Positions 1 to 64,000 of a DNA stretch of 64,000 nucleotides are shown here, in pieces. The notes below the pieces were generated by a model. That model did no database searches. It was not told the DNA's origin and was given only the letters and a program-made list of their open reading frames with translations. Location of the stretch: positions 372,001 to 436,000 of the forward strand of contig NZ_RSEB01000002.1 in the NCBI RefSeq assembly GCF_003933745.1. The letters run 5' to 3'. How positions within the stretch are numbered: position 1 is the stretch's first letter; each line of letters starts with the position of its first letter. This DNA is from Glycomyces terrestris. Lineage in GTDB: Bacteria; Actinomycetota; Actinomycetes; Mycobacteriales; Micromonosporaceae. A program made the translations under genes and the position numbers.

Positions 1-183
1 CGGCGAGATCGACCCGGCGATCGGCTCGGCCGGGACGACGAGCGTGGAGGTGTACGCCGCGAGGGACGCGAAGCCGGCCTGGCCGAGGCTGAGCTGCCCG
101 GCCATGAGGACGACGTGGAACGAGTAGGCGAGGATCGCGCCGAGCGCGATGACCGTGATGATCGTGTTGTAGCCCTCGAGCAT
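1..183 (-). CDS. livM: LivM-type branched-chain amino-acid ABC permease (partial, N-terminus only)
   Basis: Reads leftward off the window edge; 61 codons are present. The ATG at 183-181 overlaps the livH stop (TGATG), so the two are translationally coupled. The fragment starts MLEGYNTIITVIALGAILAY, a first membrane segment, and continues with LMAGQLSLGQAGFASLAAY, the conserved LSLGQAGF loop of LivM permeases. By family it forms the import channel with LivH for branched-chain or related amino acids. The ATPases livG and livF would be expected further left, outside the window. Confidence 0.85.
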   Translation of the reverse strand, partial: MLEGYNTIITVIALGAILAYSFHVVLMAGQLSLGQAGFASLAAYTSTLVVPAEPIAGSISP

Positions 184-1061
184 CAGACCTCCCTGACCTT
201 GACGTGGCCGAAGAGGCCGCGGGGCCGCAGCACCAGGACCGCGAACAGCAGCGCGAACGCGACCATGCTCTTCCACGTGGAGTCGAACAGGTGGATCGTC
301 AGGGCCTCGGCGATGCCGAGGACCACCCCGGCGGCCATGGCGCCCCACAGTGAACCGAGGCCGCCGAGGATGATCACCGCGAAACCGACCAGCTCGATCG
401 AGGCGCCGAGGTCGCGCCCGGCCTGGCCGAGGTTGAGCGCCAGCAGGGCGCCGGCGACGGTGCCGAGCGCCGACGAGAGCGCGTACGTCCCGGCGGTCAC
501 CCGGCCCACGTTGACGCCGAGGACCTTCGCGGCCGTCGGGTTCTCGGCCACGGCCCGCATCGACCGCCCCAGCGGGGTCGCCGAGACGAGCCAGGCGAGC
601 CCGACCATGAGCACCAGGGCCAGGCCCAGGGTGACCAGCTGCGTCAGGGTCACGCGGACCCCGGCGACCTCGAAGAGCCGGTCGGGGAAGTAGTCCATCG
701 CGAAGCTCTGCGGCTCGGTGCCGTAGCGCGCCTGGAGGAGCGCGATGACGATGCCGCCGAGGGCGACCGAGGAGATGAGTCCCGCGAAGTGCTCGTCGTC
801 CCGCCCGCGGAGCGGACGGAACGCGATGCGCTCGACCAGGACCCCGGCGAGCGCCCCGAACAGGGCCACCACCGGCAGCAGGATCCACACCGGGATCGCG
901 GTCCGCGCCGCGACCTCGATGCCCACGAACGCGCCGGCCGTGAACACCGCCGGGTGGGCGAGGTTCAGGTGCCTGAGCACGCCGAACACGAGCGTGAAGC
1001 CGATTGCGAAGAGGGCGTAGATCGAACCTGCGAACACGCCGTTCGCCAACTGTTGCAGCAT
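183..1061 (-). CDS. livH: LivH-type branched-chain amino-acid ABC transporter permease
   Basis: 292 aa, the usual size for LivH. It has about eight hydrophobic segments, starting MLQQLANGVFAGSIYALFAIG, with the family motifs GFTLVFGVLRHLNLAHPA near residue 20 and VVIILGGLGSLWGA-like FAVIILGGLGSLWGAMAAG near residue 230. It forms the membrane pore with LivM. The start ATG at 1061 has an AGGAA ribosome site about 9 bases upstream. It lies 57 bp downstream of the binding-protein gene in the same direction and overlaps livM, so the three form one operon. The substrate (branched-chain amino acids, other amino acids, amides or urea) cannot be told from the sequence. Confidence 0.88.
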   Translation of the reverse strand: MLQQLANGVFAGSIYALFAIGFTLVFGVLRHLNLAHPAVFTAGAFVGIEVAARTAIPVWILLPVVALFGALAGVLVERIAFRPLRGRDDEHFAGLISSVALGGIVIALLQARYGTEPQSFAMDYFPDRLFEVAGVRVTLTQLVTLGLALVLMVGLAWLVSATPLGRSMRAVAENPTAAKVLGVNVGRVTAGTYALSSALGTVAGALLALNLGQAGRDLGASIELVGFAVIILGGLGSLWGAMAAGVVLGIAEALTIHLFDSTWKSMVAFALLFAVLVLRPRGLFGHVKVREV

Positions 1062-1118
1062 GTCTGGATTCCTGTAGGGGGGTGGGGGACGGGCGTCCGC
1101 CGGGGTTCCGGCGGAGGG

Positions 1119-2294
1119 TTACAGCAGCGTGAAGGCGCCGTCGCGGACGATCTGGACGACGGGCTCCTGGTGGACCTCGCCCTCCTCGTCGATCGAGATC
1201 GGGCCGAGGATGGAGTCGTACTCGAGGATCTGGCCGAGGTTGTCCTTGATCGCCTCGCGGTTCGCGTCGCAGTCGGCGCGGATGGCCTGGTCGATCAGGT
1301 ACGCGGCGGTGTACGCCTGGGCTGCGAACTGGTCGGGCGCGCGGCCGTACTTCTCGGTGTAGGCGGCGATGAACTCGGCGTTGCCGGTGGTGTCGGCCGC
1401 CGCGCTCCAGGCGCCGCCGACGATGAGGCCCTCGGCCGCGTCCTCGAGGGCGCCGACCAGGACGGGGGAGTTGAAGGCGTTGCCGCCGACGATCGGGGCC
1501 TCGATGCCGAGGCTGCGGGCCTGCTTGACGAGCGGGACGGTCGCGCCGGGCAGGGCCGAAAGGATGACGGCGTCGGGCTCGGCCTCGAGGACGTTCGTGA
1601 GCTGCGCGGCGAAGTCGGTGTCGGCGGTCTCGAAGGTCTCCTCGGCGACGATCTCGATGCCCTCTTCGTTGAGCACGTCCTTGATCGTGTTGAACGCCGA
1701 GGTGGTGAACTCGTCGGCGCTGTCGTAGAGGACGGCGACCTTGGTCAGGCCCAGGGACTCCTTCGCGGCCGGGATGCTGGCGGCGAGGGCGACCTCCTCG
1801 GGCAGCGAGGCGCGGAAGATGTAGTCGCCGATCTCCGGGATGCCCTCGGCGGTCGTGGAGACGCCGAGCGCGGGCACGCCGGCGCTCTGCGCGTCGGTGT
1901 AGGTCGTGAACGCCATGTTCGACAGGGTCGGGCCGACGATGGCGCTGACCTTGTCGCGGTTGATGAGTTTCTCGAAGGCGGCGACGGAGTCCTCGACGGT
2001 GGTCTTGTCGTCCTCCTGGATCACCTCGTAGGTGATCCCGCCGGCCGCGTTCAGCTCCTCGAAGCCGAGCGCGAGCCCTTCCTGCTGGTATGCGCCGGCG
2101 AATGCGGCGGCCTCGGTGAGGCTGAAGACGGCGCCGATCTTGACGGTCTCGTCGATGGTGCAGTCCGCGCCGGCGCCCGAACCGGAGAGGGCGCTGTCGG
2201 AGGAGGCTTCGTTCGCGTCTTGCGAAACGCAGGCACCGGTCGCGAGCAGGGCGGCAACGGCCAACGCCGCGCCGGTGGTTGATTTGAGGCGCAT
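1119..2294 (-). CDS. livK: Branched-chain amino-acid type ABC transporter substrate-binding lipoprotein
   Basis: 391 aa from the ATG at 2294, chosen because AAGGAAGAAC sits just before it and a lipoprotein signal follows at once (MRLKSTTGAALAVAALLATG, then AC; lipid-modified Cys near residue 22). An upstream in-frame extension lacks a signal peptide. The mature part is a type I periplasmic-binding fold (Peripla_BP_6): KIGAVFSLTEAAAFAG near the N-terminus, AIVGPTLSNMAF and a late FAAQAYTAAYLIDQAI helix. It is anchored outside the membrane and delivers substrate to LivH/LivM. The final ligand is uncertain. Confidence 0.85.
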   Translation of the reverse strand: MRLKSTTGAALAVAALLATGACVSQDANEASSDSALSGSGAGADCTIDETVKIGAVFSLTEAAAFAGAYQQEGLALGFEELNAAGGITYEVIQEDDKTTVEDSVAAFEKLINRDKVSAIVGPTLSNMAFTTYTDAQSAGVPALGVSTTAEGIPEIGDYIFRASLPEEVALAASIPAAKESLGLTKVAVLYDSADEFTTSAFNTIKDVLNEEGIEIVAEETFETADTDFAAQLTNVLEAEPDAVILSALPGATVPLVKQARSLGIEAPIVGGNAFNSPVLVGALEDAAEGLIVGGAWSAAADTTGNAEFIAAYTEKYGRAPDQFAAQAYTAAYLIDQAIRADCDANREAIKDNLGQILEYDSILGPISIDEEGEVHQEPVVQIVRDGAFTLL

Positions 2295-2618
2295 GTTCTT
2301 CCTTGATCGGAAAAGGTGATGAGAGAGGCTCGTGGGGTCTTTGGTGGGGAAGCCACCCACTCGTGGGGGATAGGGCGGCACGCAGGCCACCTTATAAGGA
2401 CGGTCGGTGACGCACAAGACCGGACAAGAATAAGTTTTGTCGGCTAGTGGGCTTTACCGTGCTTAATAAGGGGCAACATCGCGCATTCACTGAATTGCTG
2501 CGAACGCCCGGACGCTTGACAGTGCACTGTAGGCGGTCGAACGCTCACGCTCCGTGTCCGCCCGGTCGCGCGCTCGCGGCCCTGATCGTGTGACCCGCCT
2601 CGCGTCTATCCTGGGGAG
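2295..2618. other. Intergenic region between divergent liv operon and miaB
   Basis: 324 bp with no convincing gene. It holds the leader of the binding-protein gene, a perfect 10-bp palindrome CCTTATAAGG at 2390-2399 whose TATAAG could be a leftward -10 box, and the rightward miaB promoter at the right end. It is less G+C-rich than its surroundings around 2425-2490. Nothing else recognised. Confidence 0.6.
2607..2612 (+). promoter_or_regulatory. -10 box of miaB, leaderless
   Basis: TATCCT whose last base lies 7 nt before the GTG at 2619, so transcription should start at or next to the start codon. Inferred from the TANNNT consensus of actinobacterial promoters. Confidence 0.55.
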
Positions 2619-4124
2619 GTGGCTGCGAACGGTGTGAAGACGTACCAGGTGAAGACGTACGGCTGTCAGATGAACGTGCACGACTCCGAGCGCATCGGGG
2701 GCCTGCTCGAAGCGGCCGGGTACGTCCCGGTCGCGAGCGACGCCGCCCCCGACCTCGTCGTGTTCAACACCTGCGCGGTGCGCGAGAACGCCGACAACAA
2801 GCTGTACGGCAACCTCAGCCACCTGGCCCCGGCCAAGCGCGAGAACCCCGACATGCAGATCGCCGTCGGCGGCTGCCTCGCGCAGAAGGACCGCGGCGAG
2901 ATCGTCAAGCGCGCCCCCTGGGTCGACGCGGTCTTCGGCACTCACAACATCGGCTCGCTCCCGGCCCTCCTCGAACGCGCCCGCCACAACCGGGCCGCCG
3001 AGGTCGAGATCCTCGAGTCCCTCGAGACGTTCCCCTCGACGCTGCCCACCAAGCGCGAGTCCACCTACTCCGGCTGGGTCTCGATCTCCGTGGGCTGCAA
3101 CAACACCTGCACGTTCTGCATCGTGCCCTCGCTGCGCGGCAAGGAGAAGGACCGCCGCCCCGGCGAGATCCTGGCCGAGGTCCGCGCGCTCGTCGCCGAG
3201 GGCGTCTCCGAGGTGACCCTCCTGGGCCAGAACGTGAACACCTACGGCGTCGAGTTCGGCGACAAGCTCGCCTTCGGGAAGCTCCTGCGCGCCTGCGGCG
3301 ACGTCGAGGGCCTCGAGCGCGTGCGGTTCACGAGCCCGCACCCGAAGAACTTCACCGACGACGTCATCGCCGCCATGGCCGAGACCCCGAACGTCTGCCA
3401 CTCCCTCCACATGCCGCTCCAGTCCGGCTCCGACCGGGTGCTCAAGGAGATGCGCCGCTCCTACCGGTCCGCGAAGTACCTGGAGATCCTCGACAAGGTC
3501 CGCGCGGCCATGCCCGACGCGGCCATCACCACCGACATCATCGTCGGCTTCCCCGGCGAGACCGAGGAGGACTTCCAGGCCACCCTCGACGTCGTCGCGC
3601 AGGCCCGCTTCTCCAGCGCGTTCACGTTCCAGTACTCGATCCGCCCCGGCACCCCGGCCGCGACGATGGCCGACCAGATCCCCAAGGCCGTCGTCCAGGA
3701 GCGGTACGAGCGCCTCATCGCCCTCCAGGAGCGCGTCTCCTGGGAGGAGAACCGCGCCCTCGAAGGCACCGAGGTCGAAGTCCTCGTCACCGTCGGCGAC
3801 GGCCGCAAGGACGAGGCCACCGGCCGCCTCTCCGGCCGCGCCCGCGACGGCCGCCTCGTCCACTTCAACGTCACCCCCGCCGCGACCGACCCCTCCGGCA
3901 ACGCCGAAGGCGTCCGCCCCGGCGACGTGATCACCACGAAGATCACCTACGGCGCCCCGCACCACCTCGTCGCCGACGGCGCGGTCCTCACCCACCGCCG
4001 GACGAGGGCCGGCGACGCGTGGGCCTCCGGCAAGGCCACCAAGCTCCCCGGCGTCTCACTCGGCATGCCCTCCATCGGCCGGAAGCCGCAGCCCAAGGCC
4101 GAGGGGCCCGCCTGCGCCTGCTGA
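2619..4124 (+). CDS. miaB: tRNA-2-methylthio-N6-dimethylallyladenosine synthase MiaB
   Basis: 501 aa radical-SAM methylthiotransferase that adds the methylthio group to i6A37 of tRNAs reading UNN codons, downstream of MiaA. Domain order is complete: N-terminal UPF0004 domain with three cluster Cys (C16 in KTYGCQMN, C52 in [10 protein letters not shown]86 in GGCLAQ), radical-SAM CxxxCxxC at C160, C164 and C167 (GCNNTCTFC), and a C-terminal TRAM domain ([11 protein letters not shown] onward). The GTG start is supported by the -10 box at the leaderless distance. miaA, which makes its substrate, is at 11.4 kb. The C-terminus (GPACAC) carries two extra Cys of unknown role. Confidence 0.95.
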
Positions 4125-4217
4125 CGAACCCCCGTGCGAGTCCGACGACGTGAGCGCGGCCGCTCGCGGCCGAGCGGCCCGCTCGGCGCGGGGTGCCGGA
4201 CCACCGCCGGCGCGTGC

Positions 4218-4223
4218 CAGAAT
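4218..4223 (+). promoter_or_regulatory. -10 box of methyltransferase gene, leaderless
   Basis: CAGAAT ends 7 nt before the ATG at 4230 and there is no Shine-Dalgarno sequence, suggesting leaderless transcription. One base away from TAGAAT. Confidence 0.45.
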
Positions 4224-4229
4224 CGGGCG

Positions 4230-5033
4230 ATGGAACAGGAAAACGACGTCCAGGCCAAGCGCGACCTCATGTACGGCGAGCTCGACCTCGGCTCCCTGAC
4301 GATCTTCTCCGGCTCGTTCATCAACTACGGCTACTGGGGCGAGCTCGCCCCCGACCGCGAGATCACCCTCGCCGAGCGCACCGCCAGCCAGGCCGAGCTG
4401 TACCGCCAGACCGTCTCGCGCCTGCCCACGCCCCCGGGCGTCGAACTGCTCGAACTCGGCTCCGGGATCGGCGTCGGCGCGGCCCTCGTCGCCCGCGAGT
4501 TCGCCGCCTACGTCACCGGCCTCGACCGCTCGAAGGCCCAGCTCGACCGCGCCGCCGCGGTCAACGCCGACGACCTGGAGGCGCTCTCGGGCCGCCTCGC
4601 CTTCCGCGAGGGGTCGGTCACCGCGATCCCCTTCCCGGACGCCTCCTTCGACGGCGTCTACTCCGTCGAAGCGCTCCAGCACGTCGACGACCTCGCCGCG
4701 GTCGCCCGCGAGGCCCACCGGGTCCTCCGGCCCGGCGGCGCCTTCGCGGCCGCCACGTTCTTCGCCCCCGGCGCCGCGGCGCACCCGCTCGACGACCTCA
4801 TCGAGACCGTCGCCTCCGGTGTCGACGTGATCCGCCCCGTCGCCGACTTCGCCGCCGACCTCGAGGCCGCCGGCTTCACCCGGGTGACCGTCGAGGCCAT
4901 CGGGGAGCACGTCTGGCGCCAGTTCGACCGCTGGATCGCCCAGACCGAGTACCGCGACTCCTGGGGCCGCAACTGGCTGCGCTGCTACGAGAACGGCTGG
5001 ATCGACTACCACCTCGTCTCAGCCCGCCGCTGA
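4230..5033 (+). CDS. Class I SAM-dependent methyltransferase
   Basis: 267 aa from the ATG at 4230; upstream in-frame codons (from 4134) look non-coding. A Methyltransf_11-type Rossmann core is visible: SAM-binding motif I LLELGSGIGVGAALVA near residue 75, an acidic residue at the end of strand 2 (VTGLDRSK), motif FREGSVTAIPFPDASFDGVYS and the post-motif RVLRPGGAF. The small-molecule substrate cannot be named. It resembles the sterol/quinone/glycolipid methyltransferase group (FINYGYWG, then ALQHVDD). It is 105 bp downstream of miaB but appears to have its own promoter and ends at a terminator. Confidence 0.8.
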   Translation: MEQENDVQAKRDLMYGELDLGSLTIFSGSFINYGYWGELAPDREITLAERTASQAELYRQTVSRLPTPPGVELLELGSGIGVGAALVAREFAAYVTGLDRSKAQLDRAAAVNADDLEALSGRLAFREGSVTAIPFPDASFDGVYSVEALQHVDDLAAVAREAHRVLRPGGAFAAATFFAPGAAAHPLDDLIETVASGVDVIRPVADFAADLEAAGFTRVTVEAIGEHVWRQFDRWIAQTEYRDSWGRNWLRCYENGWIDYHLVSARR

Positions 5034-5049
5034 CCCCGGACGCGGAACG

Positions 5050-5072
5050 GGGCCGGGCGATGCGCCCGGCCC
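5050..5072. terminator. Bidirectional hairpin terminator
   Basis: GGGCCGGGCG / CGCCCGGCCC stem (10 bp) with a 3-base loop between the convergent methyltransferase and ABC exporter genes. Confidence 0.6.
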
Positions 5073-5077
5073 GCCGC

Positions 5078-6958
5078 TCACACGAGCGAGTCCTCCCACT
5101 GCCGGTGCAGCGCCGCGTACTCGCCGCCCCGGTCGATGAGCTCGTCCGGGCGGCCGTCCTCGACGATCCGCCCGTGCTCCAGCACCAGCACCCGGTCCGC
5201 GATCTCCACCGTGGACAGCCGGTGCGCGATGATGATCGCGGTCCGGTCGGCCAGGATCGTGCGCAGCGCCCGCTGCACCAGCCGCTCCGAGGGGATGTCG
5301 AGCGAACTCGTGGCCTCGTCCAGGATCAGCACCCGCGGGTCCGCCAGGAACGCCCGCGCGAACACCACCAGCTGCCGCTGGCCCGCCGACAGCCGCCCGC
5401 CCCGCTTGCGCACGTGCGTGTCGTACCCGTCCGGCAGCGCCTCGATGAACTCGTGCGCGCCGACGACCTTCGCCGCCTCCACGATCCGCTCCCGCGGCGC
5501 CCCCGGCAGCCCCAGCTCGATGTTCTCCGCGATCGTGCCGTTGAACAGGAAGTTCTCCTGCGTGATCATGACGATGTGGCGCCGCAGCTCCGCCTCCGAC
5601 AGGTCCCGCAGGTCCACGCCGTCGAGCGACACCACCCCCGACACCGGGTCGTAGAAGCGGCTCACGAGCTTCGCGATCGTCGTCTTCCCCGCGCCCGTCG
5701 CCCCCACGAGCGCCAGCGTCTGCCCGCCCGGGACCCGCAGGTCCAGCCCCGGCAGCACCACCTGGTCCTCCCGGTACCGGAAGTGCACGTCGTCGAAGCG
5801 CAGCTCCCCGCGCGGCGACGCGATCGACTTCGGCTCCTCCGGCTCGGCCACCTCGATCCGCTCGTCGAGCACGCCCGAGAGCTTCTCCAGCGCCGACGTC
5901 GCCGACTGGAGCACGTTGTAGAACTGCACCAGCTCGTTCAGCGGATCGAAGAACCGCTTCATGTACAGCAGGAACGCCGCCAGCACGCCCAGCTCGGTGT
6001 TGCCCCGCATGACCTGCCAGCCGCCGAACAGCAGCACCACCACCGTCGCCAGGTGCCCGATGCCGCGCATCCCGCCCGACATGAACGCGTTCTGCTGGTG
6101 GCCCTTCGCCTGCGCGTACTGGTTGTCGGTGTTCAAGTCCGCGAACAGCTCCCGGTCCCGCGGCTCGCGCCGGTACGCCTGCACCGCGCGCACCCCGCCC
6201 ATCGACTCCACGAAGTAGACGATCAGGAGCGCCACCGTCTCGCGCGCCTTCCGGTACGCGACCGCCGACACCCGGCTGAACCAGCGGCCCAGCAGCAGCA
6301 TGAGCGGGAACGTCAGCAGCGACACCGCCGCCAGGAGCGGGTCGATCACCAGCATCACGATCGTGATCGTGACGACGTTGAGCCCGGCCAGGACCAGGTC
6401 GTCCACGCCGTTCTCCGTCATCTCCCGGATCGACTCCATGTCGGAGCTCTGCCGGGCCGTGACGCGCCCCGACGTGAACCGCTCGTGGAACGACACCGAC
6501 AGGTCCTGGAACTTGCGGAACACCCGGTTGCGCAGCGCGAACAGCATCGCGTTGCCGACCTTCGCCGACTGCGCGATGTACAGCCGCACGCACACGTACT
6601 TCAGGACCGACACCAGCGCGAACACCGCCGCGATCCCGACGAGCAGCGAGTAGTCGCCGCGGTCGGCGATCGCCGGGATCGCATTGTCGATCCCGAACAT
6701 GACCAGCAGCGGCGTCGCCATGCTCGTGAAGTTCTGCACCACCAGGATCGCGCACAGGAACGCGATCCCCTTCTTGTGCGGGCGCATCATCCAGCCCAGC
6801 AGCCGCCGGCTCTGGAGCCGCAGCTCCTTGATCGACGCCGCGTCGTCGACCTCGGCGCTGGTCCGGTCCGCCTCCGCGGACTCGGCGCGCCCCCGCCACG
6901 ACGCGTGCTTGTCGTGCTTCTCGGTCTTGGTCTCGGTCTCGTTCACGGCCGCGGTCAC
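5078..6958 (-). CDS. ABC exporter half-transporter with consensus ATPase site (second gene of heterodimer)
   Basis: 626 aa. Six membrane segments in the first ~350 residues (ABC_membrane), then an ABC ATPase domain: Walker A VGATGAGKTT, signature LSAGQRQ, Walker B VLILDEATSSLD with the catalytic Glu, and switch His in IIIAHRLSTV. The GTG start at 6958 overlaps the stop of the upstream gene (GTGA), so the two halves are made together. Its partner has a degenerate Walker B, the usual arrangement of heterodimeric type IV exporters such as TmrAB or BmrCD. Likely role is efflux of drugs, lipids or peptides across the cytoplasmic membrane; the substrate is unknown. Confidence 0.88.
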   Translation of the reverse strand: MTAAVNETETKTEKHDKHASWRGRAESAEADRTSAEVDDAASIKELRLQSRRLLGWMMRPHKKGIAFLCAILVVQNFTSMATPLLVMFGIDNAIPAIADRGDYSLLVGIAAVFALVSVLKYVCVRLYIAQSAKVGNAMLFALRNRVFRKFQDLSVSFHERFTSGRVTARQSSDMESIREMTENGVDDLVLAGLNVVTITIVMLVIDPLLAAVSLLTFPLMLLLGRWFSRVSAVAYRKARETVALLIVYFVESMGGVRAVQAYRREPRDRELFADLNTDNQYAQAKGHQQNAFMSGGMRGIGHLATVVVLLFGGWQVMRGNTELGVLAAFLLYMKRFFDPLNELVQFYNVLQSATSALEKLSGVLDERIEVAEPEEPKSIASPRGELRFDDVHFRYREDQVVLPGLDLRVPGGQTLALVGATGAGKTTIAKLVSRFYDPVSGVVSLDGVDLRDLSEAELRRHIVMITQENFLFNGTIAENIELGLPGAPRERIVEAAKVVGAHEFIEALPDGYDTHVRKRGGRLSAGQRQLVVFARAFLADPRVLILDEATSSLDIPSERLVQRALRTILADRTAIIIAHRLSTVEIADRVLVLEHGRIVEDGRPDELIDRGGEYAALHRQWEDSLV

Positions 6959-8760
6959 GCCGCCACCTCCTCAGGCTCTGCGGAGAGCACGTCGACGTAC
7001 TCGGGACTGGACGCCATCAGCTCGGAGTGCGCCCCGAAGGCCGCGATCCGGCCCTCGTGCAGCAGCGCCACCTTGTCCGCCAAGGCGACCGTGGACGGCC
7101 GGTGGACCACGACGAGCGCCGTCGTCCCCCGCAGGACCTGCGCCAGCGCCCGCTCCACCAGCTCCTCGGTGTGCACGTCGAGCGCCGACAGCGGGTCGTC
7201 GAGGACGAGCACGGCCGGGCGCACCACGACGGCGCGGGCGAGCGCGAGCCGCTGGCGCTGGCCGCCGGACAGCGACAGGCCCTGCTCGCCGATGCGGGTG
7301 TCGAGCCCGTACGGCAGGTCGTACACGAACTCGGCCTGGGCGACGCGCACGGCCTCCTCGAGGTCGCGCTCGTCGGCGTCGGGCCGGCCGAGGGCGAGGT
7401 TCTCGCGCACGCTCATCGAGAACAGCGTGGCCTCCTCGAACGCGGTGGTGACGACCGAGCGCAGGTTCTCGAGCCGGAGGTCGCGGATGTCGGTGCCGTC
7501 CAAGAGGATCCGGCCGCCGGTCGGGTCGTGCAGCCGCGATGGCAGCGAGACGAGCGTGGTCTTGCCCGACCCGGTCTTGCCCGCGATCGCGACGGTCTCG
7601 CCCGGTTCGACGCGCAGGTCGACGCCGCGGAGGATCTCGCGGGAGTCGTCCTCGAACGCGAAGCGCACGCCCTCGAAGACGAGTTCGCCGCGCACCTCGC
7701 TGCGCTCGACCGCCCTCGCGTTCGGCCGGTCCTTGATGGCCGGCTCGGTGTCGAAGACCTCGTAGACGCGGTCGGCGGCGGTCATGGCCTCGTTGCCGTG
7801 CGCCATGACCCAGCCGGTGGCCTCGATCGGCCACAGGAGCGCGAGCTGGAGCATGATGAACGCCGTGAGGTCGCCGACCGACAGCGTGCCCCCGGCGACC
7901 ATGGTCGAGCCGAACACGAGGACGGCGCCCACGGCCGAGGTGGCGATCGCGTCGTAGCCCGACCACGACCGGGACGCGATGAGGCTCTTGAAGATGCTGC
8001 GCGAGCGCAGCTCGGCGGCCTCCTTCTCGAAGCGGGCCGCCATGAGCGGGCCGCGGCCGAGCGCCTTGATCGCGCGGATGCCGAGCGCGGCCTCCTCGGC
8101 CGCGCTGGAGACCTCGCCGGACTGGTCCTGCTCGGACCGGGCCGCGGGCAGGTACTCGCGGAAGAACTTGCGGCCGATGAGGAACAGGGGCACCGCGGAG
8201 GCGGCGACGATGAGCGCCAGGCGCCATTCGATGAACAGCAGCTGGCCCATGATGATGAGGATCATCCCGATCGAGGTGATCGCGAAGACGAGACCGCCGG
8301 CGAAGAACCGCCGGATCATGCCGAGGTCGGAGGTGACGCGGGCGAGGAGCTGCCCGGTCTGCCACCGGTCGTGGAACCCGGTGTGGAGCACCTGGAGGTG
8401 CTCGTACAGGGCGCCGCGGATGTCCTTCTCGATGGCCATCGCGGTGGTGGTCTGGAAGTAGCGCCGCGCCAGCTGGAGCAGCGCGTCGGCCGCGCCGAGG
8501 ACGGCGATGACGCCGACGATCGCGACGAGCCCGGCCATGTCGCCGTCGTGGATCGGCCCGTCGATCGCGCGCCCGACGAGCGGGGGGATCGCGAGGCCGG
8601 AGACGATGTTCAGCAGCACCATCGACCACAGCACCGCGAGGCGGTACCGGTACGGGTACAGGTACTTCTTCATCCGCCACAGGTTCGTCAGCGCCGTCCG
8701 ACGTACCGGGGGAGTGTCAGTTTCGGAATCTTCTGGAGTTTTCAACCGCTCTGAGCCCAC
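6955..8760 (-). CDS. ABC exporter half-transporter with degenerate ATPase site (first gene of heterodimer)
   Basis: 601 aa, six-helix membrane domain followed by an ABC ATPase: Walker A IAGKTGSGKTTL, canonical signature LSGGQRQRLALARAV, Walker B VLVLDDPLSALD in which Asp replaces the catalytic Glu, and His in VVVHRPSTV. The Glu-to-Asp change marks the non-hydrolytic site of asymmetric exporters. The GTG at 8760 follows TAGCTT by the leaderless distance. It is the first gene of the two-gene operon and overlaps its partner by 4 bp. No regulator gene adjoins it. Confidence 0.88.
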   Translation of the reverse strand: MGSERLKTPEDSETDTPPVRRTALTNLWRMKKYLYPYRYRLAVLWSMVLLNIVSGLAIPPLVGRAIDGPIHDGDMAGLVAIVGVIAVLGAADALLQLARRYFQTTTAMAIEKDIRGALYEHLQVLHTGFHDRWQTGQLLARVTSDLGMIRRFFAGGLVFAITSIGMILIIMGQLLFIEWRLALIVAASAVPLFLIGRKFFREYLPAARSEQDQSGEVSSAAEEAALGIRAIKALGRGPLMAARFEKEAAELRSRSIFKSLIASRSWSGYDAIATSAVGAVLVFGSTMVAGGTLSVGDLTAFIMLQLALLWPIEATGWVMAHGNEAMTAADRVYEVFDTEPAIKDRPNARAVERSEVRGELVFEGVRFAFEDDSREILRGVDLRVEPGETVAIAGKTGSGKTTLVSLPSRLHDPTGGRILLDGTDIRDLRLENLRSVVTTAFEEATLFSMSVRENLALGRPDADERDLEEAVRVAQAEFVYDLPYGLDTRIGEQGLSLSGGQRQRLALARAVVVRPAVLVLDDPLSALDVHTEELVERALAQVLRGTTALVVVHRPSTVALADKVALLHEGRIAAFGAHSELMASSPEYVDVLSAEPEEVAA

Positions 8761-8766
8761 CGTTCC

Positions 8767-8772
8767 AAGCTA
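8767..8772 (-). promoter_or_regulatory. -10 box of ABC exporter operon, leaderless
   Basis: On the minus strand TAGCTT, last base 7 nt before the GTG at 8760. Confidence 0.5.
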
Positions 8773-8941
8773 CGAGCGGGGTGTGACATCCGCAATCGGA
8801 TTTCCACTTGCCGACCGGTAAGCGGCCGCGGCGCGCCGCCCGCGGGGCGGGTGGGCGGGCTCGACGCACTGCCATCCCGAACCCCCGCCCGCCCAGGGGA
8901 AAGGTAGGTGCGATCCTGCCGCGGGGGTCCGACGGAAACGC

Positions 8942-8968
8942 CGCCCCGACACCGGAAGTGTCGGGGCG
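8942..8968. terminator. Hairpin terminator downstream of phosphatase gene
   Basis: CGCCCCGACAC / GTGTCGGGGCG stem of 11 bp with loop CGGAA, 16 bp after the phosphatase stop on the minus strand. No T-run, as is usual in high-G+C hosts. Confidence 0.65.
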
Positions 8969-8983
8969 ATCACACCGCGGCCG

Positions 8984-9733
8984 CTAGGCCAGCAGCTGCT
9001 CGCGGAGCGCGTCGGCCTGGTCGAAACCGGTCGCCGCCACGTAGTCGCGCATCGACCCGAAGCGGGACTTCATCTCCGCGATCGTCTCCAACATCGCCTC
9101 CGCCGGCGTGGTCAGGCCGCTCTCGGTGGCGGGCTTGCCGATGTTCGCGTCGCGCCACGCGCGCCAGCGCGCGATCCCGAAGTTCGACAGCTCGTACTCG
9201 CGGGCGATGTCGGCCTCGTCGACGCCGAGCACCGACAGGAGCGCCGCGGCCACCAGGCCCGTGCGGTCCTTCCCGGCCATGCAGTGGAACAGCACCGGCT
9301 CGCCGGTCGCGATCACGTCGAGCGAGTCGCGGACCGCCTGGTACCCGGCCTCGTACATGCCCGAGTACCGCTGGCGCAGGAACGGCACCACGTCCGAGCC
9401 CGCCGGGTAGTGGCGGCCGATGTTCTCCCACTTGACGTGCAGGAGCTCGAAGTGGTGGAACTCGACGCCGTCGACCTCGGGGAAGCGGCCGGCGATCTCC
9501 CACTCCTCGGCCCGGCGCAGGTCGATCACGTGGCGGATCCCGAGCCGGTTCACGAGCAGGTCGAGGTCGGCCTCGGTCACCATGCCGAGGTTGTCGGAGC
9601 GGAACACCCGGCCGGTCCTGACCCGCTTGCCGTCCGCGGCGTCCCAGCCGCCGACGTCCCGCAGGTTGAAGACCTTCTCGGCGTCGATGAACTGGCGGGG
9701 GAGCGAGTCGAGGGTCGTGCTCTCGAGGGTCAT
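8984..9733 (-). CDS. PtpB-like protein tyrosine/serine phosphatase
   Basis: 249 aa. The phosphatase P-loop HCMAGKDRTGL places the nucleophile at about Cys151; the K-D in the loop is typical of the MptpB / Y_phosphatase3 family, which includes dual Tyr/Ser and phosphoinositide phosphatases. N-terminal FNLRDVGGW and GRVFRSDNLG motifs are also of this family. The start at 9733 was chosen because GGAAGG lies 9 bases upstream; a longer frame to 9775 lacks a ribosome site. No signal peptide, so likely cytoplasmic. It is followed by a terminator and stands alone. Confidence 0.85.
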   Translation of the reverse strand: MTLESTTLDSLPRQFIDAEKVFNLRDVGGWDAADGKRVRTGRVFRSDNLGMVTEADLDLLVNRLGIRHVIDLRRAEEWEIAGRFPEVDGVEFHHFELLHVKWENIGRHYPAGSDVVPFLRQRYSGMYEAGYQAVRDSLDVIATGEPVLFHCMAGKDRTGLVAAALLSVLGVDEADIAREYELSNFGIARWRAWRDANIGKPATESGLTTPAEAMLETIAEMKSRFGSMRDYVAATGFDQADALREQLLA

Positions 9734-9885
9734 GCGGGTGCCTTCCTGTCGGGGGGACATGGTCGGATCGGGCAAAGCGAACGGCGCGGACCGAAGCGGT
9801 CCACGCCGTCGTAGCCCTGTTCCATTATCCCGATCGGTCCGCGAACGTCCTCATGCGTCCGAACCAACCCCGGGAGAACGGCGGG

Positions 9886-10083
9886 TTGCGCCTACTTCGA
9901 GGCCCCGGCCAAAGCCAGGCTGCGCTACTTGGTTCCTTCCGCAAGCTGCAAGCTGCGCTACTTGGTTCCTTCCGCAAGCTGCAAGCTGCGCTACTTGGTT
10001 CCTTCCGCAAGCTCCAGGCTGCGCTACTTGGTTCCCTCCGCAAGCTCCAGGCTGCGCTACTTGGTTCCTTCCGCAAGCTCCAG
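9886..10083 (-). repeat. 33-bp tandem repeat copying the 3' end and stop codon of the DUF349 gene (5 near-identical + 1 degenerate copy)
   Basis: Near-identical 33-bp units occupy 9919-9951, 9952-9984, 9985-10017, 10018-10050 and 10051-10083. The first unit met by the ribosome (10051-10083) encodes the last residues LELAEGTK and the TAG stop of the DUF349 protein. Each following unit encodes (R)SLELAEGTK or SLQLAEGTK and its own TAG in the same frame (stops at 10024, 9991, 9958, 9925). A sixth, diverged unit at 9886-9918 still reads SLALAGASK-TAG with the stop exactly 33 bp further (9892). The array sits entirely downstream of the coding region except for the first unit. Confidence 0.92.
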
Positions 10084-11274
10084 GAACTGCTTCTTGCTCG
10101 CCAGGTCCGCCTCGGCCTTCTTGATCCGGCCGGCGTTCCCGTCCGCCTTGGCGCGCGCGAGCTTCTCCTCGGCCTCGGCGACCTGCTGGCGCATCTGGAG
10201 CAGCAGTGGGTTCTCCTCGACCGGGACCTTGCGCCACGCCGTGTCGAGCGCGTCGCGGAGCTTGTCCTCGACGTTGCGCAGGCGGCGCTGGAGCTTCGCC
10301 TGGTTCTTGCGCGGGACCGCGCCGATGTCGTGCCACCCGGCCTGGAGCTCGCGGAACGCCTGCTGCGCGGCCTTCGGGTCGGCCTCGATGTCGAGCGCCT
10401 CGGCCTGCTTGAGCAGCTCCTCCTTGGCGGCCTGGTTCGCCTCCAGCTCCGCGTCGCGGGCCGAGAACACCTCGGAGCGCGCGTTGAAGAAGACGTCCTG
10501 CGCCGCCCGGAACCGCTTCCAGGCCTTCTGCTCGGCGTCGGGCGCGAGCCGCCCGGCGTCCTTCCACTCGGCCATGAGCCCCTTGAGCGCGTCGGCCGTC
10601 GGCCCCCAGTCCTGCGAGGTCGACAGCTCCTCCGCCTTGGCGATGAGCTCTTCCTTCTTCTGCGCGATCACCTTGCGCTCGGCGTCGAGCTGCGAGAAGT
10701 AGGCCCCGCGGTGGCGCGTGAACGTGTCGCGCGCGGCCGAGAAGCGCCGCCACAGCTTCTGATCGGTCTTCCGGTCGACCCCGTGGATCGCCTTCCACTC
10801 CTCGATCATCTCGCTGAAGCGCTGCCCCGACGCCTTCCAGTGGCTGTCGCGGGCCGCCAGCTCCTCCGCCTCGGCTACCAGGGCCTCCTTGGCGGCGACG
10901 GCCTCGGCGCGCTCGGACTCCTTGGCGGCCTTGAACTCGCCGAGCTTGTCCTCGGCGTGCTTCGACAGCCCGTCCAAGCGGGCCGCCAGGCCCTCGACGT
11001 CCCCCACGACCGCGGCGGTGTCCAGGCCCTCGCGGAGCTTGCGCAGCTGCGAGGCCGCCTGCTCCACGTCGGCCGACTCCGAGTTCAGGCGCGCGGCGAT
11101 GAGATCGACTTCCACGACGAGGTCGGCGTACTTGCGCGCGAAGTGCGCGAGCCCCTCCTCGGTCGAGCCGGCCTGCCAGGAGCCGACCGCGCGCTCGCCG
11201 GAGGAGGTCTTCACATAGACCGTGCCGTCGGCGTCGATGCGGCCGTAGCTGGTCCAGTCTCCGAGGTCACTCAT
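10057..11274 (-). CDS. DUF349 domain-containing coiled-coil protein
   Basis: 405 aa, soluble, highly charged and helical. It has an N-terminal region common to actinobacterial members (MSDLGDWTSYGRIDADGTVY) and then three tandem DUF349 modules with repeated W-x(n)-A-x(n)-L-x-x-EWK patterns (HWKASGQRFSEMIEEWK, DWGPTADALKGLMAEWK, ELQAGWHDIGAVPRKNQ). The biochemical role of DUF349 is not established. The ATG at 11274 is preceded by GAGATT at the leaderless distance. The C-terminus LELAEGTK is the first unit of the downstream tandem array, so readthrough of the TAG would add ten-residue steps. It faces miaA divergently. Confidence 0.85.
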   Translation of the reverse strand: MSDLGDWTSYGRIDADGTVYVKTSSGERAVGSWQAGSTEEGLAHFARKYADLVVEVDLIAARLNSESADVEQAASQLRKLREGLDTAAVVGDVEGLAARLDGLSKHAEDKLGEFKAAKESERAEAVAAKEALVAEAEELAARDSHWKASGQRFSEMIEEWKAIHGVDRKTDQKLWRRFSAARDTFTRHRGAYFSQLDAERKVIAQKKEELIAKAEELSTSQDWGPTADALKGLMAEWKDAGRLAPDAEQKAWKRFRAAQDVFFNARSEVFSARDAELEANQAAKEELLKQAEALDIEADPKAAQQAFRELQAGWHDIGAVPRKNQAKLQRRLRNVEDKLRDALDTAWRKVPVEENPLLLQMRQQVAEAEEKLARAKADGNAGRIKKAEADLASKKQFLELAEGTK

Positions 11275-11391
11275 CGCGGTAATCTCAAATCCTTCACACG
11301 AACTTAGGGACGTATTTCCCGTACCTTACGGTGGTCGGCGGGTCGCCGCCAGCCGGGTCGGGCCTGCACACGTACCGAGGGGGTCATTCAA

Positions 11392-12378
11392 TTGAACAGT
11401 GCCGATTTCTCGGCTCGCATGCCTCGCCGAGGGGAAGTGGACGGCACACCCACCCTACAACCGCCGGTGCTCGCCGTCGTAGGCCCCACCGCGGCGGGCA
11501 AGACCGCGCTCTCGGTCGCCCTCGCCGAAGCCCTCGGCGGCGAGGTGGTCAACGCCGACTCGATGCAGCTGTACCGAGGCATGGACATCGGCACCGCGAA
11601 GATCACCGAAGCGGAGCGCCGCGGCGTCCCCCACCACGTCTTCGACGTCCTCGACGTCACCGAGCCCGCTGACGTCGCCAGCTACCAGCGCCTCGCCCGC
11701 GGCGCGATCGAGGCGATCCGCGCCCGCGGCAACCGCCCCATCCTGGTGGGCGGCTCCGGCCTGTACGTGCAGGCCGCCCTCGACGAGATGGACTTCCCCG
11801 GCACCGACCCCGAGATCCGCGCCCGCCTCGAGGCCGACCTCGAACGCGAGGGCCCGGCCGCCCTCTGGGAGCGCCTCCGGGCCCGCGACCCCGAGGCCGC
11901 GAAGGCGATCCTGCCCTCGAACGGGCGCCGCGTCGTGCGCGCCCTCGAGGTCGTCGAGCTCACCGGCTCCTTCACCGCCTCGCTGCCCGAGCCGCAGGCC
12001 CACTACGCGGCCGTGCGCATCGGCGTCGACCTCGACACCGCGCTCCTCGACGAGCGCATCGAGCGCCGCGTCCAGGCCATGTGGGACGCCGGGCTCCTCG
12101 ACGAGGTCCGCGCCCTGGAGGCCCGCGGCCTGCGCGAGGGCCGCACCGCCTCCCGCGCCCTCGGCTACCAGCAGGTCCTGGCCCACTTCGCGGGGGAGTA
12201 CGACGAGGCCGAGGCGTTCCGGCTGACCGTGCAGGGCACGCGGCGCTTCGTGCGCCGCCAGCGCTCCTGGTTCAAACGCGACGGCCGCATCGAATGGTTC
12301 GATGCGGCCGATCCGGACCTGTTCGCGAAGGCGCTTACGCGCGCGGGTTCGGCGCCGTCGTCTCCTTCGGGTCGGTGA
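11392..12378 (+). CDS. miaA: tRNA dimethylallyltransferase MiaA
   Basis: 328 aa. It transfers the dimethylallyl group to N6 of A37 in tRNA, the step before MiaB. The P-loop GPTAAGKTALSVALAE, substrate motif NADSMQLYRGMDIGTAK, and PHHVFDV, GGSGLYVQAAL and TRRFVRRQRSWFKRD are all canonical. The TTG at 11392 was chosen because GAGGGGG lies 8 bases upstream; an ATG at 11419 or a GTG at 11437 would also leave the P-loop intact, so the start is uncertain by up to 15 residues. The last 44 bp overlap tail-to-tail with the aldo/keto reductase gene. Confidence 0.93.
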   Translation: MNSADFSARMPRRGEVDGTPTLQPPVLAVVGPTAAGKTALSVALAEALGGEVVNADSMQLYRGMDIGTAKITEAERRGVPHHVFDVLDVTEPADVASYQRLARGAIEAIRARGNRPILVGGSGLYVQAALDEMDFPGTDPEIRARLEADLEREGPAALWERLRARDPEAAKAILPSNGRRVVRALEVVELTGSFTASLPEPQAHYAAVRIGVDLDTALLDERIERRVQAMWDAGLLDEVRALEARGLREGRTASRALGYQQVLAHFAGEYDEAEAFRLTVQGTRRFVRRQRSWFKRDGRIEWFDAADPDLFAKALTRAGSAPSSPSGR

Positions 12379-13330
12379 CGGCCACCGGGGCGAGCAGGTC
12401 GTTGATCTTCGCGTAGACCTCCTCGGGCAGCTTGACGCCGACGGCCTTGACGTTCTCCTCGACCTGCTCGGGGCGGGTCGCGCCGATGATGGCGGCGGAG
12501 ACGTTCGAGTTCTGGAGGACCCAGGCCAGGCTCAGCTGCGCGATGGTCAGGCCGACCTCCTCGGCGATCGGGCCGAGCTGCTGGACGCGCTCGAGCACGT
12601 CGTCCTTGAGCCAGCCCTCGACGAAGCGCCCGAACTTCGGGTCGGCGCCGCGCGAGCCCGCGGGGGCGGCCTGACCCGGCTTGTACTTGCCGGAGAGCAC
12701 GCCGCCGGCGAGCGGGGACCACACGATCTGGCCGATGCCCAGCTCCTCGGAGGCCGGGACGACCTCGGCCTCGATGACCCGCCACAGGGCCGAGTACTGG
12801 GGCTGGCTGGAGACGAGCTGGATCTTCAGGTCCTTGGCGAGCTCGGCGCCGGCGCGGATCTGGTCGGCGGTCCACTCGGAGACGCCGATGTAGTGGGCCT
12901 TGCCGGCGTGGACCACGTCGGCGAACGCCTGCATGGTCTCCTCGAGCGGGGTCTCCACGTCCCAGCGGTGCGCCTGGTACAGCTCGACGCGGTCGGTCTG
13001 GAGGCGGCGCAGCGAGTTGTCGATGGACTCCTTGATGTGCTTCGCGGACAGGCCCCGGTCGTTCTTGCCCGGGCCCATCGGCCAGTACACCTTGGTGAAG
13101 ATCTCCAGGCCGTCGCGGCGCTGGTCCTTGAGCGCGCGGCCCAGGACCTCCTCGGCGGCGCCCTGCGCGTACACGTCGGCGGTGTCGAAGGTGGTGATCC
13201 CGGCGTCGAGGGCGGCGTTCACGCACGCGACGGCGGCGTCCTCCTCCACCTGCCCGCCGTGGGTGATCCAGTTGCCGTAGACCAGTTCGGAAATGACGAG
13301 GCCAGAGCGGCCGAGATGACGAAACTCCAT
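12335..13330 (-). CDS. Aldo/keto reductase, Kv-beta/YghZ-like
   Basis: 331 aa NADPH-dependent oxidoreductase with a TIM-barrel fold. It starts MEFRHLGRSGLVISELVYGN and shows the catalytic Asp/Tyr pair in FDTADVYAQG, the Lys in FTKVYWPMG and His in LYQAHRWD, followed by the YIGVSEW strand. These features match the AKR group related to potassium-channel beta subunits. The substrate is unknown. The ATG at 13330 has TAAGCT 9 bases upstream, so mRNA may be nearly leaderless. Convergent with miaA, sharing 44 bp of coding sequence. Confidence 0.85.
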   Translation of the reverse strand: MEFRHLGRSGLVISELVYGNWITHGGQVEEDAAVACVNAALDAGITTFDTADVYAQGAAEEVLGRALKDQRRDGLEIFTKVYWPMGPGKNDRGLSAKHIKESIDNSLRRLQTDRVELYQAHRWDVETPLEETMQAFADVVHAGKAHYIGVSEWTADQIRAGAELAKDLKIQLVSSQPQYSALWRVIEAEVVPASEELGIGQIVWSPLAGGVLSGKYKPGQAAPAGSRGADPKFGRFVEGWLKDDVLERVQQLGPIAEEVGLTIAQLSLAWVLQNSNVSAAIIGATRPEQVEENVKAVGVKLPEEVYAKINDLLAPVAVTDPKETTAPNPRA

Positions 13331-13400
13331 GGGTACACAGCTTACCTGCCGCGCGGCTAGGGGCAAACGCCGCCATGATCGCAACGCGCGTTCGAGCGCG

Positions 13401-14480
13401 CTAGAGCGGCCCGTCGTCGATGGACACGACCCCGTCGAGCCGGTTCAGGGCCTCGGCCCGGTCGACGCGGGCGGGCACGAGCTCGTTGCCGTCGAAGCCG
13501 AGCGCGCCCCACGAGTAGCCGTCGGTGACGAGGAACCCCGCCGGGTGGACCTCGATGCGCTGGTAGCGCGGGGGCACGACCACGCGGCCGGTCTTGTGGA
13601 CGGCGAGGACGCGCCCGCGCTGGGCGGCCACGGCGACGCCGTTGACGAACCCGGTGACGGTGCGCCCGTCGGCGGTCGGGGTCTCCATGGCGCCGTAGAG
13701 CATCGGGACCACGACCGTGCCGGTCTTGTCGATGGCGCCCCAGTCGGCCTGGCAGACCGCGGCGACGCCGCCGCGGAAGTCCCCGGCCTGGCTGAACGCG
13801 GCCTGCACGACCGGGCGCCCGTCGGGGCCGAGGTAGCCGAAGCGGCCGGTCTGCGGGTCCTGGAACCGCTCGGGCGCGGGGTGCCCGGCGCGCTCGGCCC
13901 AGCCGCGCGGGGAGGCGCCGAAGCCGTACTTCGCGGCGTGCTCCTCGATGAGGGAGAGCGCGGTCTCCACGATCTGCATGACGAACGCGTGCGGGTTCTG
14001 CTCGGAGGCGCGCTGCACGTGGATGAGCGACTCGGTGATGCGGCCCTGGGCGATGCACGAGAGCCCGGCGTAGGCGCGGACGGCGCCGGTGAGGGTGCGC
14101 GGCAGCTCGCCGGCCTCGGCGAGCGCGAACAGCTGGTCGGCCTCCTCGTAGCGGCCGCGCACGCGCAGGACCTGCGCGAGGCGGGCGCGGGCGGGGGCCA
14201 GGAGCAGGTCGGCGCCGACGGCCTCGGCGTACTTGACGGCGGCGGCGGCGTCGACCTCGGCGCCGTCGAAGTCCCCGAGGACGCGGAGGATGACGGCCCG
14301 CACCCCCAGCAGCCGCGACTGGTCGGCTTCCCCCGCGTACCGGGACAACCGGAGCGTGGCCTCCTCGCGTATCTGCTGGAGGGCCACGGTGTCGGCGATG
14401 GCGTGGCGCATGGTGGCGCGATCGAGTGGGCCCAGGGCGCGGAACAGCCCCGCCCGCAAGTCCGCCGCGACATCAACCAC
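13401..14480 (-). CDS. TPR and WG-repeat containing protein
   Basis: 359 aa, GTG start. The N-terminal ~190 residues look like helical TPR-type repeats (RGRYEEADQLFALAEAG, AYAGLSCIAQGRITESLIHV). The C-terminal part carries WG/KWG-like beta repeats (FGYLGPDGRPVVQAAF, DWGAIDKTGTVVVPMLYG, YSWGALGFDGNELVPARV). No signal peptide or membrane segment. WG repeats are thought to mediate protein binding; no function can be assigned. It is transcribed alone, between a terminator and the aldo/keto reductase promoter. Confidence 0.75.
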   Translation of the reverse strand: MVDVAADLRAGLFRALGPLDRATMRHAIADTVALQQIREEATLRLSRYAGEADQSRLLGVRAVILRVLGDFDGAEVDAAAAVKYAEAVGADLLLAPARARLAQVLRVRGRYEEADQLFALAEAGELPRTLTGAVRAYAGLSCIAQGRITESLIHVQRASEQNPHAFVMQIVETALSLIEEHAAKYGFGASPRGWAERAGHPAPERFQDPQTGRFGYLGPDGRPVVQAAFSQAGDFRGGVAAVCQADWGAIDKTGTVVVPMLYGAMETPTADGRTVTGFVNGVAVAAQRGRVLAVHKTGRVVVPPRYQRIEVHPAGFLVTDGYSWGALGFDGNELVPARVDRAEALNRLDGVVSIDDGPL

Positions 14481-14585
14481 GTTGACTACTTTCCGGGGTC
14501 AGAGAGGGCTACGTCAGTTTCGAGGGTAAGCCATCGCGACCGGGGAGGGGCAGTCGAGCGACCCCGGGCACGATCGCCGCATCGA

Positions 14586-14609
14586 AGGCGGGGCCGGGCG
14601 GCCCCGCCT
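14586..14609 (-). terminator. Hairpin terminator of DUF3043 gene
   Basis: AGGCGGGGCC / GGCCCCGCCT, 10-bp stem with loop GGGC, immediately after the stop at 14612. Confidence 0.65.
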
Positions 14610-14611
14610 GC

Positions 14612-15304
14612 TCATTTGACGATCTTGCCGAGGTCGTCCTCGGTCGCCTTGTAGCTCATGCGCGGGCGGGGGTTGCGCATGGAGCGCGGCATGATGCTCC
14701 GCTGGATCGCGTACCAGTAGAGGCCGCCCATCCGCTGCGTGGTCTTCGGGAAGCGCTTGGTGACGATCCGCTTGACCCGGCGGCTGAGGAACACCGACTC
14801 GATCGCGATCGCGCCGGTGAGGGCCAGGAGCCCGATGAACAGGTAGCTCTGGAGCTGCACCGAGCCGGCGGTGGAGAAGATGAGGATCGCGAACGCGCCG
14901 AACATGTAGTACTGGCCGACGGACCAGCGGGAGTCGACGATGTCGCGCACGAGCAGGCGCTCGGCCCCGCGGTCGCGGGGGAGGTGGTACTTGTCGAAGA
15001 GCGGGTCGCCCTTCCACTGGCCCTCGGCGATGCGGGCGCGCTCGGCCCGGAGGTCCTCGCGCGCCTGCTTCTTCTGCTCCTTGGTGAGGGGCCCGGCCTT
15101 CTTGGCGGCCTCGCGCTTCTCCTTGTTGGTGAGCGGCGGGTTGACCGGCGGCCGGGCCTTCGACTGGTTGGGCCGCTTGGGCGTGGCCTTCCCCTTCTTG
15201 TCCGTGGCCGAGACCGGCTGCGGTTCCTCGGTTGCAGGGGCTTCCTGGACGGACTTCTTGGCCACGGACTCGGCCTTCCTCGGTTCGCTGCGGGCGCTGG
15301 TCAT
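14612..15304 (-). CDS. DUF3043 family membrane protein
   Basis: 230 aa. The first ~95 residues are charged, lysine-rich and probably disordered (NKEKREAAKKAGPLTKEQKK). Then come the family motifs GDPLFDKYHLPRDRG and DIVDSRWSVGQYY and two membrane segments (FGAFAILIFSTAG, SYLFIGLLALTGAIAIES), and a basic cytoplasmic tail. DUF3043 proteins are confined to actinobacteria and have no assigned function. It may follow murA in the same transcription direction, 27 bp apart from the next gene's end, but sequence upstream (AGGTAT before the ATG) suggests its own start. Confidence 0.8.
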   Translation of the reverse strand: MTSARSEPRKAESVAKKSVQEAPATEEPQPVSATDKKGKATPKRPNQSKARPPVNPPLTNKEKREAAKKAGPLTKEQKKQAREDLRAERARIAEGQWKGDPLFDKYHLPRDRGAERLLVRDIVDSRWSVGQYYMFGAFAILIFSTAGSVQLQSYLFIGLLALTGAIAIESVFLSRRVKRIVTKRFPKTTQRMGGLYWYAIQRSIMPRSMRNPRPRMSYKATEDDLGKIVK

Positions 15305-15331
15305 CCAAGCATACCTACGCCCGGATCACGC

Positions 15332-16687
15332 TCATTTCGTGACAGGTCGCTCGATCTTCGCGCCGAGGCCCAGGAGCTTCGCCTCGAAGTTCTCGTAGCC
15401 GCGGGTGATGTAGCGGTCGACGCCGTACACGCGGGAGGTGCCCTCGGCGGCCATGGCCGCGATGAGGTGGCTGAAGCCGGCCCGCAGGTCGGGGATCTGG
15501 AGGTCGGCGGCGTGCAGCTTCGAGGGCCCGGCGATGACGGCCGAGTGCAGGAAGTTGCGGCGCCCCCAGCGGCACGGGGTCCCGCCGAGGCAGTCGGAGT
15601 ACAGCTCGATGTTCGCGCCCATGCGGCGCAGCTCGGAGGTGTAGCCGAAGCGGTTCTCGTACACGGTCTCGTGCATGATCGACAGGCCGTCGGCCTGGGT
15701 GAGCGCCACCACGATCGGCTGCTGCCAGTCGGTCATGAGCCCGGGGTGGACGTCGGTCTCGAGCGCGACGGGCTTGAGCGGGGTCCCGGGGTGCCAGAAG
15801 CGGATGCCGCCGTCGACCGGGTCGTCGTCGACCTCGTACGCGCCGCCGATGGAGCGGAACACGTTGAGGAACGTCATCATGTCGGCCTGCTGGGCGCCGC
15901 GCACGAACACGCTGCCCTCGGTGGCGAGCGCCGCCGAGGCCCACGAGGCGGCCTCGATGCGGTCGGGGAGCGCGCGGTGTCGGTAGCCCTTGAGCTCCTC
16001 GACGCCCACGATCTCGATCACGCGGTTGGTGTGGACCTTGATGATCGCGCCCATCTTCTGGAGGACGCAGATGAGGTCGATGATCTCCGGCTCGATCGCG
16101 GCGTTGCGCAGCTCGGTGGTGCCCTTGGCCATGACGGCGGTGAGCAGGACCTGCTCGGTGGCGCCGACGGACGGGTACTCGAGCTCGTAGCGGATGCCGT
16201 GGAGGCCGTTGGGGGCCGACAGGTGCGTGCCGGCGGCGTCCTTCTCGACGACCGCGCCGAACTGGCGGAGCGCGTCGAGGTGGAAGTCGATGGGCCGGCC
16301 GCCGATGTTGCAGCCGCCGAGGTCGGGGATGAACGCGCGGCCGAGGCGGTGCAGGAGCGGCCCGCACAGCAGGATCGGGATGCGGCTGGTCCCGGCGTGG
16401 ACGTTGATCTCCTCGACGCCGGCGGACTCGACCGAGGTGGGGTCCATGTACAGCGTGTCGCCGTCGAGCTCGACGTCGACGCCGTGGACGCGCAGGAGGC
16501 CGGTGACGACCTCGACGTCGCGGATCGCGGGCACCGAGCGCAGCACCGACGGCGAGGTGCCCAGGAGGGCCGCCACCATCGCCTTGGAGACGAGGTTCTT
16601 CGCCCCGCGGACGGTGACCTCGCCTTCGAGCGGGGTGCCGCCGTGGACGATCAGCATGTCTTCGGGGGTGGCGTCGGTGCTGCTCAA
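15332..16687 (-). CDS. murA: UDP-N-acetylglucosamine 1-carboxyvinyltransferase MurA
   Basis: 451 aa from a TTG at 16687 placed 6 bases after GAGGAG; the next candidate is the ATG at 16657. The open frame to 16954 has no ribosome site and does not look coding. First committed step of peptidoglycan synthesis (enolpyruvyl transfer from PEP to UDP-GlcNAc), cytoplasmic. Motifs: LEGEVTVRGAKNLVSKA (catalytic Lys of RGAKN), and DLGGCNIGGRPIDFH, in which the loop Cys attacked by fosfomycin is present. Mycobacteria have Asp here, so this enzyme is predicted to be fosfomycin-sensitive. Confidence 0.93.
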   Translation of the reverse strand: MSSTDATPEDMLIVHGGTPLEGEVTVRGAKNLVSKAMVAALLGTSPSVLRSVPAIRDVEVVTGLLRVHGVDVELDGDTLYMDPTSVESAGVEEINVHAGTSRIPILLCGPLLHRLGRAFIPDLGGCNIGGRPIDFHLDALRQFGAVVEKDAAGTHLSAPNGLHGIRYELEYPSVGATEQVLLTAVMAKGTTELRNAAIEPEIIDLICVLQKMGAIIKVHTNRVIEIVGVEELKGYRHRALPDRIEAASWASAALATEGSVFVRGAQQADMMTFLNVFRSIGGAYEVDDDPVDGGIRFWHPGTPLKPVALETDVHPGLMTDWQQPIVVALTQADGLSIMHETVYENRFGYTSELRRMGANIELYSDCLGGTPCRWGRRNFLHSAVIAGPSKLHAADLQIPDLRAGFSHLIAAMAAEGTSRVYGVDRYITRGYENFEAKLLGLGAKIERPVTK

Positions 16688-16970
16688 CAGGTCTCCTCGG
16701 ATGGAGTGGAGTGCTGGTATGGAAGCCGGGATGCGTCTCTGCAAGAAATGTACGACCGGGAAGCGCCGCCGAGGGGGCGATGGCCGGTTCCGGGCAATCG
16801 CCCGTTCGCCTCGAATCAACTCGGCGGACCAACGATAACGGAATAGCCACAGGGAAAACCCCCAGGTAGCGGGATAACCCTCGGTGATCATGCGCACCCG
16901 CGGCACATCTACTACACGCGCGAGGGGCCCGGAACCGTTCACCCTGTGGCGCACGACTCCGGGCGGACTC

Positions 16971-18137
16971 CTACGGGAGGGCGAGCATCCGGTCGAGGGC
17001 CTCGCGCGCGTACGCGGCGGTCCGCTCGTCGACGGTGATGACGTTCGGCACCCGCCCGGCCACGAGCTCCTCGAGGGCCCACACCAGGTGCGGCAGGTCG
17101 ATCCGGTTCATCGTCGAGCAGTAGCAGACGGTCTTGTCCAGGAACGAGATCTTCTTGTCCGGGAAACGGTTCGCCAAGCGGCGCACCAGGTTCAGCTCGG
17201 TGCCGATGGCCCACGACGAGCCGGGCGCGGCCGCTTCGAGCGTCTTGATGATGTACTCGGTCGAGCCGACGTAGTCCGCGGCCTCGACGACCTCGTGCTT
17301 GCACTCGGGGTGGACCAGGATGTTCACCTCGGGGTCGACCCGGCGCATCTCCTCGACGCACTCGAGCGTGAAGCGCCCGTGGACCGAGCAGTGGCCCTTC
17401 CACAGGATGATCTTCGCGTTCCGCAGCTCGTCGTCGGTGAGCCCGCCGTTCGGCCGGTGCGGGTTGTAGAGCACGCAGTCGTCCAGCGAGTAGCCCATGT
17501 CGCGGACCATCGTGTTGCGGCCCAGGTGCTGGTCGGGCAGGAACAGGACCTTCTCGCCCTGCTCGTACGCCCACCGCAGCGCCCGCTCGGCGTTCGAGGA
17601 GGTGCACACCAGGCCGCCCTCGCGGCCCACGAAGCCCTTGATCGCCGCGGTCGAGTTCATGTACGTGACCGGCACGGTCACGTCCGCGATCCCGACCCGC
17701 TTGAGGTCCTCCCAGCACTGCTCGACCTGCGAGGCCGTGGCCATGTCGGCCATGGAGCAGCCGGCGGCCATGTCGGGCAGGACGACCCGCTGGTGGTCGC
17801 CGGTGAGGATGTCGGCGCTCTCGGCCATGAAGTGCACGCCGCAGAACACGATGTACTCCGCGTCGGGGCGCGCCGCGGCCTGCTGCGCGAGCTTGAACGA
17901 GTCGCCGGTGACGTCGGCGAACTGGATCACCTCGTCGCGCTGGTAGTGGTGGCCGAGGACGAACACGTTGCCGCCCAGCGCCTCCTTCGCGGCCCGCGCC
18001 CGCTCGACCAGGTCCGGGTCGGAGGGGGCGGGCAGCTCGCCGGGGCAGTCCACGCCGCGCTCGGAGCCGGCGTCGGAGCCGCGGCCGAGCAGCAGGAGCG
18101 CGGTCTGGGTGTTCGCAGGTTCAGTGAAGCCCGTCAT
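16971..18137 (-). CDS. nadA: Quinolinate synthase NadA
   Basis: 388 aa, the long actinobacterial form. It condenses iminoaspartate with dihydroxyacetone phosphate to quinolinate in NAD synthesis, using a 4Fe-4S cluster. Seen: LGHHYQRDEVIQFAD near residue 61, VFCGVHFMAESADIL with cluster Cys99, WKGHCSVHGRF, VHPECKHEV and the C-terminal DKTVCYCSTMNRI. The ATG at 18137 follows TAGGAT by 8 nt; the much longer open frame upstream is not coding. nadB and nadC are not in the window; nadE is at 35.6 kb. Divergent from glycerate kinase. Confidence 0.94.
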   Translation of the reverse strand: MTGFTEPANTQTALLLLGRGSDAGSERGVDCPGELPAPSDPDLVERARAAKEALGGNVFVLGHHYQRDEVIQFADVTGDSFKLAQQAAARPDAEYIVFCGVHFMAESADILTGDHQRVVLPDMAAGCSMADMATASQVEQCWEDLKRVGIADVTVPVTYMNSTAAIKGFVGREGGLVCTSSNAERALRWAYEQGEKVLFLPDQHLGRNTMVRDMGYSLDDCVLYNPHRPNGGLTDDELRNAKIILWKGHCSVHGRFTLECVEEMRRVDPEVNILVHPECKHEVVEAADYVGSTEYIIKTLEAAAPGSSWAIGTELNLVRRLANRFPDKKISFLDKTVCYCSTMNRIDLPHLVWALEELVAGRVPNVITVDERTAAYAREALDRMLALP

Positions 18138-18144
18138 GGCCGCA

Positions 18145-18150
18145 ATCCTA
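18145..18150 (-). promoter_or_regulatory. -10 box of nadA, near-leaderless
   Basis: TAGGAT on the minus strand, last base 8 nt before the ATG at 18137. Confidence 0.45.
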
Positions 18151-18284
18151 GTCGCTCGCGAGGTCTCCTCGGCCCGCTCGAATCCGCGATGCGGACCGCC
18201 CGTCGCGCAGTGTGGGACCGGGCACGCCCGGCCGCCGTGAGGCAAGCGGTTACACCATGGTCGGGGGCCGCCGGGGCCATCCAC

Positions 18285-18290
18285 TACCCT
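18285..18290 (+). promoter_or_regulatory. -10 box of glycerate kinase gene, leaderless
   Basis: TACCCT, last base 7 nt before the GTG at 18297. With the nadA box it defines a 159-bp divergent promoter region. Confidence 0.55.
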
Positions 18291-18296
18291 CAAGGT

Positions 18297-19400
18297 GTGC
18301 GCATCCTCATAGCTCCCGACAAGTTCGCCGGAACCATGAGCGCCGGCGAAGCCGCCGACGCCGTCGCCGCCGGGTGGCTGGCCGCCCGCCCCGGCGACAC
18401 CGCCGCGACCCTGCCCCTCGCCGACGGCGGCCCCGGCTTCACCGAGGTCCTCGCCCGCGCCAAGCCGCAGGCGCAGCTGCGCACCGTCGACGTCTACGAC
18501 CCGCTCGGGCGCCCGATCAAGGCCGACTACCTCCTCGACGGCGACACCGCCTACGTCGAGTCCGCCGCCGCCTGCGGCCTCCACCTCCTCGCCCCCGAGG
18601 AGCGCGACCCCGTCCGCACCACCACCTACGGCGTCGGCCTCCTCATCGCCCACGCGATCGAGAGCGGCGCCCGCCGCGTCGTCGTCGGCCTCGGCGGCTC
18701 CTCCACCAACGACGCCGGCGCCGGCATGCTCACCGCCCTCGGCTGCGTCTTCCGCGACCTCGCCGGCGAGCCCGTCCCCTACGGCGGCGGGGGCCTGACC
18801 TCGGTCCACACCGTCGAAGGCCAGCCCCGCACCCGCGGCGTCATCTTCACCGCCGCCACCGACGTCGACTCGCCCCTGCTCGGCCCGAACGGCGCCACCG
18901 CCGTCTTCGGCCCCCAGAAGGGCGCCGACGCCCGCACCGTCGAGAACCTCGAACGCGCCGTGGCCCACTTCGCCCGCACCCTGGAGGACACCCTCGGCCT
19001 GCACGGCGCGGCCGAGAACCCCGGCGCCGGGGCCGCCGGCGGCATGGGCTTCGCCCTGTTCCTCCTCGGCGGCTCCCGCGAGTCCGGCGCCCGCCTCACC
19101 TGCGACGCCGTCGGCCTCGACGCGCAGATCGCCGCCGCCGACCTCGTCATCACCGGCGAGGGCTCCTTCGACTCCCAGAGCCTGCGCGGCAAGCTCGCCG
19201 CCGAGGTCGCCCGCGGCGCCGCCGCCCACGGCAAGCCCTGCCTCGTCCTCGCCGGCCGCTCCGACGTCGCCGCCCACCCCGACCTCGCGGGCGTGTACTC
19301 CGTCACCGAACTGCTCGGCTCCGCCGAGGAGGCCATGGCCAGGCCGGTCGAGGGCCTGACCGCGCTCGCCGAGCGGGTGGCGAAGGAATGGCAGGAATAG
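18297..19400 (+). CDS. glxK: Glycerate kinase (GlxK/GK-II type)
   Basis: 367 aa. It phosphorylates D-glycerate to 2- or 3-phosphoglycerate. The start is fixed by a leaderless -10 box and by the family N-terminus RILIAPDKFAGTMSAGEAAD. Further motifs: PLADGGPGFTEVLA (commonly ADGGEGT in relatives), VVGLGGSSTNDAGAGML for nucleotide/phosphate binding, GAAGGMGFAL and the C-terminal ITGEGSFDSQSL. In mycobacteria the same gene neighbours an erpA-like gene, and that order is kept here. It is followed by erpA in the same direction after 147 bp. Confidence 0.9.
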   Translation: MRILIAPDKFAGTMSAGEAADAVAAGWLAARPGDTAATLPLADGGPGFTEVLARAKPQAQLRTVDVYDPLGRPIKADYLLDGDTAYVESAAACGLHLLAPEERDPVRTTTYGVGLLIAHAIESGARRVVVGLGGSSTNDAGAGMLTALGCVFRDLAGEPVPYGGGGLTSVHTVEGQPRTRGVIFTAATDVDSPLLGPNGATAVFGPQKGADARTVENLERAVAHFARTLEDTLGLHGAAENPGAGAAGGMGFALFLLGGSRESGARLTCDAVGLDAQIAAADLVITGEGSFDSQSLRGKLAAEVARGAAAHGKPCLVLAGRSDVAAHPDLAGVYSVTELLGSAEEAMARPVEGLTALAERVAKEWQE

Positions 19401-19547
19401 GTACCGTCGGACATCAGCCGAGACGCCGCGCCACGACCGCTCCCGTGTGACGTCGGGAATAAGGACGCGTGCAATCCGGTTGGGTACTGTTGACGGGTCG
19501 ATTGGACCCGGTCGACCCGGGTTCCGCACACATCAGAGGAGTAGCAA

Positions 19548-19931
19548 GTGAGCGCCACTCAGCAGGCTGACACCACGCAGTCGAACGACGCCAAGGACGA
19601 GACCAAGGTCGGCGTCGTGCTCACCGAAGCCGCGGCCGCGAAGGTCAAGGCCCTGATCGAGCAGGAAGGCGAAGAGGGCCTCCGCCTGCGCGTCGAGGTC
19701 AGCCCCGGCGGCTGCTCCGGCCTGCGCTACGGCCTGTACTTCGACACCGACGTGCGCGACGGCGACACCGTCCAGGACTACGAGGGCTTCGGCGTCATCG
19801 TCGACAAGATGAGCATCCCGTACCTCATCGGCGCCAGCATCGACTTCGCCGACCGCATCGACGCCCAGGGCTTCACCATCGACAACCCGAACGCCCAGGG
19901 ATCCTGCGCCTGCGGCGACTCGTTCCACTAG
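19548..19931 (+). CDS. erpA: Iron-sulfur cluster insertion protein ErpA (HesB/IscA family)
   Basis: 127 aa A-type carrier that passes Fe-S clusters to apoproteins. The three conserved Cys are present in the family context: GGCSGLRYGLYFD and the C-terminal SCACGDSFH. A 20-residue polar N-terminal extension precedes the core (VGVVLTEAAAAKVKALI). GTG start with AGAGGAG upstream. Likely clients encoded nearby are the Fe-S enzymes MiaB and NadA; a cysteine desulfurase is at 31-32 kb. The gene ends at a strong hairpin. Confidence 0.93.
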   Translation: MSATQQADTTQSNDAKDETKVGVVLTEAAAAKVKALIEQEGEEGLRLRVEVSPGGCSGLRYGLYFDTDVRDGDTVQDYEGFGVIVDKMSIPYLIGASIDFADRIDAQGFTIDNPNAQGSCACGDSFH

Positions 19932-19948
19932 GCCCCGGCCAGACTCGC

Positions 19949-19983
19949 GAAGCCCGGTCGGACGCTTTCGCCGACCGGGCTTC
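19949..19983 (+). terminator. Hairpin terminator of erpA
   Basis: GAAGCCCGGTCGG / CCGACCGGGCTTC, 13-bp perfect stem, 9-base loop, 18 bp after the erpA stop. Confidence 0.75.
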
Positions 19984-20083
19984 GGCGTGCGCTAGGCTGA
20001 GCGGCCCCGCGCCGGACGATCCGTTTCGCCCCGCGCCTTCCGAATCCGATCATCCAGTCCCCGACTGAACGAGGACCTTCTCA

Positions 20084-20788
20084 GTGGCACCTGTCGTGCA
20101 AGGCATGAAGACCGCCGTCACCGGAACGACCGCCGAGGCCGTGGGCCACGGCATGGCCCGCCTCGGGCAGGCCCCGGTCGTCCTCGACCGCGAGGAGCTC
20201 GACCTCATCGAGGTCATGGAGCGCGGCGGCTCGCTCGGGCTCATCCACATCGGCCCCGCCGAGGCCAAGGCCATGCACGCCTACGCCGACCAGGCCCGCG
20301 ACCTCGGCCTCGAGTTCAGCGCCGACCCCGGCGAGCTCGAAGGCGAGGAGGCCGTCGACTTCCTCACCGGCGCGAAGTTCCTCGTCACCAGCGAGGACCG
20401 CTACCACCTGCTCCAGGCCACCACCGGCCTCGGCGACGACGAGATCCTGGAGCGCGTGCGCGTCCGCGTGACCACACTGGACCAGGACGGCGTCGAGATC
20501 GCCGGCCACGACATGGACCGCGTCCGGGTCCCCTTCGCCCGCGCCCGCGAGATCATCGACCCCGCCGGCGGCGTCGAGGCGTTCACCGCCGGGCTCCTCG
20601 CCGGACTCGGCTGGGGCATGAGCCTGCGCCGCGCCTCCGAGGTCGGCAGCCAGCTCACCGCGCTCGCGCTCGAATCCGTGGGCCAGCAGGGCTACTCGGT
20701 CAACCCGGTCGAGTTCGTCAACCGCCTCGAGCAGTCCTACGGACCGGCCGCCGCGGCCGAGGCGTCCGCATACCTGTTGCCCGAGTGA
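20084..20788 (+). CDS. Truncated PfkB/adenosine-kinase-like protein without the catalytic Asp
   Basis: 234 aa, while PfkB kinases at this actinobacterial locus have about 320. The C-terminal two thirds follow the family: RVRVTTLDQDGVEI, then REIIDPAGGVEAFTAGLLAG, GWGMSLRRASEVGSQLTALALESVGQQGYSV. The family signature DPTGVGDAF is changed to DPAGGVEAF, so the catalytic Asp is lost. The N-terminal sugar-binding and lid region is largely missing; the protein begins MAPVVQGMKTAVTGTTAEAV. The frame is open, has a good ribosome site (GAGGA) and keeps strong actinobacterial codon usage, so it is probably still expressed, as a pseudo-kinase rather than debris. The partner function (AdoK in mycobacteria) would be gone. 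Confidence 0.75.
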   Translation: MAPVVQGMKTAVTGTTAEAVGHGMARLGQAPVVLDREELDLIEVMERGGSLGLIHIGPAEAKAMHAYADQARDLGLEFSADPGELEGEEAVDFLTGAKFLVTSEDRYHLLQATTGLGDDEILERVRVRVTTLDQDGVEIAGHDMDRVRVPFARAREIIDPAGGVEAFTAGLLAGLGWGMSLRRASEVGSQLTALALESVGQQGYSVNPVEFVNRLEQSYGPAAAAEASAYLLPE

Positions 20789-20948
20789 ACTCGCGCGTCG
20801 TATTGACCCGCAACGGAAACACTCGTCTCACAAAGCGGGATTTAGGCGGCAATACCGCCGCAACACTGCACGTGCAAGGTCTCTGCTTACCGTCCGCCAG
20901 GTAACGATTTCACAACGTACTCTTTTCTTTGTTTGTGTTGTGCGACAT

Positions 20949-20979
20949 GGTGTGAGTTATCCCACGACCCACTCACACC
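20949..20979 (+). promoter_or_regulatory. Inverted repeat in the leader of the peptide-transporter operon
   Basis: GGTGTGAGT at 20949-20957 and ACTCACACC at 20971-20979 form a perfect 9-bp inverted repeat with a 13-base spacer, 14 bp before the GTG at 20994. It could be an mRNA hairpin covering the ribosome site or a regulator site. A separate palindrome TGCACGTGCA lies at 20867-20876. Confidence 0.5.
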
Positions 20980-20993
20980 CTGGAGCGTTCCCA

Positions 20994-22667
20994 GTGCGAC
21001 GAATGCGAATGACGGTGGCCGCCATGGCGGTCGCCGGGCTCGCGGTATCCACCGCGGCCTGTGCCGGCGATGAAGGCGACGTCGACGGTGAGGGCGGAGG
21101 CGGCGGCGGCACGGTCAACATGCAGATCGGCGAGATCCGCAGCCTCGTCCCCGGCGGCTCCGGCGAGTCCGAGGGCTACCGGATCATCAAGAACGTCTAC
21201 GACGGCCTGGTCTACTACGACCGGGAGACCGGCGAGCCGCAGAACCTCGTCGCCGAGGAGATCACCTCCCCCGACAACCAGGTCTGGACCATCAAGATCA
21301 AGGACGGCCTGACCTTCCACAACGGCGAGCCGGTGAACGCCGACGCGTTCATCCGCTCCTGGGACCGGACCGCGCTCGCGTCCAACTCGCTCCCGCTGAA
21401 CTACTTCTTCGGCACCTTCGAGGGCTACGCCGAGATGAACCCCGACCCGCTGCCGGAGGACCAGTGGGCCGACCCCGAGGTCCCCGAGTGGGCCCCGATC
21501 GCCACCACCCACCTCTCCGGCGTCACCGCGATCGACGACCTGACGCTCGAGGTCAAGCTCTCGGCGCCGTTCATCGGCTTCCCGACCATGCTCGGCTACG
21601 AGGCGTTCTACCCGGTCGCCGAGGAGTGCCTGGCCGACCTCGAAGCCTGTGAGGCCAAGCCGATCGGCAACGGGCCCTTCATGTTCGAGGAGCCCTACGA
21701 CATCGAGAGCGGCGGCACCGCGGTCCGCTGGGAGGACTACGCGGGCGACATGCCGGCGCAGATCGACGCCGTCAGCTGGAAGGTCTACCTCGAGGGCGAC
21801 GACTGCTGGGCCGACTTCCTCACCGGCGACATCGACGTCTGCCGCCCGACCGCGGCCGACTACGAGAACGCGATGAACGACCCCGACCTCGAGTCGCGGC
21901 ACATCCAGCAGGACGACCCGAGCATCCTGATGCTCGCCTTCCCGCTCTACGACCCGATGTACCAGGACGTCAACCTGCGCCGCGCCATCTCGATGGCGAT
22001 CGACCGCGAAGGCGTCGCGAACGTCGTCGGCCCCGAGCGCTTCTACCCGCTCGACTCGTGGGTCCCCTCCTCGATCCTCGGCGGCGGCCAGGGCGCCTGC
22101 GGCGAGTACTGCACCTACGACCCCGAAGCGGCCCAAGCGCTCCTGGCCGAGGCCGGCGGCTGGCCCGAGGGCGAGAAGATGCAGATCTGGGTCAACGACG
22201 CGGCCGACAACGTCGACATCTTCCGCGCCATCGGCGACTCGATCTCCCAGTCCCTGGGCATCGAGTACGAACTGGTCACCCTCGACTTCCCCGAGTTCCT
22301 CGCCACCCGCGAGGAGCACGGCGTCGACGGCCCGTTCCGCTCCGGCTGGGGCCCCGACTACAACCTGAACGAGAACTACCTCGAGCCCATCTACGGCGGC
22401 GGCGCCTCCGTGAACGACCAGGGCTACGAGAACGCCGAGTACAGCGCCAAGATCGCCGAGGCCGGCGCGGCCGCGACCCTCGACGAGGCCGTCGCCCTGT
22501 ACGCCGAGGCCGAGAAGATCCTCGCCGAGGACATGCCGAGCGTCCCGGTGTTCGGCGAGCGGTTCAACTACTTCTACACCGAGCGGCTCGAGAACGTGTA
22601 CATCCACCCGATCTACTCCGGTCCGGGCGGCGACTGCGAGCTGCGCGAAGTCACGGTCGTCGAGTAG
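20994..22667 (+). CDS. dppA: Oligo/dipeptide ABC transporter substrate-binding lipoprotein
   Basis: 557 aa from the GTG at 20994 (GGAG upstream). Lipoprotein signal VRRMRMTVAAMAVAGLAVST then AAC, lipid-modified Cys near residue 23, followed by a Gly-rich tether. The mature protein is an SBP_bac_5 family binding protein: GLTFHNGEPVNADAFIRSWD, then VNLRRAISMAIDREGVANV, and YNLNENYLEPIYGGG. It sits outside the membrane and feeds DppB/DppC. The family also carries non-peptide ligands (nickel, sugars), so peptide is the default call only. First gene of a five-gene operon. Confidence 0.88.
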   Translation: MRRMRMTVAAMAVAGLAVSTAACAGDEGDVDGEGGGGGGTVNMQIGEIRSLVPGGSGESEGYRIIKNVYDGLVYYDRETGEPQNLVAEEITSPDNQVWTIKIKDGLTFHNGEPVNADAFIRSWDRTALASNSLPLNYFFGTFEGYAEMNPDPLPEDQWADPEVPEWAPIATTHLSGVTAIDDLTLEVKLSAPFIGFPTMLGYEAFYPVAEECLADLEACEAKPIGNGPFMFEEPYDIESGGTAVRWEDYAGDMPAQIDAVSWKVYLEGDDCWADFLTGDIDVCRPTAADYENAMNDPDLESRHIQQDDPSILMLAFPLYDPMYQDVNLRRAISMAIDREGVANVVGPERFYPLDSWVPSSILGGGQGACGEYCTYDPEAAQALLAEAGGWPEGEKMQIWVNDAADNVDIFRAIGDSISQSLGIEYELVTLDFPEFLATREEHGVDGPFRSGWGPDYNLNENYLEPIYGGGASVNDQGYENAEYSAKIAEAGAAATLDEAVALYAEAEKILAEDMPSVPVFGERFNYFYTERLENVYIHPIYSGPGGDCELREVTVVE

Positions 22668-22686
22668 CGCCTACAACTGAAGACCG

Positions 22687-22739
22687 CCCGGGCGGGACCG
22701 CCGCGGCTGCGCGAGCATGCCGCGGCGGCCCCGCCCGGG
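22687..22739 (+). promoter_or_regulatory. Long intergenic mRNA stem-loop between dppA and dppB
   Basis: Arms 22687-22706 and 22720-22739 pair over 20 positions with one mismatch (CCCGGGCGG / CCGCCCGGG at the base). Such hairpins after binding-protein genes often stabilise the upstream message or partly terminate, giving more binding protein than permease. Function inferred. Confidence 0.6.
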
Positions 22740-22760
22740 GGCTCTGGAAACGGAACAACC

Positions 22761-23771
22761 ATGGGACGCTACGTGATCCGCCGCCTCCTCCAGGCGCTCT
22801 TGACCCTCGGGATCGTGCTCTTCCTGCTCCACTACCTCACCGCGCTGTCCGTGCAGATCCGCGGGAACCCGGCGCTGCTGTTCTTCGGCGGCGACCGCAC
22901 CCCCGACCCGGGCATGCTCGCCCAGGTCGAGCGGCTCTACGGGCTCGACAACAAGTGCTACGAGCGCGTCGGCGACCCCTGCCTGGCGCCGTTCGTGGAC
23001 CGCCTCCAGAACTTCGTCCAGGGAGACTTCGGCACCACGCTCAACGGCAACCGCGACGTCGGCCAGCTCCTGGCGATCTACATCCCGAACACGCTGCGGC
23101 TGTTCATCTTCGCCACGCTCACGCTCGTCACCGTGGCGATGGTGCTCGGCACCTGGGCCGCCCGGCACCGCGGCAAGTTCATCGACCACACCGTCCGCGG
23201 CACCACGATCCTCGCCGACTCGATCCCGGTGTTCCTCATCCTGCTGTCCTACGTGTACATCGTGGCGGTCCCGCTCACCCGCTGGGCCAGGGACATCTGG
23301 GGCACCGAGTCGTTCATGGGCCAGGTGTTCCGGCCGAACTACAACCCCGACTGGCCCTGGGTCACGATCATCGTCCCCGGGATCATCGTCGGCACCGTCG
23401 GCCTCGCCACCATGACCCGGCTCATCCGCGCCAGCCAGCTGGAGAACCTCGGCTCGGACTTCGTGCGCACCGCGAAGGCGAAGGGCCTCAAGCCGATGCG
23501 CATCACGATCGTGCACGTCATCCGCAACTCGATGATCCCGATCATCACCGGCATCGGCTTCCTGTTCGCGTTCATGCTCTCCGGCGCCGTCCTCACCGAG
23601 GGCGTCATGGGCATCCCCGGGATGGGCCGCATGATCTTCCAGGCGGTGCAGCGCCAGGAGGGCAACCTCGTCATCGTCGGCCTCACGGTCTCAGCGGTGG
23701 TCGTGGTGTTCGTGAGCCTGATCGTCGACCTCCTCTACGCCGCACTCGACCCGAGGATCCGCTATGAGTGA
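22761..23771 (+). CDS. dppB: Peptide ABC transporter permease (DppB/OppB type)
   Basis: 336 aa with an N-terminal MGRYVIRRLLQALLTLGIVL helix, a large external loop containing the family GDFGTTLNGNRDV sequence, and five further membrane segments. The cytoplasmic coupling motif RASQLENLGSDFVRTAKAKG (EAA loop) contacts the ATPases. Two Cys in the first loop (NKCYERVGDPC) could form an external disulfide. It follows the long stem-loop and overlaps dppC by 8 bp. Confidence 0.9.
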   Translation: MGRYVIRRLLQALLTLGIVLFLLHYLTALSVQIRGNPALLFFGGDRTPDPGMLAQVERLYGLDNKCYERVGDPCLAPFVDRLQNFVQGDFGTTLNGNRDVGQLLAIYIPNTLRLFIFATLTLVTVAMVLGTWAARHRGKFIDHTVRGTTILADSIPVFLILLSYVYIVAVPLTRWARDIWGTESFMGQVFRPNYNPDWPWVTIIVPGIIVGTVGLATMTRLIRASQLENLGSDFVRTAKAKGLKPMRITIVHVIRNSMIPIITGIGFLFAFMLSGAVLTEGVMGIPGMGRMIFQAVQRQEGNLVIVGLTVSAVVVVFVSLIVDLLYAALDPRIRYE

Positions 23772-24684
23772 GCTGACCGCCCCGACGCCGACCGCCGAGC
23801 GGCAGGCGTCCCTCTGGTCGGACGCGTTCCGCACCATGCGCAAGCGCCCCGACGTCATCATCGCGAGCCTGGTGCTGCTGCTCGTGTTCGCGATGGCCGC
23901 GCTGCCGGGCCTGTTCACCGACAAGGACCCGACCGTGTGCATCGGCCGCGAGGCCAAGCTGCGGCCCGACACCTGGTTCACCGGGGACCACCCGCTCGGC
24001 ACGGACGCCTTCGGCTGCGACTTCGCCGCCACCCTCGTCCACGGCACCCGGCCCACGATTACCCTGGCGCTCACCGTCATCGTCGCCTCGGTCCTGGTCG
24101 GCCTGGTCCTGGGCATCCTCGCCGGCTACTACGGCGGCTGGCTCGACACGCTCATCTCCCGCGGCCTCGACGTGTTCATCGTCATCCCGATGCTCATGGG
24201 CGCGGTCCTGATCCTGAGCCTGTTCCGCGGCCGCGTCGCCGCCGACAACCTGTTCGAGACCATCGCGCCCGCCGCGATCTCCCTGGCGCTGTTCGGCTGG
24301 ATGGAGTTCTGCCGGTACACGCGCGCGGCCACCCTGGAGACGAAGCACCTCGACTACGTGGTGGCCGCCAAGTGCCTCGGCGCCTCCGACCGCCGCATCA
24401 TGTTCAAGCACATCCTGCCGAACGCGATCGTCCCGGTCACCGCCGTCGTGCCCACCACCATCGGCGGCATCATCGTCACCGAGGCGGCCCTGGCGGTCCT
24501 CGGCATCGGCGTCCAGCCGCCCGCCACCAGCTGGGGCGTGCTGCTGTCCAAGGGCACCGAGTGGGCGGGCGGCGGCTACGTCTACCTCTTCGCCTGGCCG
24601 CTGGGCCTGCTCGTGCTGACCGTGTTCGCGTTCGCGACCTTCGGGGACGCCCTGCGCGACGCCCTCGACCCGAAACTGAGGTGA
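23764..24684 (+). CDS. dppC: Peptide ABC transporter permease (DppC/OppC type)
   Basis: 306 aa: an N-terminal cytoplasmic segment with WSDAFRTMRKRPDVIIAS, then the first helix, the family HPLGTDAFGCDF loop and five more helices. The EAA coupling loop is YVVAAKCLGASDRRIMFKHI. It pairs with DppB to form the channel. Start overlaps dppB; its TGA overlaps the GTG of dppD (GTGA). Cys residues CIGREAKLR and DAFGCDF lie in external loops. Confidence 0.9.
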   Translation: MSELTAPTPTAERQASLWSDAFRTMRKRPDVIIASLVLLLVFAMAALPGLFTDKDPTVCIGREAKLRPDTWFTGDHPLGTDAFGCDFAATLVHGTRPTITLALTVIVASVLVGLVLGILAGYYGGWLDTLISRGLDVFIVIPMLMGAVLILSLFRGRVAADNLFETIAPAAISLALFGWMEFCRYTRAATLETKHLDYVVAAKCLGASDRRIMFKHILPNAIVPVTAVVPTTIGGIIVTEAALAVLGIGVQPPATSWGVLLSKGTEWAGGGYVYLFAWPLGLLVLTVFAFATFGDALRDALDPKLR

Positions 24685-25716
24685 AAGCGGTGGCAGAGAC
24701 CGTCCGCGTCATCGGCGACACCCTCCCGGGCGCCGACTTCAACTCCCCGCTGCTCGAAGTGGACGACCTGCACGTGGAGTTCCGGGTGCGCGGCCGCCGC
24801 ATCCCGGCCGTCCGCGGCGCCAGCTTCACCCTCGAGCAGGGCCGCACCCTCGCCGTCGTCGGCGAGTCCGGCTCCGGCAAGTCGGTGACCTCCCAGGCGA
24901 TCATGGGCATCCTCGACACGCCGCCCGCGACGATCACCGGCGGGGCCGTGCGCCTGCACGGCGTCGACCTGCTGGCGCAGTCCGAGGAGGTCCGCAGGGA
25001 GGTGCGCGGCAACCACATCGCGATCGTCTTCCAGGACGCGCTGTCGGCGCTCAACCCCCTGTGGTCGGTCGGCTTCCAGATCGGCGAGCTGTTCCGCGTC
25101 CACCGCGGCACCAGCCGCAAGGACGCGAAGCTCAAGGCGATCGAGCTGCTCGACCAGGTCGGCATCCCCGACGCGAAGAACCGCGTCGGCCACTACCCGC
25201 ACCAGTTCTCCGGCGGCATGCGCCAGCGCGTCATGATCGCGATGGCGCTCGCGCTCGACCCGGAGGTCCTCATCGCCGACGAGCCGACGACCGCGCTCGA
25301 CGTCACGGTGCAGGCCCAGATCATGCGGCTGCTCAAGCGGATCCAGGCCGAGCGGCGCATGGGCCTGCTCCTCATCACGCACGACCTCGGCGTGGTCGCC
25401 GACGTCGCCGACGAGGTCGCCGTCATGTACGCCGGCGAGGTCGTCGAGCGCGCGGGCATCCGGGACGCGTTCAAGCGCCCGGCGCACCCGTACACGAAGG
25501 CGCTGCTGCGGGCGATCCCGCGCGTCGACACCGTCGGCCGGGAGCTCGAGGTCATCGGTGGCCTGCCGCCGAACCCGGCGCGCCTGCCGGGCGGGTGCCC
25601 GTTCCATCCGCGCTGCTTCGCGGCGGAGGACAAGTGCCGCACGGAGGTGCCGCCGTGGGTCGAGCCCGCCGCGTCCCACGGCTCCCGCTGCCACTTCGCC
25701 GAGGAGGTCTACACCG

Positions 25717-25727
<11 letters not shown>
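24681..25727 (+). CDS. dppD: Peptide ABC transporter ATP-binding protein (DppD/OppD type)
   Basis: 348 aa ATPase. Walker [13 protein letters not shown], signature [15 protein letters not shown], Walker [13 protein letters not shown], switch [15 protein letters not shown], and the oligopeptide-transporter C-terminal extension ([18 protein letters not shown]) whose Cys cluster is typical of OppD/DppD proteins. GTG at 24681 overlaps the dppC stop; a second GTG at 24690 is possible. It forms the energising heterodimer with DppF. Confidence 0.9.
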
Positions 25728-26757
<1,030 letters not shown>

Positions 26758-26765
26758 CCCGCACA

Positions 26766-26792
26766 GGGGAGGCCGGCGCGCCCGGCCTCCCC
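26766..26792. terminator. Bidirectional terminator between dppF and phosphodiesterase
   Basis: GGGGAGGCCGG / CCGGCCTCCCC, 11-bp perfect stem with 5-base loop, between convergent genes. Confidence 0.75.
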
Positions 26793-26793
26793 G

Positions 26794-27657
26794 CTAGTCC
26801 TCGGGGCTGGTGTGCCGCAATGCCTCTCGGAGCCGCTCGCCGCCGGTCTCGGCGATCGTGTCGCCGGCTTGGAGGGTGTGGAAGACGGGGGCGTCGAGGT
26901 CGGCGAGGTCGATGAGGGTGGCGGCGGAGCCGCTGACGTAGCGGACGGCCTCGTCGCCGCAGGAGAGGTCGCGGCGGTTGACGACGGCCGGGCCGGTCCA
27001 GACCGCGGCCGGTCCGAGGCGGCCGGCGAGCTGGAGGTGGTAGTGGCCGGTGAGGACCACCCGCACGTCGGTGCCGTCGATCGCGTCCGCGAGGTCGCGC
27101 GGGTTCGCGAGCGTCGGCGGTTCCTGGACGGCGTTCGGGAAGCGGATCGGCGGGTGGTGGAAGGCGAGGACCGTGCCGCGCGGGGCCGGGACGGCGAGGA
27201 GGCCGCGGAGCCACGTGAGCTGCGCGGCGCCGATGCGGCCGTGCACCTTGCCGGGGACGAGCGTGTCCAGGGTGACGACGCGGACGCCGTCGAGGACGGT
27301 GGCGGCGGCGCGCTCGGGGGAGTGAACGGCGTCGAGCGCGGCTTCGCGCAGGTCCGGGCCGAGGTGCCCGCTGCCGAGGACGTCGGTGAAGGCGGTGCGG
27401 TCGTCGGCGTTGCCGGTGGTGAGGACGAGCGGCGCGCCGCGCTCGGCCGCGTAGGCCCCGATGAGGTCGCGGGCGAGCCGGTAGGCCGCGGGGGAGCCGT
27501 CGTCGGCGATGTCGCCGGTGACGACGACGAGGTCGACGCGGCGCAGCGGCGCGAGGTGCGCGAGGAGGCCGCGCAGGGCCGCGGCGGCGTCGACGCCGGT
27601 GCGGTGCAGGGCGCCGTCGCCCGTCAGGTGCGTGTCGGACAGCTGGAGAACCCTCAT
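26794..27657 (-). CDS. Calcineurin-like metallophosphoesterase (CpdA family) with altered GNHD motif
   Basis: 287 aa from the ATG at 27657, supported by TACCCT at the leaderless distance. Class III phosphodiesterase core: LQLSDTHL (metal Asp and His), VVTGDIADDG, FHHPPIRFP and VLTGHYHLQ. The usual GN(H/R)D motif reads TTGNADD here, so the His that acts as proton donor or phosphate ligand is Ala. Relatives cleave cyclic nucleotides or other phosphodiesters; activity may be changed. No signal peptide. Stands alone between terminator and MORN gene. Confidence 0.8.
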   Translation of the reverse strand: MRVLQLSDTHLTGDGALHRTGVDAAAALRGLLAHLAPLRRVDLVVVTGDIADDGSPAAYRLARDLIGAYAAERGAPLVLTTGNADDRTAFTDVLGSGHLGPDLREAALDAVHSPERAAATVLDGVRVVTLDTLVPGKVHGRIGAAQLTWLRGLLAVPAPRGTVLAFHHPPIRFPNAVQEPPTLANPRDLADAIDGTDVRVVLTGHYHLQLAGRLGPAAVWTGPAVVNRRDLSCGDEAVRYVSGSAATLIDLADLDAPVFHTLQAGDTIAETGGERLREALRHTSPED

Positions 27658-27663
27658 CGGGCG

Positions 27664-27669
27664 AGGGTA
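27664..27669 (-). promoter_or_regulatory. -10 box of metallophosphoesterase gene, leaderless
   Basis: TACCCT on the minus strand, last base 7 nt before the ATG at 27657. Confidence 0.5.
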
Positions 27670-27679
27670 TCGGGAGGGG

Positions 27680-28096
27680 TCAACCGCGGTGGTGCGTCGT
27701 CTTCTTGACCGAGCCGTCCGGGTTGAACACGGTCCACTCGCCGGTCTTCCTGCCGTGCGCGTACTCACCGCGGTCGAGCGGCGCGCCGGCGGCGGTCCAG
27801 CGCTCCCAGAGGCCGTGCTTCGCCTCGAGGTCGTCGAAGCCGCCCCGCTGGAGCAGTTCGCCGTTGGCGCGCCACCAGGTCCACCGGCCCGCGACGAGGC
27901 CGTCGCGGAACGGGCCCTCGGAGCGGAGCCGGCCGTCCGCGGCGTAGTGGCGCCACATGCCCTGGCGCAGGTCCTCCTCGTACTCGCCGATCATGTAGCC
28001 GCCGTGCTGGTCCCGGTCGACCCACATCCCGGTCTTGCGGCCCTGCGCGTCGACGGCGTTCGGGCAGTCCTCTGGTCTCGGTGTCGCGTTTGCCAT
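27680..28096 (-). CDS. MORN-repeat (YwqK-like) protein
   Basis: 138 aa made almost wholly of MORN-type repeats: RKTGMWVDRDQHGGYMIGEY, RQGMWRHYAADGRLRSEGPF, VAGRWTWWRANGELLQRGGF, KHGLWERWTAAG and RKTGEWTVFNPDGSVKK. No signal peptide or membrane segment. Databases often label such proteins 'YwqK family antitoxin', but no toxin gene adjoins it, so no function is claimed. The ATG has TACGCT at the leaderless distance and also GAGGCG directly upstream. Confidence 0.75.
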   Translation of the reverse strand: MANATPRPEDCPNAVDAQGRKTGMWVDRDQHGGYMIGEYEEDLRQGMWRHYAADGRLRSEGPFRDGLVAGRWTWWRANGELLQRGGFDDLEAKHGLWERWTAAGAPLDRGEYAHGRKTGEWTVFNPDGSVKKTTHHRG

Positions 28097-28102
28097 CGCC
28101 TC

Positions 28103-28108
28103 AGCGTA
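28103..28108 (-). promoter_or_regulatory. -10 box of MORN-repeat gene, leaderless
   Basis: TACGCT on the minus strand, last base 7 nt before the ATG at 28096. Confidence 0.5.
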
Positions 28109-28159
28109 GGCGCGGCGCGCCCGGGTCCTGCGGCGATCGCGCGGCCGCGCCGGTTCGGG

Positions 28160-28651
28160 TCAGGCGAGCCGCTTCTCGTAGCAGATCGAGACCTCGGAGC
28201 CGACGTAGTGGCCGAACGGCGGGATGCGCCGGTAGCCTTCGCGCGCGTAGAAGCGGTTCGCCTCCGGCATCCGCGCCTCGTCGCCGGTCTCGAGCCGCAT
28301 CACGGCCCAGCCGCGCTCGCGGGCGGCGGCCTCCAGTCCGGCCAGGAGCGCCGCGGCCGCGCCGGAGCCGCGCGACTCGGGGACCACGTACATCCGCTTG
28401 ACCTCCACCGACGCCGCGTCGATCTCCCGCAGCGCCCCGCAGCCCACCGGCTCGCCGCCGGGCCCGCGCAGCACCAGGAACACCGAGACGTCCTCGGCGC
28501 TCGGCTGCGGGCCCGGTTCGAGGTCGTCGTCGCCGAACCGGGCCGAGATCTCCTCGCGCTGGCGCTCGCGCAGCTCCCTGCCTTCGGCGTGGTCCCAGGG
28601 GCAGTGCTCGATCGTCCAGGCGGTGCTGGTGCGGGAGGTGGTGGTCGTCAT
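28160..28651 (-). CDS. GNAT family N-acetyltransferase
   Basis: 163 aa. Acetyl-CoA dependent acyltransferase fold: strand GEPVGCGALREID, then VEVKRMYVVPESRGSGAAAALLAGLE with the pyrophosphate-binding RGSGAA loop, and the C-terminal EANRFYAREGYRRIPPFG common in GNATs. The ATG at 28651 starts MTTTTSRTSTAWTIEHCPW; an in-frame extension to 28738 would run into the next promoter. The acceptor is unknown. Transcribed divergently from a TetR gene across a shared palindromic operator, so likely repressed by it. Confidence 0.82.
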   Translation of the reverse strand: MTTTTSRTSTAWTIEHCPWDHAEGRELRERQREEISARFGDDDLEPGPQPSAEDVSVFLVLRGPGGEPVGCGALREIDAASVEVKRMYVVPESRGSGAAAALLAGLEAAARERGWAVMRLETGDEARMPEANRFYAREGYRRIPPFGHYVGSEVSICYEKRLA

Positions 28652-28669
28652 GGCGCATCCCGTCGGCTC

Positions 28670-28712
28670 AAGGTTCGGAACAAGTGTTACCGTAACAGAT
28701 GTTACGAACCTT
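28670..28712. promoter_or_regulatory. 43-bp nested palindromic operator between GNAT and TetR genes
   Basis: Outer arms AAGGTTCG (28670-28677) and CGAACCTT (28705-28712) and inner arms TGTTAC (28685-28690) and GTAACA (28692-28697) share one centre at 28691. It lies 18 bp from the GNAT start and 10 bp from the TetR start, the normal place for an autoregulating TetR operator. Confidence 0.8.
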
Positions 28713-28722
28713 GGGAAGGGGA

Positions 28723-29319
28723 GTGAGGGCCATCGCACGCCGAGCCGACGCGGAGTCCCAGCAGGAGCGGATCTCCGAAGCCGTCTGGAGCATCCTGGCG
28801 CTCAAGGGGATCGAGCACTTGACGATCCGCGCCGTCGCCGCCGCGGCGGGCTGCACCACCGGCCTGGTCATGCACCGCTTCCCCGGCCGCCGCGCCCTCC
28901 TCGTGCACGCCCGCGACCTCCTCCACGCCCGCACCCGCGCCCGCGTCGAACGCATCGAGGCCGCGGCCCCGACCCCGCGGGCCGCGCTCCGCGCCGTCCT
29001 CGCCCAGGGCATGGCCCTGACCGCGGAGTCCTCCCAGGAGGCCCTGGTCTGGGCCGGCTTCCTCGCGGCCGCCGTCGGCGACCCCGACCTCGCCGACCTC
29101 CACCGCCGCCACAACCGCGCCTGGCGCGAGCGCGTCGCCCGCCTCGTGCGCGCCGCCGCGCCCGACTGGGCCCCCGCCCGCGTCGACACCGCCGTCCTCG
29201 CCCTCACCGGCGCCACCGAGGGCGCCGCCCAGCTCGCCAGCATGGACCCCGAGTCATACAGCACCGCAACGCAAGAGGCGATGCTCGACACCATGCTGGA
29301 CGCCTTCGGCCTGGCGTGA
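28723..29319 (+). CDS. TetR family transcriptional regulator
   Basis: 198 aa from a GTG at 28723 preceded by GGAAGGGGA; an ATG at 28699 overlaps the operator. N-terminal helix-turn-helix of TetR type: RISEAVWSILALKGIEHLTI, RAVAAAAGCTTGLVMHRFPGRRALLVHA. The C-terminal ligand domain is variable (AALRAVLAQGMAL, WAGFLAAAVGDPDLADLH). Expected to bind the nested palindrome just upstream and repress itself and the divergent acetyltransferase until an unknown ligand binds. Confidence 0.87.
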   Translation: MRAIARRADAESQQERISEAVWSILALKGIEHLTIRAVAAAAGCTTGLVMHRFPGRRALLVHARDLLHARTRARVERIEAAAPTPRAALRAVLAQGMALTAESSQEALVWAGFLAAAVGDPDLADLHRRHNRAWRERVARLVRAAAPDWAPARVDTAVLALTGATEGAAQLASMDPESYSTATQEAMLDTMLDAFGLA

Positions 29320-29397
29320 GCGGCGCCGCCCCCGAGGCGCTGGCCCCGCGCGGCGCGGCCTCGTAGGATGGAAGTTCGCCATTGATCGGAGACTCGC

Positions 29398-29979
29398 ATG
29401 TTCCGACCGCTGACCGGACTCCCGGACCCCGCCCCGCGCCGTTCGCGGACGGCGTTCCTGATGACCGCCGCGATCAGCGCGGTCTCCCTGGTCTGCGCGG
29501 CCGCGGTGTGGATCGCCGCCGCCGAGGCCCGCGCCGGCGCCGCCGAGCGCCTCCGCGAGCGCGGCGACGACTTCCTCGAGCTCTACCTGCTCCACCTCGA
29601 CGAGATCGTGCGCTTCCGCTTCACCGACTCCGCGGTCGCCTACCTCGCCGTCGCGGTCCTGTTCGCGGCGCTCGCCGTCGCCATCCGCTTCGGTCCCCAG
29701 TGGTCGGTCGCGGCCACCGGCCTCCTCAGCGCCGCCGGCACGGCCATCACCGCCTGGTTCGGCGTCACCAAGCTCGCCGACGGCCTGCCCCTCGGCGACT
29801 GGGCCGCCTACGAGCTCACCGCCCTGCTCCACGAGGCCGCCCCCGCCTGGTACGCCCCGGCCGACCACCTCCCGCTCATCGCCTCGGCCGCGGGCCTCCC
29901 GCTCATCGCCGTCCTCCTCGCCGCCGGCCACGCCAGGGCCCGCAGCGCCGAGCGCGACGGCGCCGACCTCAAATGGTGA
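29398..29979 (+). CDS. Hypothetical four-helix membrane protein
   Basis: 193 aa, not recognised as a named family. Membrane segments near residues 20-45 (FLMTAAISAVSLVCAAAVWI), 82-98 (VAYLAVAVLFAALAVAI), 103-120 and 165-180 (PLIASAAGLPLIAVLLAAG). An amphipathic, charged stretch follows the first helix (AERLRERGDDFLELYLLHLD). Start ATG with GGAG 8 bases upstream and TAGGAT about 30 bp upstream. Strong actinobacterial codon bias supports a real gene. It is 78 bp after the TetR gene. Confidence 0.65.
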   Translation: MFRPLTGLPDPAPRRSRTAFLMTAAISAVSLVCAAAVWIAAAEARAGAAERLRERGDDFLELYLLHLDEIVRFRFTDSAVAYLAVAVLFAALAVAIRFGPQWSVAATGLLSAAGTAITAWFGVTKLADGLPLGDWAAYELTALLHEAAPAWYAPADHLPLIASAAGLPLIAVLLAAGHARARSAERDGADLKW

Positions 29980-30073
29980 CCGGACCCCGCTGAACCGGCT
30001 GCCGCGCAACGGCTTCGAGCCCGGCGCTGCACCAGGCCGCCGCACCCGGAGCCGCCTCCGGCCCGGACGACGA

Positions 30074-30116
30074 CCGGGCCGCGGCCGCACGACGGGGGCG
30101 TGCGGCCGCGGCCCGG
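30074..30116. terminator. Strong bidirectional terminator
   Basis: Arms 30074-30091 and 30099-30116 form an 18-bp perfect stem (CCGGGCCGCGGCCGCACG and its complement), 7-base loop, between the convergent membrane-protein and superoxide dismutase genes. Confidence 0.8.
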
Positions 30117-30132
30117 AGACCGGCGGCGCTCC

Positions 30133-30735
30133 TTACGCGGCCGTCGCCGCCGCGTAGCGCGCGGCGACGTCCTGCCAGTTCACGACCTCCCACATCGCCT
30201 TGACGAAGTCGGGCCGCACGTTCTTGTACTGGAGGTAGTACGCGTGCTCCCACGCGTCGAACGCCAGCAGCGGCACCGACGTCTGGGCCACGTTCCCGTG
30301 GTGGTCGTAGACCTGCTCCACGATGAGCCGCTTCGAGGTCGGCTCGTACGACAGCACGCCCCAGCCCGAGCCCTGCACGAGCGTCGTCGCGGCCGAGAGC
30401 TGCCCGTGGAAGCCCTCGAACGACCCGAAGTGCTCGTCGATCGCCTCGGCGAGCTCGCCCTCGGGGCGGTCGCCGCCGTCCGGGCTCATGTTCTCCCAGT
30501 AGAGGGAATGGAGCACGTGCCCCGAGACGTTGAACGCGAGGGTCTTCTCGAGTCCCACGATCGAGGTGAAGTCGCCCTTGTCGCGGGCCTCGGCGATCCG
30601 CTCCAGGGTGTCGTTGGCGCCCTTGACGTACGCCGCGTGGTGCTTGTCGTGGTGCAGCTCGAGGATGTGGCCGTTGATGTGCGGCTCCAGCGAGCCGTAG
30701 TCGTAGGGCAGGTCCGGAAGCGTGTAGACGGTCAT
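30133..30735 (-). CDS. sod: Superoxide dismutase, Fe/Mn family
   Basis: 200 aa. It converts superoxide to oxygen and peroxide in the cytoplasm. Metal ligands are in place: His28 (ELHHDKHH), His76 ([10 protein letters not shown]), Asp160 and His164 ([12 protein letters not shown]). Iron and manganese types cannot be separated with confidence. Start ATG at 30735 preceded by GAGAGGCGACG. The region before it carries a 20-bp-spaced direct repeat that may bind a regulator. Stands alone as a unit. Confidence 0.95.
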
Positions 30736-30747
30736 CGTCGCCTCTCT

Positions 30748-30781
30748 CTGTCGCGGCAGTTCGAACACTGTCGCCACAGTT
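30748..30781 (-). promoter_or_regulatory. Direct repeats upstream of superoxide dismutase
   Basis: CTGTCGCGGCAGTT at 30748-30761 and CTGTCGCCACAGTT at 30768-30781, 12 of 14 identical, 20 bp apart (about two helical turns), just upstream of the ribosome site; the palindrome GTTCGAAC lies between them. Candidate regulator site. Confidence 0.45.
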
Positions 30782-30921
30782 TCACAACTGCAAGTCCTTT
30801 GCAATAGAAGGCGGCACGGGTCGCCCGTGATCCCGGTCGTCTTAGGACCAGAGTCGGAGCCGCCCTCGCGAACCCGAAGCGGCGCAAGCCCGCCGAACCG
30901 CGCCCGCGGCCCGGCCCCGCC

Positions 30922-32046
30922 TCACCGCGCCAGGCGCCGGATCGACTCCACGATCCCCGGCAGCACCTCCAGGAACCGCTCCACCTCCGCCTCCGTGGAC
31001 TCCCGGTGCAGCGACACCCGCACGTTCCCGTGGCTGAGCACCCCCATCGCCTGGAGCACGTGCGAGGGCCGCAGCCGCGTCGACGCGCACGCCGACCCCG
31101 ACGACACCGCGAAGCCCGCCCGGTTCAACTCCGTCAGCAGCACCTCGCCGTCCACCCCCAGGCACGAGAACGTCACGATGTGCGGCAGCCGGTCCTCCGG
31201 GTCGCCCGGCAGCTCCACCTCCGGGATCACCGCCGCGATGTGCTCGCGGATCATCGCCGTCAACCCCCGCATCCGCGCCGACAGCGCCTCCCGCTCGGCC
31301 ACCACCGCGCGCAGCGACGCCGCCGCGGCCACCGCCGCCGGCACGTCGACCTCCCCGATCGCCTCCCGGATCGACGAGTCCTCCCCGGGGAACGGATTGC
31401 GCCAGCGCACCCCGCTCCGCACCACCAGGATCCCCGCCCCCGCCAGGCCGCCCCACTTCCGCGCGCTGGCCGCCAGCACCGACCAGCCCTCGGGCACCGG
31501 CTCCCACGGCAGGCTCGCCGCCGCGTCCACCACCAGCGGCACGCCCCCGGCGTTCGCCGCCACGGCCGCGACCGGCTGCCTGGTGCCGACCTCGTGGTTC
31601 GCCGACTGCACCACCAGCACCGACGCGTCGTCGCCGCCGCTCACGGCCGCCAGCGGATCGGCGTCCACGCGGCCGAGCCGGTCCACCGGCACCACTTCGA
31701 CCGCGCCGCCCCGGGCCGCGTGCCACTGGGCCGCGTGCAGCACCGAGGAGTGCTCGACCGCGCTGTGCACGAGCGGGCCGGGCTCGCTGCGGGCCGCGAT
31801 GACGCCGAGTACCCCGGCGTGCACGGCCTGTGTCCCGCTCGATGTGAAAGTGACCTCATCAGCACTCACGCCGAGCGAGGCGGCCGCCGACTGGCGGGCG
31901 GCCTCCAGCAGCATCCGGGAGCGCCGGCCCAATGTGTACAGACGTCCGGGCCCGGCCCAGCCCTCCGACAAAGCCGCAGCATAGGCGTCGCGGGCCGCGG
32001 GATGCACCGGTTGCGCGGTCGCGCCGTCGAAGTAGGTCTCGGTCAC
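30922..32046 (-). CDS. Cysteine desulfurase (IscS/NifS family)
   Basis: 374 aa PLP enzyme that releases sulfur from cysteine for Fe-S clusters and thiolation. N-terminal MTETYFDGATAQPVHPAARD, the PLP-pocket VVQSANHEVGTRQP and VVDAAASLPW, Schiff-base Lys in LAASARKWGGLAGAG, and the sulfur-carrying Cys in SSGSACAST. The Lys context differs from the usual SGHKF(Y/H)GPKG of IscS, pointing to a diverged NifS-like subgroup. GTG start at the leaderless distance from TAGATT. Divergent from ctaC; erpA is at 19.5 kb. Confidence 0.87.
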   Translation of the reverse strand: MTETYFDGATAQPVHPAARDAYAAALSEGWAGPGRLYTLGRRSRMLLEAARQSAAASLGVSADEVTFTSSGTQAVHAGVLGVIAARSEPGPLVHSAVEHSSVLHAAQWHAARGGAVEVVPVDRLGRVDADPLAAVSGGDDASVLVVQSANHEVGTRQPVAAVAANAGGVPLVVDAAASLPWEPVPEGWSVLAASARKWGGLAGAGILVVRSGVRWRNPFPGEDSSIREAIGEVDVPAAVAAAASLRAVVAEREALSARMRGLTAMIREHIAAVIPEVELPGDPEDRLPHIVTFSCLGVDGEVLLTELNRAGFAVSSGSACASTRLRPSHVLQAMGVLSHGNVRVSLHRESTEAEVERFLEVLPGIVESIRRLAR

Positions 32047-32052
32047 GCTTCC

Positions 32053-32058
32053 AATCTA
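32053..32058 (-). promoter_or_regulatory. -10 box of cysteine desulfurase gene, leaderless
   Basis: TAGATT on the minus strand, last base 7 nt before the GTG at 32046. Confidence 0.55.
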
Positions 32059-32186
32059 GAAGACACCGGACGCCGAACCCAACCCCTTGCGCCCCGCTTC
32101 ACGAGCCAAGCAGTAGGCTCGTGCCGTCAAGTCCGTGCCCTGTCGCCTGCCCGGCGGCGGACGCGGAGCCGAGCGCTGAGAAAGGC

Positions 32187-33107
32187 ATGAGACAGGTGGT
32201 CGGAACACCGTCCCGAGAACGTCGCGGCCGAGCCCGCCGCGCGATAGGTCTCACCGGGATCGCCGCGCTGCTCCCCATCGTCCTCGCGGGGTGCAGCCTT
32301 GACGACGCCTTCTACCTGGGCTGGCCGCGGACTCGCCCCACCACGCAGTCCGAGCAGATGTTCGACCTCTGGATCGGCTCCACGATCGCGGCCCTCGCGG
32401 TCGGCGTCATCGTCTGGGGCCTGACCTTCTGGTGCATCGCCGCCTACAAGAAGAAGGACAGCGACACCGAGCTGCCCCGCCAGACCAAGTACAACCTCCC
32501 CGCCGAGCTGACCTTCACGGCCCTGCCGTTCGTGCTCATCGGCGTCCTCTTCTACTACACGGTCATCGTCCAGGACAACGTGACCGAGATGAGCGACCAG
32601 CCGAGCGCCTGCACCGAGGTCACCGCCTTCAAGTGGAACTGGCAGTTCACCTACACCGACGAGAACTGCGAGCCCCTGACCGGCGCCGACGGCCAGCCCG
32701 TCACCGAGACCGGCGACTCGGACTACATCCCGATCATCGTGGTCCCCAACCAGGACGACGTGCGGTTCACCGCCCACGCCGAGGACGTCATCCACTCCTT
32801 CTGGGTCCCCGACCTGCTGTTCAAGCGCGACGTGTTCCCCGGGTCGGACAACAACCACACCCAGTGGGAGGTCGACTTCAACTCCGAGGGCACCTTCGTG
32901 GGCCGCTGCGCCGAGCTCTGCGGCGCCTACCACGCCTTCATGAACTTCGAGATGCGCGTCGTCTCCCCCGAGGACTACGAGACCTTCGTGAACGCCCGCG
33001 TCGAGGGCATGAGCACCCCCGAGGCGCTCGAACTCATCGGGCAGGACCCGTACGCGACCACGACCAACCCGTTCAACACCGACCCGGCCTCGGGCGAAGC
33101 GAGCTAG
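32187..33107 (+). CDS. ctaC: Cytochrome c oxidase subunit II (CtaC)
   Basis: 306 aa. ATG at 32187 with GAGAAAGG upstream. Lipoprotein-type signal (IVLAGCSLDDAF, Cys near residue 36), then two membrane helices (TIAALAVGVIVWGLTFWCIA and FTALPFVLIGVLFYYTVIV) and an external cupredoxin domain with the CuA site: HSFWVPDLLFK, then CAELCGAYHAFMNF with both Cys, His and Met ligands. It accepts electrons from the bc1 complex in the actinobacterial bc-aa3 supercomplex. ctaF follows after 10 bp; ctaD (subunit I) is not in the window. Confidence 0.95.
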   Translation: MRQVVGTPSRERRGRARRAIGLTGIAALLPIVLAGCSLDDAFYLGWPRTRPTTQSEQMFDLWIGSTIAALAVGVIVWGLTFWCIAAYKKKDSDTELPRQTKYNLPAELTFTALPFVLIGVLFYYTVIVQDNVTEMSDQPSACTEVTAFKWNWQFTYTDENCEPLTGADGQPVTETGDSDYIPIIVVPNQDDVRFTAHAEDVIHSFWVPDLLFKRDVFPGSDNNHTQWEVDFNSEGTFVGRCAELCGAYHAFMNFEMRVVSPEDYETFVNARVEGMSTPEALELIGQDPYATTTNPFNTDPASGEAS

Positions 33108-33117
33108 GGGACCAGTC

Positions 33118-33564
33118 ATGAAGACCGAGAACAAGCTGTTCGCGATCGTCGCCGTGTCGATGTTCATCTTCGCGGGGATCTACGGGTACTGGACCTGGTA
33201 CAACGACAACCCGGCCTACGGCCGCCCCGGCGAGGTCGAGTGGGTCGGCACCATCGCCCTCATCTTCTCCGGCCTCCTGACCGGCATGGTCTGGCTCGTG
33301 TTCTGGGTGATCTCCCGCCGCATCGACCCGCGCCCGGAGGACCGCCCCGACGGCGAGATCGCCGACGTCGCCGGCGAGGTCGGCTTCTTCAGCCCCGGCT
33401 CGTACTGGCCCCTGGGCCTGGCGCTCACCGCCGTCCTCACCGGCGTCGGCGTCGTGTTCTGGCTCCCCTGGCTCATGACCGCGGGCGTCGTCGCGGTGCT
33501 GTTCGCCGTCGGCGGCCTCACCTTCGAGTACTACACGGGCACCCGCAAGCTCGGACCCCAGTAG
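33118..33564 (+). CDS. ctaF: Actinobacterial cytochrome c oxidase subunit IV (CtaF)
   Basis: 148 aa with four membrane segments and the family motifs MKTENKLFAIVAVSMFIFAG, YGYWT, then EWVGTIALIFSGLLTGM and GFFSPGSYWPLGLAL. It is a small structural subunit of the aa3 oxidase that is specific to actinobacteria. Same operon as ctaC (10-bp gap) and terminated by a 15-bp hairpin. Confidence 0.93.
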   Translation: MKTENKLFAIVAVSMFIFAGIYGYWTWYNDNPAYGRPGEVEWVGTIALIFSGLLTGMVWLVFWVISRRIDPRPEDRPDGEIADVAGEVGFFSPGSYWPLGLALTAVLTGVGVVFWLPWLMTAGVVAVLFAVGGLTFEYYTGTRKLGPQ

Positions 33565-33575
33565 CGAAGCACGCA

Positions 33576-33608
33576 GGAAGGCCCGGAGCGCCGCGCTCCG
33601 GGCCTTCC
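33576..33608 (+). terminator. Terminator of ctaC-ctaF operon
   Basis: Arms 33576-33590 (GGAAGGCCCGGAGCG) and 33594-33608, 15-bp perfect stem with 3-base loop. Confidence 0.8.
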
Positions 33609-33617
33609 GCGCGTCTG

Positions 33618-33623
33618 TAGGGT
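33618..33623 (+). promoter_or_regulatory. -10 box of NUDIX gene, leaderless
   Basis: TAGGGT, last base 7 nt before the GTG at 33630; an alternative GTG at 33624 abuts the box and is unlikely. Confidence 0.55.
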
Positions 33624-33629
33624 GTGGGC

Positions 33630-34178
33630 GTGACTCCCTCTGTGCGGCGCCGGAAAGCGCCTCTGCTGCGGCGGATCGCCGGCACGGTGTTCTACAGCCT
33701 CCCCCACCCGATGCGCCGCCGCATCGTCCGCATCGCCACGCCGACCTACACCCTCGGCTCCGTCGTCCTCGTCATGGACGAGGACCGCACGCGGCTCCTC
33801 ATGCTCCGCCAGCCCCCCGGCCGGCGCTGGTCCCTCCCCGCCGGCCTCCTCAACCGCCGCGAGCAGCCCGTCGAAGGCGGCCGCCGCGAACTCGCCGAGG
33901 AGACCGGCATCGAAGCCGACCTCGCCGAACTCGTCCCCGCCGACCCCTGCGCCGTCGTCCACACCAGCGGCCGCTGGGTCGACAACGTCTTCCGCCTCGT
34001 CCGCGACCCCGCCACCACCGAGATCACCGTCGACGGCCACGAGGTCTGGGACGCCGCCTGGCACCCCGTCGACGACCTCCCCGAGATGACCCGCGCCACC
34101 GCGAAGCTCCTCGCCCACTACGGCCTCGGCCCCCTCGCCGCCGGCGACCCCGCGACCGAACCCCCGGCCGCGGCCTGA
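33630..34178 (+). CDS. NUDIX hydrolase
   Basis: 182 aa. A basic N-terminus (VTPSVRRRKAPLLRRIAG) precedes a complete Nudix fold. The Nudix box is GLLNRREQPVEGGRRELAEETG, split here as GLLNRRE, then GGRRELAEETGI, with all catalytic Glu. It follows the strand VLVMDEDRTRLLMLRQPPG. It hydrolyses a nucleoside diphosphate linked to some other moiety; the substrate is not predictable. Its promoter sits directly behind the ctaF terminator. Downstream, the strand-opposed rnpB gene is convergent. Confidence 0.83.
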   Translation: MTPSVRRRKAPLLRRIAGTVFYSLPHPMRRRIVRIATPTYTLGSVVLVMDEDRTRLLMLRQPPGRRWSLPAGLLNRREQPVEGGRRELAEETGIEADLAELVPADPCAVVHTSGRWVDNVFRLVRDPATTEITVDGHEVWDAAWHPVDDLPEMTRATAKLLAHYGLGPLAAGDPATEPPAAA

Positions 34179-34288
34179 CAGCGAACGCGCACGAGGACGC
34201 CCGCAGGCGGACGCCCTTGCACGAAGCACGGGAGGCTCCGCGCCCCCAGTGCACCCCCGAACGCGAAGATCGATCCGACACGGAGTGA

Positions 34289-34314
34289 AGTCGCCTGTGT
34301 CGTCGCAGGCGACT
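34289..34314 (-). terminator. Hairpin downstream of RNase P RNA
   Basis: AGTCGCCTG / CAGGCGACT, 9-bp stem with 8-base loop, about 20 bp beyond the rnpB 3' end on the minus strand and also between convergent transcripts. Confidence 0.6.
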
Positions 34315-34334
34315 GCCCTCTTGTCCTTTCGAGG

Positions 34335-34732
34335 AGTGGAACGAGACGGCCGATACGCCGGGTTCTGTCTAGGACGGTCATCCATCTAGGCGCGCCGTCG
34401 CCGGCGCGCTCAAGCGGTCTACCCGCGAAGGCGCCCTTGCGGGCTCGGACGGGCCGCCCTGTGTGGCCTTCGCGCAGAGCCTCGTGGCTCCTCTTGACCT
34501 TGCTCCGGGTGGGGTTTACCGAGCCGCCGCCGTCACCGGCGGCGCTGGTGGTCTCTTACACCACCGTTTCACCCTTACCAGCGCGAACGCTGGCGGTCTG
34601 CTTTCTGTGGCACTGTCCCGCGGGTCGCCCCGGGTTGCCGTTAGCAACCACCCTGCCCTCTGGAGCCCGGACGTTCCTCGACAGTAGTGGTCTCCCGTCA
34701 CTGCCGCGACCGCCTGGCCGTCTCGTTCCAGC
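34335..34732 (-). ncRNA. rnpB: RNase P RNA (rnpB), bacterial type A
   Basis: About 400 nt on the minus strand. The catalytic RNA that trims tRNA 5' leaders. Seen: a 15-16 bp P1 helix formed by TGGAACGAGACGGCC at the 5' end (34730 downward) and its complement at 34337-34352; the conserved GAGGAACGTCCGGGCTCC block near the 5' end (family GAGGAAAGTCCGGGC); CAGAAAGCAGACCGCC and GGTAAGGGTGAAA in the core; and the 3' block GACAGAACCCGGCGTATC (family ACAGAACCCGGCTTA). Ends are set from P1 and are good to a few bases. ORFs through this stretch are not real genes. Confidence 0.93.
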
Positions 34733-34756
34733 GCTCAAGCGTACGCTGCGGGAGCC

Positions 34757-35518
34757 ATGAATCTGCTCGAGGTCTCCCTGCTGGTGCTCGCGGGCCTGCT
34801 CGGCGGCGGCCTCAACGCCGTCGCGGGCGGCGGCTCGCTCATCACCTACCCCACCCTGATGGCCGTCGGCGTCCCCGCGCTCCAGGCCAACGCCACGAAC
34901 GGCATCGCCGTCGCGCCCGCGTACGCGGCCGCCGCGGTCGGCTCGCGGGAGAACCTGCTGCCCCAGAAGCGCCGCGCCCTGCTGCTCATCCCGACCGCGC
35001 TCGCCGCCTCCGTCTGCGGCGCGCTCCTGCTGCTGAACACCCCGCACTCGGTGTTCGAGGCCATCGTCCCGTTCCTGGTCCTGGCCGCGACGCTCCTCAT
35101 GGCCGTCGGGCCCTGGATCAACCGCAGGGTCACCGCCCTGAACGGCGGCCGCGACCTCCACCCCGCCGCGCTCCACGCCGGCGTGTTCGCCGGCTGCCTG
35201 TACGGCTCCTACTTCAACGCCGCGCTCGGCCTCATCCTCATGGCCGTCATCGCCATGGGCGTCTCCGAGAAGCTGGCGAAGATCGGCGCGCTCAAGAACT
35301 TCTGCACCATGATCGTCGGCGTCGTCACCAGCGTCGTGTACGGCGTCTGGGCCGACGTCGCCTGGTGGGCCATCGGCGTGCTCGTGCCCGCCACGTTCCT
35401 CGGCGGCTACATCGGCGCCCGGATCTTCCAGCGCCTCCCCGAACGGCCACTGCGCTGGGCCGTCGTCCTCTACGGGCTCGTCCTCTCGGGCGTCCTGCTC
35501 GTGCGCTCGCTCCAGTGA
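34757..35518 (+). CDS. TauE/SafE family anion exporter
   Basis: 253 aa, eight predicted membrane segments in the two-fold repeat typical of the family. The N-terminal GLLGGGLNAVAGGGSLITYP motif is diagnostic, and the second repeat has FAGCLYGSYFNAALGLILM. Members move sulfite, sulfoacetate or other organosulfur anions; the substrate is unknown here. ATG preceded by GGGAG; TACGCT lies just upstream. Divergent from rnpB, whose transcript starts about 25 bp away. Confidence 0.83.
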   Translation: MNLLEVSLLVLAGLLGGGLNAVAGGGSLITYPTLMAVGVPALQANATNGIAVAPAYAAAAVGSRENLLPQKRRALLLIPTALAASVCGALLLLNTPHSVFEAIVPFLVLAATLLMAVGPWINRRVTALNGGRDLHPAALHAGVFAGCLYGSYFNAALGLILMAVIAMGVSEKLAKIGALKNFCTMIVGVVTSVVYGVWADVAWWAIGVLVPATFLGGYIGARIFQRLPERPLRWAVVLYGLVLSGVLLVRSLQ

Positions 35519-35564
35519 GACCGGACTTCGCGCAAGTCACATGACGTCGCGTGCCGAAGCGGGG

Positions 35565-35570
35565 AAGAAT
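35565..35570 (+). promoter_or_regulatory. -10 box of nadE, leaderless
   Basis: AAGAAT, last base 7 nt before the ATG at 35577; no Shine-Dalgarno sequence. Confidence 0.4.
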
Positions 35571-35576
35571 AGGCGC

Positions 35577-37325
35577 ATGCCGACGCTCCGTATCGCACTC
35601 GCCCAGGACAACCCGGTCGTAGGCGACCTCGACCGCAATGCCGACCTCATCCGCGGCGCCGCGACCGCGGCGACCGCCGCGGGTGCGCACCTGCTTGCCA
35701 CCGGCGAGCAGTCCCTCACCGGCTACCCGGTCGAGGACCTGGCCCTGCGCCACTCCTTCGTCGAGGCCAGCCGCGAGCGCCTCCTCCAGCTCGCGGAGGA
35801 GCTCGCCGCCGACGGGAACGGCGCGCTGCCCGTCGCCGTCGGCTACCTGGACGCCGACGGGCCCGTGCCCGCGAACATCGGCGCGGTCGGCGGACGCGGC
35901 ATCCGGAACGCGCTGGCGCTGATCCAGGACGGCAAGGTCCTCTTCCGCTACTACAAGCGCCACTTCCCGAACTACGGCGTCTTCGACGAGGAGCGCTACT
36001 TCGTCCCCGGGCACGAACTGCACCTCGCGCGCATCGGCGGCGTCGACGTGGCCTTCACGATCTGCGAGGACCTGTGGGGCGGGGTCCCGATCACCGCCTC
36101 GGCGCAGGCCTCGGCCGGCCTGGTCGTCAACATCAACGCCTCGCCGTACGAGCAGGGCAAGCACGAGCGCCGCCTCGCCGTGGCCCGCGAGCGCGCCGCC
36201 GAGGCCGGCGCGCCCATCGCCTACCTCAACATCGTCGGCGGCCAGGACGACCTCGTCTTCGACGGCGGCTCGTTCGTCGTCGAGCCGAGCGGCCGGCTCC
36301 TCGCGACCGGCCGCCGCTTCGGCTCGGAGCTGCTCGTCACCGACCTGGAGCTGGCCGCCGCGGCCGACGGCGACCTCGCGAACCACTCGGCGACCGCGAT
36401 GAGCACCTCGCTGCACGTCCTCTCGACCGCGCCGGCGCCGCTCCCGACCCGGATCGAGCCGCCGTTCGCGCCCGAGCTCGACCGGCTCGAGGAGGTCTGG
36501 GAGGCCCTGCGCCTGGGCCTGGGCGACTACGTCCGCAAGAACGGCTTCTCGTCGGTGGTCTTCGGGCTCTCGGGCGGCATCGACTCGGCCCTGACCGCCG
36601 TCCTCGCGCGCGACGCGATCGGCGCCGACAAGGTCCACGTCGTGTCGCTGCCGAGCCAGTACTCGTCGGCGCACTCGCTCGACGACGCGGCCGAGCTCGC
36701 GCGCCGCTGCGGCCTCCAGTACTCGGTCGAGCCGATCCAGCCGATCGTCGACGCGTTCGTCTCCGAGGTCGCGATCTCGGGCCTCGCGGTGGAGAACCTC
36801 CAGGCCCGCGTGCGCGGGACCCTGCTCATGGCCCTGTCGAACCAGCACGGGCACCTGGTGCTCGCGCCGGGCAACAAGAGCGAGTACGCCGTGGGCTACT
36901 CCACGATCTACGGCGACGCCGTCGGCGGGTTCGCGCCCATCAAGGACGTCTACAAGACCCTCGTCTATGAGCTCGCGACCTGGCGCAACGCGAAGGCCCG
37001 CAGCCTCGGCGAGACCGAGCCGATCCCGGAGAACACGATCCTGAAGCCGCCGAGCGCGGAGCTGCGGCCCGACCAGAAGGACACCGACTCGCTGCCGGAC
37101 TACGAGGTCCTCGACGGCATCCTCGCCGGGTACGTCGACGGCGACGCCGGCCGCGACGACCTGGTCGAGCAGGGCTACCCCGCGGACGTGGTCGCCCGGA
37201 TCACCCGCCTGGTCGACCTCGCCGAGTACAAGCGCCGCCAGTCGGCTCCCGGCACCAAGATCACCGTCAAGTCCTTCGGCAAGGACCGGCGCCTGCCGAT
37301 CACCAACCGCTTCCGGGGCAGGTAG
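35577..37325 (+). CDS. nadE: Glutamine-dependent NAD+ synthetase NadE
   Basis: 582 aa, two domains. N-terminal nitrilase-type glutaminase (start RIALAQDNPVVGDLDRNADL) with the Glu-Lys-Cys triad in GEQSLTGYPVEDL, YYKRHFPNYGVFDEER and FTICEDLWGG. C-terminal synthetase with the ATP pyrophosphatase P-loop GLSGGIDSALTAVLARDAIG, then LPSQYSSAHSLDDA. It makes NAD from deamido-NAD, ATP and glutamine, with ammonia channelled between domains. nadA at 17-18 kb supplies the same pathway. Length near 580 is shorter than the mycobacterial enzyme but normal for the two-domain form. Confidence 0.93.
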   Translation: MPTLRIALAQDNPVVGDLDRNADLIRGAATAATAAGAHLLATGEQSLTGYPVEDLALRHSFVEASRERLLQLAEELAADGNGALPVAVGYLDADGPVPANIGAVGGRGIRNALALIQDGKVLFRYYKRHFPNYGVFDEERYFVPGHELHLARIGGVDVAFTICEDLWGGVPITASAQASAGLVVNINASPYEQGKHERRLAVARERAAEAGAPIAYLNIVGGQDDLVFDGGSFVVEPSGRLLATGRRFGSELLVTDLELAAAADGDLANHSATAMSTSLHVLSTAPAPLPTRIEPPFAPELDRLEEVWEALRLGLGDYVRKNGFSSVVFGLSGGIDSALTAVLARDAIGADKVHVVSLPSQYSSAHSLDDAAELARRCGLQYSVEPIQPIVDAFVSEVAISGLAVENLQARVRGTLLMALSNQHGHLVLAPGNKSEYAVGYSTIYGDAVGGFAPIKDVYKTLVYELATWRNAKARSLGETEPIPENTILKPPSAELRPDQKDTDSLPDYEVLDGILAGYVDGDAGRDDLVEQGYPADVVARITRLVDLAEYKRRQSAPGTKITVKSFGKDRRLPITNRFRGR

Positions 37326-37469
37326 GGCCGCCGCGCGGGGGTGGTCCCGGAGGTGATTTGTCACAACGGCGCCGCGGACGCGTGACAGGGATATCGATGA
37401 GCGTTACTTTGGTTCGGTAACCACCCGGGGACCGGCGGAGCCGGCCACGAGGAGATCCTGGAGCACGAG

Positions 37470-38336
37470 ATGACGCTCGCCGCGAACGACGCATCGCATT
37501 CCCCCGACGAGATCCCGAGCCTGTACGGGCCGGGCAAGACCGTCAAGCGGGTCCGCACCCGACACCTCATCGAAGCCAAGGAGCGCGGTGAGAAGTGGGC
37601 CATGCTGACCTCCTACGACCAGTACACCGCCGCCCTCTTCGACGAGGCCGGCATCCCGGCGCTGCTCGTCGGCGACTCCGCCGCGAACAACGTCTACGGC
37701 TACGAGACGACCCTCCAGGTCTCGGTCGAGGAGCTGCTGCCGCTGGTCGCGGCCGTGGTCCGCTCGACCAAGCGGACCCTGGTCATCGCCGACCTGCCGT
37801 TCGGCTCGTACGAGTCCGGGCCCGCGCAGGCCCTGGAGACCGCCGTGAAGTTCATGAAGGCCGGCGCGCACGCCGTCAAGCTCGAGGGCGGGCGCCGCAT
37901 GGCCGCCCAGATCCGGGCGCTCACCGACGCGGGCATCCCCGTCATGGGCCACATCGGGTTCACGCCGCAGAGCGAGCACGCCATCGGCGGCTACCGCGTC
38001 CAGGGCCGCGACGCCCAGGCCGCGGAGGTCGAGGCCGACGCGCACGCCGTCGCCGACGCCGGGGCGTTCGCCGTCGTCCTGGAGATGGTGACCTCCTCGG
38101 TCGCCGCCGAGATCACCAAGCGCCTGCCGATCCCCACGGTCGGCATCGGCGCCGGGCCGGAGACCGACGCGCAGGTCCTCGTCTGGCAGGACATGGCCGG
38201 GCTCCGCGGCGGGAAGCCGCCGCGCTTCGTCAAGCGCTACGCGGACCTCGCCTCGGTCCTCCAGGGCGCCGTCAAGGCGTTCGCCGACGAGGTGCGCGCG
38301 GGCCAGTTCCCCGCGAAGGAGCACGGTTTCGAGTAG
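37470..38336 (+). CDS. panB: 3-methyl-2-oxobutanoate hydroxymethyltransferase PanB
   Basis: 288 aa. First committed step of pantothenate synthesis, transferring a hydroxymethyl group from methylene-tetrahydrofolate to ketoisovalerate. Motifs: WAMLTSYDQYTAALFDEAG, VGDSAANNVYGYE with the Mg-binding Asp, ADLPFGSYE, KLEGG, PVMGHIGFTPQ and PTVGIGAGPETDAQVLVW. N-terminal 25 residues (AANDASHSPDEIPSLYG) are a leader seen in actinobacterial forms. ATG with GGAG upstream. panC and panD are not in the window. Confidence 0.95.
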   Translation: MTLAANDASHSPDEIPSLYGPGKTVKRVRTRHLIEAKERGEKWAMLTSYDQYTAALFDEAGIPALLVGDSAANNVYGYETTLQVSVEELLPLVAAVVRSTKRTLVIADLPFGSYESGPAQALETAVKFMKAGAHAVKLEGGRRMAAQIRALTDAGIPVMGHIGFTPQSEHAIGGYRVQGRDAQAAEVEADAHAVADAGAFAVVLEMVTSSVAAEITKRLPIPTVGIGAGPETDAQVLVWQDMAGLRGGKPPRFVKRYADLASVLQGAVKAFADEVRAGQFPAKEHGFE

Positions 38337-38427
38337 GACTCGCGTCCTCGGTGAACATTGCGAACGCCCGTGAGTCTGGTCGCCTTCCGCTGTGCGGAGG
38401 GCGACCGCTCGCGTAGCGTCTCAGTAC

Positions 38428-39108
38428 GTGAACGACGCCATCCTGCTCTTCGACTACGACGGCACCGTGCGGCTCGGCTCCGAGCACGCGACGCACTACG
38501 CCCGCCTCGTCGCCGCCGAACTCTCCCCTGAGGACGAACGCGCCTTCCTCGCCGCCCACGCCGCGTTCGTCGCCGGCAAGCCCACCACCGCCTCCACCTT
38601 CGACGCCTACGACGCCGACAACGCGGTGCGCCGCCTCGCCGGCGAGTACGGCGTGGCCGACGCGGTCCGCGCCGCCCACTACGAGGCCACGCGCGAGCGC
38701 ATGGCCGCGGGCGACTTCGCGGTCAGCGCGCCGCCCGGCTTCGCCGAGTTCCTGTGGGGCCTGCCGCGATCGGTCGAGGTCCACCTCGTGACGAACGCCC
38801 CCGAGGCCACCCTGGAGCCCGTGCTCGACCGGCTCGGCCTCGACGGCCTCTTCGACCGCGTCGTCGGCGACGCCGCCAAGCCCGTCGGGCTGGAGCGGAT
38901 GCTCGACGAGCTGCTGGAGGACCGCAAGCCCGACCGCATCCTCAGCGTCGGCGACATCCCCGTGAACGACCTCGTCCCCGCCGCCGACCGCGGCTGCCAG
39001 ACCGCGTACATCGACCACTACGGCCGCCCCTGGCCGCGCGCGACCGCCTCGGGCCGCACGCTGGAGGAGCTGTACCCGTTCCTCCACCGCTGGGCGCACG
39101 AGGGCTGA
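38428..39108 (+). CDS. HAD superfamily hydrolase
   Basis: 226 aa with all four HAD motifs: I FDYDGTVRLG (nucleophile Asp), II VTNAPEATLE, III GDAAKPVGLE and IV SVGDIPVNDLVPA. A helical cap lies between motifs I and II. Phosphatase activity is likely, substrate unknown. GTG at 38428 with TAGCGT 9 nt upstream. It is 91 bp after panB and ends at a terminator. Confidence 0.82.
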   Translation: MNDAILLFDYDGTVRLGSEHATHYARLVAAELSPEDERAFLAAHAAFVAGKPTTASTFDAYDADNAVRRLAGEYGVADAVRAAHYEATRERMAAGDFAVSAPPGFAEFLWGLPRSVEVHLVTNAPEATLEPVLDRLGLDGLFDRVVGDAAKPVGLERMLDELLEDRKPDRILSVGDIPVNDLVPAADRGCQTAYIDHYGRPWPRATASGRTLEELYPFLHRWAHEG

Positions 39109-39187
39109 AGCCGCGTGCATGTGAGCGTCGCGCGCGTCACGGGCTCGTGAACCCAGCATGTCGCACGCGGCGTTTATGCTGGGATTG

Positions 39188-39220
39188 CGCCCTGAGCCGA
39201 CCGATCCCCGGCTCAGGGCG
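39188..39220. terminator. Bidirectional terminator between HAD and MOSC genes
   Basis: CGCCCTGAGCCG / CGGCTCAGGGCG, 12-bp perfect stem, 9-base loop. A further G+C-rich hairpin (CCCCG / CGGGG) follows. Confidence 0.75.
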
Positions 39221-39281
39221 TCCCCGTGCCCGGGGACCGCCGCGGGACCGGGCGCGGCGCGCGCTCGGCGGGACGCCGCGC

Positions 39282-39986
39282 TCACCCCGAGACGGGGTCG
39301 CCGACCTTGACGACGGCCCGCCCGGCGGTCGTCACGTAGATCCCGAAGTGGTTGTCGAGCTCCTTGATGATGTGGCGGTGCAGCTCCATGTCGCGCTCGT
39401 TCGAGCCGTCCGGGGACCAGCTCGGCAGGACGCACCGCTCGCACGGCTTGTGGAGCGTGAAGTCGTTGTCGCCCAAGCGGATCGTGGTGCCGGGCGCGAT
39501 GCGGTACTCGGCGAACGGCTCGAGGTCGGCCGCGACGACCACGTTCGGGCGGAACCGGGCCGTCTCGATCTCGCGGCCCAGCTGCTCGGCGAGCCGGCGC
39601 AGGCTCGCCTCGAAGACCACGAGCATCCGCCCGCCGCGGCCGTCCGTCTTGCGGATCTCGACGCCCTTGTCGGCGCCGATCGTCTCGGCCAGGCGCGCCG
39701 GGAGGCCCGGCTCGTCCAGGCCCCAGGCCGCGCCGCCGGGCTCGTAGAAGACCGGGTCCCCGGCCGCGGAGTCGGCGTTGGAGCACTGCGCGGGGTGCGC
39801 GGCCTCCCAGGCCATCATCTTCGGGTGGCTGCCGCCCCAGACGGCCTTGTCGGTGCCGGGCTCGAACAGCCCGAAGCGCCGGTCGCCGGCGAGCCCGTCC
39901 GACTCGACCACCGCCGAGCGCAGTGACTCGCCCCGGAGCCCCTTGACCGGATAACGCCACAACTGCCTGATCTCACCTGCGAACAC
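39282..39986 (-). CDS. MOSC domain protein
   Basis: 234 aa from a GTG at 39986 with TACATT 8 nt upstream; frames further upstream look non-coding. N-terminal MOSC_N beta barrel (IRQLWRYPVKGLRGESL, GLAGDRRFGLF), then a MOSC domain with RFRPNVVV and HKPCERCVLPSW, which carries the conserved Cys. Related to the sulfur-carrier domain of molybdenum-cofactor sulfurases and to YcbX/mARC N-hydroxylated-compound reductases, but without the ferredoxin domain. Function unknown. Confidence 0.8.
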   Translation of the reverse strand: MFAGEIRQLWRYPVKGLRGESLRSAVVESDGLAGDRRFGLFEPGTDKAVWGGSHPKMMAWEAAHPAQCSNADSAAGDPVFYEPGGAAWGLDEPGLPARLAETIGADKGVEIRKTDGRGGRMLVVFEASLRRLAEQLGREIETARFRPNVVVAADLEPFAEYRIAPGTTIRLGDNDFTLHKPCERCVLPSWSPDGSNERDMELHRHIIKELDNHFGIYVTTAGRAVVKVGDPVSG

Positions 39987-40093
39987 GCTCCCGAATGTAC
40001 CTCCTCTCACGTTTTGGAGTCGGCCTGGCCGGGTTAACTTCGGCGACATAATCGAGTGAGACAATTGCCGCCCCAGGACAGAGGAGACCAGCC

Positions 40094-41446
40094 ATGGAAC
40101 GGCAGAAGGAGTTCGTGCTTCGCACGCTCGAAGAACGCGACATCCGCTTCGTGCGGCTGTGGTTCACCGACGTCCTCGGCACGCTCAAGTCCGTGAGCGT
40201 CGCCCCCGCCGAACTCGAGTCCGCCTTCGAGGAGGGCATCGGCTTCGACGGCTCCGCCATCGAGGGCTTCGCGCGCGTCTACGAGTCCGACATGGTCGCC
40301 ATGCCCGATCCGACCACGTTCCAGGTCTTCCCCTTCGAAGGCCGCGGCATCGGCGAGTCCGCGCGCATGTTCTGCGACATCCTCACCCCCGAGGGCGCCC
40401 CGTCCTGGGCCGACCCGCGCCACGTGCTGCGCCGGGCCCTCTCCAAGGCCGCCGACCGCGGGTTCACCTTCTACGTGCACCCCGAGATCGAGTTCTTCCT
40501 GTTCAAGGACGTCTTCCCGGAGACGGGCGCCAAGCCCGAGCCGGTCGACGACGGCGGCTACTTCGACCACACCACCCACTCGGTCGCCCGCGACTTCCGC
40601 CGCCAGGCCATCCTCGCCCTGGAGCGCGTCGGCATCTCCGTCGAGTTCTCGCACCACGAGGTCGCCCCCGGCCAGCAAGAGATCGACCTCCGCTACGCCG
40701 ACGCCCTGACGACCGCCGACAACATCATGACGTTCCGGCACGTCGTCAAGGAGATCGCGATCACCTCCGGCGTCACGGCGTCCTTCATGCCGAAGCCGTA
40801 CAACACCCAGCCCGGCTCGGGCATGCACTCGCACCTGTCGCTCTTCGAAGGCGAGGACAACGCCTTCCACGACCCGGGCGACGAGCAGCGCCTCTCCAAG
40901 ACCGCCAAGGCGTTCATCGCCGGCCTCCTGCGCCACGCGCCCGAGTTCACCGCGATCACGAACCAGTGGGTCAACTCCTACAAGCGCCTCTACTCCAGCG
41001 CCCAGCCCGGCCAGATCTCCGAGGCGCCCTCGTACGTCTCCTGGGGCAAGGCGAACCGGTCCGCGCTCGTGCGCGTGCCCGTCTACGGCAAGCCGAACTC
41101 GGCCCGCGTCGAGATCCGCTCCCTCGACTCGGCCACCAACCCGTACCTCGCCTACGCCGTGCTCCTCGGCGCCGGCCTCAAGGGCATCGAGGAGGGCTAC
41201 GAACTGCCCCCGGGCACCGAGGACGACGTCTCCGCGCTCACCAGCGCCGAGCGCACCGCCGCCGGCTACCAGCCCCTCCCGGGCAACCTCGCCGAGGCCC
41301 TCGACAAGATGGAGTCCTCCGAGCTCGTCGCCGAAGTCCTCGGCGAGCACGTCTTCGACTACTTCCTGAAGAACAAGCGCCAGGAGTGGGAGGACTACCG
41401 CACCCAGGTGACGGCCTTCGAACGGAAGCGCTACATCAACCTGTGA
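40094..41446 (+). CDS. glnA2: Type I glutamine synthetase, GlnA2-like
   Basis: 450 aa, the size of mycobacterial GlnA2. It makes glutamine from glutamate, ammonia and ATP, or acts on a related substrate. N-terminal beta-grasp RFVRLWFTDVLGTLKSVSV, FDGSAIEGFARVYESDM, metal-binding FYVHPEIEFFLFK, GSGMHSHLSLF, NSYKRL and the C-terminal ARVEIRSLDSATNPYLAYA. No clear NLY adenylylation segment of the GlnA1 type was seen in the C-terminal part, which ends FERKRYINL. Ribosome site AGAGGAG. It heads a block with an amidotransferase-like gene and glnE. Confidence 0.9.
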   Translation: MERQKEFVLRTLEERDIRFVRLWFTDVLGTLKSVSVAPAELESAFEEGIGFDGSAIEGFARVYESDMVAMPDPTTFQVFPFEGRGIGESARMFCDILTPEGAPSWADPRHVLRRALSKAADRGFTFYVHPEIEFFLFKDVFPETGAKPEPVDDGGYFDHTTHSVARDFRRQAILALERVGISVEFSHHEVAPGQQEIDLRYADALTTADNIMTFRHVVKEIAITSGVTASFMPKPYNTQPGSGMHSHLSLFEGEDNAFHDPGDEQRLSKTAKAFIAGLLRHAPEFTAITNQWVNSYKRLYSSAQPGQISEAPSYVSWGKANRSALVRVPVYGKPNSARVEIRSLDSATNPYLAYAVLLGAGLKGIEEGYELPPGTEDDVSALTSAERTAAGYQPLPGNLAEALDKMESSELVAEVLGEHVFDYFLKNKRQEWEDYRTQVTAFERKRYINL

Positions 41447-41451
41447 CCGTT

Positions 41452-41457
41452 TAGCAT
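41452..41457 (+). promoter_or_regulatory. -10 box of amidotransferase-like gene, leaderless
   Basis: TAGCAT, last base 7 nt before the GTG at 41464. Confidence 0.5.
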
Positions 41458-41463
41458 GGGGGA

Positions 41464-42168
41464 GTGACCACACTCGCCTGTACTGCACTCGTCATCGAGA
41501 ACGATCCGCAGCAGGGCCTCGGCCGGGCCGCCGACTGGCTCGCCGAGGCCGGTATGGAGTTCGACACGGTGCGGCCCCACCTCGGTGAGGCCGTGCCGAA
41601 CTCGCCCGGCGGCCACGAGGCCCTCATCGCCCTCGGGGGCGGCCGCGGCAAGGACTGGAGCGACGACCTCGCCGGGCTCCTGACCACGGCCGTCGCCGAC
41701 CAGACGCCGACCCTCGCGATCTGCTCCTCCGCCCGCATCCTCGCGGCCGCGTTCGGCGGCCGCGTCGAGGACCGCGACGAGCCCTTCGGGCCGCGCATGC
41801 TCGCCAAGCGCGACGCCGCCGGCCGCGACCTCGTCTTCGGGCCCGCCCCCATGACCATCGACGTCATCCGCTGGCGCCGCCAGGAACTCGTGGAGCTCCC
41901 CGAGGACGCCACCCTCCTCGCGGCCTCTCCCCAAGGGGCCCTGGAGATCTTCCGCATCCGCGAGAGCGCCTGGGGCGTCCAGTCCCACTTCGAGTTCACC
42001 CCCGAGCAGCTCGCCGGGTTCGGCGCCTTCGACGAGCCCGCGCTGGCGAAGGCCGCCGAGGTCGACGAGCACATCGTCAACACCTGGAAGCCGATCCTCC
42101 AGCGGTTCGCGAAGGTCGCCTCCGGCGAGAAGAAGTCCCTGCCGCTCCTCGACGCGCACGAGCACTGA
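41464..42168 (+). CDS. Class I glutamine amidotransferase-like protein
   Basis: 234 aa. Fold and catalytic residues match type 1 amidotransferases: nucleophile-elbow Cys87 in LAICSSARILAAAFGG (family GICxGHQ), and His175/Glu177 in GVQSHFEFTPEQL (family QFHPE). N-terminal TALVIENDPQQGLGRAADWL resembles GMP-synthase-like GATase1 proteins. The GHQ of the elbow is replaced by SSAR, so glutaminase activity is plausible but not certain. Its TGA overlaps the glnE ATG (TGATG), coupling the two; it lies 17 bp after glnA2. A role in nitrogen or glutamine handling is inferred from place only. Confidence 0.75.
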   Translation: MTTLACTALVIENDPQQGLGRAADWLAEAGMEFDTVRPHLGEAVPNSPGGHEALIALGGGRGKDWSDDLAGLLTTAVADQTPTLAICSSARILAAAFGGRVEDRDEPFGPRMLAKRDAAGRDLVFGPAPMTIDVIRWRRQELVELPEDATLLAASPQGALEIFRIRESAWGVQSHFEFTPEQLAGFGAFDEPALAKAAEVDEHIVNTWKPILQRFAKVASGEKKSLPLLDAHEH

Positions 42169-44777
42169 TGCCCGGGCACGCCCTGAACGCGGACGAGGCG
42201 CGCCTCGCGGTGGTCGCCGCCAGCAACGCGCTCGCCGACTTCCTGCGCGCCCACCCCGAGTCCGAGCCCGCGCTCACCGAGGACGAGGACGCCGGGTTCG
42301 CGCGCGTGCGCGCGGCCGGCCCCTTCCAGCTGAACACCGCCTGGAAGGAGAACCTGCTCCGCATCGCCGCCGCCGACCTCACCGGCGCCGCCGACCTGCG
42401 GGCCACCTCCGACGCGCTCTCGCGCCTCGCCGACGCCGTCCTCGCGCGCGGGCTCGACCTCGCCCGCGAGGAGCACCCCGGCCCGGCCCGGCTCGCGGTG
42501 ATCGCCATGGGCAAGACCGGCGCCGAGGAGCTCAACTACGTCTCCGACGTGGACGTCGTGTTCGTGGCCGAAGGGGACCTCGCCCTCGCCACCCGCCAGG
42601 CCGCCCGCATGATCCAGATCGTCGGCCCCGCCACCTGGCCCGTCGACGCCGGCCTGCGGCCCGAGGGCCGCTCGGGCGCGCTCGTGCGCACCGTCGAGTC
42701 GTACACCGCCTACCTCAAGGACTGGGCCCGCACCTGGGAGTTCCAGGCGCTCCTCAAGGCCCGGCCCGCCGCCGGGGACCTCGAACTCGGCCTCGAATGG
42801 CTCGCCGCCGTGCAGCCGTTCATCTGGGGCGCGGCCGACCGGCCCGGCGTCGTGGCCGACATCCGCGACATGCGCCGCAAGGTCGCCGACTCCGTGCCCG
42901 CCGCCGAGCGGAAGTACGAGATCAAACTCGGCCCCGGCGGCCTGCGCGACATCGAGTTCGCCGTGCAGCTGCTCCAGCTCGTGCACGGCCGCGGCGACCC
43001 GGCCCTGCGCGTCCGCTCCACGCTGGAGGCCCTCGACGTCCTCGTCGCGGGCGGCTACCTCGCGCGCCGCGACGGCGAGGACCTCGCCGACACGTACGTC
43101 TTCCTGCGCACCGTCGAGCACCGCCTCCAGCTCCAGCGGCTCCTGCGCACCCACCGCGTCCCCGACGGCGGCGAGCCCCTCCACCACCTTGCCCGCACCC
43201 TCGGCTACACCACCGACGAGGGCTTCCTCGCCGCCTGGCGCGCGCACGCCACCACCGCGCGCCGCCTCCACGAGAAGCTGCTCTACAAGCCGCTCCTCGA
43301 CGCCGTCACCCTCGTCCCCACCCACGAGCTGCGCATGAGCGAGTCGCAGGCCGCCGGCCGCCTCGCCGTCCTCGGCTTCGACGACCCCGCGAGCGCGCTC
43401 ACCCACATCAAGAAGCTCACCGCCGGCGTCTCCCGCACCGCCACCGTGCAGCGCGCGCTGCTGCCGGTCGTCCTCCACGAGCTCGCCGACTCGCCCGAGC
43501 CCGACCGCGGCCTGCTCGCCTACCGGCAGGTCTCCGACAAGCTCGGCTCCACCCCCTGGTACCTGCGGCTGCTGCGCGACGGCGGCCCCGCGGCGGTGCG
43601 CCTCGCGCGCCTGCTCGGCACCTCCCGCTACTTCACCTCGCTGCTCCTGCACGTGCCGCAGTCCCTGCGGTACCTCTCGGACAACGCGGACCTGACGCCG
43701 CGCCCGCGCGAGGAGCTGGCGACCGGGATGCGCCAGGCCGCGGCCCGGCACCAGGACGCGACCGCCGCGATCGGGGCGGTGCGGGCGATCCGCCGCCGCG
43801 AGCTCATCCGCATCGCCGCCGCCGACCTCCTCGGGCTCCTCGACGACCAGGCCGTGGGCCTGGCGCTCTCGGACCTGACCGACGCCGTCCTCGAAGCGGC
43901 CCTGGAGATCGCCTCGCGCGGCCTCGCCGACGCGCCGCCGATGGCCGTCATCGGCATGGGCCGCCTGGGCGGGCGCGAGACCGGCTACGGCTCCGACGCC
44001 GACGTCGTGTTCGTCCACAGCGGAGAGACGGACGCGGAGCGCCGGACGGCCGCGAAGACCGTGGAGTCGGTGCGCACGCTGCTGGCCGCGCCCACCGCGG
44101 ACCCGCCGCTCCAGATCGACCTCGACCTGCGGCCCGAGGGCAAGGGCGGCGCGATCGCGCCGAGCTTCGCCGCGTACCGCCGCTACTACGCCGACCGGGC
44201 CCGCCTGTGGGAGCGCCAGGCGCTCCTGCGCGCCCGGCCCGTCGCGGGGGACCCGGGCCTCGCCGCGGCCTGGACCGAGTTCGCCGACGGCGTGCGGTAC
44301 CGGCCCGGCGGGCTCACCGAGGCCGAGCGCGTGGAGTTCCGGCGCGTCAAGGCGAGGGTGGACTCCGAGCGGCTGCCGCGCGGCGCGGACCCCAACGGCC
44401 ACACCAAGCTCGGGCGCGGCGGCCTGGTCGACATCGAGTGGACCGCGCAGCTGCTCCAGCTCGAGCACGGCGACGCCCCGGGCATCCGCACCACGCGCAC
44501 CGTCCCGGCCCTGGAGGCCGCGGCGGCGGCCGGGCACCTGAACGCCGCCGACCTCCTGTCGCTGCGGGAGGCGTGGCTGTTCGTCTCGCGGGTGCGCAAC
44601 GACATGACGCTCGCGCGCGGCGTCCCGCGCGACGACCTGCCGCGCTCGGGGCCGGAGCTGGCCGCGCTGGCGCAGACCCTCGGGTACGGGGACGACACCG
44701 AGCGGTTCCTGAACGACTACCTGCGCCTGACCCGGCGCGCCCACGAAGCCGCGCAACGGATCGTCTACGGGGCCTAG
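42168..44777 (+). CDS. glnE: Glutamine synthetase adenylyltransferase/adenylyl-removing enzyme GlnE
   Basis: 869 aa. Two nucleotidyltransferase domains in tandem: the first with VIAMGKTGAEELNYVSDVDVVFV near residue 110 (deadenylylation half), the second with VIGMGRLGGRETGYGSDADVVFVHSG near residue 590 (adenylylation half), each followed by a GlnD-PII-uridylyltransferase-like helical domain (GPGGLRDIEFAVQLLQL; GRGGLVDIEWTAQLLQLEHG). It tunes GlnA activity by adenylylation. Relatives have 940-1000 residues; here the region before the first domain is about 100 residues shorter. GlnA1, the usual target, is not in the window. Confidence 0.92.
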   Translation: MPGHALNADEARLAVVAASNALADFLRAHPESEPALTEDEDAGFARVRAAGPFQLNTAWKENLLRIAAADLTGAADLRATSDALSRLADAVLARGLDLAREEHPGPARLAVIAMGKTGAEELNYVSDVDVVFVAEGDLALATRQAARMIQIVGPATWPVDAGLRPEGRSGALVRTVESYTAYLKDWARTWEFQALLKARPAAGDLELGLEWLAAVQPFIWGAADRPGVVADIRDMRRKVADSVPAAERKYEIKLGPGGLRDIEFAVQLLQLVHGRGDPALRVRSTLEALDVLVAGGYLARRDGEDLADTYVFLRTVEHRLQLQRLLRTHRVPDGGEPLHHLARTLGYTTDEGFLAAWRAHATTARRLHEKLLYKPLLDAVTLVPTHELRMSESQAAGRLAVLGFDDPASALTHIKKLTAGVSRTATVQRALLPVVLHELADSPEPDRGLLAYRQVSDKLGSTPWYLRLLRDGGPAAVRLARLLGTSRYFTSLLLHVPQSLRYLSDNADLTPRPREELATGMRQAAARHQDATAAIGAVRAIRRRELIRIAAADLLGLLDDQAVGLALSDLTDAVLEAALEIASRGLADAPPMAVIGMGRLGGRETGYGSDADVVFVHSGETDAERRTAAKTVESVRTLLAAPTADPPLQIDLDLRPEGKGGAIAPSFAAYRRYYADRARLWERQALLRARPVAGDPGLAAAWTEFADGVRYRPGGLTEAERVEFRRVKARVDSERLPRGADPNGHTKLGRGGLVDIEWTAQLLQLEHGDAPGIRTTRTVPALEAAAAAGHLNAADLLSLREAWLFVSRVRNDMTLARGVPRDDLPRSGPELAALAQTLGYGDDTERFLNDYLRLTRRAHEAAQRIVYGA

Positions 44778-44820
44778 CGGGAGCGCCTAGACTCGGTCCC
44801 AGCGCGGATCGGGGGAGCGG

Positions 44821-45912
44821 ATGATCGACTACACGGTGGTCACGGCCCGGGGGAGCGAGGAGCGCCGGGGGAGCGCCGCGGAGCTGCGGGCGGACGCCGC
44901 GGCCGAGGGCGCGTTCGTGTGGGTCGAGTTCGGGTCGCCGGACGCCGGGCCGGTCCAGGAGGCGCTGGAGGCGCTGGGCCTGGACGGCTTCGGGGCGTTC
45001 CCGGTCGGCGCGGTCCACCACCGGCCCAAAGTGGAGGCGGCCGGGGGCGCGGTGCTGCTGCTGGTGAAGACGGTCTGGTACATCGAGGCGACGCGGCAGG
45101 TGGAGACCGGGGAGCTGACGATGTGCTCCGACGGGCGGTCCCTGGTGACGGTGCGCCGCGGCGTGGTGGACCCGGTTCCCCAGGTGCGCGAACGGCTCCG
45201 GGACGAGTCGTTCCGGGCCGGCGGGGCCGCGGCGGTCGTGCACGCGCTGTTCGACTCGGTGGTGGAGCAGTACGACGGCGCGGTGGAGGACCTGACCGAC
45301 GACGTGAGCGACCTGGAGCGGCTGGTCTTCTCGGGGCAGCGGGTGGACCGCAACCAGGAGATCTACTTCCTCATCCGGGAGACGCTCGAGTTCCAGAACG
45401 CGGTGCGGCCGCTGGCGCCGTTCGCGCACTCGCTGCGGCAGCGCCGCGCGGGCTCGGACCTGTTCTCGCATAAGGGCTTCGGGGACGTCGCGGGCCACCT
45501 GATCCGGGTGGACGCGTCGATCGAGACGTGCATGAGCCTGCTGACGACCGTGCTCACCGCGCACCAGGGCCAGATCGGGACGTGGCAGAACGAGGACACG
45601 AAGAAGATCTCGGCGTGGGCGGCGATCGCGATCGCGCCGACGATCATCGCGGGGATCTACGGCATGAACTTCGACGACATGCCGGAACTGCACTGGGCGG
45701 TCGGGTATCCGCTGGCGCTGCTTCTCATGGCGGTGGTGTGCCTGCTACTGCATCGGGGTTTCAAACGCAACGGCTGGCTGTTACAGATCGATGTCCTTGA
45801 ATCGCAATTGAACGTGGAGAGGGGCGGTTCCACCGTGCGCCGCACCGGTCCCGGTGCGCTTGCGCGGCGGATCCGCCCCTCAGGCCCTGCCTGCCTTCGT
45901 CGAACACCATAG
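44821..45912 (+). CDS. corA: CorA-type magnesium/divalent cation transporter
   Basis: 363 aa. A large cytoplasmic N-terminal funnel domain (~290 residues) is followed by two C-terminal membrane helices, with the selectivity motif YGMNFDDMPELHW between them (TIIAGIYGMNF). Preceded by the long stalk helix region QIGTWQNEDTKKISAWAAIAIAP. After the second helix there is an unusual ~40-residue basic tail (RRTGPGALARRIRPSG). Ribosome site GGGGGAG before the ATG and TAGACT about 35 bp upstream. Confidence 0.9.
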   Translation: MIDYTVVTARGSEERRGSAAELRADAAAEGAFVWVEFGSPDAGPVQEALEALGLDGFGAFPVGAVHHRPKVEAAGGAVLLLVKTVWYIEATRQVETGELTMCSDGRSLVTVRRGVVDPVPQVRERLRDESFRAGGAAAVVHALFDSVVEQYDGAVEDLTDDVSDLERLVFSGQRVDRNQEIYFLIRETLEFQNAVRPLAPFAHSLRQRRAGSDLFSHKGFGDVAGHLIRVDASIETCMSLLTTVLTAHQGQIGTWQNEDTKKISAWAAIAIAPTIIAGIYGMNFDDMPELHWAVGYPLALLLMAVVCLLLHRGFKRNGWLLQIDVLESQLNVERGGSTVRRTGPGALARRIRPSGPACLRRTP

Positions 45913-46000
45913 CGAACCGCCGCAAAGCGAAAGCGTCGAGCCGATGGTGACGGTCCGTGTCCGCGGCGGCCGCGCTCCCATTTCGGTAGCAAAGCCGCCA

Positions 46001-46014
46001 TTGAAATTTTTCAA
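46001..46014. promoter_or_regulatory. Palindrome upstream of chitinase promoter
   Basis: TTGAAATTTTTCAA, arms TTGAAA / TTTCAA with a 2-base centre, 9 bp before the -35 box. Candidate operator in an A+T-rich island. Confidence 0.45.
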
Positions 46015-46023
46015 TCCGAATGC

Positions 46024-46052
46024 TTGACTTTCGCGTGGCCCTCCCATAAAAA
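46024..46052 (+). promoter_or_regulatory. Sigma-70-like promoter of chitinase gene
   Basis: TTGACT at 46024-46029, 17-bp spacer, TAAAAA at 46047-46052; leader of about 40 nt with GGGAGG before the TTG start. Confidence 0.55.
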
Positions 46053-46096
46053 TAAAGATACCTATCAGTTAAGTCTCTTTACTTTTGGGAGGAACA

Positions 46097-47554
<1,458 letters not shown>

Positions 47555-47578
47555 CCCCGCACCCGAACCCGTCCGCCA

Positions 47579-47610
47579 GGTCGGCGGGGGACCCCGGTCC
47601 CCCGCCGACC
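47579..47610. terminator. Bidirectional terminator between chitinase and DoxX genes
   Basis: Arms 47579-47593 (GGTCGGCGGGGGACC) and 47596-47610, 15-bp perfect inverted repeat. Confidence 0.75.
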
Positions 47611-47618
47611 GCTCGCGT

Positions 47619-47966
47619 TCAGACGACGAGCATCAGCCACAGCGCCGCGACGCTCAGCCCCAGGAACATCACCGGGCCGGCGAAGTTGTGGAACACGCGC
47701 TCCTTGACGTGCAACGCCGTGGCGAGCACGAAGAACAGCACGAGCCCGGCCGCGGCCGCGATCCCCAGCGGCCGCCAGAAGAACCCGACCGCGAGCCCGA
47801 CGGCCGCCGCGCCCTTCACGAAACCCAGGAACGGCAGCCACGAGTCGGGCACCCCGACCGCCCGCGAGTTCCGCTTCACCCACGCGGCGCCCATGAAGTT
47901 CGCGACCGACTCGACCGCGTTGGCGGCGATGGCGAGCACGTTGACCACGGCAAAGGCGACGAACAT
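47619..47966 (-). CDS. DoxX-like small membrane protein
   Basis: 115 aa, four membrane segments (FVAFAVVNVLAIAANAVESV, WLPFLGFVKGAAAVGLAVGF, LGIAAAAGLVLFFVLATALH, PVMFLGLSVAALWLMLVV), layout and length of the DoxX_2 family. Start ATG at 47966 with GAGGAGG 8 bases upstream; the longer frame is antisense to the LysR gene. Function of this subgroup is unknown; relatives are linked to redox stress. Divergent from a LysR regulator that probably controls it. Confidence 0.78.
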   Translation of the reverse strand: MFVAFAVVNVLAIAANAVESVANFMGAAWVKRNSRAVGVPDSWLPFLGFVKGAAAVGLAVGFFWRPLGIAAAAGLVLFFVLATALHVKERVFHNFAGPVMFLGLSVAALWLMLVV

Positions 47967-48040
47967 CCGGCGAACCTCCTCGCCCGGCGGACCCTCCGCC
48001 GGACCTCCCCAAGTCTCTTGCCGATCCCCGCGCGCGTCCA

Positions 48041-48059
48041 ATACCAGTATCGATAACCT
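48041..48059. promoter_or_regulatory. LysR operator/promoter candidate in doxX-lysR intergenic region
   Basis: ATACCAGTAT at 48041-48050 (arms ATAC/GTAT) overlaps TATCGATA at 48048-48055. The rightward -10 TAACCT at 48054-48059 ends 7 nt before the LysR ATG, so LysR mRNA should be leaderless. Confidence 0.45.
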
Positions 48060-48065
48060 GACGTT

Positions 48066-48956
48066 ATGGATGTCGACACGCGGCTGCTCCGCTCCTTCCG
48101 GGCCGTCGCCGAGGAAGGCAGCCTCACCCGCGCCGCCCAGCGGCTCTACCTCTCGCAGCCGGCGCTCACCAAGCAGATCCGGCAGCTGGAGGAACGGCTC
48201 GGCGCCCGCCTCTTCCAGCGCTCCAAGCACGGCATGGCCCCCACCGCCGCCGGCGAGGCCCTCGCCGCCGCCCTCCCGTCCGTCCTCGACGCCTGGGACG
48301 CGGCCCGCCGCGCCGTCCGCGGCGCCGAGGCCGAGGCCTCCCGGGTGCTCCGCGTCGGCTTCCTCGCCAGCGCCGCCAACGAGAAGACCCAGCCGATCAT
48401 CGCCCGGTTCCGCGAGTGCCGCCCCGACTGGCGGATCGAACTGCGCCAGGCGAGCTGGGGCGACCCGGCCGCCGGTCTCGTCTCCGGCGAGGTCGACGCC
48501 GCCTTCATGCGGCTGCCGTTCCCGCGCCAGGACGAGTTCGCGTCCCTGGCCCTGCTCACCGAGCCGCGCTGCGTCGCGATGGCCGCGGGCCATCCCCTGG
48601 CGCGCCGGGAGTCGCTGCGGTTCGAGGAGCTTCTGGACGAGCCGTTCATCGCCGCGCCCGGCGCCGCGGGCGCCTTCCGCGACCACTGGGTCGCGGCCGA
48701 CGCCCGCGGCGGCCGCCCCGTGAAGGTCGGCGCGGTCGCCGAGCACCCCGACGACTGGCTCACCGCCATCGCCAACGGCGACGGCATCGCCCTCGCCCCC
48801 GCGAGCGCCGCCCGCTACTACGCCCGCCCCGACATCGCCTACCGCGAGGTCGAGGGCGTCGCCCCGAGCACGGTCGCCCTGGTGTGGCCCAAGGCGGTGC
48901 CGCCGTCCGGGCCGCTGTCGGACCTCATCGCCGCCGCGGCGGCGCTGGCCGACTGA
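48066..48956 (+). CDS. LysR family transcriptional regulator
   Basis: 296 aa. N-terminal winged helix-turn-helix: MDVDTRLLRSFRAVAEEGSL, TRAAQRLYLSQPALTKQIRQ, LEERLGARLFQRS. The C-terminal substrate-binding domain starts near residue 90 (LRVGFLASAANEKTQPIIAR). Inducer unknown. It reads away from the DoxX gene across 99 bp containing overlapping palindromes, the classical LysR layout, so it likely regulates doxX. Ends at a terminator. Confidence 0.88.
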   Translation: MDVDTRLLRSFRAVAEEGSLTRAAQRLYLSQPALTKQIRQLEERLGARLFQRSKHGMAPTAAGEALAAALPSVLDAWDAARRAVRGAEAEASRVLRVGFLASAANEKTQPIIARFRECRPDWRIELRQASWGDPAAGLVSGEVDAAFMRLPFPRQDEFASLALLTEPRCVAMAAGHPLARRESLRFEELLDEPFIAAPGAAGAFRDHWVAADARGGRPVKVGAVAEHPDDWLTAIANGDGIALAPASAARYYARPDIAYREVEGVAPSTVALVWPKAVPPSGPLSDLIAAAAALAD

Positions 48957-48985
48957 ACCCCGGCCCGCCGCTCGCGGGCCGGGGT
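48957..48985. terminator. Bidirectional terminator between LysR and acyltransferase-like genes
   Basis: ACCCCGGCCCGC / GCGGGCCGGGGT, 12-bp perfect stem, 5-base loop. Confidence 0.7.
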
Positions 48986-48990
48986 CCGGG

Positions 48991-50301
48991 CTACTTCACG
49001 TACTTCGCGGGCTTGGTCGCGAGCGTCATGATCCACTCCAGCGGGCCCCGCTTGAGGAACCGCCGCCAGAGGAGCGCGAACACCATCGCGACGACCACGA
49101 ACACCGCCCACATGCGCCAGCCCGTCTCGTAGCCGACGCCGTTCGCCGGGTGGTCGACGAGGTACCAGACGCCCGCGATGTGCGCGACGTAGACCGTGAG
49201 CGACATCGAGCCGACCGCGACGAGCGGGGCGAGGACGCGCCGCGACCACACGCTCGCGCGGCCGCAGTACCCGAGGAGCGCCACGAGGCCGACGATGACC
49301 GAGATCGCGACGCCGATGTTCCCGGCGAGCTCGAACGGGGTGCCCGAGTGCGGGGACGCGCCGACCAGGGCCGTCCAGTCGAACCCGGTGGCGGACGGGT
49401 CGTCGGGCAGCTTGTCGTAGATCCAGGCGTGCTCGGCGTCCCACTCCTTCCACTGCTCGGCCGTCCAGTTCGCGGAGTCGGTGCCTTCGAGGGCCTTCGT
49501 CCACGCCTGGTCGAACGCGGTGTAGTCGGGCTCGGCGGGCGCGGGGAGGAACTTCCCGGCGAGCCAGGCGCCGCCGTAGCCGAGCAGGGCTAGCGAGGGG
49601 CCGACGACCGCGAGGCGGACCCGGACGGCCTTGCGCGCGAAGTCGAGGCGCCCCAGGGCCATGCCCGCGAAGAGGTACGCCATCCACGACACGGCCGGGT
49701 ACGTCCCGTTGAACAGCAGCGAGAGCAGGCCGTCCCCGCCCCACCCGACCAGCGGGTCGCCCGCGTCGAACCGCTCCATCCAGGCGGTGTCCACCGTCCA
49801 CAGCCACTGGACGAGGACCGGCCCGCCGAGGCCGACGACGGCCGCGAGGATCGCGAGGGTGCGGGCCCGCAGCTTCACGAACGGGAGCGCGAGCAGGAAG
49901 TACAGGCCGTAGTACGCGAGGATCACCACGATCGAGGTGCCCGTCGCGGTCAGCCACGTGCCCAGGGCCAGCAGCAGGACCGCGCGGATCGCGATCTTGA
50001 CGACGGCCTGCCGCAGCGGCCGGCCGGACTTGGGCCGCGAGCCGCCTGCGATGAGCACGAGCGAGAGCCCGGCGAGGGTCGCGAACAGCGCGGAGGACCG
50101 GCCGTGCGGGAGGTCCATGAGGAAGGACTTCCAGGTGCCGGTCTCGTCGGCCCACGGGCCGACGTGCGAGTAGTACATGCCGAACACGGCGACGGCGCGG
50201 GCGGCGTCGAGGCCGACGATGCGGCCGATCGAGTCGGGCTTCGAGGGCGGCGGCTCGGCGAGCGCCGGGTCCCTCGGCTGCAAGGCGACGGTGTCAGTCA
50301 T
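48991..50301 (-). CDS. Multi-pass membrane protein, DUF418 / HGSNAT-like acyltransferase group
   Basis: 436 aa with about ten membrane segments. N-terminal SIGRIVGLDAARAVAVFGMY is the conserved start of the DUF1624/HGSNAT and DUF418 families (LDxxRGxAxxGM pattern); the C-terminal half has the family YVAHIAGVWYLVDHP segment. Some relatives acetylate sugars at the membrane. An acidic, Trp-rich external loop (TAEQWKEWDAEHAWIYDKL) lies in the middle. ATG at 50301 is 7 nt from CACCTT, a possible leaderless promoter. Confidence 0.72.
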   Translation of the reverse strand: MTDTVALQPRDPALAEPPPSKPDSIGRIVGLDAARAVAVFGMYYSHVGPWADETGTWKSFLMDLPHGRSSALFATLAGLSLVLIAGGSRPKSGRPLRQAVVKIAIRAVLLLALGTWLTATGTSIVVILAYYGLYFLLALPFVKLRARTLAILAAVVGLGGPVLVQWLWTVDTAWMERFDAGDPLVGWGGDGLLSLLFNGTYPAVSWMAYLFAGMALGRLDFARKAVRVRLAVVGPSLALLGYGGAWLAGKFLPAPAEPDYTAFDQAWTKALEGTDSANWTAEQWKEWDAEHAWIYDKLPDDPSATGFDWTALVGASPHSGTPFELAGNIGVAISVIVGLVALLGYCGRASVWSRRVLAPLVAVGSMSLTVYVAHIAGVWYLVDHPANGVGYETGWRMWAVFVVVAMVFALLWRRFLKRGPLEWIMTLATKPAKYVK

Positions 50302-50307
50302 GGATCC

Positions 50308-50313
50308 AAGGTG
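50308..50313 (-). promoter_or_regulatory. -10 box of membrane acyltransferase-like gene, leaderless
   Basis: CACCTT on the minus strand, last base 7 nt before the ATG at 50301; weak match to TANNNT. Confidence 0.35.
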
Positions 50314-50536
50314 CGGCGGGACCGAGCCGGTTCCCATCCGGCGATGCGCGGGTCGCCTCCCGCCGCCGAGGTGCAACCGTCCCGCCGCCCGGCCTTTCCG
50401 CCCCCGCCGATCGGCGGGTCTTCACCGCCCCGGACCGGTTCGACCTGCGAGAACGCCCACACCCGGGCGCGTGCCGGGCGGCGGAGGGTGGCGGCGGCGT
50501 GCTACGAATCGACCAGCGCCATTGAGAGGAGGCCGC

Positions 50537-51181
50537 ATGATCCGGGTCCTGGTCGTCGACGACGAAGCCCTCATCCGCACCGGGTTCCAGCACATCCTGA
50601 ACGCGGCCGGGGACATCGAGGTGGTCGCCGCGGTCTCGGGCCGCCAGGCCCTCGCCGAGGTCGGGCGGCTCCACCCCGACGTCGTCCTCCTCGACATCCG
50701 CATGCCCGACGTCGACGGGCTCACCATCCTGGAGCGCATCCGGGCCCTGCCGAGCCCGCCCGTGGTCGCCATGCTCACCACGTTCGACACCGACGAGTAC
50801 GTGGCCGCGGCCCTGCGCATGGGCGCGGCCGGGTTCCTCCTCAAGGACACCGACCCCGAGCACCTCGCGCTCCAGGTGCGCACCCTCGCCGCCGACGGCG
50901 TCGTGCTCTCCCCGAAGGTCACCTCCACGGTCGTCGACGGCTACCTGGCCGGGCGCACCCGCTCGACCGAGGCCGTCGACCGGCTGAGCGCCCGCGAACG
51001 GGAGATCCTGGTGCTCCTCGCCGACGGCCTCTCCAACGGCGACATCGCGGCCCGCCTCTACCTCGGCGTCGGCACCGTCAAGGACCACGTGAGCGCCATC
51101 CTCACCAAGCTCAGGGTCACCGGCCGGGTCCAGGCCGCGCTCGTCGCAGAGCGGGCCGGGCTCCTGCGGGGCGAGCGGTGA
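50537..51181 (+). CDS. NarL/LuxR-type response regulator
   Basis: 214 aa. Receiver domain MIRVLVVDDEALIRTGFQHI with phospho-acceptor Asp in DVVLLDIRMPDVDG and Lys in GFLLKDTDPEHL; LuxR helix-turn-helix near the C-terminus (LSAREREILVLLADGLSNGD, VGTVKDHVSAILTKL). AGAGGAGG ribosome site. Its stop overlaps the GTG of the sensor kinase (GTGA), giving a cognate pair. Regulated genes are unknown; the first two-component pair of three in 12 kb. Confidence 0.9.
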   Translation: MIRVLVVDDEALIRTGFQHILNAAGDIEVVAAVSGRQALAEVGRLHPDVVLLDIRMPDVDGLTILERIRALPSPPVVAMLTTFDTDEYVAAALRMGAAGFLLKDTDPEHLALQVRTLAADGVVLSPKVTSTVVDGYLAGRTRSTEAVDRLSAREREILVLLADGLSNGDIAARLYLGVGTVKDHVSAILTKLRVTGRVQAALVAERAGLLRGER

Positions 51182-52272
51182 CCGGCCGCTGGCGGCCGTG
51201 GATGACGGACGCGGCGCTCGTCGTCGTCGCGGCCGCCGACCTCTGGTTCACGTTCTGGTATCCCGAGCTGACGTGGGAGACCGCGCTGACCGCGCTCGGC
51301 GTGCTCGCGCTGGCGGCCCGCCGCCGCTTCCCGCTCGCGGTGTTCGCGCTGACGCTGCCGACCGCGTACTTCATCGGCGAGTCCGCGGCCCCGCTCATCG
51401 CCCTGTACACGCTCGCGGTCGCCTCGCACCGCCGCTGGCTCCTCGCGGTGTGCTCGCTGGTCCTGGCCGCGTGCACGATCTGGCCGATCGGCTCGGGGCC
51501 CGAGGCGCTGTTCGCGGACTCGTGGTGGCTCGCGAGCATCGCGTACGCGCTCGCGCCGAGCGCGGCCGCGGCGTTCCTCGGCCAGTTCGTGCAGGTGCGC
51601 CGCGAGCTGTCGGCGCGGCTCGCCGAGATCACCGAGGCGCGCGAGCACGAGCAGCTCATGGCGACCCAGAAGGTCCTCGCCGAGGAGCGCGCCCAGCTCG
51701 CGCGCGAGATGCACGACGTCGTCTCGCACCAGGTCAGCCTCATCGCGGTCCGCGCCGGCGCGCTCCAGGTGAGCACCGCCGACCCGGAGGCGAAGGAGGC
51801 CGCCGGCACCATCCGCAGGCTTTCCGTCCGCACCCTGGACGAGCTGCGCCACATGGTGAACGTGCTCCGCGCGGGCGGCGGAGGCCCCACCGACCTCGCG
51901 CCGCAGCCGACCCTCGCGCAGCTCGGCGACCTCGTCGGCGCCAGCGGCATCGAGGCCGAGCTCCACGTCGCCGACCTCCCGGACCTCGACCCGCCGAAGG
52001 AGCGGGCGATCTACCGCACCGTCCAGGAGTCGCTGACGAACGTCCGCAAGCACGCCCCGGGCGCCCGCGCCGACGTCGTCCTGGCCCGCACCGGCGACGG
52101 CATCACCGTCGCCGTCACCAACACCGCCCCGACCCGCGCCGCGGTCCCCCTCCCCAGCTCCCGCCACGGCCTCCTCGGCCTCCACCAGCGCGCCGCCCTC
52201 CTCGGCGGCACCCTCACCTGGGACCCCACCCCGGACGGCGGCTGGCGGACGGTCCTCACCCTGCCCGTCTGA
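51178..52272 (+). CDS. Sensor histidine kinase (HisKA_3 type)
   Basis: 364 aa. Five or so N-terminal membrane segments, a coiled-coil (RLAEITEAREHEQLMATQKV), the HisKA_3 phospho-site LAREMHDVVSHQVSLIAVRA, and an ATPase domain with N-box TVQESLTNVRKHAPG and a late HGLLGLHQRAALLGGTL. The G1 box is poor (VTNTAPTRA instead of DxGxG). Coupled to the preceding response regulator. The signal is unknown; no large extracellular domain. Confidence 0.88.
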   Translation: MTGRWRPWMTDAALVVVAAADLWFTFWYPELTWETALTALGVLALAARRRFPLAVFALTLPTAYFIGESAAPLIALYTLAVASHRRWLLAVCSLVLAACTIWPIGSGPEALFADSWWLASIAYALAPSAAAAFLGQFVQVRRELSARLAEITEAREHEQLMATQKVLAEERAQLAREMHDVVSHQVSLIAVRAGALQVSTADPEAKEAAGTIRRLSVRTLDELRHMVNVLRAGGGGPTDLAPQPTLAQLGDLVGASGIEAELHVADLPDLDPPKERAIYRTVQESLTNVRKHAPGARADVVLARTGDGITVAVTNTAPTRAAVPLPSSRHGLLGLHQRAALLGGTLTWDPTPDGGWRTVLTLPV

Positions 52273-52312
52273 GGCGGCGCGCGCGGGGACCCCGGCGGGC
52301 GGCCGCGCGCCC

Positions 52313-52318
52313 TATCGT
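52313..52318 (+). promoter_or_regulatory. -10 box of small membrane protein gene, leaderless
   Basis: TATCGT, last base 7 nt before the ATG at 52325. Confidence 0.5.
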
Positions 52319-52324
52319 GAATCC

Positions 52325-52585
52325 ATGAAGGACTACGAGAACGAGGTCCGGCTCGCGGTCAAGCGCGCCGGGAGCACCGCGTCCTGGATGAGCGTGTTCG
52401 CCTTCGTGACGCTGGTCGGCGGCGTGCTGGTCGGCCTGCTGGGCGGCGGGATCGCGCTGGTCGTCGTCGCGGTGGCGGCGGCCGCGCTGATCCACGGCGT
52501 CGGCACGGCCGTCGACCTGCTCGGCAGGCAGCTCATGGAGACGTGGCGGCAGGGCAGGCGGGCGGCCGCGAACGAGGAGACGTGA
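52325..52585 (+). CDS. Small hypothetical membrane protein
   Basis: 86 aa, not recognised. Two adjacent hydrophobic segments (SVFAFVTLVGGVLVGLLGGG and IALVVVAVAAAALIHGVGTA) between a charged N-terminus (MKDYENEVRLAVKRAGS) and a basic C-terminus (METWRQGRRAAANEET). A leaderless promoter supports the start. It sits between two two-component systems, convergent with the second. Confidence 0.6.
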   Translation: MKDYENEVRLAVKRAGSTASWMSVFAFVTLVGGVLVGLLGGGIALVVVAVAAAALIHGVGTAVDLLGRQLMETWRQGRRAAANEET

Positions 52586-52600
52586 TGCGGCGCAGACGGT

Positions 52601-53266
52601 TCAGCGCAGGCCGCGATCGCGGGCGTAGATCGCCGCCTGGGTGCGGTCGCGCAGTCCCAGGCGGGCGAGGATGCGCGAGACGTGGTTCTTCACCGTGCCC
52701 TCGCTGAGGTACAGGCGCGCGGCGATCTCGCGGTTCGTGGCCCCGGCGCCGAGGAGGCGAAGCACGTCGACCTCCCTGTCCGACAGGCGGTCCGGCAGCT
52801 GCGGCTCGGCCCGCGCGGGGGCGAGCGCCGCCGTGAGGCTCGCCGCGGCGGCCGGGTCGAACTGGACCACGCCGGTGCACGCGGTGCGGATCGCGTCGGC
52901 GAGGTCCTGCGACGGCCGGTCCTTGAGCAGGTACCCGCGGGCTCCCGCCCGCATCGCCTCCACGATGCTGTCCTGGTCGTCGAACGTGGTGAGCATGACG
53001 ACCAGGCACTCCGGCCGCCGCTCCCGCAGCGCCCGCGTCGCCGCGATCCCGTCCCCGCCGGGCATCCGCACGTCCATGAGCACCAGGTCCGCGCCCGTCT
53101 CCACCGCCGCCTCGACCGCCTCGCGGCCGTCGGCCGCGGTCCCCACCACCGCGATGCCCTCCTGGAGGTCCAGCAGCGCCGCGATCGACTCGCGCACCAG
53201 CCGCTGGTCGTCCGCCACGACCACCCGGATCGACTGCGCCCCTTCGTCTTCCACCGCCGCCCTCAT
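52601..53266 (-). CDS. NarL/LuxR-type response regulator
   Basis: 221 aa. Receiver with SIRVVVADDQRLVRESIAALL, phospho-Asp in DLVLMDVRMPGGDG, Lys in GYLLKDRPSQDL; LuxR domain LSDREVDVLRLLGAGATNRE, EGTVKNHVSRILARL. Its ATG at 53266 overlaps the kinase stop (ATGA). Partner of the kinase upstream. Second of three such pairs. Confidence 0.9.
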   Translation of the reverse strand: MRAAVEDEGAQSIRVVVADDQRLVRESIAALLDLQEGIAVVGTAADGREAVEAAVETGADLVLMDVRMPGGDGIAATRALRERRPECLVVMLTTFDDQDSIVEAMRAGARGYLLKDRPSQDLADAIRTACTGVVQFDPAAAASLTAALAPARAEPQLPDRLSDREVDVLRLLGAGATNREIAARLYLSEGTVKNHVSRILARLGLRDRTQAAIYARDRGLR

Positions 53267-54444
53267 CCCGCCGCGCTCGGCACGACCGCCGTCAGCCGCG
53301 TCCCCGCCCCCGGGGCGCTCTCGACCGCGAGCGTCCCGCCCGCCAGCTCCAGCCGCTCCCGCATCCCCGCCAGGCCCGCGCCCTCCCGGCCCGCCGCGAA
53401 GCCGCGCCCGTCGTCGGCGACCACGAGCCGCCCCCGGTCCGCCTCCAGCCGCAACCGCACCTCGACCCGCTCGGCCCCGGCGTGCCTGCGCGCGTTCGTG
53501 ACCCCCTCCTGCGCGGCCCGGAACAGCGCCACCAGCGCGTCCCGCGTGAACGGCCCCTCGTCGCCCCCGGCCTCGACCACCACGAGCGGCGACCGGCCCG
53601 AGCGCAGCGCCAGCTCCTCCAGCGAGGCCGCCAGCCGGAACGGCTCGGCGTCGGCGCGCAGCGTCCGCACCGACGCCCGGACCTCCTCCAGCGCCCGCTG
53701 CGCCGAGTGCCGCGCGTCCGCGACCGCCGCGTCCGCCACGGCCGCATCGCGGTCCCGGTACGCCGCCGCCTTCTCCAGCAGCACGCTGATCGCCGTCAGG
53801 TGGTGCCCGAGCCCGTCGTGGATGTCGCGGGCCAGCCGCCCGCGCTCGGCGGCCGCCGACAGGTCCGCGACCTGGTCGGCGTAGGCCCGCAGCCGCGCGT
53901 GCGAGGACTCCACCCGGGCGCGCTGGCGCTGCTCCTCGACCGCGACCGACGCCATCGCGACCGCGAGGACCAGGCCGATCGCGAACATGAGCACGTCGGC
54001 CACCGCCTCGGTCCGCCCGTGCCAGGCCGGGTCGGCGAGCTGGAACCCGATCACGATGCCGCCCAAGCACAACGCCCCGGCCGCGACGCTCGCAGCCGGC
54101 CCGAGTACGAAGTACGCGCCGAACGGCAGCAGCAGGAACAGCACCCGCGACAGCCCCGACCCGTCCGCGGCGGCCACCACCAGGAACAGGCCCAGGCGCA
54201 CCGCCAGCAGCAGCGTCCCCGGCAGCGGCGGCGTCCCGGCCGGCCAGCGGCGGCGCTCGCCCCAGTCGAGCGCGGCCAGCGCGGCGAGGCCCGCCGCGAA
54301 CGGCAGGGCGCGCGTGTCGCCCAGGCCCCGGAGGCCCGCGTAGGCGCCCGCGACGGCGACCGCCGCGTACAGGGCCGGCGAGACCCACGGGACCGGGGCC
54401 GCCGGGAGCCCGTCGGGGCGCCGCGGCCGGGAGGGGAGGGGCAT
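53263..54444 (-). CDS. Sensor histidine kinase (HisKA_3 type)
   Basis: 393 aa. Six or so membrane segments in the first 160 residues, HisKA_3 site LARDIHDGLGHHLTAISVLL, and a complete ATPase domain: FRAAQEGVTNARRHAGAE (N box), VADDGRGFAAGREGAGLAGM (G1) and LAGGTLAVESAPGAGT (G2). ATG at 54444 is at the leaderless distance from TATCCT. First gene of the kinase-regulator operon. Confidence 0.9.
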   Translation of the reverse strand: MPLPSRPRRPDGLPAAPVPWVSPALYAAVAVAGAYAGLRGLGDTRALPFAAGLAALAALDWGERRRWPAGTPPLPGTLLLAVRLGLFLVVAAADGSGLSRVLFLLLPFGAYFVLGPAASVAAGALCLGGIVIGFQLADPAWHGRTEAVADVLMFAIGLVLAVAMASVAVEEQRQRARVESSHARLRAYADQVADLSAAAERGRLARDIHDGLGHHLTAISVLLEKAAAYRDRDAAVADAAVADARHSAQRALEEVRASVRTLRADAEPFRLAASLEELALRSGRSPLVVVEAGGDEGPFTRDALVALFRAAQEGVTNARRHAGAERVEVRLRLEADRGRLVVADDGRGFAAGREGAGLAGMRERLELAGGTLAVESAPGAGTRLTAVVPSAAG

Positions 54445-54450
54445 GACCGC

Positions 54451-54456
54451 AGGATA
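54451..54456 (-). promoter_or_regulatory. -10 box of kinase-regulator operon, leaderless
   Basis: TATCCT on the minus strand, last base 7 nt before the ATG at 54444. Confidence 0.55.
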
Positions 54457-54587
54457 TGCAGCCCAACGGGTCCGGTCAACCTGCCGGAGGTCATGTGCCG
54501 GCCGGCACGGGTCCCGGCGCCGCGCGGCGGCCGACTCCGGCCCCGCGGCACTGCCGCCGCGGCCGCGCCGTCCCTAGCGTCGGAGGC

Positions 54588-55166
54588 ATGAACGCACCGC
54601 TTCGCATCGGCGCCGCCACCGGCGCCGCCTCCGGCGTCCTCATCGCCGCCGCCTCCGCCGTCGAGATCGTCACGGGGGAGGTCCCGGCGACGGGCCTCGC
54701 CCTCGGGATCGCCCCCGCGCTCGGCCTGCCCCTCGTCGTCGCCCTCCACCTCGGCCACCGCGGCGCCGCCCGCGGCCTCGGCTCGATCGCCTACGCGCTC
54801 AACCTGGTCGGACTCGGCCTGTTCGGCGGCGCGGGCTTCGCCCTGAACCTGGTCCTCATCCACCTCGACCCCGCCGTCACCGCGGGCCTCCCGGCGGCGG
54901 CCACGGCCGCGCTCCTCGGCAGCGCCCTCGTCTTCAGCGCCGGGACCGTCCTCTTCGGCGTCGCGATGCTCCGCGCCGGCGTCTATCCGCGCGTCCCGGT
55001 CGCCTTGTACGCCTTCGCGTTCCCGCTCATCGCGCTGCTCGCGCCCCTGCCCGACGACCTGTTCGTCAGCGCCGTGCACATCGCCGGCGGCGCGGCGCTC
55101 GTCTGGCTCGCCCGCGCCGTGCACGCGCAGGCCCGCGCCGAGCACCGGATCGGGGCACCGGTCTGA
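54588..55166 (+). CDS. Hypothetical multi-pass membrane protein
   Basis: 192 aa, about six membrane segments (GAASGVLIAAASAVEIVTG, ALGLPLVVALHLGH, AYALNLVGLGLFGGAGFALN, LLGSALVFSAGTVLFGVAML, ALYAFAFPLIALLAPLP, VHIAGGAALVWLARAV). Not assigned to a named family. ATG with TAGCGT 8 nt upstream and GGAGG in between. Divergent from the two-component operon at 52.6-54.4 kb and so a possible target of it. Confidence 0.65.
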   Translation: MNAPLRIGAATGAASGVLIAAASAVEIVTGEVPATGLALGIAPALGLPLVVALHLGHRGAARGLGSIAYALNLVGLGLFGGAGFALNLVLIHLDPAVTAGLPAAATAALLGSALVFSAGTVLFGVAMLRAGVYPRVPVALYAFAFPLIALLAPLPDDLFVSAVHIAGGAALVWLARAVHAQARAEHRIGAPV

Positions 55167-55345
55167 TCCCGGCCGGATCGGGGCCCGCGTCAGTTCCGGC
55201 GGGAGACGGTTTCGCTAGTATGTGCGGAACCGCCGCTCTCCAAAGAGGGACGGTACTGCTCCCGCACCCGTTGCCGCGTCGCCGTTCACCGGCCCGCCGC
55301 ACGCGCGGTGCGCGAAGGTCATGATCCTGTTAGGAAGGCGACGCA

Positions 55346-55693
55346 GTGGCGAAGAAGACCGTGGTCACGTTGTTCGACGACATCGACGGGAGCGAGGGGG
55401 CCTCGACGGTCGAGTTCGGCATCGACGGCTACCTGTACAGCATCGACCTCTCCGACGCGCACGCCGAGGAGCTGCGCGACCGCCTCACGGCCTACCGCGA
55501 GTTCGGCACCGAACTGGGCCGCTACCACGCGAGCAAGGTCCTCCCCGTGAAGGCCCGCGGCACCACCTCCCGCGACGACCGCGACCGCAACCGCGACATC
55601 CGCCGTTGGGCCGAGGAGAACAACCTCCCCGTGAAGGCCCGCGGCAAGCTCCCCGACGGCGTGGTCGCCCGCTACAACGAGGCCCACTCCTAA
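55346..55693 (+). CDS. lsr2: Lsr2 nucleoid-associated protein
   Basis: 115 aa. N-terminal dimerisation domain MAKKTVVTLFDDIDGSEGAS, then VEFGIDGYLYSIDLSD, a charged linker, and a C-terminal DNA-binding domain DIRRWAEENN, ARGKLPDGVVARYNEAH. Lsr2 bridges A+T-rich DNA and silences foreign genes. The usual RGR minor-groove motif reads RGK here. LPVKARG occurs twice, once in the linker and once in the DNA-binding domain, from an exact 23-bp in-frame repeat. GTG start; a leader of about 120 nt follows TAGTAT. Confidence 0.92.
   Translation: MAKKTVVTLFDDIDGSEGASTVEFGIDGYLYSIDLSDAHAEELRDRLTAYREFGTELGRYHASKVLPVKARGTTSRDDRDRNRDIRRWAEENNLPVKARGKLPDGVVARYNEAHS
55540..55646 (+). repeat. Exact 23-bp direct repeat inside lsr2
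   Basis: Copies at 55540-55562 and 55624-55646, both reading CCTCCCCGTGAAGGCCCGCG followed by GCA, 84 bp (28 codons) apart and in the same frame; each encodes LPVKARG. Confidence 0.9.
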
Positions 55694-55698
55694 ACGCG

Positions 55699-55730
55699 CG
55701 AGCGCGGTCCGGGCACCCGGACCGCGCTCG
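55699..55730. terminator. Bidirectional terminator between lsr2 and hydrolase gene
   Basis: Arms 55699-55713 (CGAGCGCGGTCCGGG) and 55716-55730, 15-bp perfect inverted repeat. Confidence 0.8.
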
Positions 55731-55736
55731 AACGCA

Positions 55737-56594
55737 CTACTTCGCGAGGACGTCCCGCAGGGCCGCCGCGAACTCGTCCGGCTTGCCCGTCTGCCCGTAC
55801 TCGCCGCCGAGGAACGCGCCGTGGTCCCCGGGCATCACGAGCGGCTCGACGCCGATCCGCTCGGCCACCGCGCGCCCGCCCCGGGCGGCGAACGTGTCGC
55901 CGGACTCGGCGCCCACCGCGACCACGATCCGCGTCGACGCGGCCCGCAGCGCCTGGTAGTCGTGCTCGTACGCCCCGCAGGTGCGCATGTTCTGGCCCAG
56001 CAGCGGGTCGTCCCGCGTGCCGTCGTCCTCGGCCGGCAGGCCGAACGCGGCCGGGTCGGGCGCGGGCCGCTCCAGGTACTCGGCGGTGAACGGCCCCTCG
56101 TGCGTGACGAGCGCGAGGAACCTCGCCATCCCCGCGCCGAACCCGGACTTCAGGTACGTGTCCCGGATGTCGCGGCTCGCCGCCAGCGCGAACTCGCTGT
56201 CCGGCAGCGCGCTCGCGGCCGGCGGCTCGTGCGCGACGAGGGTCCCGACGAGCTCCGGGTGAGCGGCGACGAGCGCTAGCGCGTTCACGGCCCCGCCGCT
56301 GCTCGCGAACACGTCCACGGGCGCGCCGCCGGCCGCCTCGATGACGCGGCGCAGGTCGTCGGCGTGCTCCTCCGGCGTCGACTCCTCGGCGCCGTCGGTG
56401 CGGCGGCTGCGCTCGGACCCGCGCGGGTCGTAGGTGACCACGCGCCGGTCGGGGAAGTGCGACGCGAGCGTGACGAAGCCGGCGGCGGCCATCGGCGAGC
56501 CGATCAGCAGCAGTGTCGGCCCGTCGCCCTCGCGGACGTCGTAGTGCAGTTCGGCGCCCGGCGCGTCCAGCGTGTGCGTCTCGGGTTCGGTCAT
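55737..56594 (-). CDS. Alpha/beta-fold hydrolase
   Basis: 285 aa. Core motifs: LLLIGSPMAAAGFVTLASHF (oxyanion strand region), VVTYDPRGSERSRR, nucleophile elbow VFASSGGAVNALALVAAHPE with Ser near residue 100 (first Gly of GxSxG is Ala), and the final LVMPGDHGAFLGGEYG with the catalytic His. Cytoplasmic, substrate unknown. ATG with GAGGAGA upstream. Stands alone, convergent with lsr2. Confidence 0.82.
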   Translation of the reverse strand: MTEPETHTLDAPGAELHYDVREGDGPTLLLIGSPMAAAGFVTLASHFPDRRVVTYDPRGSERSRRTDGAEESTPEEHADDLRRVIEAAGGAPVDVFASSGGAVNALALVAAHPELVGTLVAHEPPAASALPDSEFALAASRDIRDTYLKSGFGAGMARFLALVTHEGPFTAEYLERPAPDPAAFGLPAEDDGTRDDPLLGQNMRTCGAYEHDYQALRAASTRIVVAVGAESGDTFAARGGRAVAERIGVEPLVMPGDHGAFLGGEYGQTGKPDEFAAALRDVLAK

Positions 56595-56728
56595 GATGTC
56601 TCCTCACTCCAACGGGTTCCTGGGGATAGGACGAGCCTGGGGCATCCGATTCATCGGCGCGCCGATATCGCCGAACCGCGGCGGCGGGCCCCGGGCCGCG
56701 GGGCAGAATCGGGGGCAGGAGGCGAACG

Positions 56729-57064
56729 ATGAACATCAACGTGGACCGATCCAGCGTCGCCATGGGCGACGACGTGTACCCGCACGCCGAGACCGTCGAC
56801 CTGCCGGAGTCGAGCACGATCGCCGAGGCGGTCGCGTACCTGCGGCAGCGCCGGTTCCTGGCGCAGATCGCGGGCGGGCGCGCGACCTGGGTGCTGGAGG
56901 TGAACGGCAGCCCGGTCGCGGTGATCGCGCAGCAGTGGGCCGAGCCGAAGTTCATCACCGACCCGAACGACCGGCTCGGCTCCTTCGGCGCCGACGTGTC
57001 GCTCATGTTCAAGTACCGGGCCCAGATCGACCCGGACGACCTCTACGACACCCTCTCGCAGTAG
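56729..57064 (+). CDS. Small hypothetical protein
   Basis: 111 aa soluble protein, not recognised. MNINVDRSSVAMGDDVYPHA, then AEAVAYLRQRRFLAQIAGGR, ATWVLEVNGSPVAVIAQQWA and a C-terminal DPDDLYDTLSQ. Good ribosome site (GGAGG, 7 bases before ATG), strong codon bias and a terminator directly after support a real gene. Convergent with helD. Confidence 0.65.
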   Translation: MNINVDRSSVAMGDDVYPHAETVDLPESSTIAEAVAYLRQRRFLAQIAGGRATWVLEVNGSPVAVIAQQWAEPKFITDPNDRLGSFGADVSLMFKYRAQIDPDDLYDTLSQ

Positions 57065-57078
57065 CCGTCCGGGCCGCG

Positions 57079-57119
57079 CGGGTCGCCGCGGCTCGGCCCC
57101 GGTCGGCCGCGGCGACCCG
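57079..57119. terminator. Bidirectional terminator before helD 3' end
   Basis: Arms 57079-57091 (CGGGTCGCCGCGG) and 57107-57119, 13-bp perfect stem with 15-base loop. Confidence 0.75.
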
Positions 57120-57142
57120 TTCCGTCTGCCCCGCAAGCGGAC

Positions 57143-59299
57143 TCAGCTCGTGAGCACGACCAGCCGCTGCGTGGCGCGCGTCATCGCCACGTACCGGTCC
57201 ACGGCCCCCTCGATCCCGTCCCCGAAGTCCTCGGGGTCGACGAGGACCACGAGGTCGAACTCGAGGCCCTTCGACAGCTCGGGCGTGAGCGAGCGGACGC
57301 GCGGGCGGGCCGCGAACCCCGGGTCCCCGATGACGCACGCCGTCCCCTCGGGGTGCGACGCCAGCCAGTCCTCCAGCAGCCCTTCGAGATCGGCCCTGGA
57401 CCCGCGCCCCACCGGGACGCCGCCGCGGCGCACCGACGTCGGCACGTTCGCGTCCGGCAGCGCCGCCCTGACGACCCGCTCGGCCTCGGCCATGACCTCC
57501 TCGGGCGTCCGGTAGTTGATGGTCAGCGAGCGGATGTCGACGCGCCCCATGCCGACCCGCTCCAGCCGCTCGGTCCACGACTCGGTGAAGCCGCGCCGGG
57601 CCTGGGCCCGGTCGCCGACGATCGTGAAGCTGCGCGAGGGGCACCGCTGGAGCAGCATCTGCCACTCGGCGTCGGTGAGCTCCTGGGCCTCGTCGACCAC
57701 GATGTGCGCGAACGGCCCCGCGAGGGGGTCCGGGTCGGCCTCCTCCAGGTCCTCGTAGTGCACGAGCGCGTCCTGGAGGTCGGCGCCGTGGAGGATGACC
57801 ATCTCCTCGACGTTCCCGTCGCCGGCTTCGAGGATGTCCTCCACGACCTTGTCGATGACCTCCCGCTCGGCGGCGATCTCGGCCTCCCGGCGCCGGGCCC
57901 GCCGCGACGCCTCCGCGTCGCCGAGGCGCCGGCGGGCCGCGTCGAGCAGCGGCAGGTCGGACGCGGTCCACGCGAACGGGTCCGGCCGCTGGAGCCGCGC
58001 GACCTCGGCGTTCCCGAGGTGCGGGGCGCACCAGGCGAGGAACTCGGGGGAGGCCCAGAACGCGGCGACGAGGTCGGCCGGCTCGATGAGCGGCCACGCC
58101 TTGTCGAACGCGGTCCGGAACTCGCGGTCGCGGGCGAGGTCGCGGCGCAGCGGCTCCTCGGCGGCGTCCTCGGGGAGCTTCGCGAGGACGATCGCCACCA
58201 GTTCCCGCCACACCAGGTCGCGGGCCTCGTTGTGCGCGACGGCGGGTCCGGCCGCGCCGAACGCGTCGGCCCAGTCCGCGGCGCTCAGATACGCCTCGCC
58301 CCAAGGGGTGTCGAGGCGCATGCCGCGCTGGGGCGGCAGCTCGTAGCGGCGCGCGGCCGCCTCGACCGCCCGCACCAGCTCGGCGGACGCCTTGAGCCGG
58401 GCGACCTCCGGGTCGGCCTCGGCGGGCAGGTCGGCGCCGCCGGGGACGAGGTCGCGGAGCGTGCAGGTCTGCACGCCCTCCTCGCCGAGGCTCGGCAGCA
58501 CGTCGGAGACGTACGCGAGGTACGGCTCGCTCGGGCCGACCACGAGGATGTCGCCGCGGTGGTGGCCCAGGCGCGGATCGGAGTACAGCAGGTACGCGGC
58601 GCGGTGGAGCGCGACGACGGTCTTGCCGGTGCCCGGCCCGCCGTCGACCACGAGCGCGCCGCTCGCAGGCGCCCGGATGACCGCGTCCTGGTCGGCCTGG
58701 ATGGTGCCGAGGACGTCCCGCATCCGCTCCGACCGCTCGGTGCCCAGGCTCGCGATGAACGCCGACTGGTCGTCCAGCGCCGCGGCGTGGCCGGCGAAGC
58801 CGTCCGCGTCGAACACCTCGTCCCAGTAGTCGGTGATCCGCCCGCCCGTCCACCGGTAGCGGCGGCGGCTCTCCAGGCCCATCGGCTCCCCGTGCGTCGC
58901 ACCGAAGAACGGCTCGGCCGCCGGGGACCGCCAGTCGACCAGCAGCCGCCGGCCCGCGCCGTCGGTGAGCCCGATCCGACCGATGTAGACGGTGGTGCCG
59001 TCCCGGCCGACGGCCTTCCCCAGGCACAGGTCGAGCCCGTACCGGCGCAGGGTCGCGATGCGGCCGGTGAGCCGGTGGATGTCGCGGTCCCGGTCGGCGG
59101 CGTCCTGGCCCTCGAACCGGCCGGTGCCGCCGGGAGCCCGCCGCAGGGCCGCCAGTTGCGCGGACAGGTCGGCGACCGACCGCTCCAGGGTCGCGGCGAT
59201 GTCAGCGAAGTGCCGCTCGTCGGCGGCGATGAGCGCCGGGTCCGCCTTGGCGGACAGGCGTTCCGGCAGGTCGAACGCGCTCGCGCGGGGTGCGCTCAC
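57143..59299 (-). CDS. helD: HelD/HelR-like RNA polymerase-recycling helicase (UvrD-like)
   Basis: 718 aa. SF1 ATPase of the HelD family: N-terminal long helices that enter the polymerase secondary channel (DERHFADIAATLERSVADLS), the family segment YIGRIGLTDGAGRRLLVDWR, Walker A VVDGGPGTGKTVVALHRAAY, motif HIVVDEAQELTDAEW (Walker B), SFTIVGDRAQ, LTINYRTPEEV and a C-terminal VAMTRATQRLVVLTS. HelD proteins displace stalled or drug-bound RNA polymerase; actinobacterial HelR gives rifamycin tolerance. GTG at 59299 overlaps the stop of the upstream glycosyltransferase (GTGA). HelD and HelR cannot be told apart by eye. Confidence 0.9.
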   Translation of the reverse strand: MSAPRASAFDLPERLSAKADPALIAADERHFADIAATLERSVADLSAQLAALRRAPGGTGRFEGQDAADRDRDIHRLTGRIATLRRYGLDLCLGKAVGRDGTTVYIGRIGLTDGAGRRLLVDWRSPAAEPFFGATHGEPMGLESRRRYRWTGGRITDYWDEVFDADGFAGHAAALDDQSAFIASLGTERSERMRDVLGTIQADQDAVIRAPASGALVVDGGPGTGKTVVALHRAAYLLYSDPRLGHHRGDILVVGPSEPYLAYVSDVLPSLGEEGVQTCTLRDLVPGGADLPAEADPEVARLKASAELVRAVEAAARRYELPPQRGMRLDTPWGEAYLSAADWADAFGAAGPAVAHNEARDLVWRELVAIVLAKLPEDAAEEPLRRDLARDREFRTAFDKAWPLIEPADLVAAFWASPEFLAWCAPHLGNAEVARLQRPDPFAWTASDLPLLDAARRRLGDAEASRRARRREAEIAAEREVIDKVVEDILEAGDGNVEEMVILHGADLQDALVHYEDLEEADPDPLAGPFAHIVVDEAQELTDAEWQMLLQRCPSRSFTIVGDRAQARRGFTESWTERLERVGMGRVDIRSLTINYRTPEEVMAEAERVVRAALPDANVPTSVRRGGVPVGRGSRADLEGLLEDWLASHPEGTACVIGDPGFAARPRVRSLTPELSKGLEFDLVVLVDPEDFGDGIEGAVDRYVAMTRATQRLVVLTS

Positions 59300-60504
59300 C
59301 GGCGGTCCCCCTCGCTGAGGAGCCGCGCGGCCCGGGCCGCGCCGTCGGTGACGATGCCCGCGCCGACCTCGGCCGCGCACGCCTGCGTCGCGGGTGCGAG
59401 CGCGGTCTCCAGGGCCGCGGCCATCGCGTCGAACGTCGGGACCGGGCCGTCGTGCCCGGCGCCGATGCCGAGCGCGGCGACCCGCCCGGCCCAGTACGGC
59501 TGGTCGGCGATCTGGGGGACCACGACCTGCGGCACCCCCGCGGCCGCGGCCTTGTGGGTGGTGCCCGCGCCGCCGTGGTGCACGACGGCCGCCATGCGCG
59601 GGAACAGCTTCCGGTGGTTGCTCTCGCCCACCGCGAAGCAGTCGGGGCCGCTGACGCCGAGCTCGGCCCAGCCGCGGGAGACGACGATCCGGCGCCCGTG
59701 CGCGCGCACGGCCGCGGCCGCCGCGGCGGCGGCGTCCTTCCCGGACTGGAACGGCATGGAGCCGAAGCCGATGTACACCGGCGGCTCGCCGGCGTCGAGG
59801 AACGCCTCCAGGTCGTCCGGGAGCGGCCGCTCGTCCGGCACGAACCACGCGCCGGTCTGGACGACCGGTGACGCGGCGTCCTCGGGCCAGGGCCCGAGCA
59901 GCGGGTCGGTGGCGAGCAGCGGCCCGTCCCCGAGGAGGTAGCCGCGCACGTCCTCGACCTCGCCGAGCCCCACCTCGGCGCGGTGCGCGTTCAGGGCCGG
60001 GCCGTACAGGAACCGCAGGTTCTCGGCGTCGACCTCCCACAGGGCCCGGTTGTCGCTCTCGCCCTCCGGGAACGGCTTCCCCGGCCGCGGGAGCGGGCGG
60101 TGCAGCGGCGAGGGCAGCGCGCCCGGCACGTACGCGGCGAAGCGGTACGGCACGCCGAGCCGCTCGGCCGCGAGCGCGGCCCCGGCCGGCGGCAGGCCCG
60201 CCCCGACGACGGCGTCGCAGCCCGCGCCCGCGCGGAGCACCGTCTCGTACTGGACGTCGACGAGCCCGGAGGCGATCCGGGGCGCGTCCGCGAGCGACGG
60301 CGGCCGGTCGCCGCTGATCTTGGGCCGCACGGGTTCCCCGAGCGGCACGAGTTCGACGCCGAGGCCGCCGAGGCGGCGCGCGAACTCCTCGTCCGGCGGC
60401 GCGCACACCACCGCCTCGTCGCCCTGCGCGCGCAGTTCCGCGGCGAGCCCCGCGATCGGCTCGACGTCTCCGCGCGATCCGAAGGTCGTCATCAACACTC
60501 GCAT
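59296..60504 (-). CDS. GT1-family glycosyltransferase (MGT/vancomycin type), rifamycin-transferase-like
   Basis: 402 aa. N-terminal MRVLMTTFGSRGDVEPIAGL, then CAPPDEEFARRLGGLGVELV, C-terminal nucleotide-sugar site with VYIGFGSMPFQ, FPRMAAVVHHGGAGTTHKAA and GVPQVVVPQIADQPYWAGRV. This is the GT-B fold of macrolide, glycopeptide and rifamycin glycosyltransferases. GGGAG lies 6 bases before the ATG. It is translationally coupled to helD. A drug-inactivating role is inferred from this partner; natural-product tailoring is the alternative, but no biosynthetic genes are nearby. Confidence 0.87.
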   Translation of the reverse strand: MRVLMTTFGSRGDVEPIAGLAAELRAQGDEAVVCAPPDEEFARRLGGLGVELVPLGEPVRPKISGDRPPSLADAPRIASGLVDVQYETVLRAGAGCDAVVGAGLPPAGAALAAERLGVPYRFAAYVPGALPSPLHRPLPRPGKPFPEGESDNRALWEVDAENLRFLYGPALNAHRAEVGLGEVEDVRGYLLGDGPLLATDPLLGPWPEDAASPVVQTGAWFVPDERPLPDDLEAFLDAGEPPVYIGFGSMPFQSGKDAAAAAAAAVRAHGRRIVVSRGWAELGVSGPDCFAVGESNHRKLFPRMAAVVHHGGAGTTHKAAAAGVPQVVVPQIADQPYWAGRVAALGIGAGHDGPVPTFDAMAAALETALAPATQACAAEVGAGIVTDGAARAARLLSEGDRR

Positions 60505-60820
60505 GTCCAGCTCCCGTCTCAGCGGATCTCATGCTCAGACCCGTCATTGTGCCGCAGGTCAGAGGGGTCGTCGGCACCCCGATGCGGCCGGTTTCGCGAC
60601 CGGTGCGGTATAAACTGAAGTGGGAGGGAGCGAGAGGCCCCTTCCCTTCGTCGTTTCCGGGCGAATCACAACGCACCGGGCGAATCCACCCTCCGAATCG
60701 CACATTCGCATCGCGTTGATTCGGCCTCCACTTTGGGTACAGCACTTGCAGGCCGGGATCTTGCCGCCAGTGCGGCGACGGGCGGTGCCCCGGCCCTCCG
60801 CCCGCCGCTGGGAGGCCGAC
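60505..60820. other. Divergent intergenic region upstream of glycosyltransferase-helD operon
   Basis: 316 bp without a convincing gene. It carries the leftward promoter of the glycosyltransferase operon (possible -10 boxes CACAAT near 60550 and TATACC near 60610 on the minus strand), a CCGGT / ACCGG hairpin near 60590-60610, and the ribosome site of the small gene at 60821. A G+C-poorer segment lies at 60640-60730. Confidence 0.5.
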
Positions 60821-60985
60821 ATGGCTGTCTTCCAAGCCCTCTTCTACCTCATCGCGATCGTGCTGCTCGTCATCGCCGCACTCCCGCTCGGCACGCGCCG
60901 CACCCGCGGCCTCGGTCTCGGCCTGCTGGCCGCGGCCTTCGCGCTCACGGCGTTCAGCGCCCCCGTGTTCGACGCCGCGTTCTAG
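60821..60985 (+). CDS. Small two-helix membrane protein
   Basis: 54 aa: MAVFQALFYLIAIVLLVIAA, a short basic turn (LGTRRTRGLG) and a second hydrophobic segment (LLAAAFALTAFSAP). GGGAGG lies 5 bases before the ATG, and a hairpin follows the stop. Not recognised; too short for reliable comparison. Longer in-frame starts upstream have no ribosome site. Confidence 0.55.
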   Translation: MAVFQALFYLIAIVLLVIAALPLGTRRTRGLGLGLLAAAFALTAFSAPVFDAAF

Positions 60986-60994
60986 CCCGCCCCC

Positions 60995-61023
60995 GCCGGC
61001 CGGACCGCACCGGCCCGGCCGGC
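60995..61023. terminator. Bidirectional hairpin terminator
   Basis: GCCGGCCGG / CCGGCCGGC, 9-bp stem, 11-base loop, between convergent genes. Confidence 0.6.
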
Positions 61024-61024
61024 C

Positions 61025-61678
61025 CTAGTCCTCGCTGCGCACCCGGCCGGACTCGTACGCCCACATCGCGGCCTCGACCCGGTTGCGCAGCCCCAGTTTC
61101 GCGAGGATGCCCGCGATGTGGGTCTTGACGGTGCCGAGCGACAGGAACAGCCGCTCGCCGATCTCGATGTTCGTCAGGCCGATCGCGAGGAGGGCGAGCA
61201 CGTCCTCCTCGCGGCCGGTCAGCGGCGTCGCGGGCTCCCGCACCCGCTTGACCGGCCGCGAGAACTCGCCGAGGAGCCGGGCCGTGACCTGCGGCGAGAT
61301 GAGCGCGTCGCCGTTCGCGGCGGCCCGCACGGCCTCGCCGATGAGCTGCGGGCCGGCCTCCTTCAGCAGGAAGCCCTTCGCGCCCGCGCGGAGCGCGCCG
61401 TGCACGTACTCGTCCAGGTCGAACGTGGTGATGACGACGACCGCGACCGGGTCGGCCACGGTGGGGCCCGCGAGCATCGAGGTCGCCTCGATGCCGTTCA
61501 GGCCCGGCATGCGGATGTCGAGGAGCGCCACGTCCGGCCGCTCCCGCCGCGCCAGCCGCACCGCCGCGACCCCGTCGGCGGCCTCGCCGACGACCTCGAC
61601 GTCGGGGAGCGACTCGAGCAGTAGCCGCAGCCCTGTGCGCACCGGCTCCTGGTCGTCCGCCACGATCACCCGGATCAC
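61025..61678 (-). CDS. NarL/LuxR-type response regulator
   Basis: 217 aa. Receiver VIRVIVADDQEPVRTGLRLL with phospho-Asp in DVALLDIRMPGLNG and Lys in GFLLKEAGPQL; LuxR helix-turn-helix LTGREEDVLALLAIGLTNIE, LGTVKTHIAGILAKLGL. The GTG at 61678 overlaps the kinase stop (GTGA). Last gene of a three-gene operon (DUF2306 protein, kinase, regulator). Third NarL-type pair in the window. Confidence 0.9.
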   Translation of the reverse strand: MIRVIVADDQEPVRTGLRLLLESLPDVEVVGEAADGVAAVRLARRERPDVALLDIRMPGLNGIEATSMLAGPTVADPVAVVVITTFDLDEYVHGALRAGAKGFLLKEAGPQLIGEAVRAAANGDALISPQVTARLLGEFSRPVKRVREPATPLTGREEDVLALLAIGLTNIEIGERLFLSLGTVKTHIAGILAKLGLRNRVEAAMWAYESGRVRSED

Positions 61679-62814
61679 GCCTTGCCCCCCAACGGGATCG
61701 ACGCGCGCAGCGTCCAGCCGCCGACCGGGTCCGGCCCGGCGTCCACCTCGCCGCCGAGGAGCGCCGCGCGCTCGGCCATGCCCTGGAGGCCGTGGCCGTC
61801 GCCCGATGCCGGGCGCGGCGGCGCCCCGTCGTCCCGTACGCGCACCCGCGCCTCCCGTTCGTCCACAGTGACCTCCACGTCGATCCTGGTGGCGCCGCGC
61901 GCGTGCCGGCGCGCGTTCGTGACGCCCTCCTGCGCGATCCGGAACAGCGTCGAGGCGACGATGCCCGGCAGGTCCGCCGGCGCCGCGACGGACACGGCCA
62001 CCGGCGGCGGCCCGGGCTCGGCCAGGCGGGCCAGCTCCTCCAGGCCCGCGGTCGGCCGGTAGTCGGCGGGCGCGCGGAGCGTCCGCACCAGCGACCGCAT
62101 GTCGGCCAGCACCGCCTGCGCCTCGGTCTCGATGACGCGCAGCGACTCCGCGACCCGCGCCTTGTCGCCCGGGTCGGCCCCGGCGACCTGCGCGCGGATC
62201 ACGATCGCCGACACGTGGTGCGCGACGGTGTCGTGCAGGTCCCGCGCGAGGGCCTCGCGCTCGCGGGCCCGCACCTGGTCGAGGCGCCGCTCCCGCGACT
62301 CGACCCGCTCGCGCCGCAGCGCCCCCAGCAGGCACGCGCCGCCGAGGAACGCGACCCCGGCCGCGGTCTCGGCGAGCGGGTCGGAACTCAGGGAGCTCGT
62401 GAACAGCAGGTCGACCGCGAGCGCCGCGGCGCCGATGATGCGGTCGCTCCCTGAGCCCCAGCGGAACAGCGCGTACGGGATGCTCAGGAGCACGAACGTC
62501 GCGAAGAGCGCGTTCGGTTCGACGACGGCGATCCGGTGCGCGAGCGCGAGCCCGGTCGTCGCGGCGGCCATGCCCGCGACCGCGACGAGCGGGCGCGTGC
62601 GCCGCCACAGCAGGACCGGCAGGACCGCGAGGGTCACCGCGGCCGTTGCCGCGGGCCAGGGGAGGTCGGGCCGCAGCGCGGCCTCGAGCACGCCCACCGC
62701 GGCCGCGAGGCCCACCGGGACGGCGTCCCGCGGCCGCGGACCGTCCGCCCCGGCCGCGGGCGGTCGCGCCCACGCGGCGGCGATCCGGCGCTCGGCGGTC
62801 CTCATGACGTTCAC
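61675..62814 (-). CDS. Sensor histidine kinase (HisKA_3 type)
   Basis: 379 aa from a GTG at 62814 that overlaps the stop of the upstream gene (GTGA); an ATG at 62805 is the alternative. About five membrane segments, HisKA_3 site LARDLHDTVAHHVSAIVIRA, N-box RIAQEGVTNARRHARGA, G1 VRDDGAPPRPASGDGHGLQGM. Coupled on both sides. No sizeable external sensor domain, so it may sense through the membrane or through the DUF2306 partner. Confidence 0.88.
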   Translation of the reverse strand: MNVMRTAERRIAAAWARPPAAGADGPRPRDAVPVGLAAAVGVLEAALRPDLPWPAATAAVTLAVLPVLLWRRTRPLVAVAGMAAATTGLALAHRIAVVEPNALFATFVLLSIPYALFRWGSGSDRIIGAAALAVDLLFTSSLSSDPLAETAAGVAFLGGACLLGALRRERVESRERRLDQVRAREREALARDLHDTVAHHVSAIVIRAQVAGADPGDKARVAESLRVIETEAQAVLADMRSLVRTLRAPADYRPTAGLEELARLAEPGPPPVAVSVAAPADLPGIVASTLFRIAQEGVTNARRHARGATRIDVEVTVDEREARVRVRDDGAPPRPASGDGHGLQGMAERAALLGGEVDAGPDPVGGWTLRASIPLGGKA

Positions 62815-63479
62815 GCCGTGATCGTCGCAGGCCGCCGCGCCGCCGCGCGCCGCCGGGCGATGATCCACTCGGCGAACAGGGCGTTGATGATCCACCCGGC
62901 GTCCATCTGGATGAGGCGGAACATCGCGTCCGGCTCGCCGAAGAGGAGGAGCGCGGGCCCCGAGGTGAGCACCTGCGTCCCGGCGCCCATCGCGAGTGCG
63001 TAGGCCCGGATCATCCACGCGCCGTGGGCGAGGTGGTCGCGGCGCGCGACCGCGGCGACCCCGAGGGCCAGGAACGCGATCATGAGGCCGCCGACGATGA
63101 AGCGCGAGACCGCGACCGCGCCGTCGTCGGTGGCGGGCACGTCGTACACGGCGGTCATCCAGATCCCGGTGGCGCCCACGGCGAACCCGGCGGGCACCAG
63201 GAGGTAGCGCCCGGCGAACCGGTGCCACGCGTTGTGCCTGCGGCGCAGGCCCGGCAGGAACTGGAAGGCGCCGACGGTCGCGTACACGAGCGCGCCGGCG
63301 ATGTGCAGGACCACCGGCAGCGGCATCCGCATGAACCGCGCGTTCGCGGCCGTCTCGGCTGCGCCGGAGGCGATCTCGCCGACGCGGAAGGCCCCGGCGA
63401 TCGACGGGACGAGGGCGAGGAGGAAGAGCCCGGCCGCGATCGTCCATTCACGACGGCGACGGGTCTGAGGAGCGTCCAT
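62811..63479 (-). CDS. DUF2306 membrane protein, first gene of a two-component operon
   Basis: 222 aa, six or seven membrane segments. Family signs: LHIAGALVYATVGAFQFLPG, RRRHNAWHRFAGRYLLVPAG (His-rich loop) and HGAWMIRAYALAMGAGTQVL. The His residues in membrane context recall cytochrome-b561-like proteins, but haem binding is not shown. The ATG at 63479 is 7 nt from GAGGAT. An open frame continues upstream to 63923 through repeats and is not coding. Overlaps the kinase gene, so it may act in signalling. Confidence 0.78.
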   Translation of the reverse strand: MDAPQTRRRREWTIAAGLFLLALVPSIAGAFRVGEIASGAAETAANARFMRMPLPVVLHIAGALVYATVGAFQFLPGLRRRHNAWHRFAGRYLLVPAGFAVGATGIWMTAVYDVPATDDGAVAVSRFIVGGLMIAFLALGVAAVARRDHLAHGAWMIRAYALAMGAGTQVLTSGPALLLFGEPDAMFRLIQMDAGWIINALFAEWIIARRRAAARRPATITA

Positions 63480-63485
63480 ACCGCA

Positions 63486-63491
63486 ATCCTC
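63486..63491 (-). promoter_or_regulatory. -10 box of DUF2306 operon, leaderless
   Basis: GAGGAT on the minus strand, last base 7 nt before the ATG at 63479; partial match to consensus. Confidence 0.35.
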
Positions 63492-63521
63492 GGCGCGGCG
63501 GCCCCGTCGCCGCTTCAGCCA

Positions 63522-63836
63522 TGTGGCCGGTTCCGGGGCGGCGTGAGCCGAGTGCCGGGGCGCTTCCCGGGCGGCGCGAGCCGGTCGACGCGGGTGCCAC
63601 CTTGTGGCCGGTTCCCGGGCGGCACATCCGGAATACCTCCACTCCGTGGAGAGCAGCGTGTGCCCGGTCTTGCGGAGGCGTAACACCTCCACGTCCGTGG
63701 AGAGCAGTGGTTCGACATCCTCGGCGACGTCGACGCGACCGAAACACCTCCACGCCTGTGTAGAGCAGCGCTTGCAGGCCGAGACGAGCTCGAAGCCGGC
63801 CGATGCGGGTGCCGGGGCGCTTCCCGGCGGTGTGAA
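63522..63836. repeat. Noncoding stretch of degenerate G+C-rich repeats
   Basis: No gene is supported between 63480 and 63975. TGTGGCCGGTTCC-(C)GGGCGGC occurs near 63523 and 63603; GTGCCGGGGCGCTTCCCGG occurs near 63553 and again near 63811; variants of CGGGTGCC link them. Interspersed with three CTCCAC/GTGGAG palindromes listed separately. The frames across it give only repeat-coded sequence on both strands. Confidence 0.7.
63637..63763. promoter_or_regulatory. Three spaced CTCCAC-(3-4)-GTGGAG palindromes
   Basis: Boxes at 63637-63651 (CTCCACTCCGTGGAG), 63687-63702 (CTCCACGTCCGTGGAG) and 63748-63763 (CTCCACGCCTGTGTAG, one arm mismatched). Each is preceded by AATAC/AACAC/AAACAC and followed by AGCAG. 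Centres are 50 and 61 bp apart. Candidate binding sites for a dimeric regulator of one of the two flanking genes. Confidence 0.6.
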
Positions 63837-63910
63837 GGGCGTGACCTTGAGCGGCCGGTTCTCCCCGATCGCAGGAGCTGGGCGACCGGGCCGCCCCACG
63901 CCGAGGATGC

Positions 63911-63949
63911 TCTTGTTAGGCATACCTAATTTCCTGTAGGCTCAGCTAA
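63911..63949 (+). promoter_or_regulatory. Two adjacent IdeR/DtxR iron boxes
   Basis: Box 1 at 63911-63929 (TCTTGTTAGGCATACCTAA) and box 2 at 63931-63949 (TTCCTGTAGGCTCAGCTAA) each match about 14 of 19 positions of the IdeR/DtxR consensus family (TTAGGTTAGGCTAACCTAA and variants). They lie 27 bp before the ATG at 63976, overlapping the expected promoter, so the next gene should be repressed when iron is plentiful. Confidence 0.7.
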
Positions 63950-63975
63950 CTTCATCCTCGATCAAAGGAGCCGCC

Positions 63976-64000
63976 ATGCGTCCGACCCCGGCCGAAGTGG
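63976..64000 (+). CDS. Start of an iron-regulated gene (cut by window end)
   Basis: Eight codons only (MRPTPAEV) after a strong AAAGGAG ribosome site 6 bases before the ATG. The product cannot be identified. The iron boxes upstream suggest siderophore synthesis, uptake or another iron-starvation function. Confidence 0.55.

Follow-up and report, generated by a model that had tools for sequence, protein, structure and literature searches.

Mycobacterial MIRUs are tandem units that stand next to gene ends; they contain stop codons inside the units and are interspersed at many loci. Bacterial minisatellites (VNTRs) are built from head-to-tail units of tens of bases, their copy number varies between genomes, and units are more alike within one genome. 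In Borg elements, according to the passages of the describing paper that concern repeats, tandem repeats can begin inside the end of an ORF (PMC9879509), and to that extent the type of array described here is already known. The same passages describe Borg repeats as perfect, A-enriched, numerous and located in archaeal elements (PMC9879509), whereas the present array is a single, imperfect, GC-rich chromosomal locus. Among the literature matches listed, no title dealt with a stop codon that is repeated where a bacterial gene ends.

The array is found at the 3' end of a DUF349 gene of Glycomyces terrestris, of a genus of soil bacteria, in a 64-kb stretch of DNA that was analysed as a whole (the window; Table 1). 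Each 33-bp unit consists of the last eight codons of the gene, a TAG and 6 nt. Like the minisatellites, it has head-to-tail units of at least 10 bp with high identity, and their copy number varies among 22 species; it differs from them in that the unit spans a stop codon and that variation was seen here between species only. It resembles MIRUs in the similar scale of the units at gene ends, but the Glycomyces core is found at one locus. REP and BIME elements are palindromic units at many sites; the 33-mer lies at one locus. The array appears to be a commonplace unstable repeat whose position is unusual. It is probably a locus-specific minisatellite spanning a stop codon and changed by slippage or recombination, in which the first stop would buffer the protein and contraction may swap the coding end.

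An earlier note on this DNA, made from the sequence alone, reported that the coding end of the gene is tandemly copied together with its stop. This copying is real: six units were found head to tail, and as the note also claimed, the TAG is in the frame of the gene in all six. The count of five near-identical units and one diverged unit holds if the gene's own end is included, but the extra copies are four near-identical and one diverged. The diverged copy adjoins a flank which resembles the sequence directly 3' of the gene stop in G. lechevalierae, G. dulcitolivorans and YM15. TRF described the array as 33 bp x 5.2 with 95% matches and a score of 305, the top of 43 rows for the window. In a background of 464 kb of the genome (the window and 20 stretches of 20 kb, one contig; 192 rows), 7 rows outscored it. 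A period of at least 15 with at least 3 copies was found in 32 of the 192 rows at any identity, and with at least 90% matches in the window array alone. The array is therefore far beyond chance, both by its TRF rank and as the sole high-identity array of its class in the background. Less identical long tandem arrays occur elsewhere in the same genome (L129:7939-8376, L129:3231-3568 and L124:17260-17644 of the background).

Table 1. Features of the array and its surroundings, in window positions.
Feature	Position	Strand	Remarks
DUF349 gene	10057-11274	-	405 aa, ends LELAEGTK + TAG; ORF list; Pfam PF03993, E 9.6e-58
Whole array	9886-10083	-	six 33-bp units, head to tail
Unit 0	10051-10083	-	coding end, stop (10057-10059), 6-nt spacer
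Unit 1	10018-10050	-	32/33 identical to unit 0
Unit 2	9985-10017	-	33/33 identical to unit 0
Unit 3	9952-9984	-	31/33 identical to unit 0
Unit 4	9919-9951	-	31/33 identical to unit 0
Unit 5	9886-9918	-	16/33 identical to unit 0; diverged 3'-most copy, LALAGASK + TAG
Flank, last stop to conserved GATAAT block	9824-9891	-	sequence comparison
Hairpin-like block (ACGGCGTGGACC...GGTCCGCGCCGT)	9781-9809	-	5' of next gene; similar in most of genus
Tyrosine phosphatase family gene, next downstream	8984-9734	-	Pfam PF13350, E 5.6e-58 for the ORF to 9775; start codon ATG 9732-9734 picked by eye

The comparison covered 22 genomes, one per species: that of the window, 20 labelled Glycomyces and one unclassified actinomycete MAG. 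All 22 possess the DUF349 gene, with 405 codons in each. Recognisable extra copies are present in 14 of them, and no main branch of the genus tree is without such copies. Two further species (NRRL B-16210 and G. paridis) have remnant-like gene ends by eye, and the remaining six (G. artemisiae, G. lechevalierae, G. dulcitolivorans, YM15, G. arizonensis and G. salinus) have no extra copies. Outside the genus, where the underlying search matched 58 of 61 genomes, no array was seen by eye in the 8 relatives whose gene ends were read. The 19-nt core GGAGCTTGCGGAAGGAACC (at most 2 mismatches) was matched in 12 of the 22 genus genomes, in 10 of these at the DUF349 locus; 25 of its 28 places are at this locus and the other three each have 2 mismatches. 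A 17-nt core (at most 1 mismatch) was found in 13 of 300 family genomes, namely 10 of the genus at the DUF349 locus and three outside the genus, all of the latter single 1-mismatch hits. The repeat has one match in the window's own genome. With this single match, and with the genus places of the core concentrated at one locus, an interspersed repeat of the MIRU kind was rejected. A 66-bp unit with a GC-rich half, found in some of the species, gave matches of E<=1 in all 22 genomes (5-23 each among the matches listed), mostly weak ones at other places and possibly due to composition only. Weak matches of the GC-rich half-unit elsewhere in the genus genomes, such as G006:C78:144996-145034, may likewise be explained by GC composition.

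With the MAG excluded, the gene tree of the other 21 species requires at least 6 changes between presence and absence of extra copies, and at least 14 changes of the hand-scored copy-number state. In three species without extra copies (G. lechevalierae, G. dulcitolivorans and YM15) the distance from the stop to GATAAT is 65 nt. Measured from the first stop, it is 65 nt plus whole 33-bp units in the window's species, G. sambucus, G. amatae, G. luteolus, G. harbinensis and G. algeriensis. Among the 9 array species for which this distance was taken, these 6 have an array length divisible by 33, the exceptions being G. niveus (65), TRM65418 (98) and G. albidus (68). The excess over 65 nt is 23 nt in NRRL B-16210 and -11 nt in G. 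artemisiae; the measure leaves out eight species. Strings of stop plus spacer agree completely in 19 of 33 pairs taken within a species, vs 55 of 463 pairs taken between species. For example, both strings of the MAG are TGAGCGCAGC and both of L485 are TAGCCCGGC. This greater likeness within than between species suggests recent, separate expansions in each species.

The frame of the gene is not generally maintained in the arrays of the genus. Unit lengths of 32, 34 and 65 nt also occur, and the frame was lost in 5 of the 14 arrays (G. niveus, TRM65418, G. buryatensis, G. albidus and the MAG). In the other nine, the next in-frame stop after the first is the next array stop, 10 codons on in six species and 21 in three. 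The distance is 43 codons in G. niveus, 54 in TRM65418, 70 in G. buryatensis and 44 in G. albidus, and the MAG has an out-of-register TGA 6 codons past the first stop. By hand count, 24 of the 30 extra copies that could be scored have a stop where one is expected, and six have lost it (one in G. amatae, two in G. tenuis, one in L485, two in G. albidus). Each 65-66-nt unit was scored once in this count, the last L485 copy (TAG one codon early) was scored as lost, and the interrupted G. harbinensis piece, the unresolved second copy of the MAG and the degraded G. xiaoerkulensis tail were left out. Comparing the locus across genomes, as the earlier note had proposed, thus revealed the copy-number differences and most of the stops, but also losses of frame and of stops. 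The importance it gave to a 33-bp period for keeping the frame was not borne out, and no more than the first stop would be needed to buffer the protein. A conserved in-frame extension, the mark of programmed stop readthrough, was not found, the frame being lost in 5 of the 14 arrays.

The gene end is hypervariable. In five close species (G. lechevalierae, YM15, G. niveus, G. luteolus and G. algeriensis) the last 24 nt have 25% differing sites per pair vs 2.9% in the gene body, roughly an eightfold difference and rank 1 of 398 windows along the gene. Third positions of the last eight codons show 5.62 changes per site vs 1.82 in the body when 22 species are compared, again rank 1 of 398. Synonymous codon identity at the gene end ranks 398 of 398 when all species are taken together, the lowest value in the gene. 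In a set of seven core carriers, by contrast, the end has an ordinary to high identity (0.918 vs 0.825, rank 90 of 398). Because of this last value, the core itself may be vertically inherited. Its rare codons recur in several branches; in the rest of the DUF349 gene, CTT makes up 0.4% of Leu, GGA 7% of Gly and GAA 9% of Glu codons. The ends of 9 species without an intact array (G. albidus, with degraded copies, included) were also compared with the nearest of 11 array species. The G. lechevalierae end matches the noncoding last copy of G. niveus at 18 of 24 nt vs 15 of 24 for the G. niveus coding copy, and the G. artemisiae end matches the last copy of G. sambucus at 21 of 24 vs 17 of 24 for its coding copy. 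Four of the nine (YM15, G. arizonensis, NRRL B-16210 and G. salinus) lean to the nearest relative's coding copy, and three (G. dulcitolivorans, G. paridis and G. albidus) are tied. The pattern is uneven across species (two for, four against, three ties), and it suggests that contraction would sometimes turn a downstream copy into the coding end. The gene end drifts fast, probably as a result of the minisatellite.

The 3'-most noncoding copies vary in a codon-like manner. Fitch changes by codon position are 23/7/23 across 11 copies, 14/5/19 across the 9 with a retained stop and 7/4/13 across the 6 that are in frame. The bias has a permutation P of about 0.006-0.009 on two trees, in a test which assumes independent sites and uses a small sample. 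Coding ends of the same 11 species have fewer changes (6/3/9, P 0.08). For the 8 species whose flank could be aligned, changes per third position are 1.88 in the last copies and 0.52 in the gene body; the flank has 0.95 changes per site. Out-of-frame last copies are as peptide-like as in-frame ones (LALAEGSE in G. niveus, LELAEGAK in TRM65418, LQIAEGAK in G. buryatensis), so translation through the stop is unlikely to have preserved them. Selection on in-frame stops, which had been put forward for the diverged copy of the window, or on readthrough is unlikely on the same grounds. Simple neutral decay since the genus ancestor predicts no codon-like variation, and concerted evolution or recent coding use must therefore be added. 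The last copies would be accounted for if they had exchanged sequence with the coding copy or had themselves recently been the coding end.

According to the minisatellite explanation, the last eight codons, the stop and the 6-nt spacer of the DUF349 gene would have been tandemly duplicated early in Glycomyces. Since then, slippage or recombination between copies would have produced repeated expansion, contraction and homogenisation in each lineage. Ribosomes are expected to end at the stop of the first copy, so copy number would be nearly invisible to selection on the protein, in frame or not. Contraction could delete the first copies and make a downstream or hybrid copy the coding end; such a swap would leave the last 24 nt highly variable and the peptide still roughly LxLAEGxK. 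A neutral minisatellite was among the options of the earlier note and is supported, as copy number differs between species and units are alike within species. Its statement that units can be gained or lost without changing the protein is also supported, since the first stop should act as a buffer whether or not the frame is kept. Its hint that the array is old is partly right: it agrees with the copies in every main branch, whereas the near-identical units of any one species seem to be of recent origin. The locus would be a clean natural example of a repeat whose stop codon protects a protein against the instability of the repeat, and in Glycomyces its copy number could be used as a marker. 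The array gives no evidence for a new decoding mechanism.

A different reading, rather doubtful, is that the downstream copies are silent gene-end cassettes and that deletion or conversion within the array swaps the copy which encodes the C-terminus. It would cover both the hypervariable end and the codon-like last copies, because copies would be coding in part of the population or would have been so recently. If it is true, which strains of one species differing in the first copy would indicate, the array would be a reservoir for switching that is protected by stop codons and attached to an ordinary chromosomal gene at its end. Retention as a 3' mRNA element of the DUF349 gene (a transcript end, a stability element or a protein-binding site) is unlikely. 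The evidence for it comes from G. amatae, G. harbinensis, TRM65418 and G. xiaoerkulensis, in which 35-36 GC-rich bases, here called the half-unit, lie between a core copy and the next stop (the third G. amatae unit ends in CAG). Folding z values in these species are -1.69, -3.21, -2.74 and +0.76, respectively. The number of shuffles that fold as well as the 65-66-nt unit is 0 of 200 in G. harbinensis, 2 of 200 in TRM65418, 13 of 200 in G. amatae (weak) and 152 of 200 in G. xiaoerkulensis. Stem changes between G. amatae (GGTCGCC/GGCGACC) and G. harbinensis (GGTTGCC/GGCAACC) look compensatory by eye. However, the window array folds no better than its shuffles (z +1.10, 172 of 200 as good), single and double window units have no excess structure (z +0.75 and +0.53), Rfam gave no match up to E 1 in 9600-10300, and six of the 22 species do without an extra copy. 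A 3' RNA role of the half-unit in its four species is possible, and the half-unit itself may be an inserted palindrome or a diverged unit.

Backup stops or programmed readthrough, with copies retained to bring readthrough to an early end or to give it a defined tail, are very unlikely. The short distance to the next in-frame stop in nine arrays, the stops kept in most extra copies and the codon-like last copies would fit such a role. So would the changes in the core plus half-unit (57 nt, three species; 3/2/8 by codon position), which are confounded by the hairpin and accompanied by a broken frame in the fourth species. Both roles, suggested in the earlier note, nevertheless fail as general explanations given the varied unit lengths and the lost frames and stops, and the out-of-frame last copies are as peptide-like as the others. 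It is less likely still that an integrative element repeatedly replaced the 3' end of the gene, with the core as its attachment-site end. Recurrence of the rare-codon core in several branches and the native look of the last copy speak for it. Against it, the 22 genus genomes contain no second site with 0-1 mismatches and only three places with 2 mismatches, and the 330 nt 3' of the stop reach the conserved block or the start of the next gene in 21 of 22 genomes (by eye; the MAG is cut off). No match was found in 72,556 plasmid and 50,697 phage records, and 7 viral matches to the 17-mer show no extension, with 20-23 of 33 positions agreeing when the 17 are counted; a plasmid or phage origin of the core was rejected on these grounds. 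An assembly artefact is the least probable explanation. Short reads can miscount repeats, and the MAG contig ends inside its own array, some 109 nt beyond the first base of the DUF349 stop, as if the assembly broke at the repeat. Extra copies are nevertheless present in fourteen separate assemblies, many with species-specific units.

Around the array, NCBIfam gave no name for the DUF349 gene or the phosphatase gene, and scans of 9600-10400 for sigma-70 promoters and T-tailed terminators found none. The hairpin-like block may be a candidate terminator or leader. The GATAAT block and the inverted repeat (9781-9829) recur in most of the genus and are missing in G. buryatensis, where the start codon of the next gene lies just 3' of the array. 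On the same strand, 3' of the phosphatase gene, two minus-strand ORFs (5078-6958 and 6955-8760) overlap by 4 bp and, from motifs picked out by eye, read like ABC transporter subunits.
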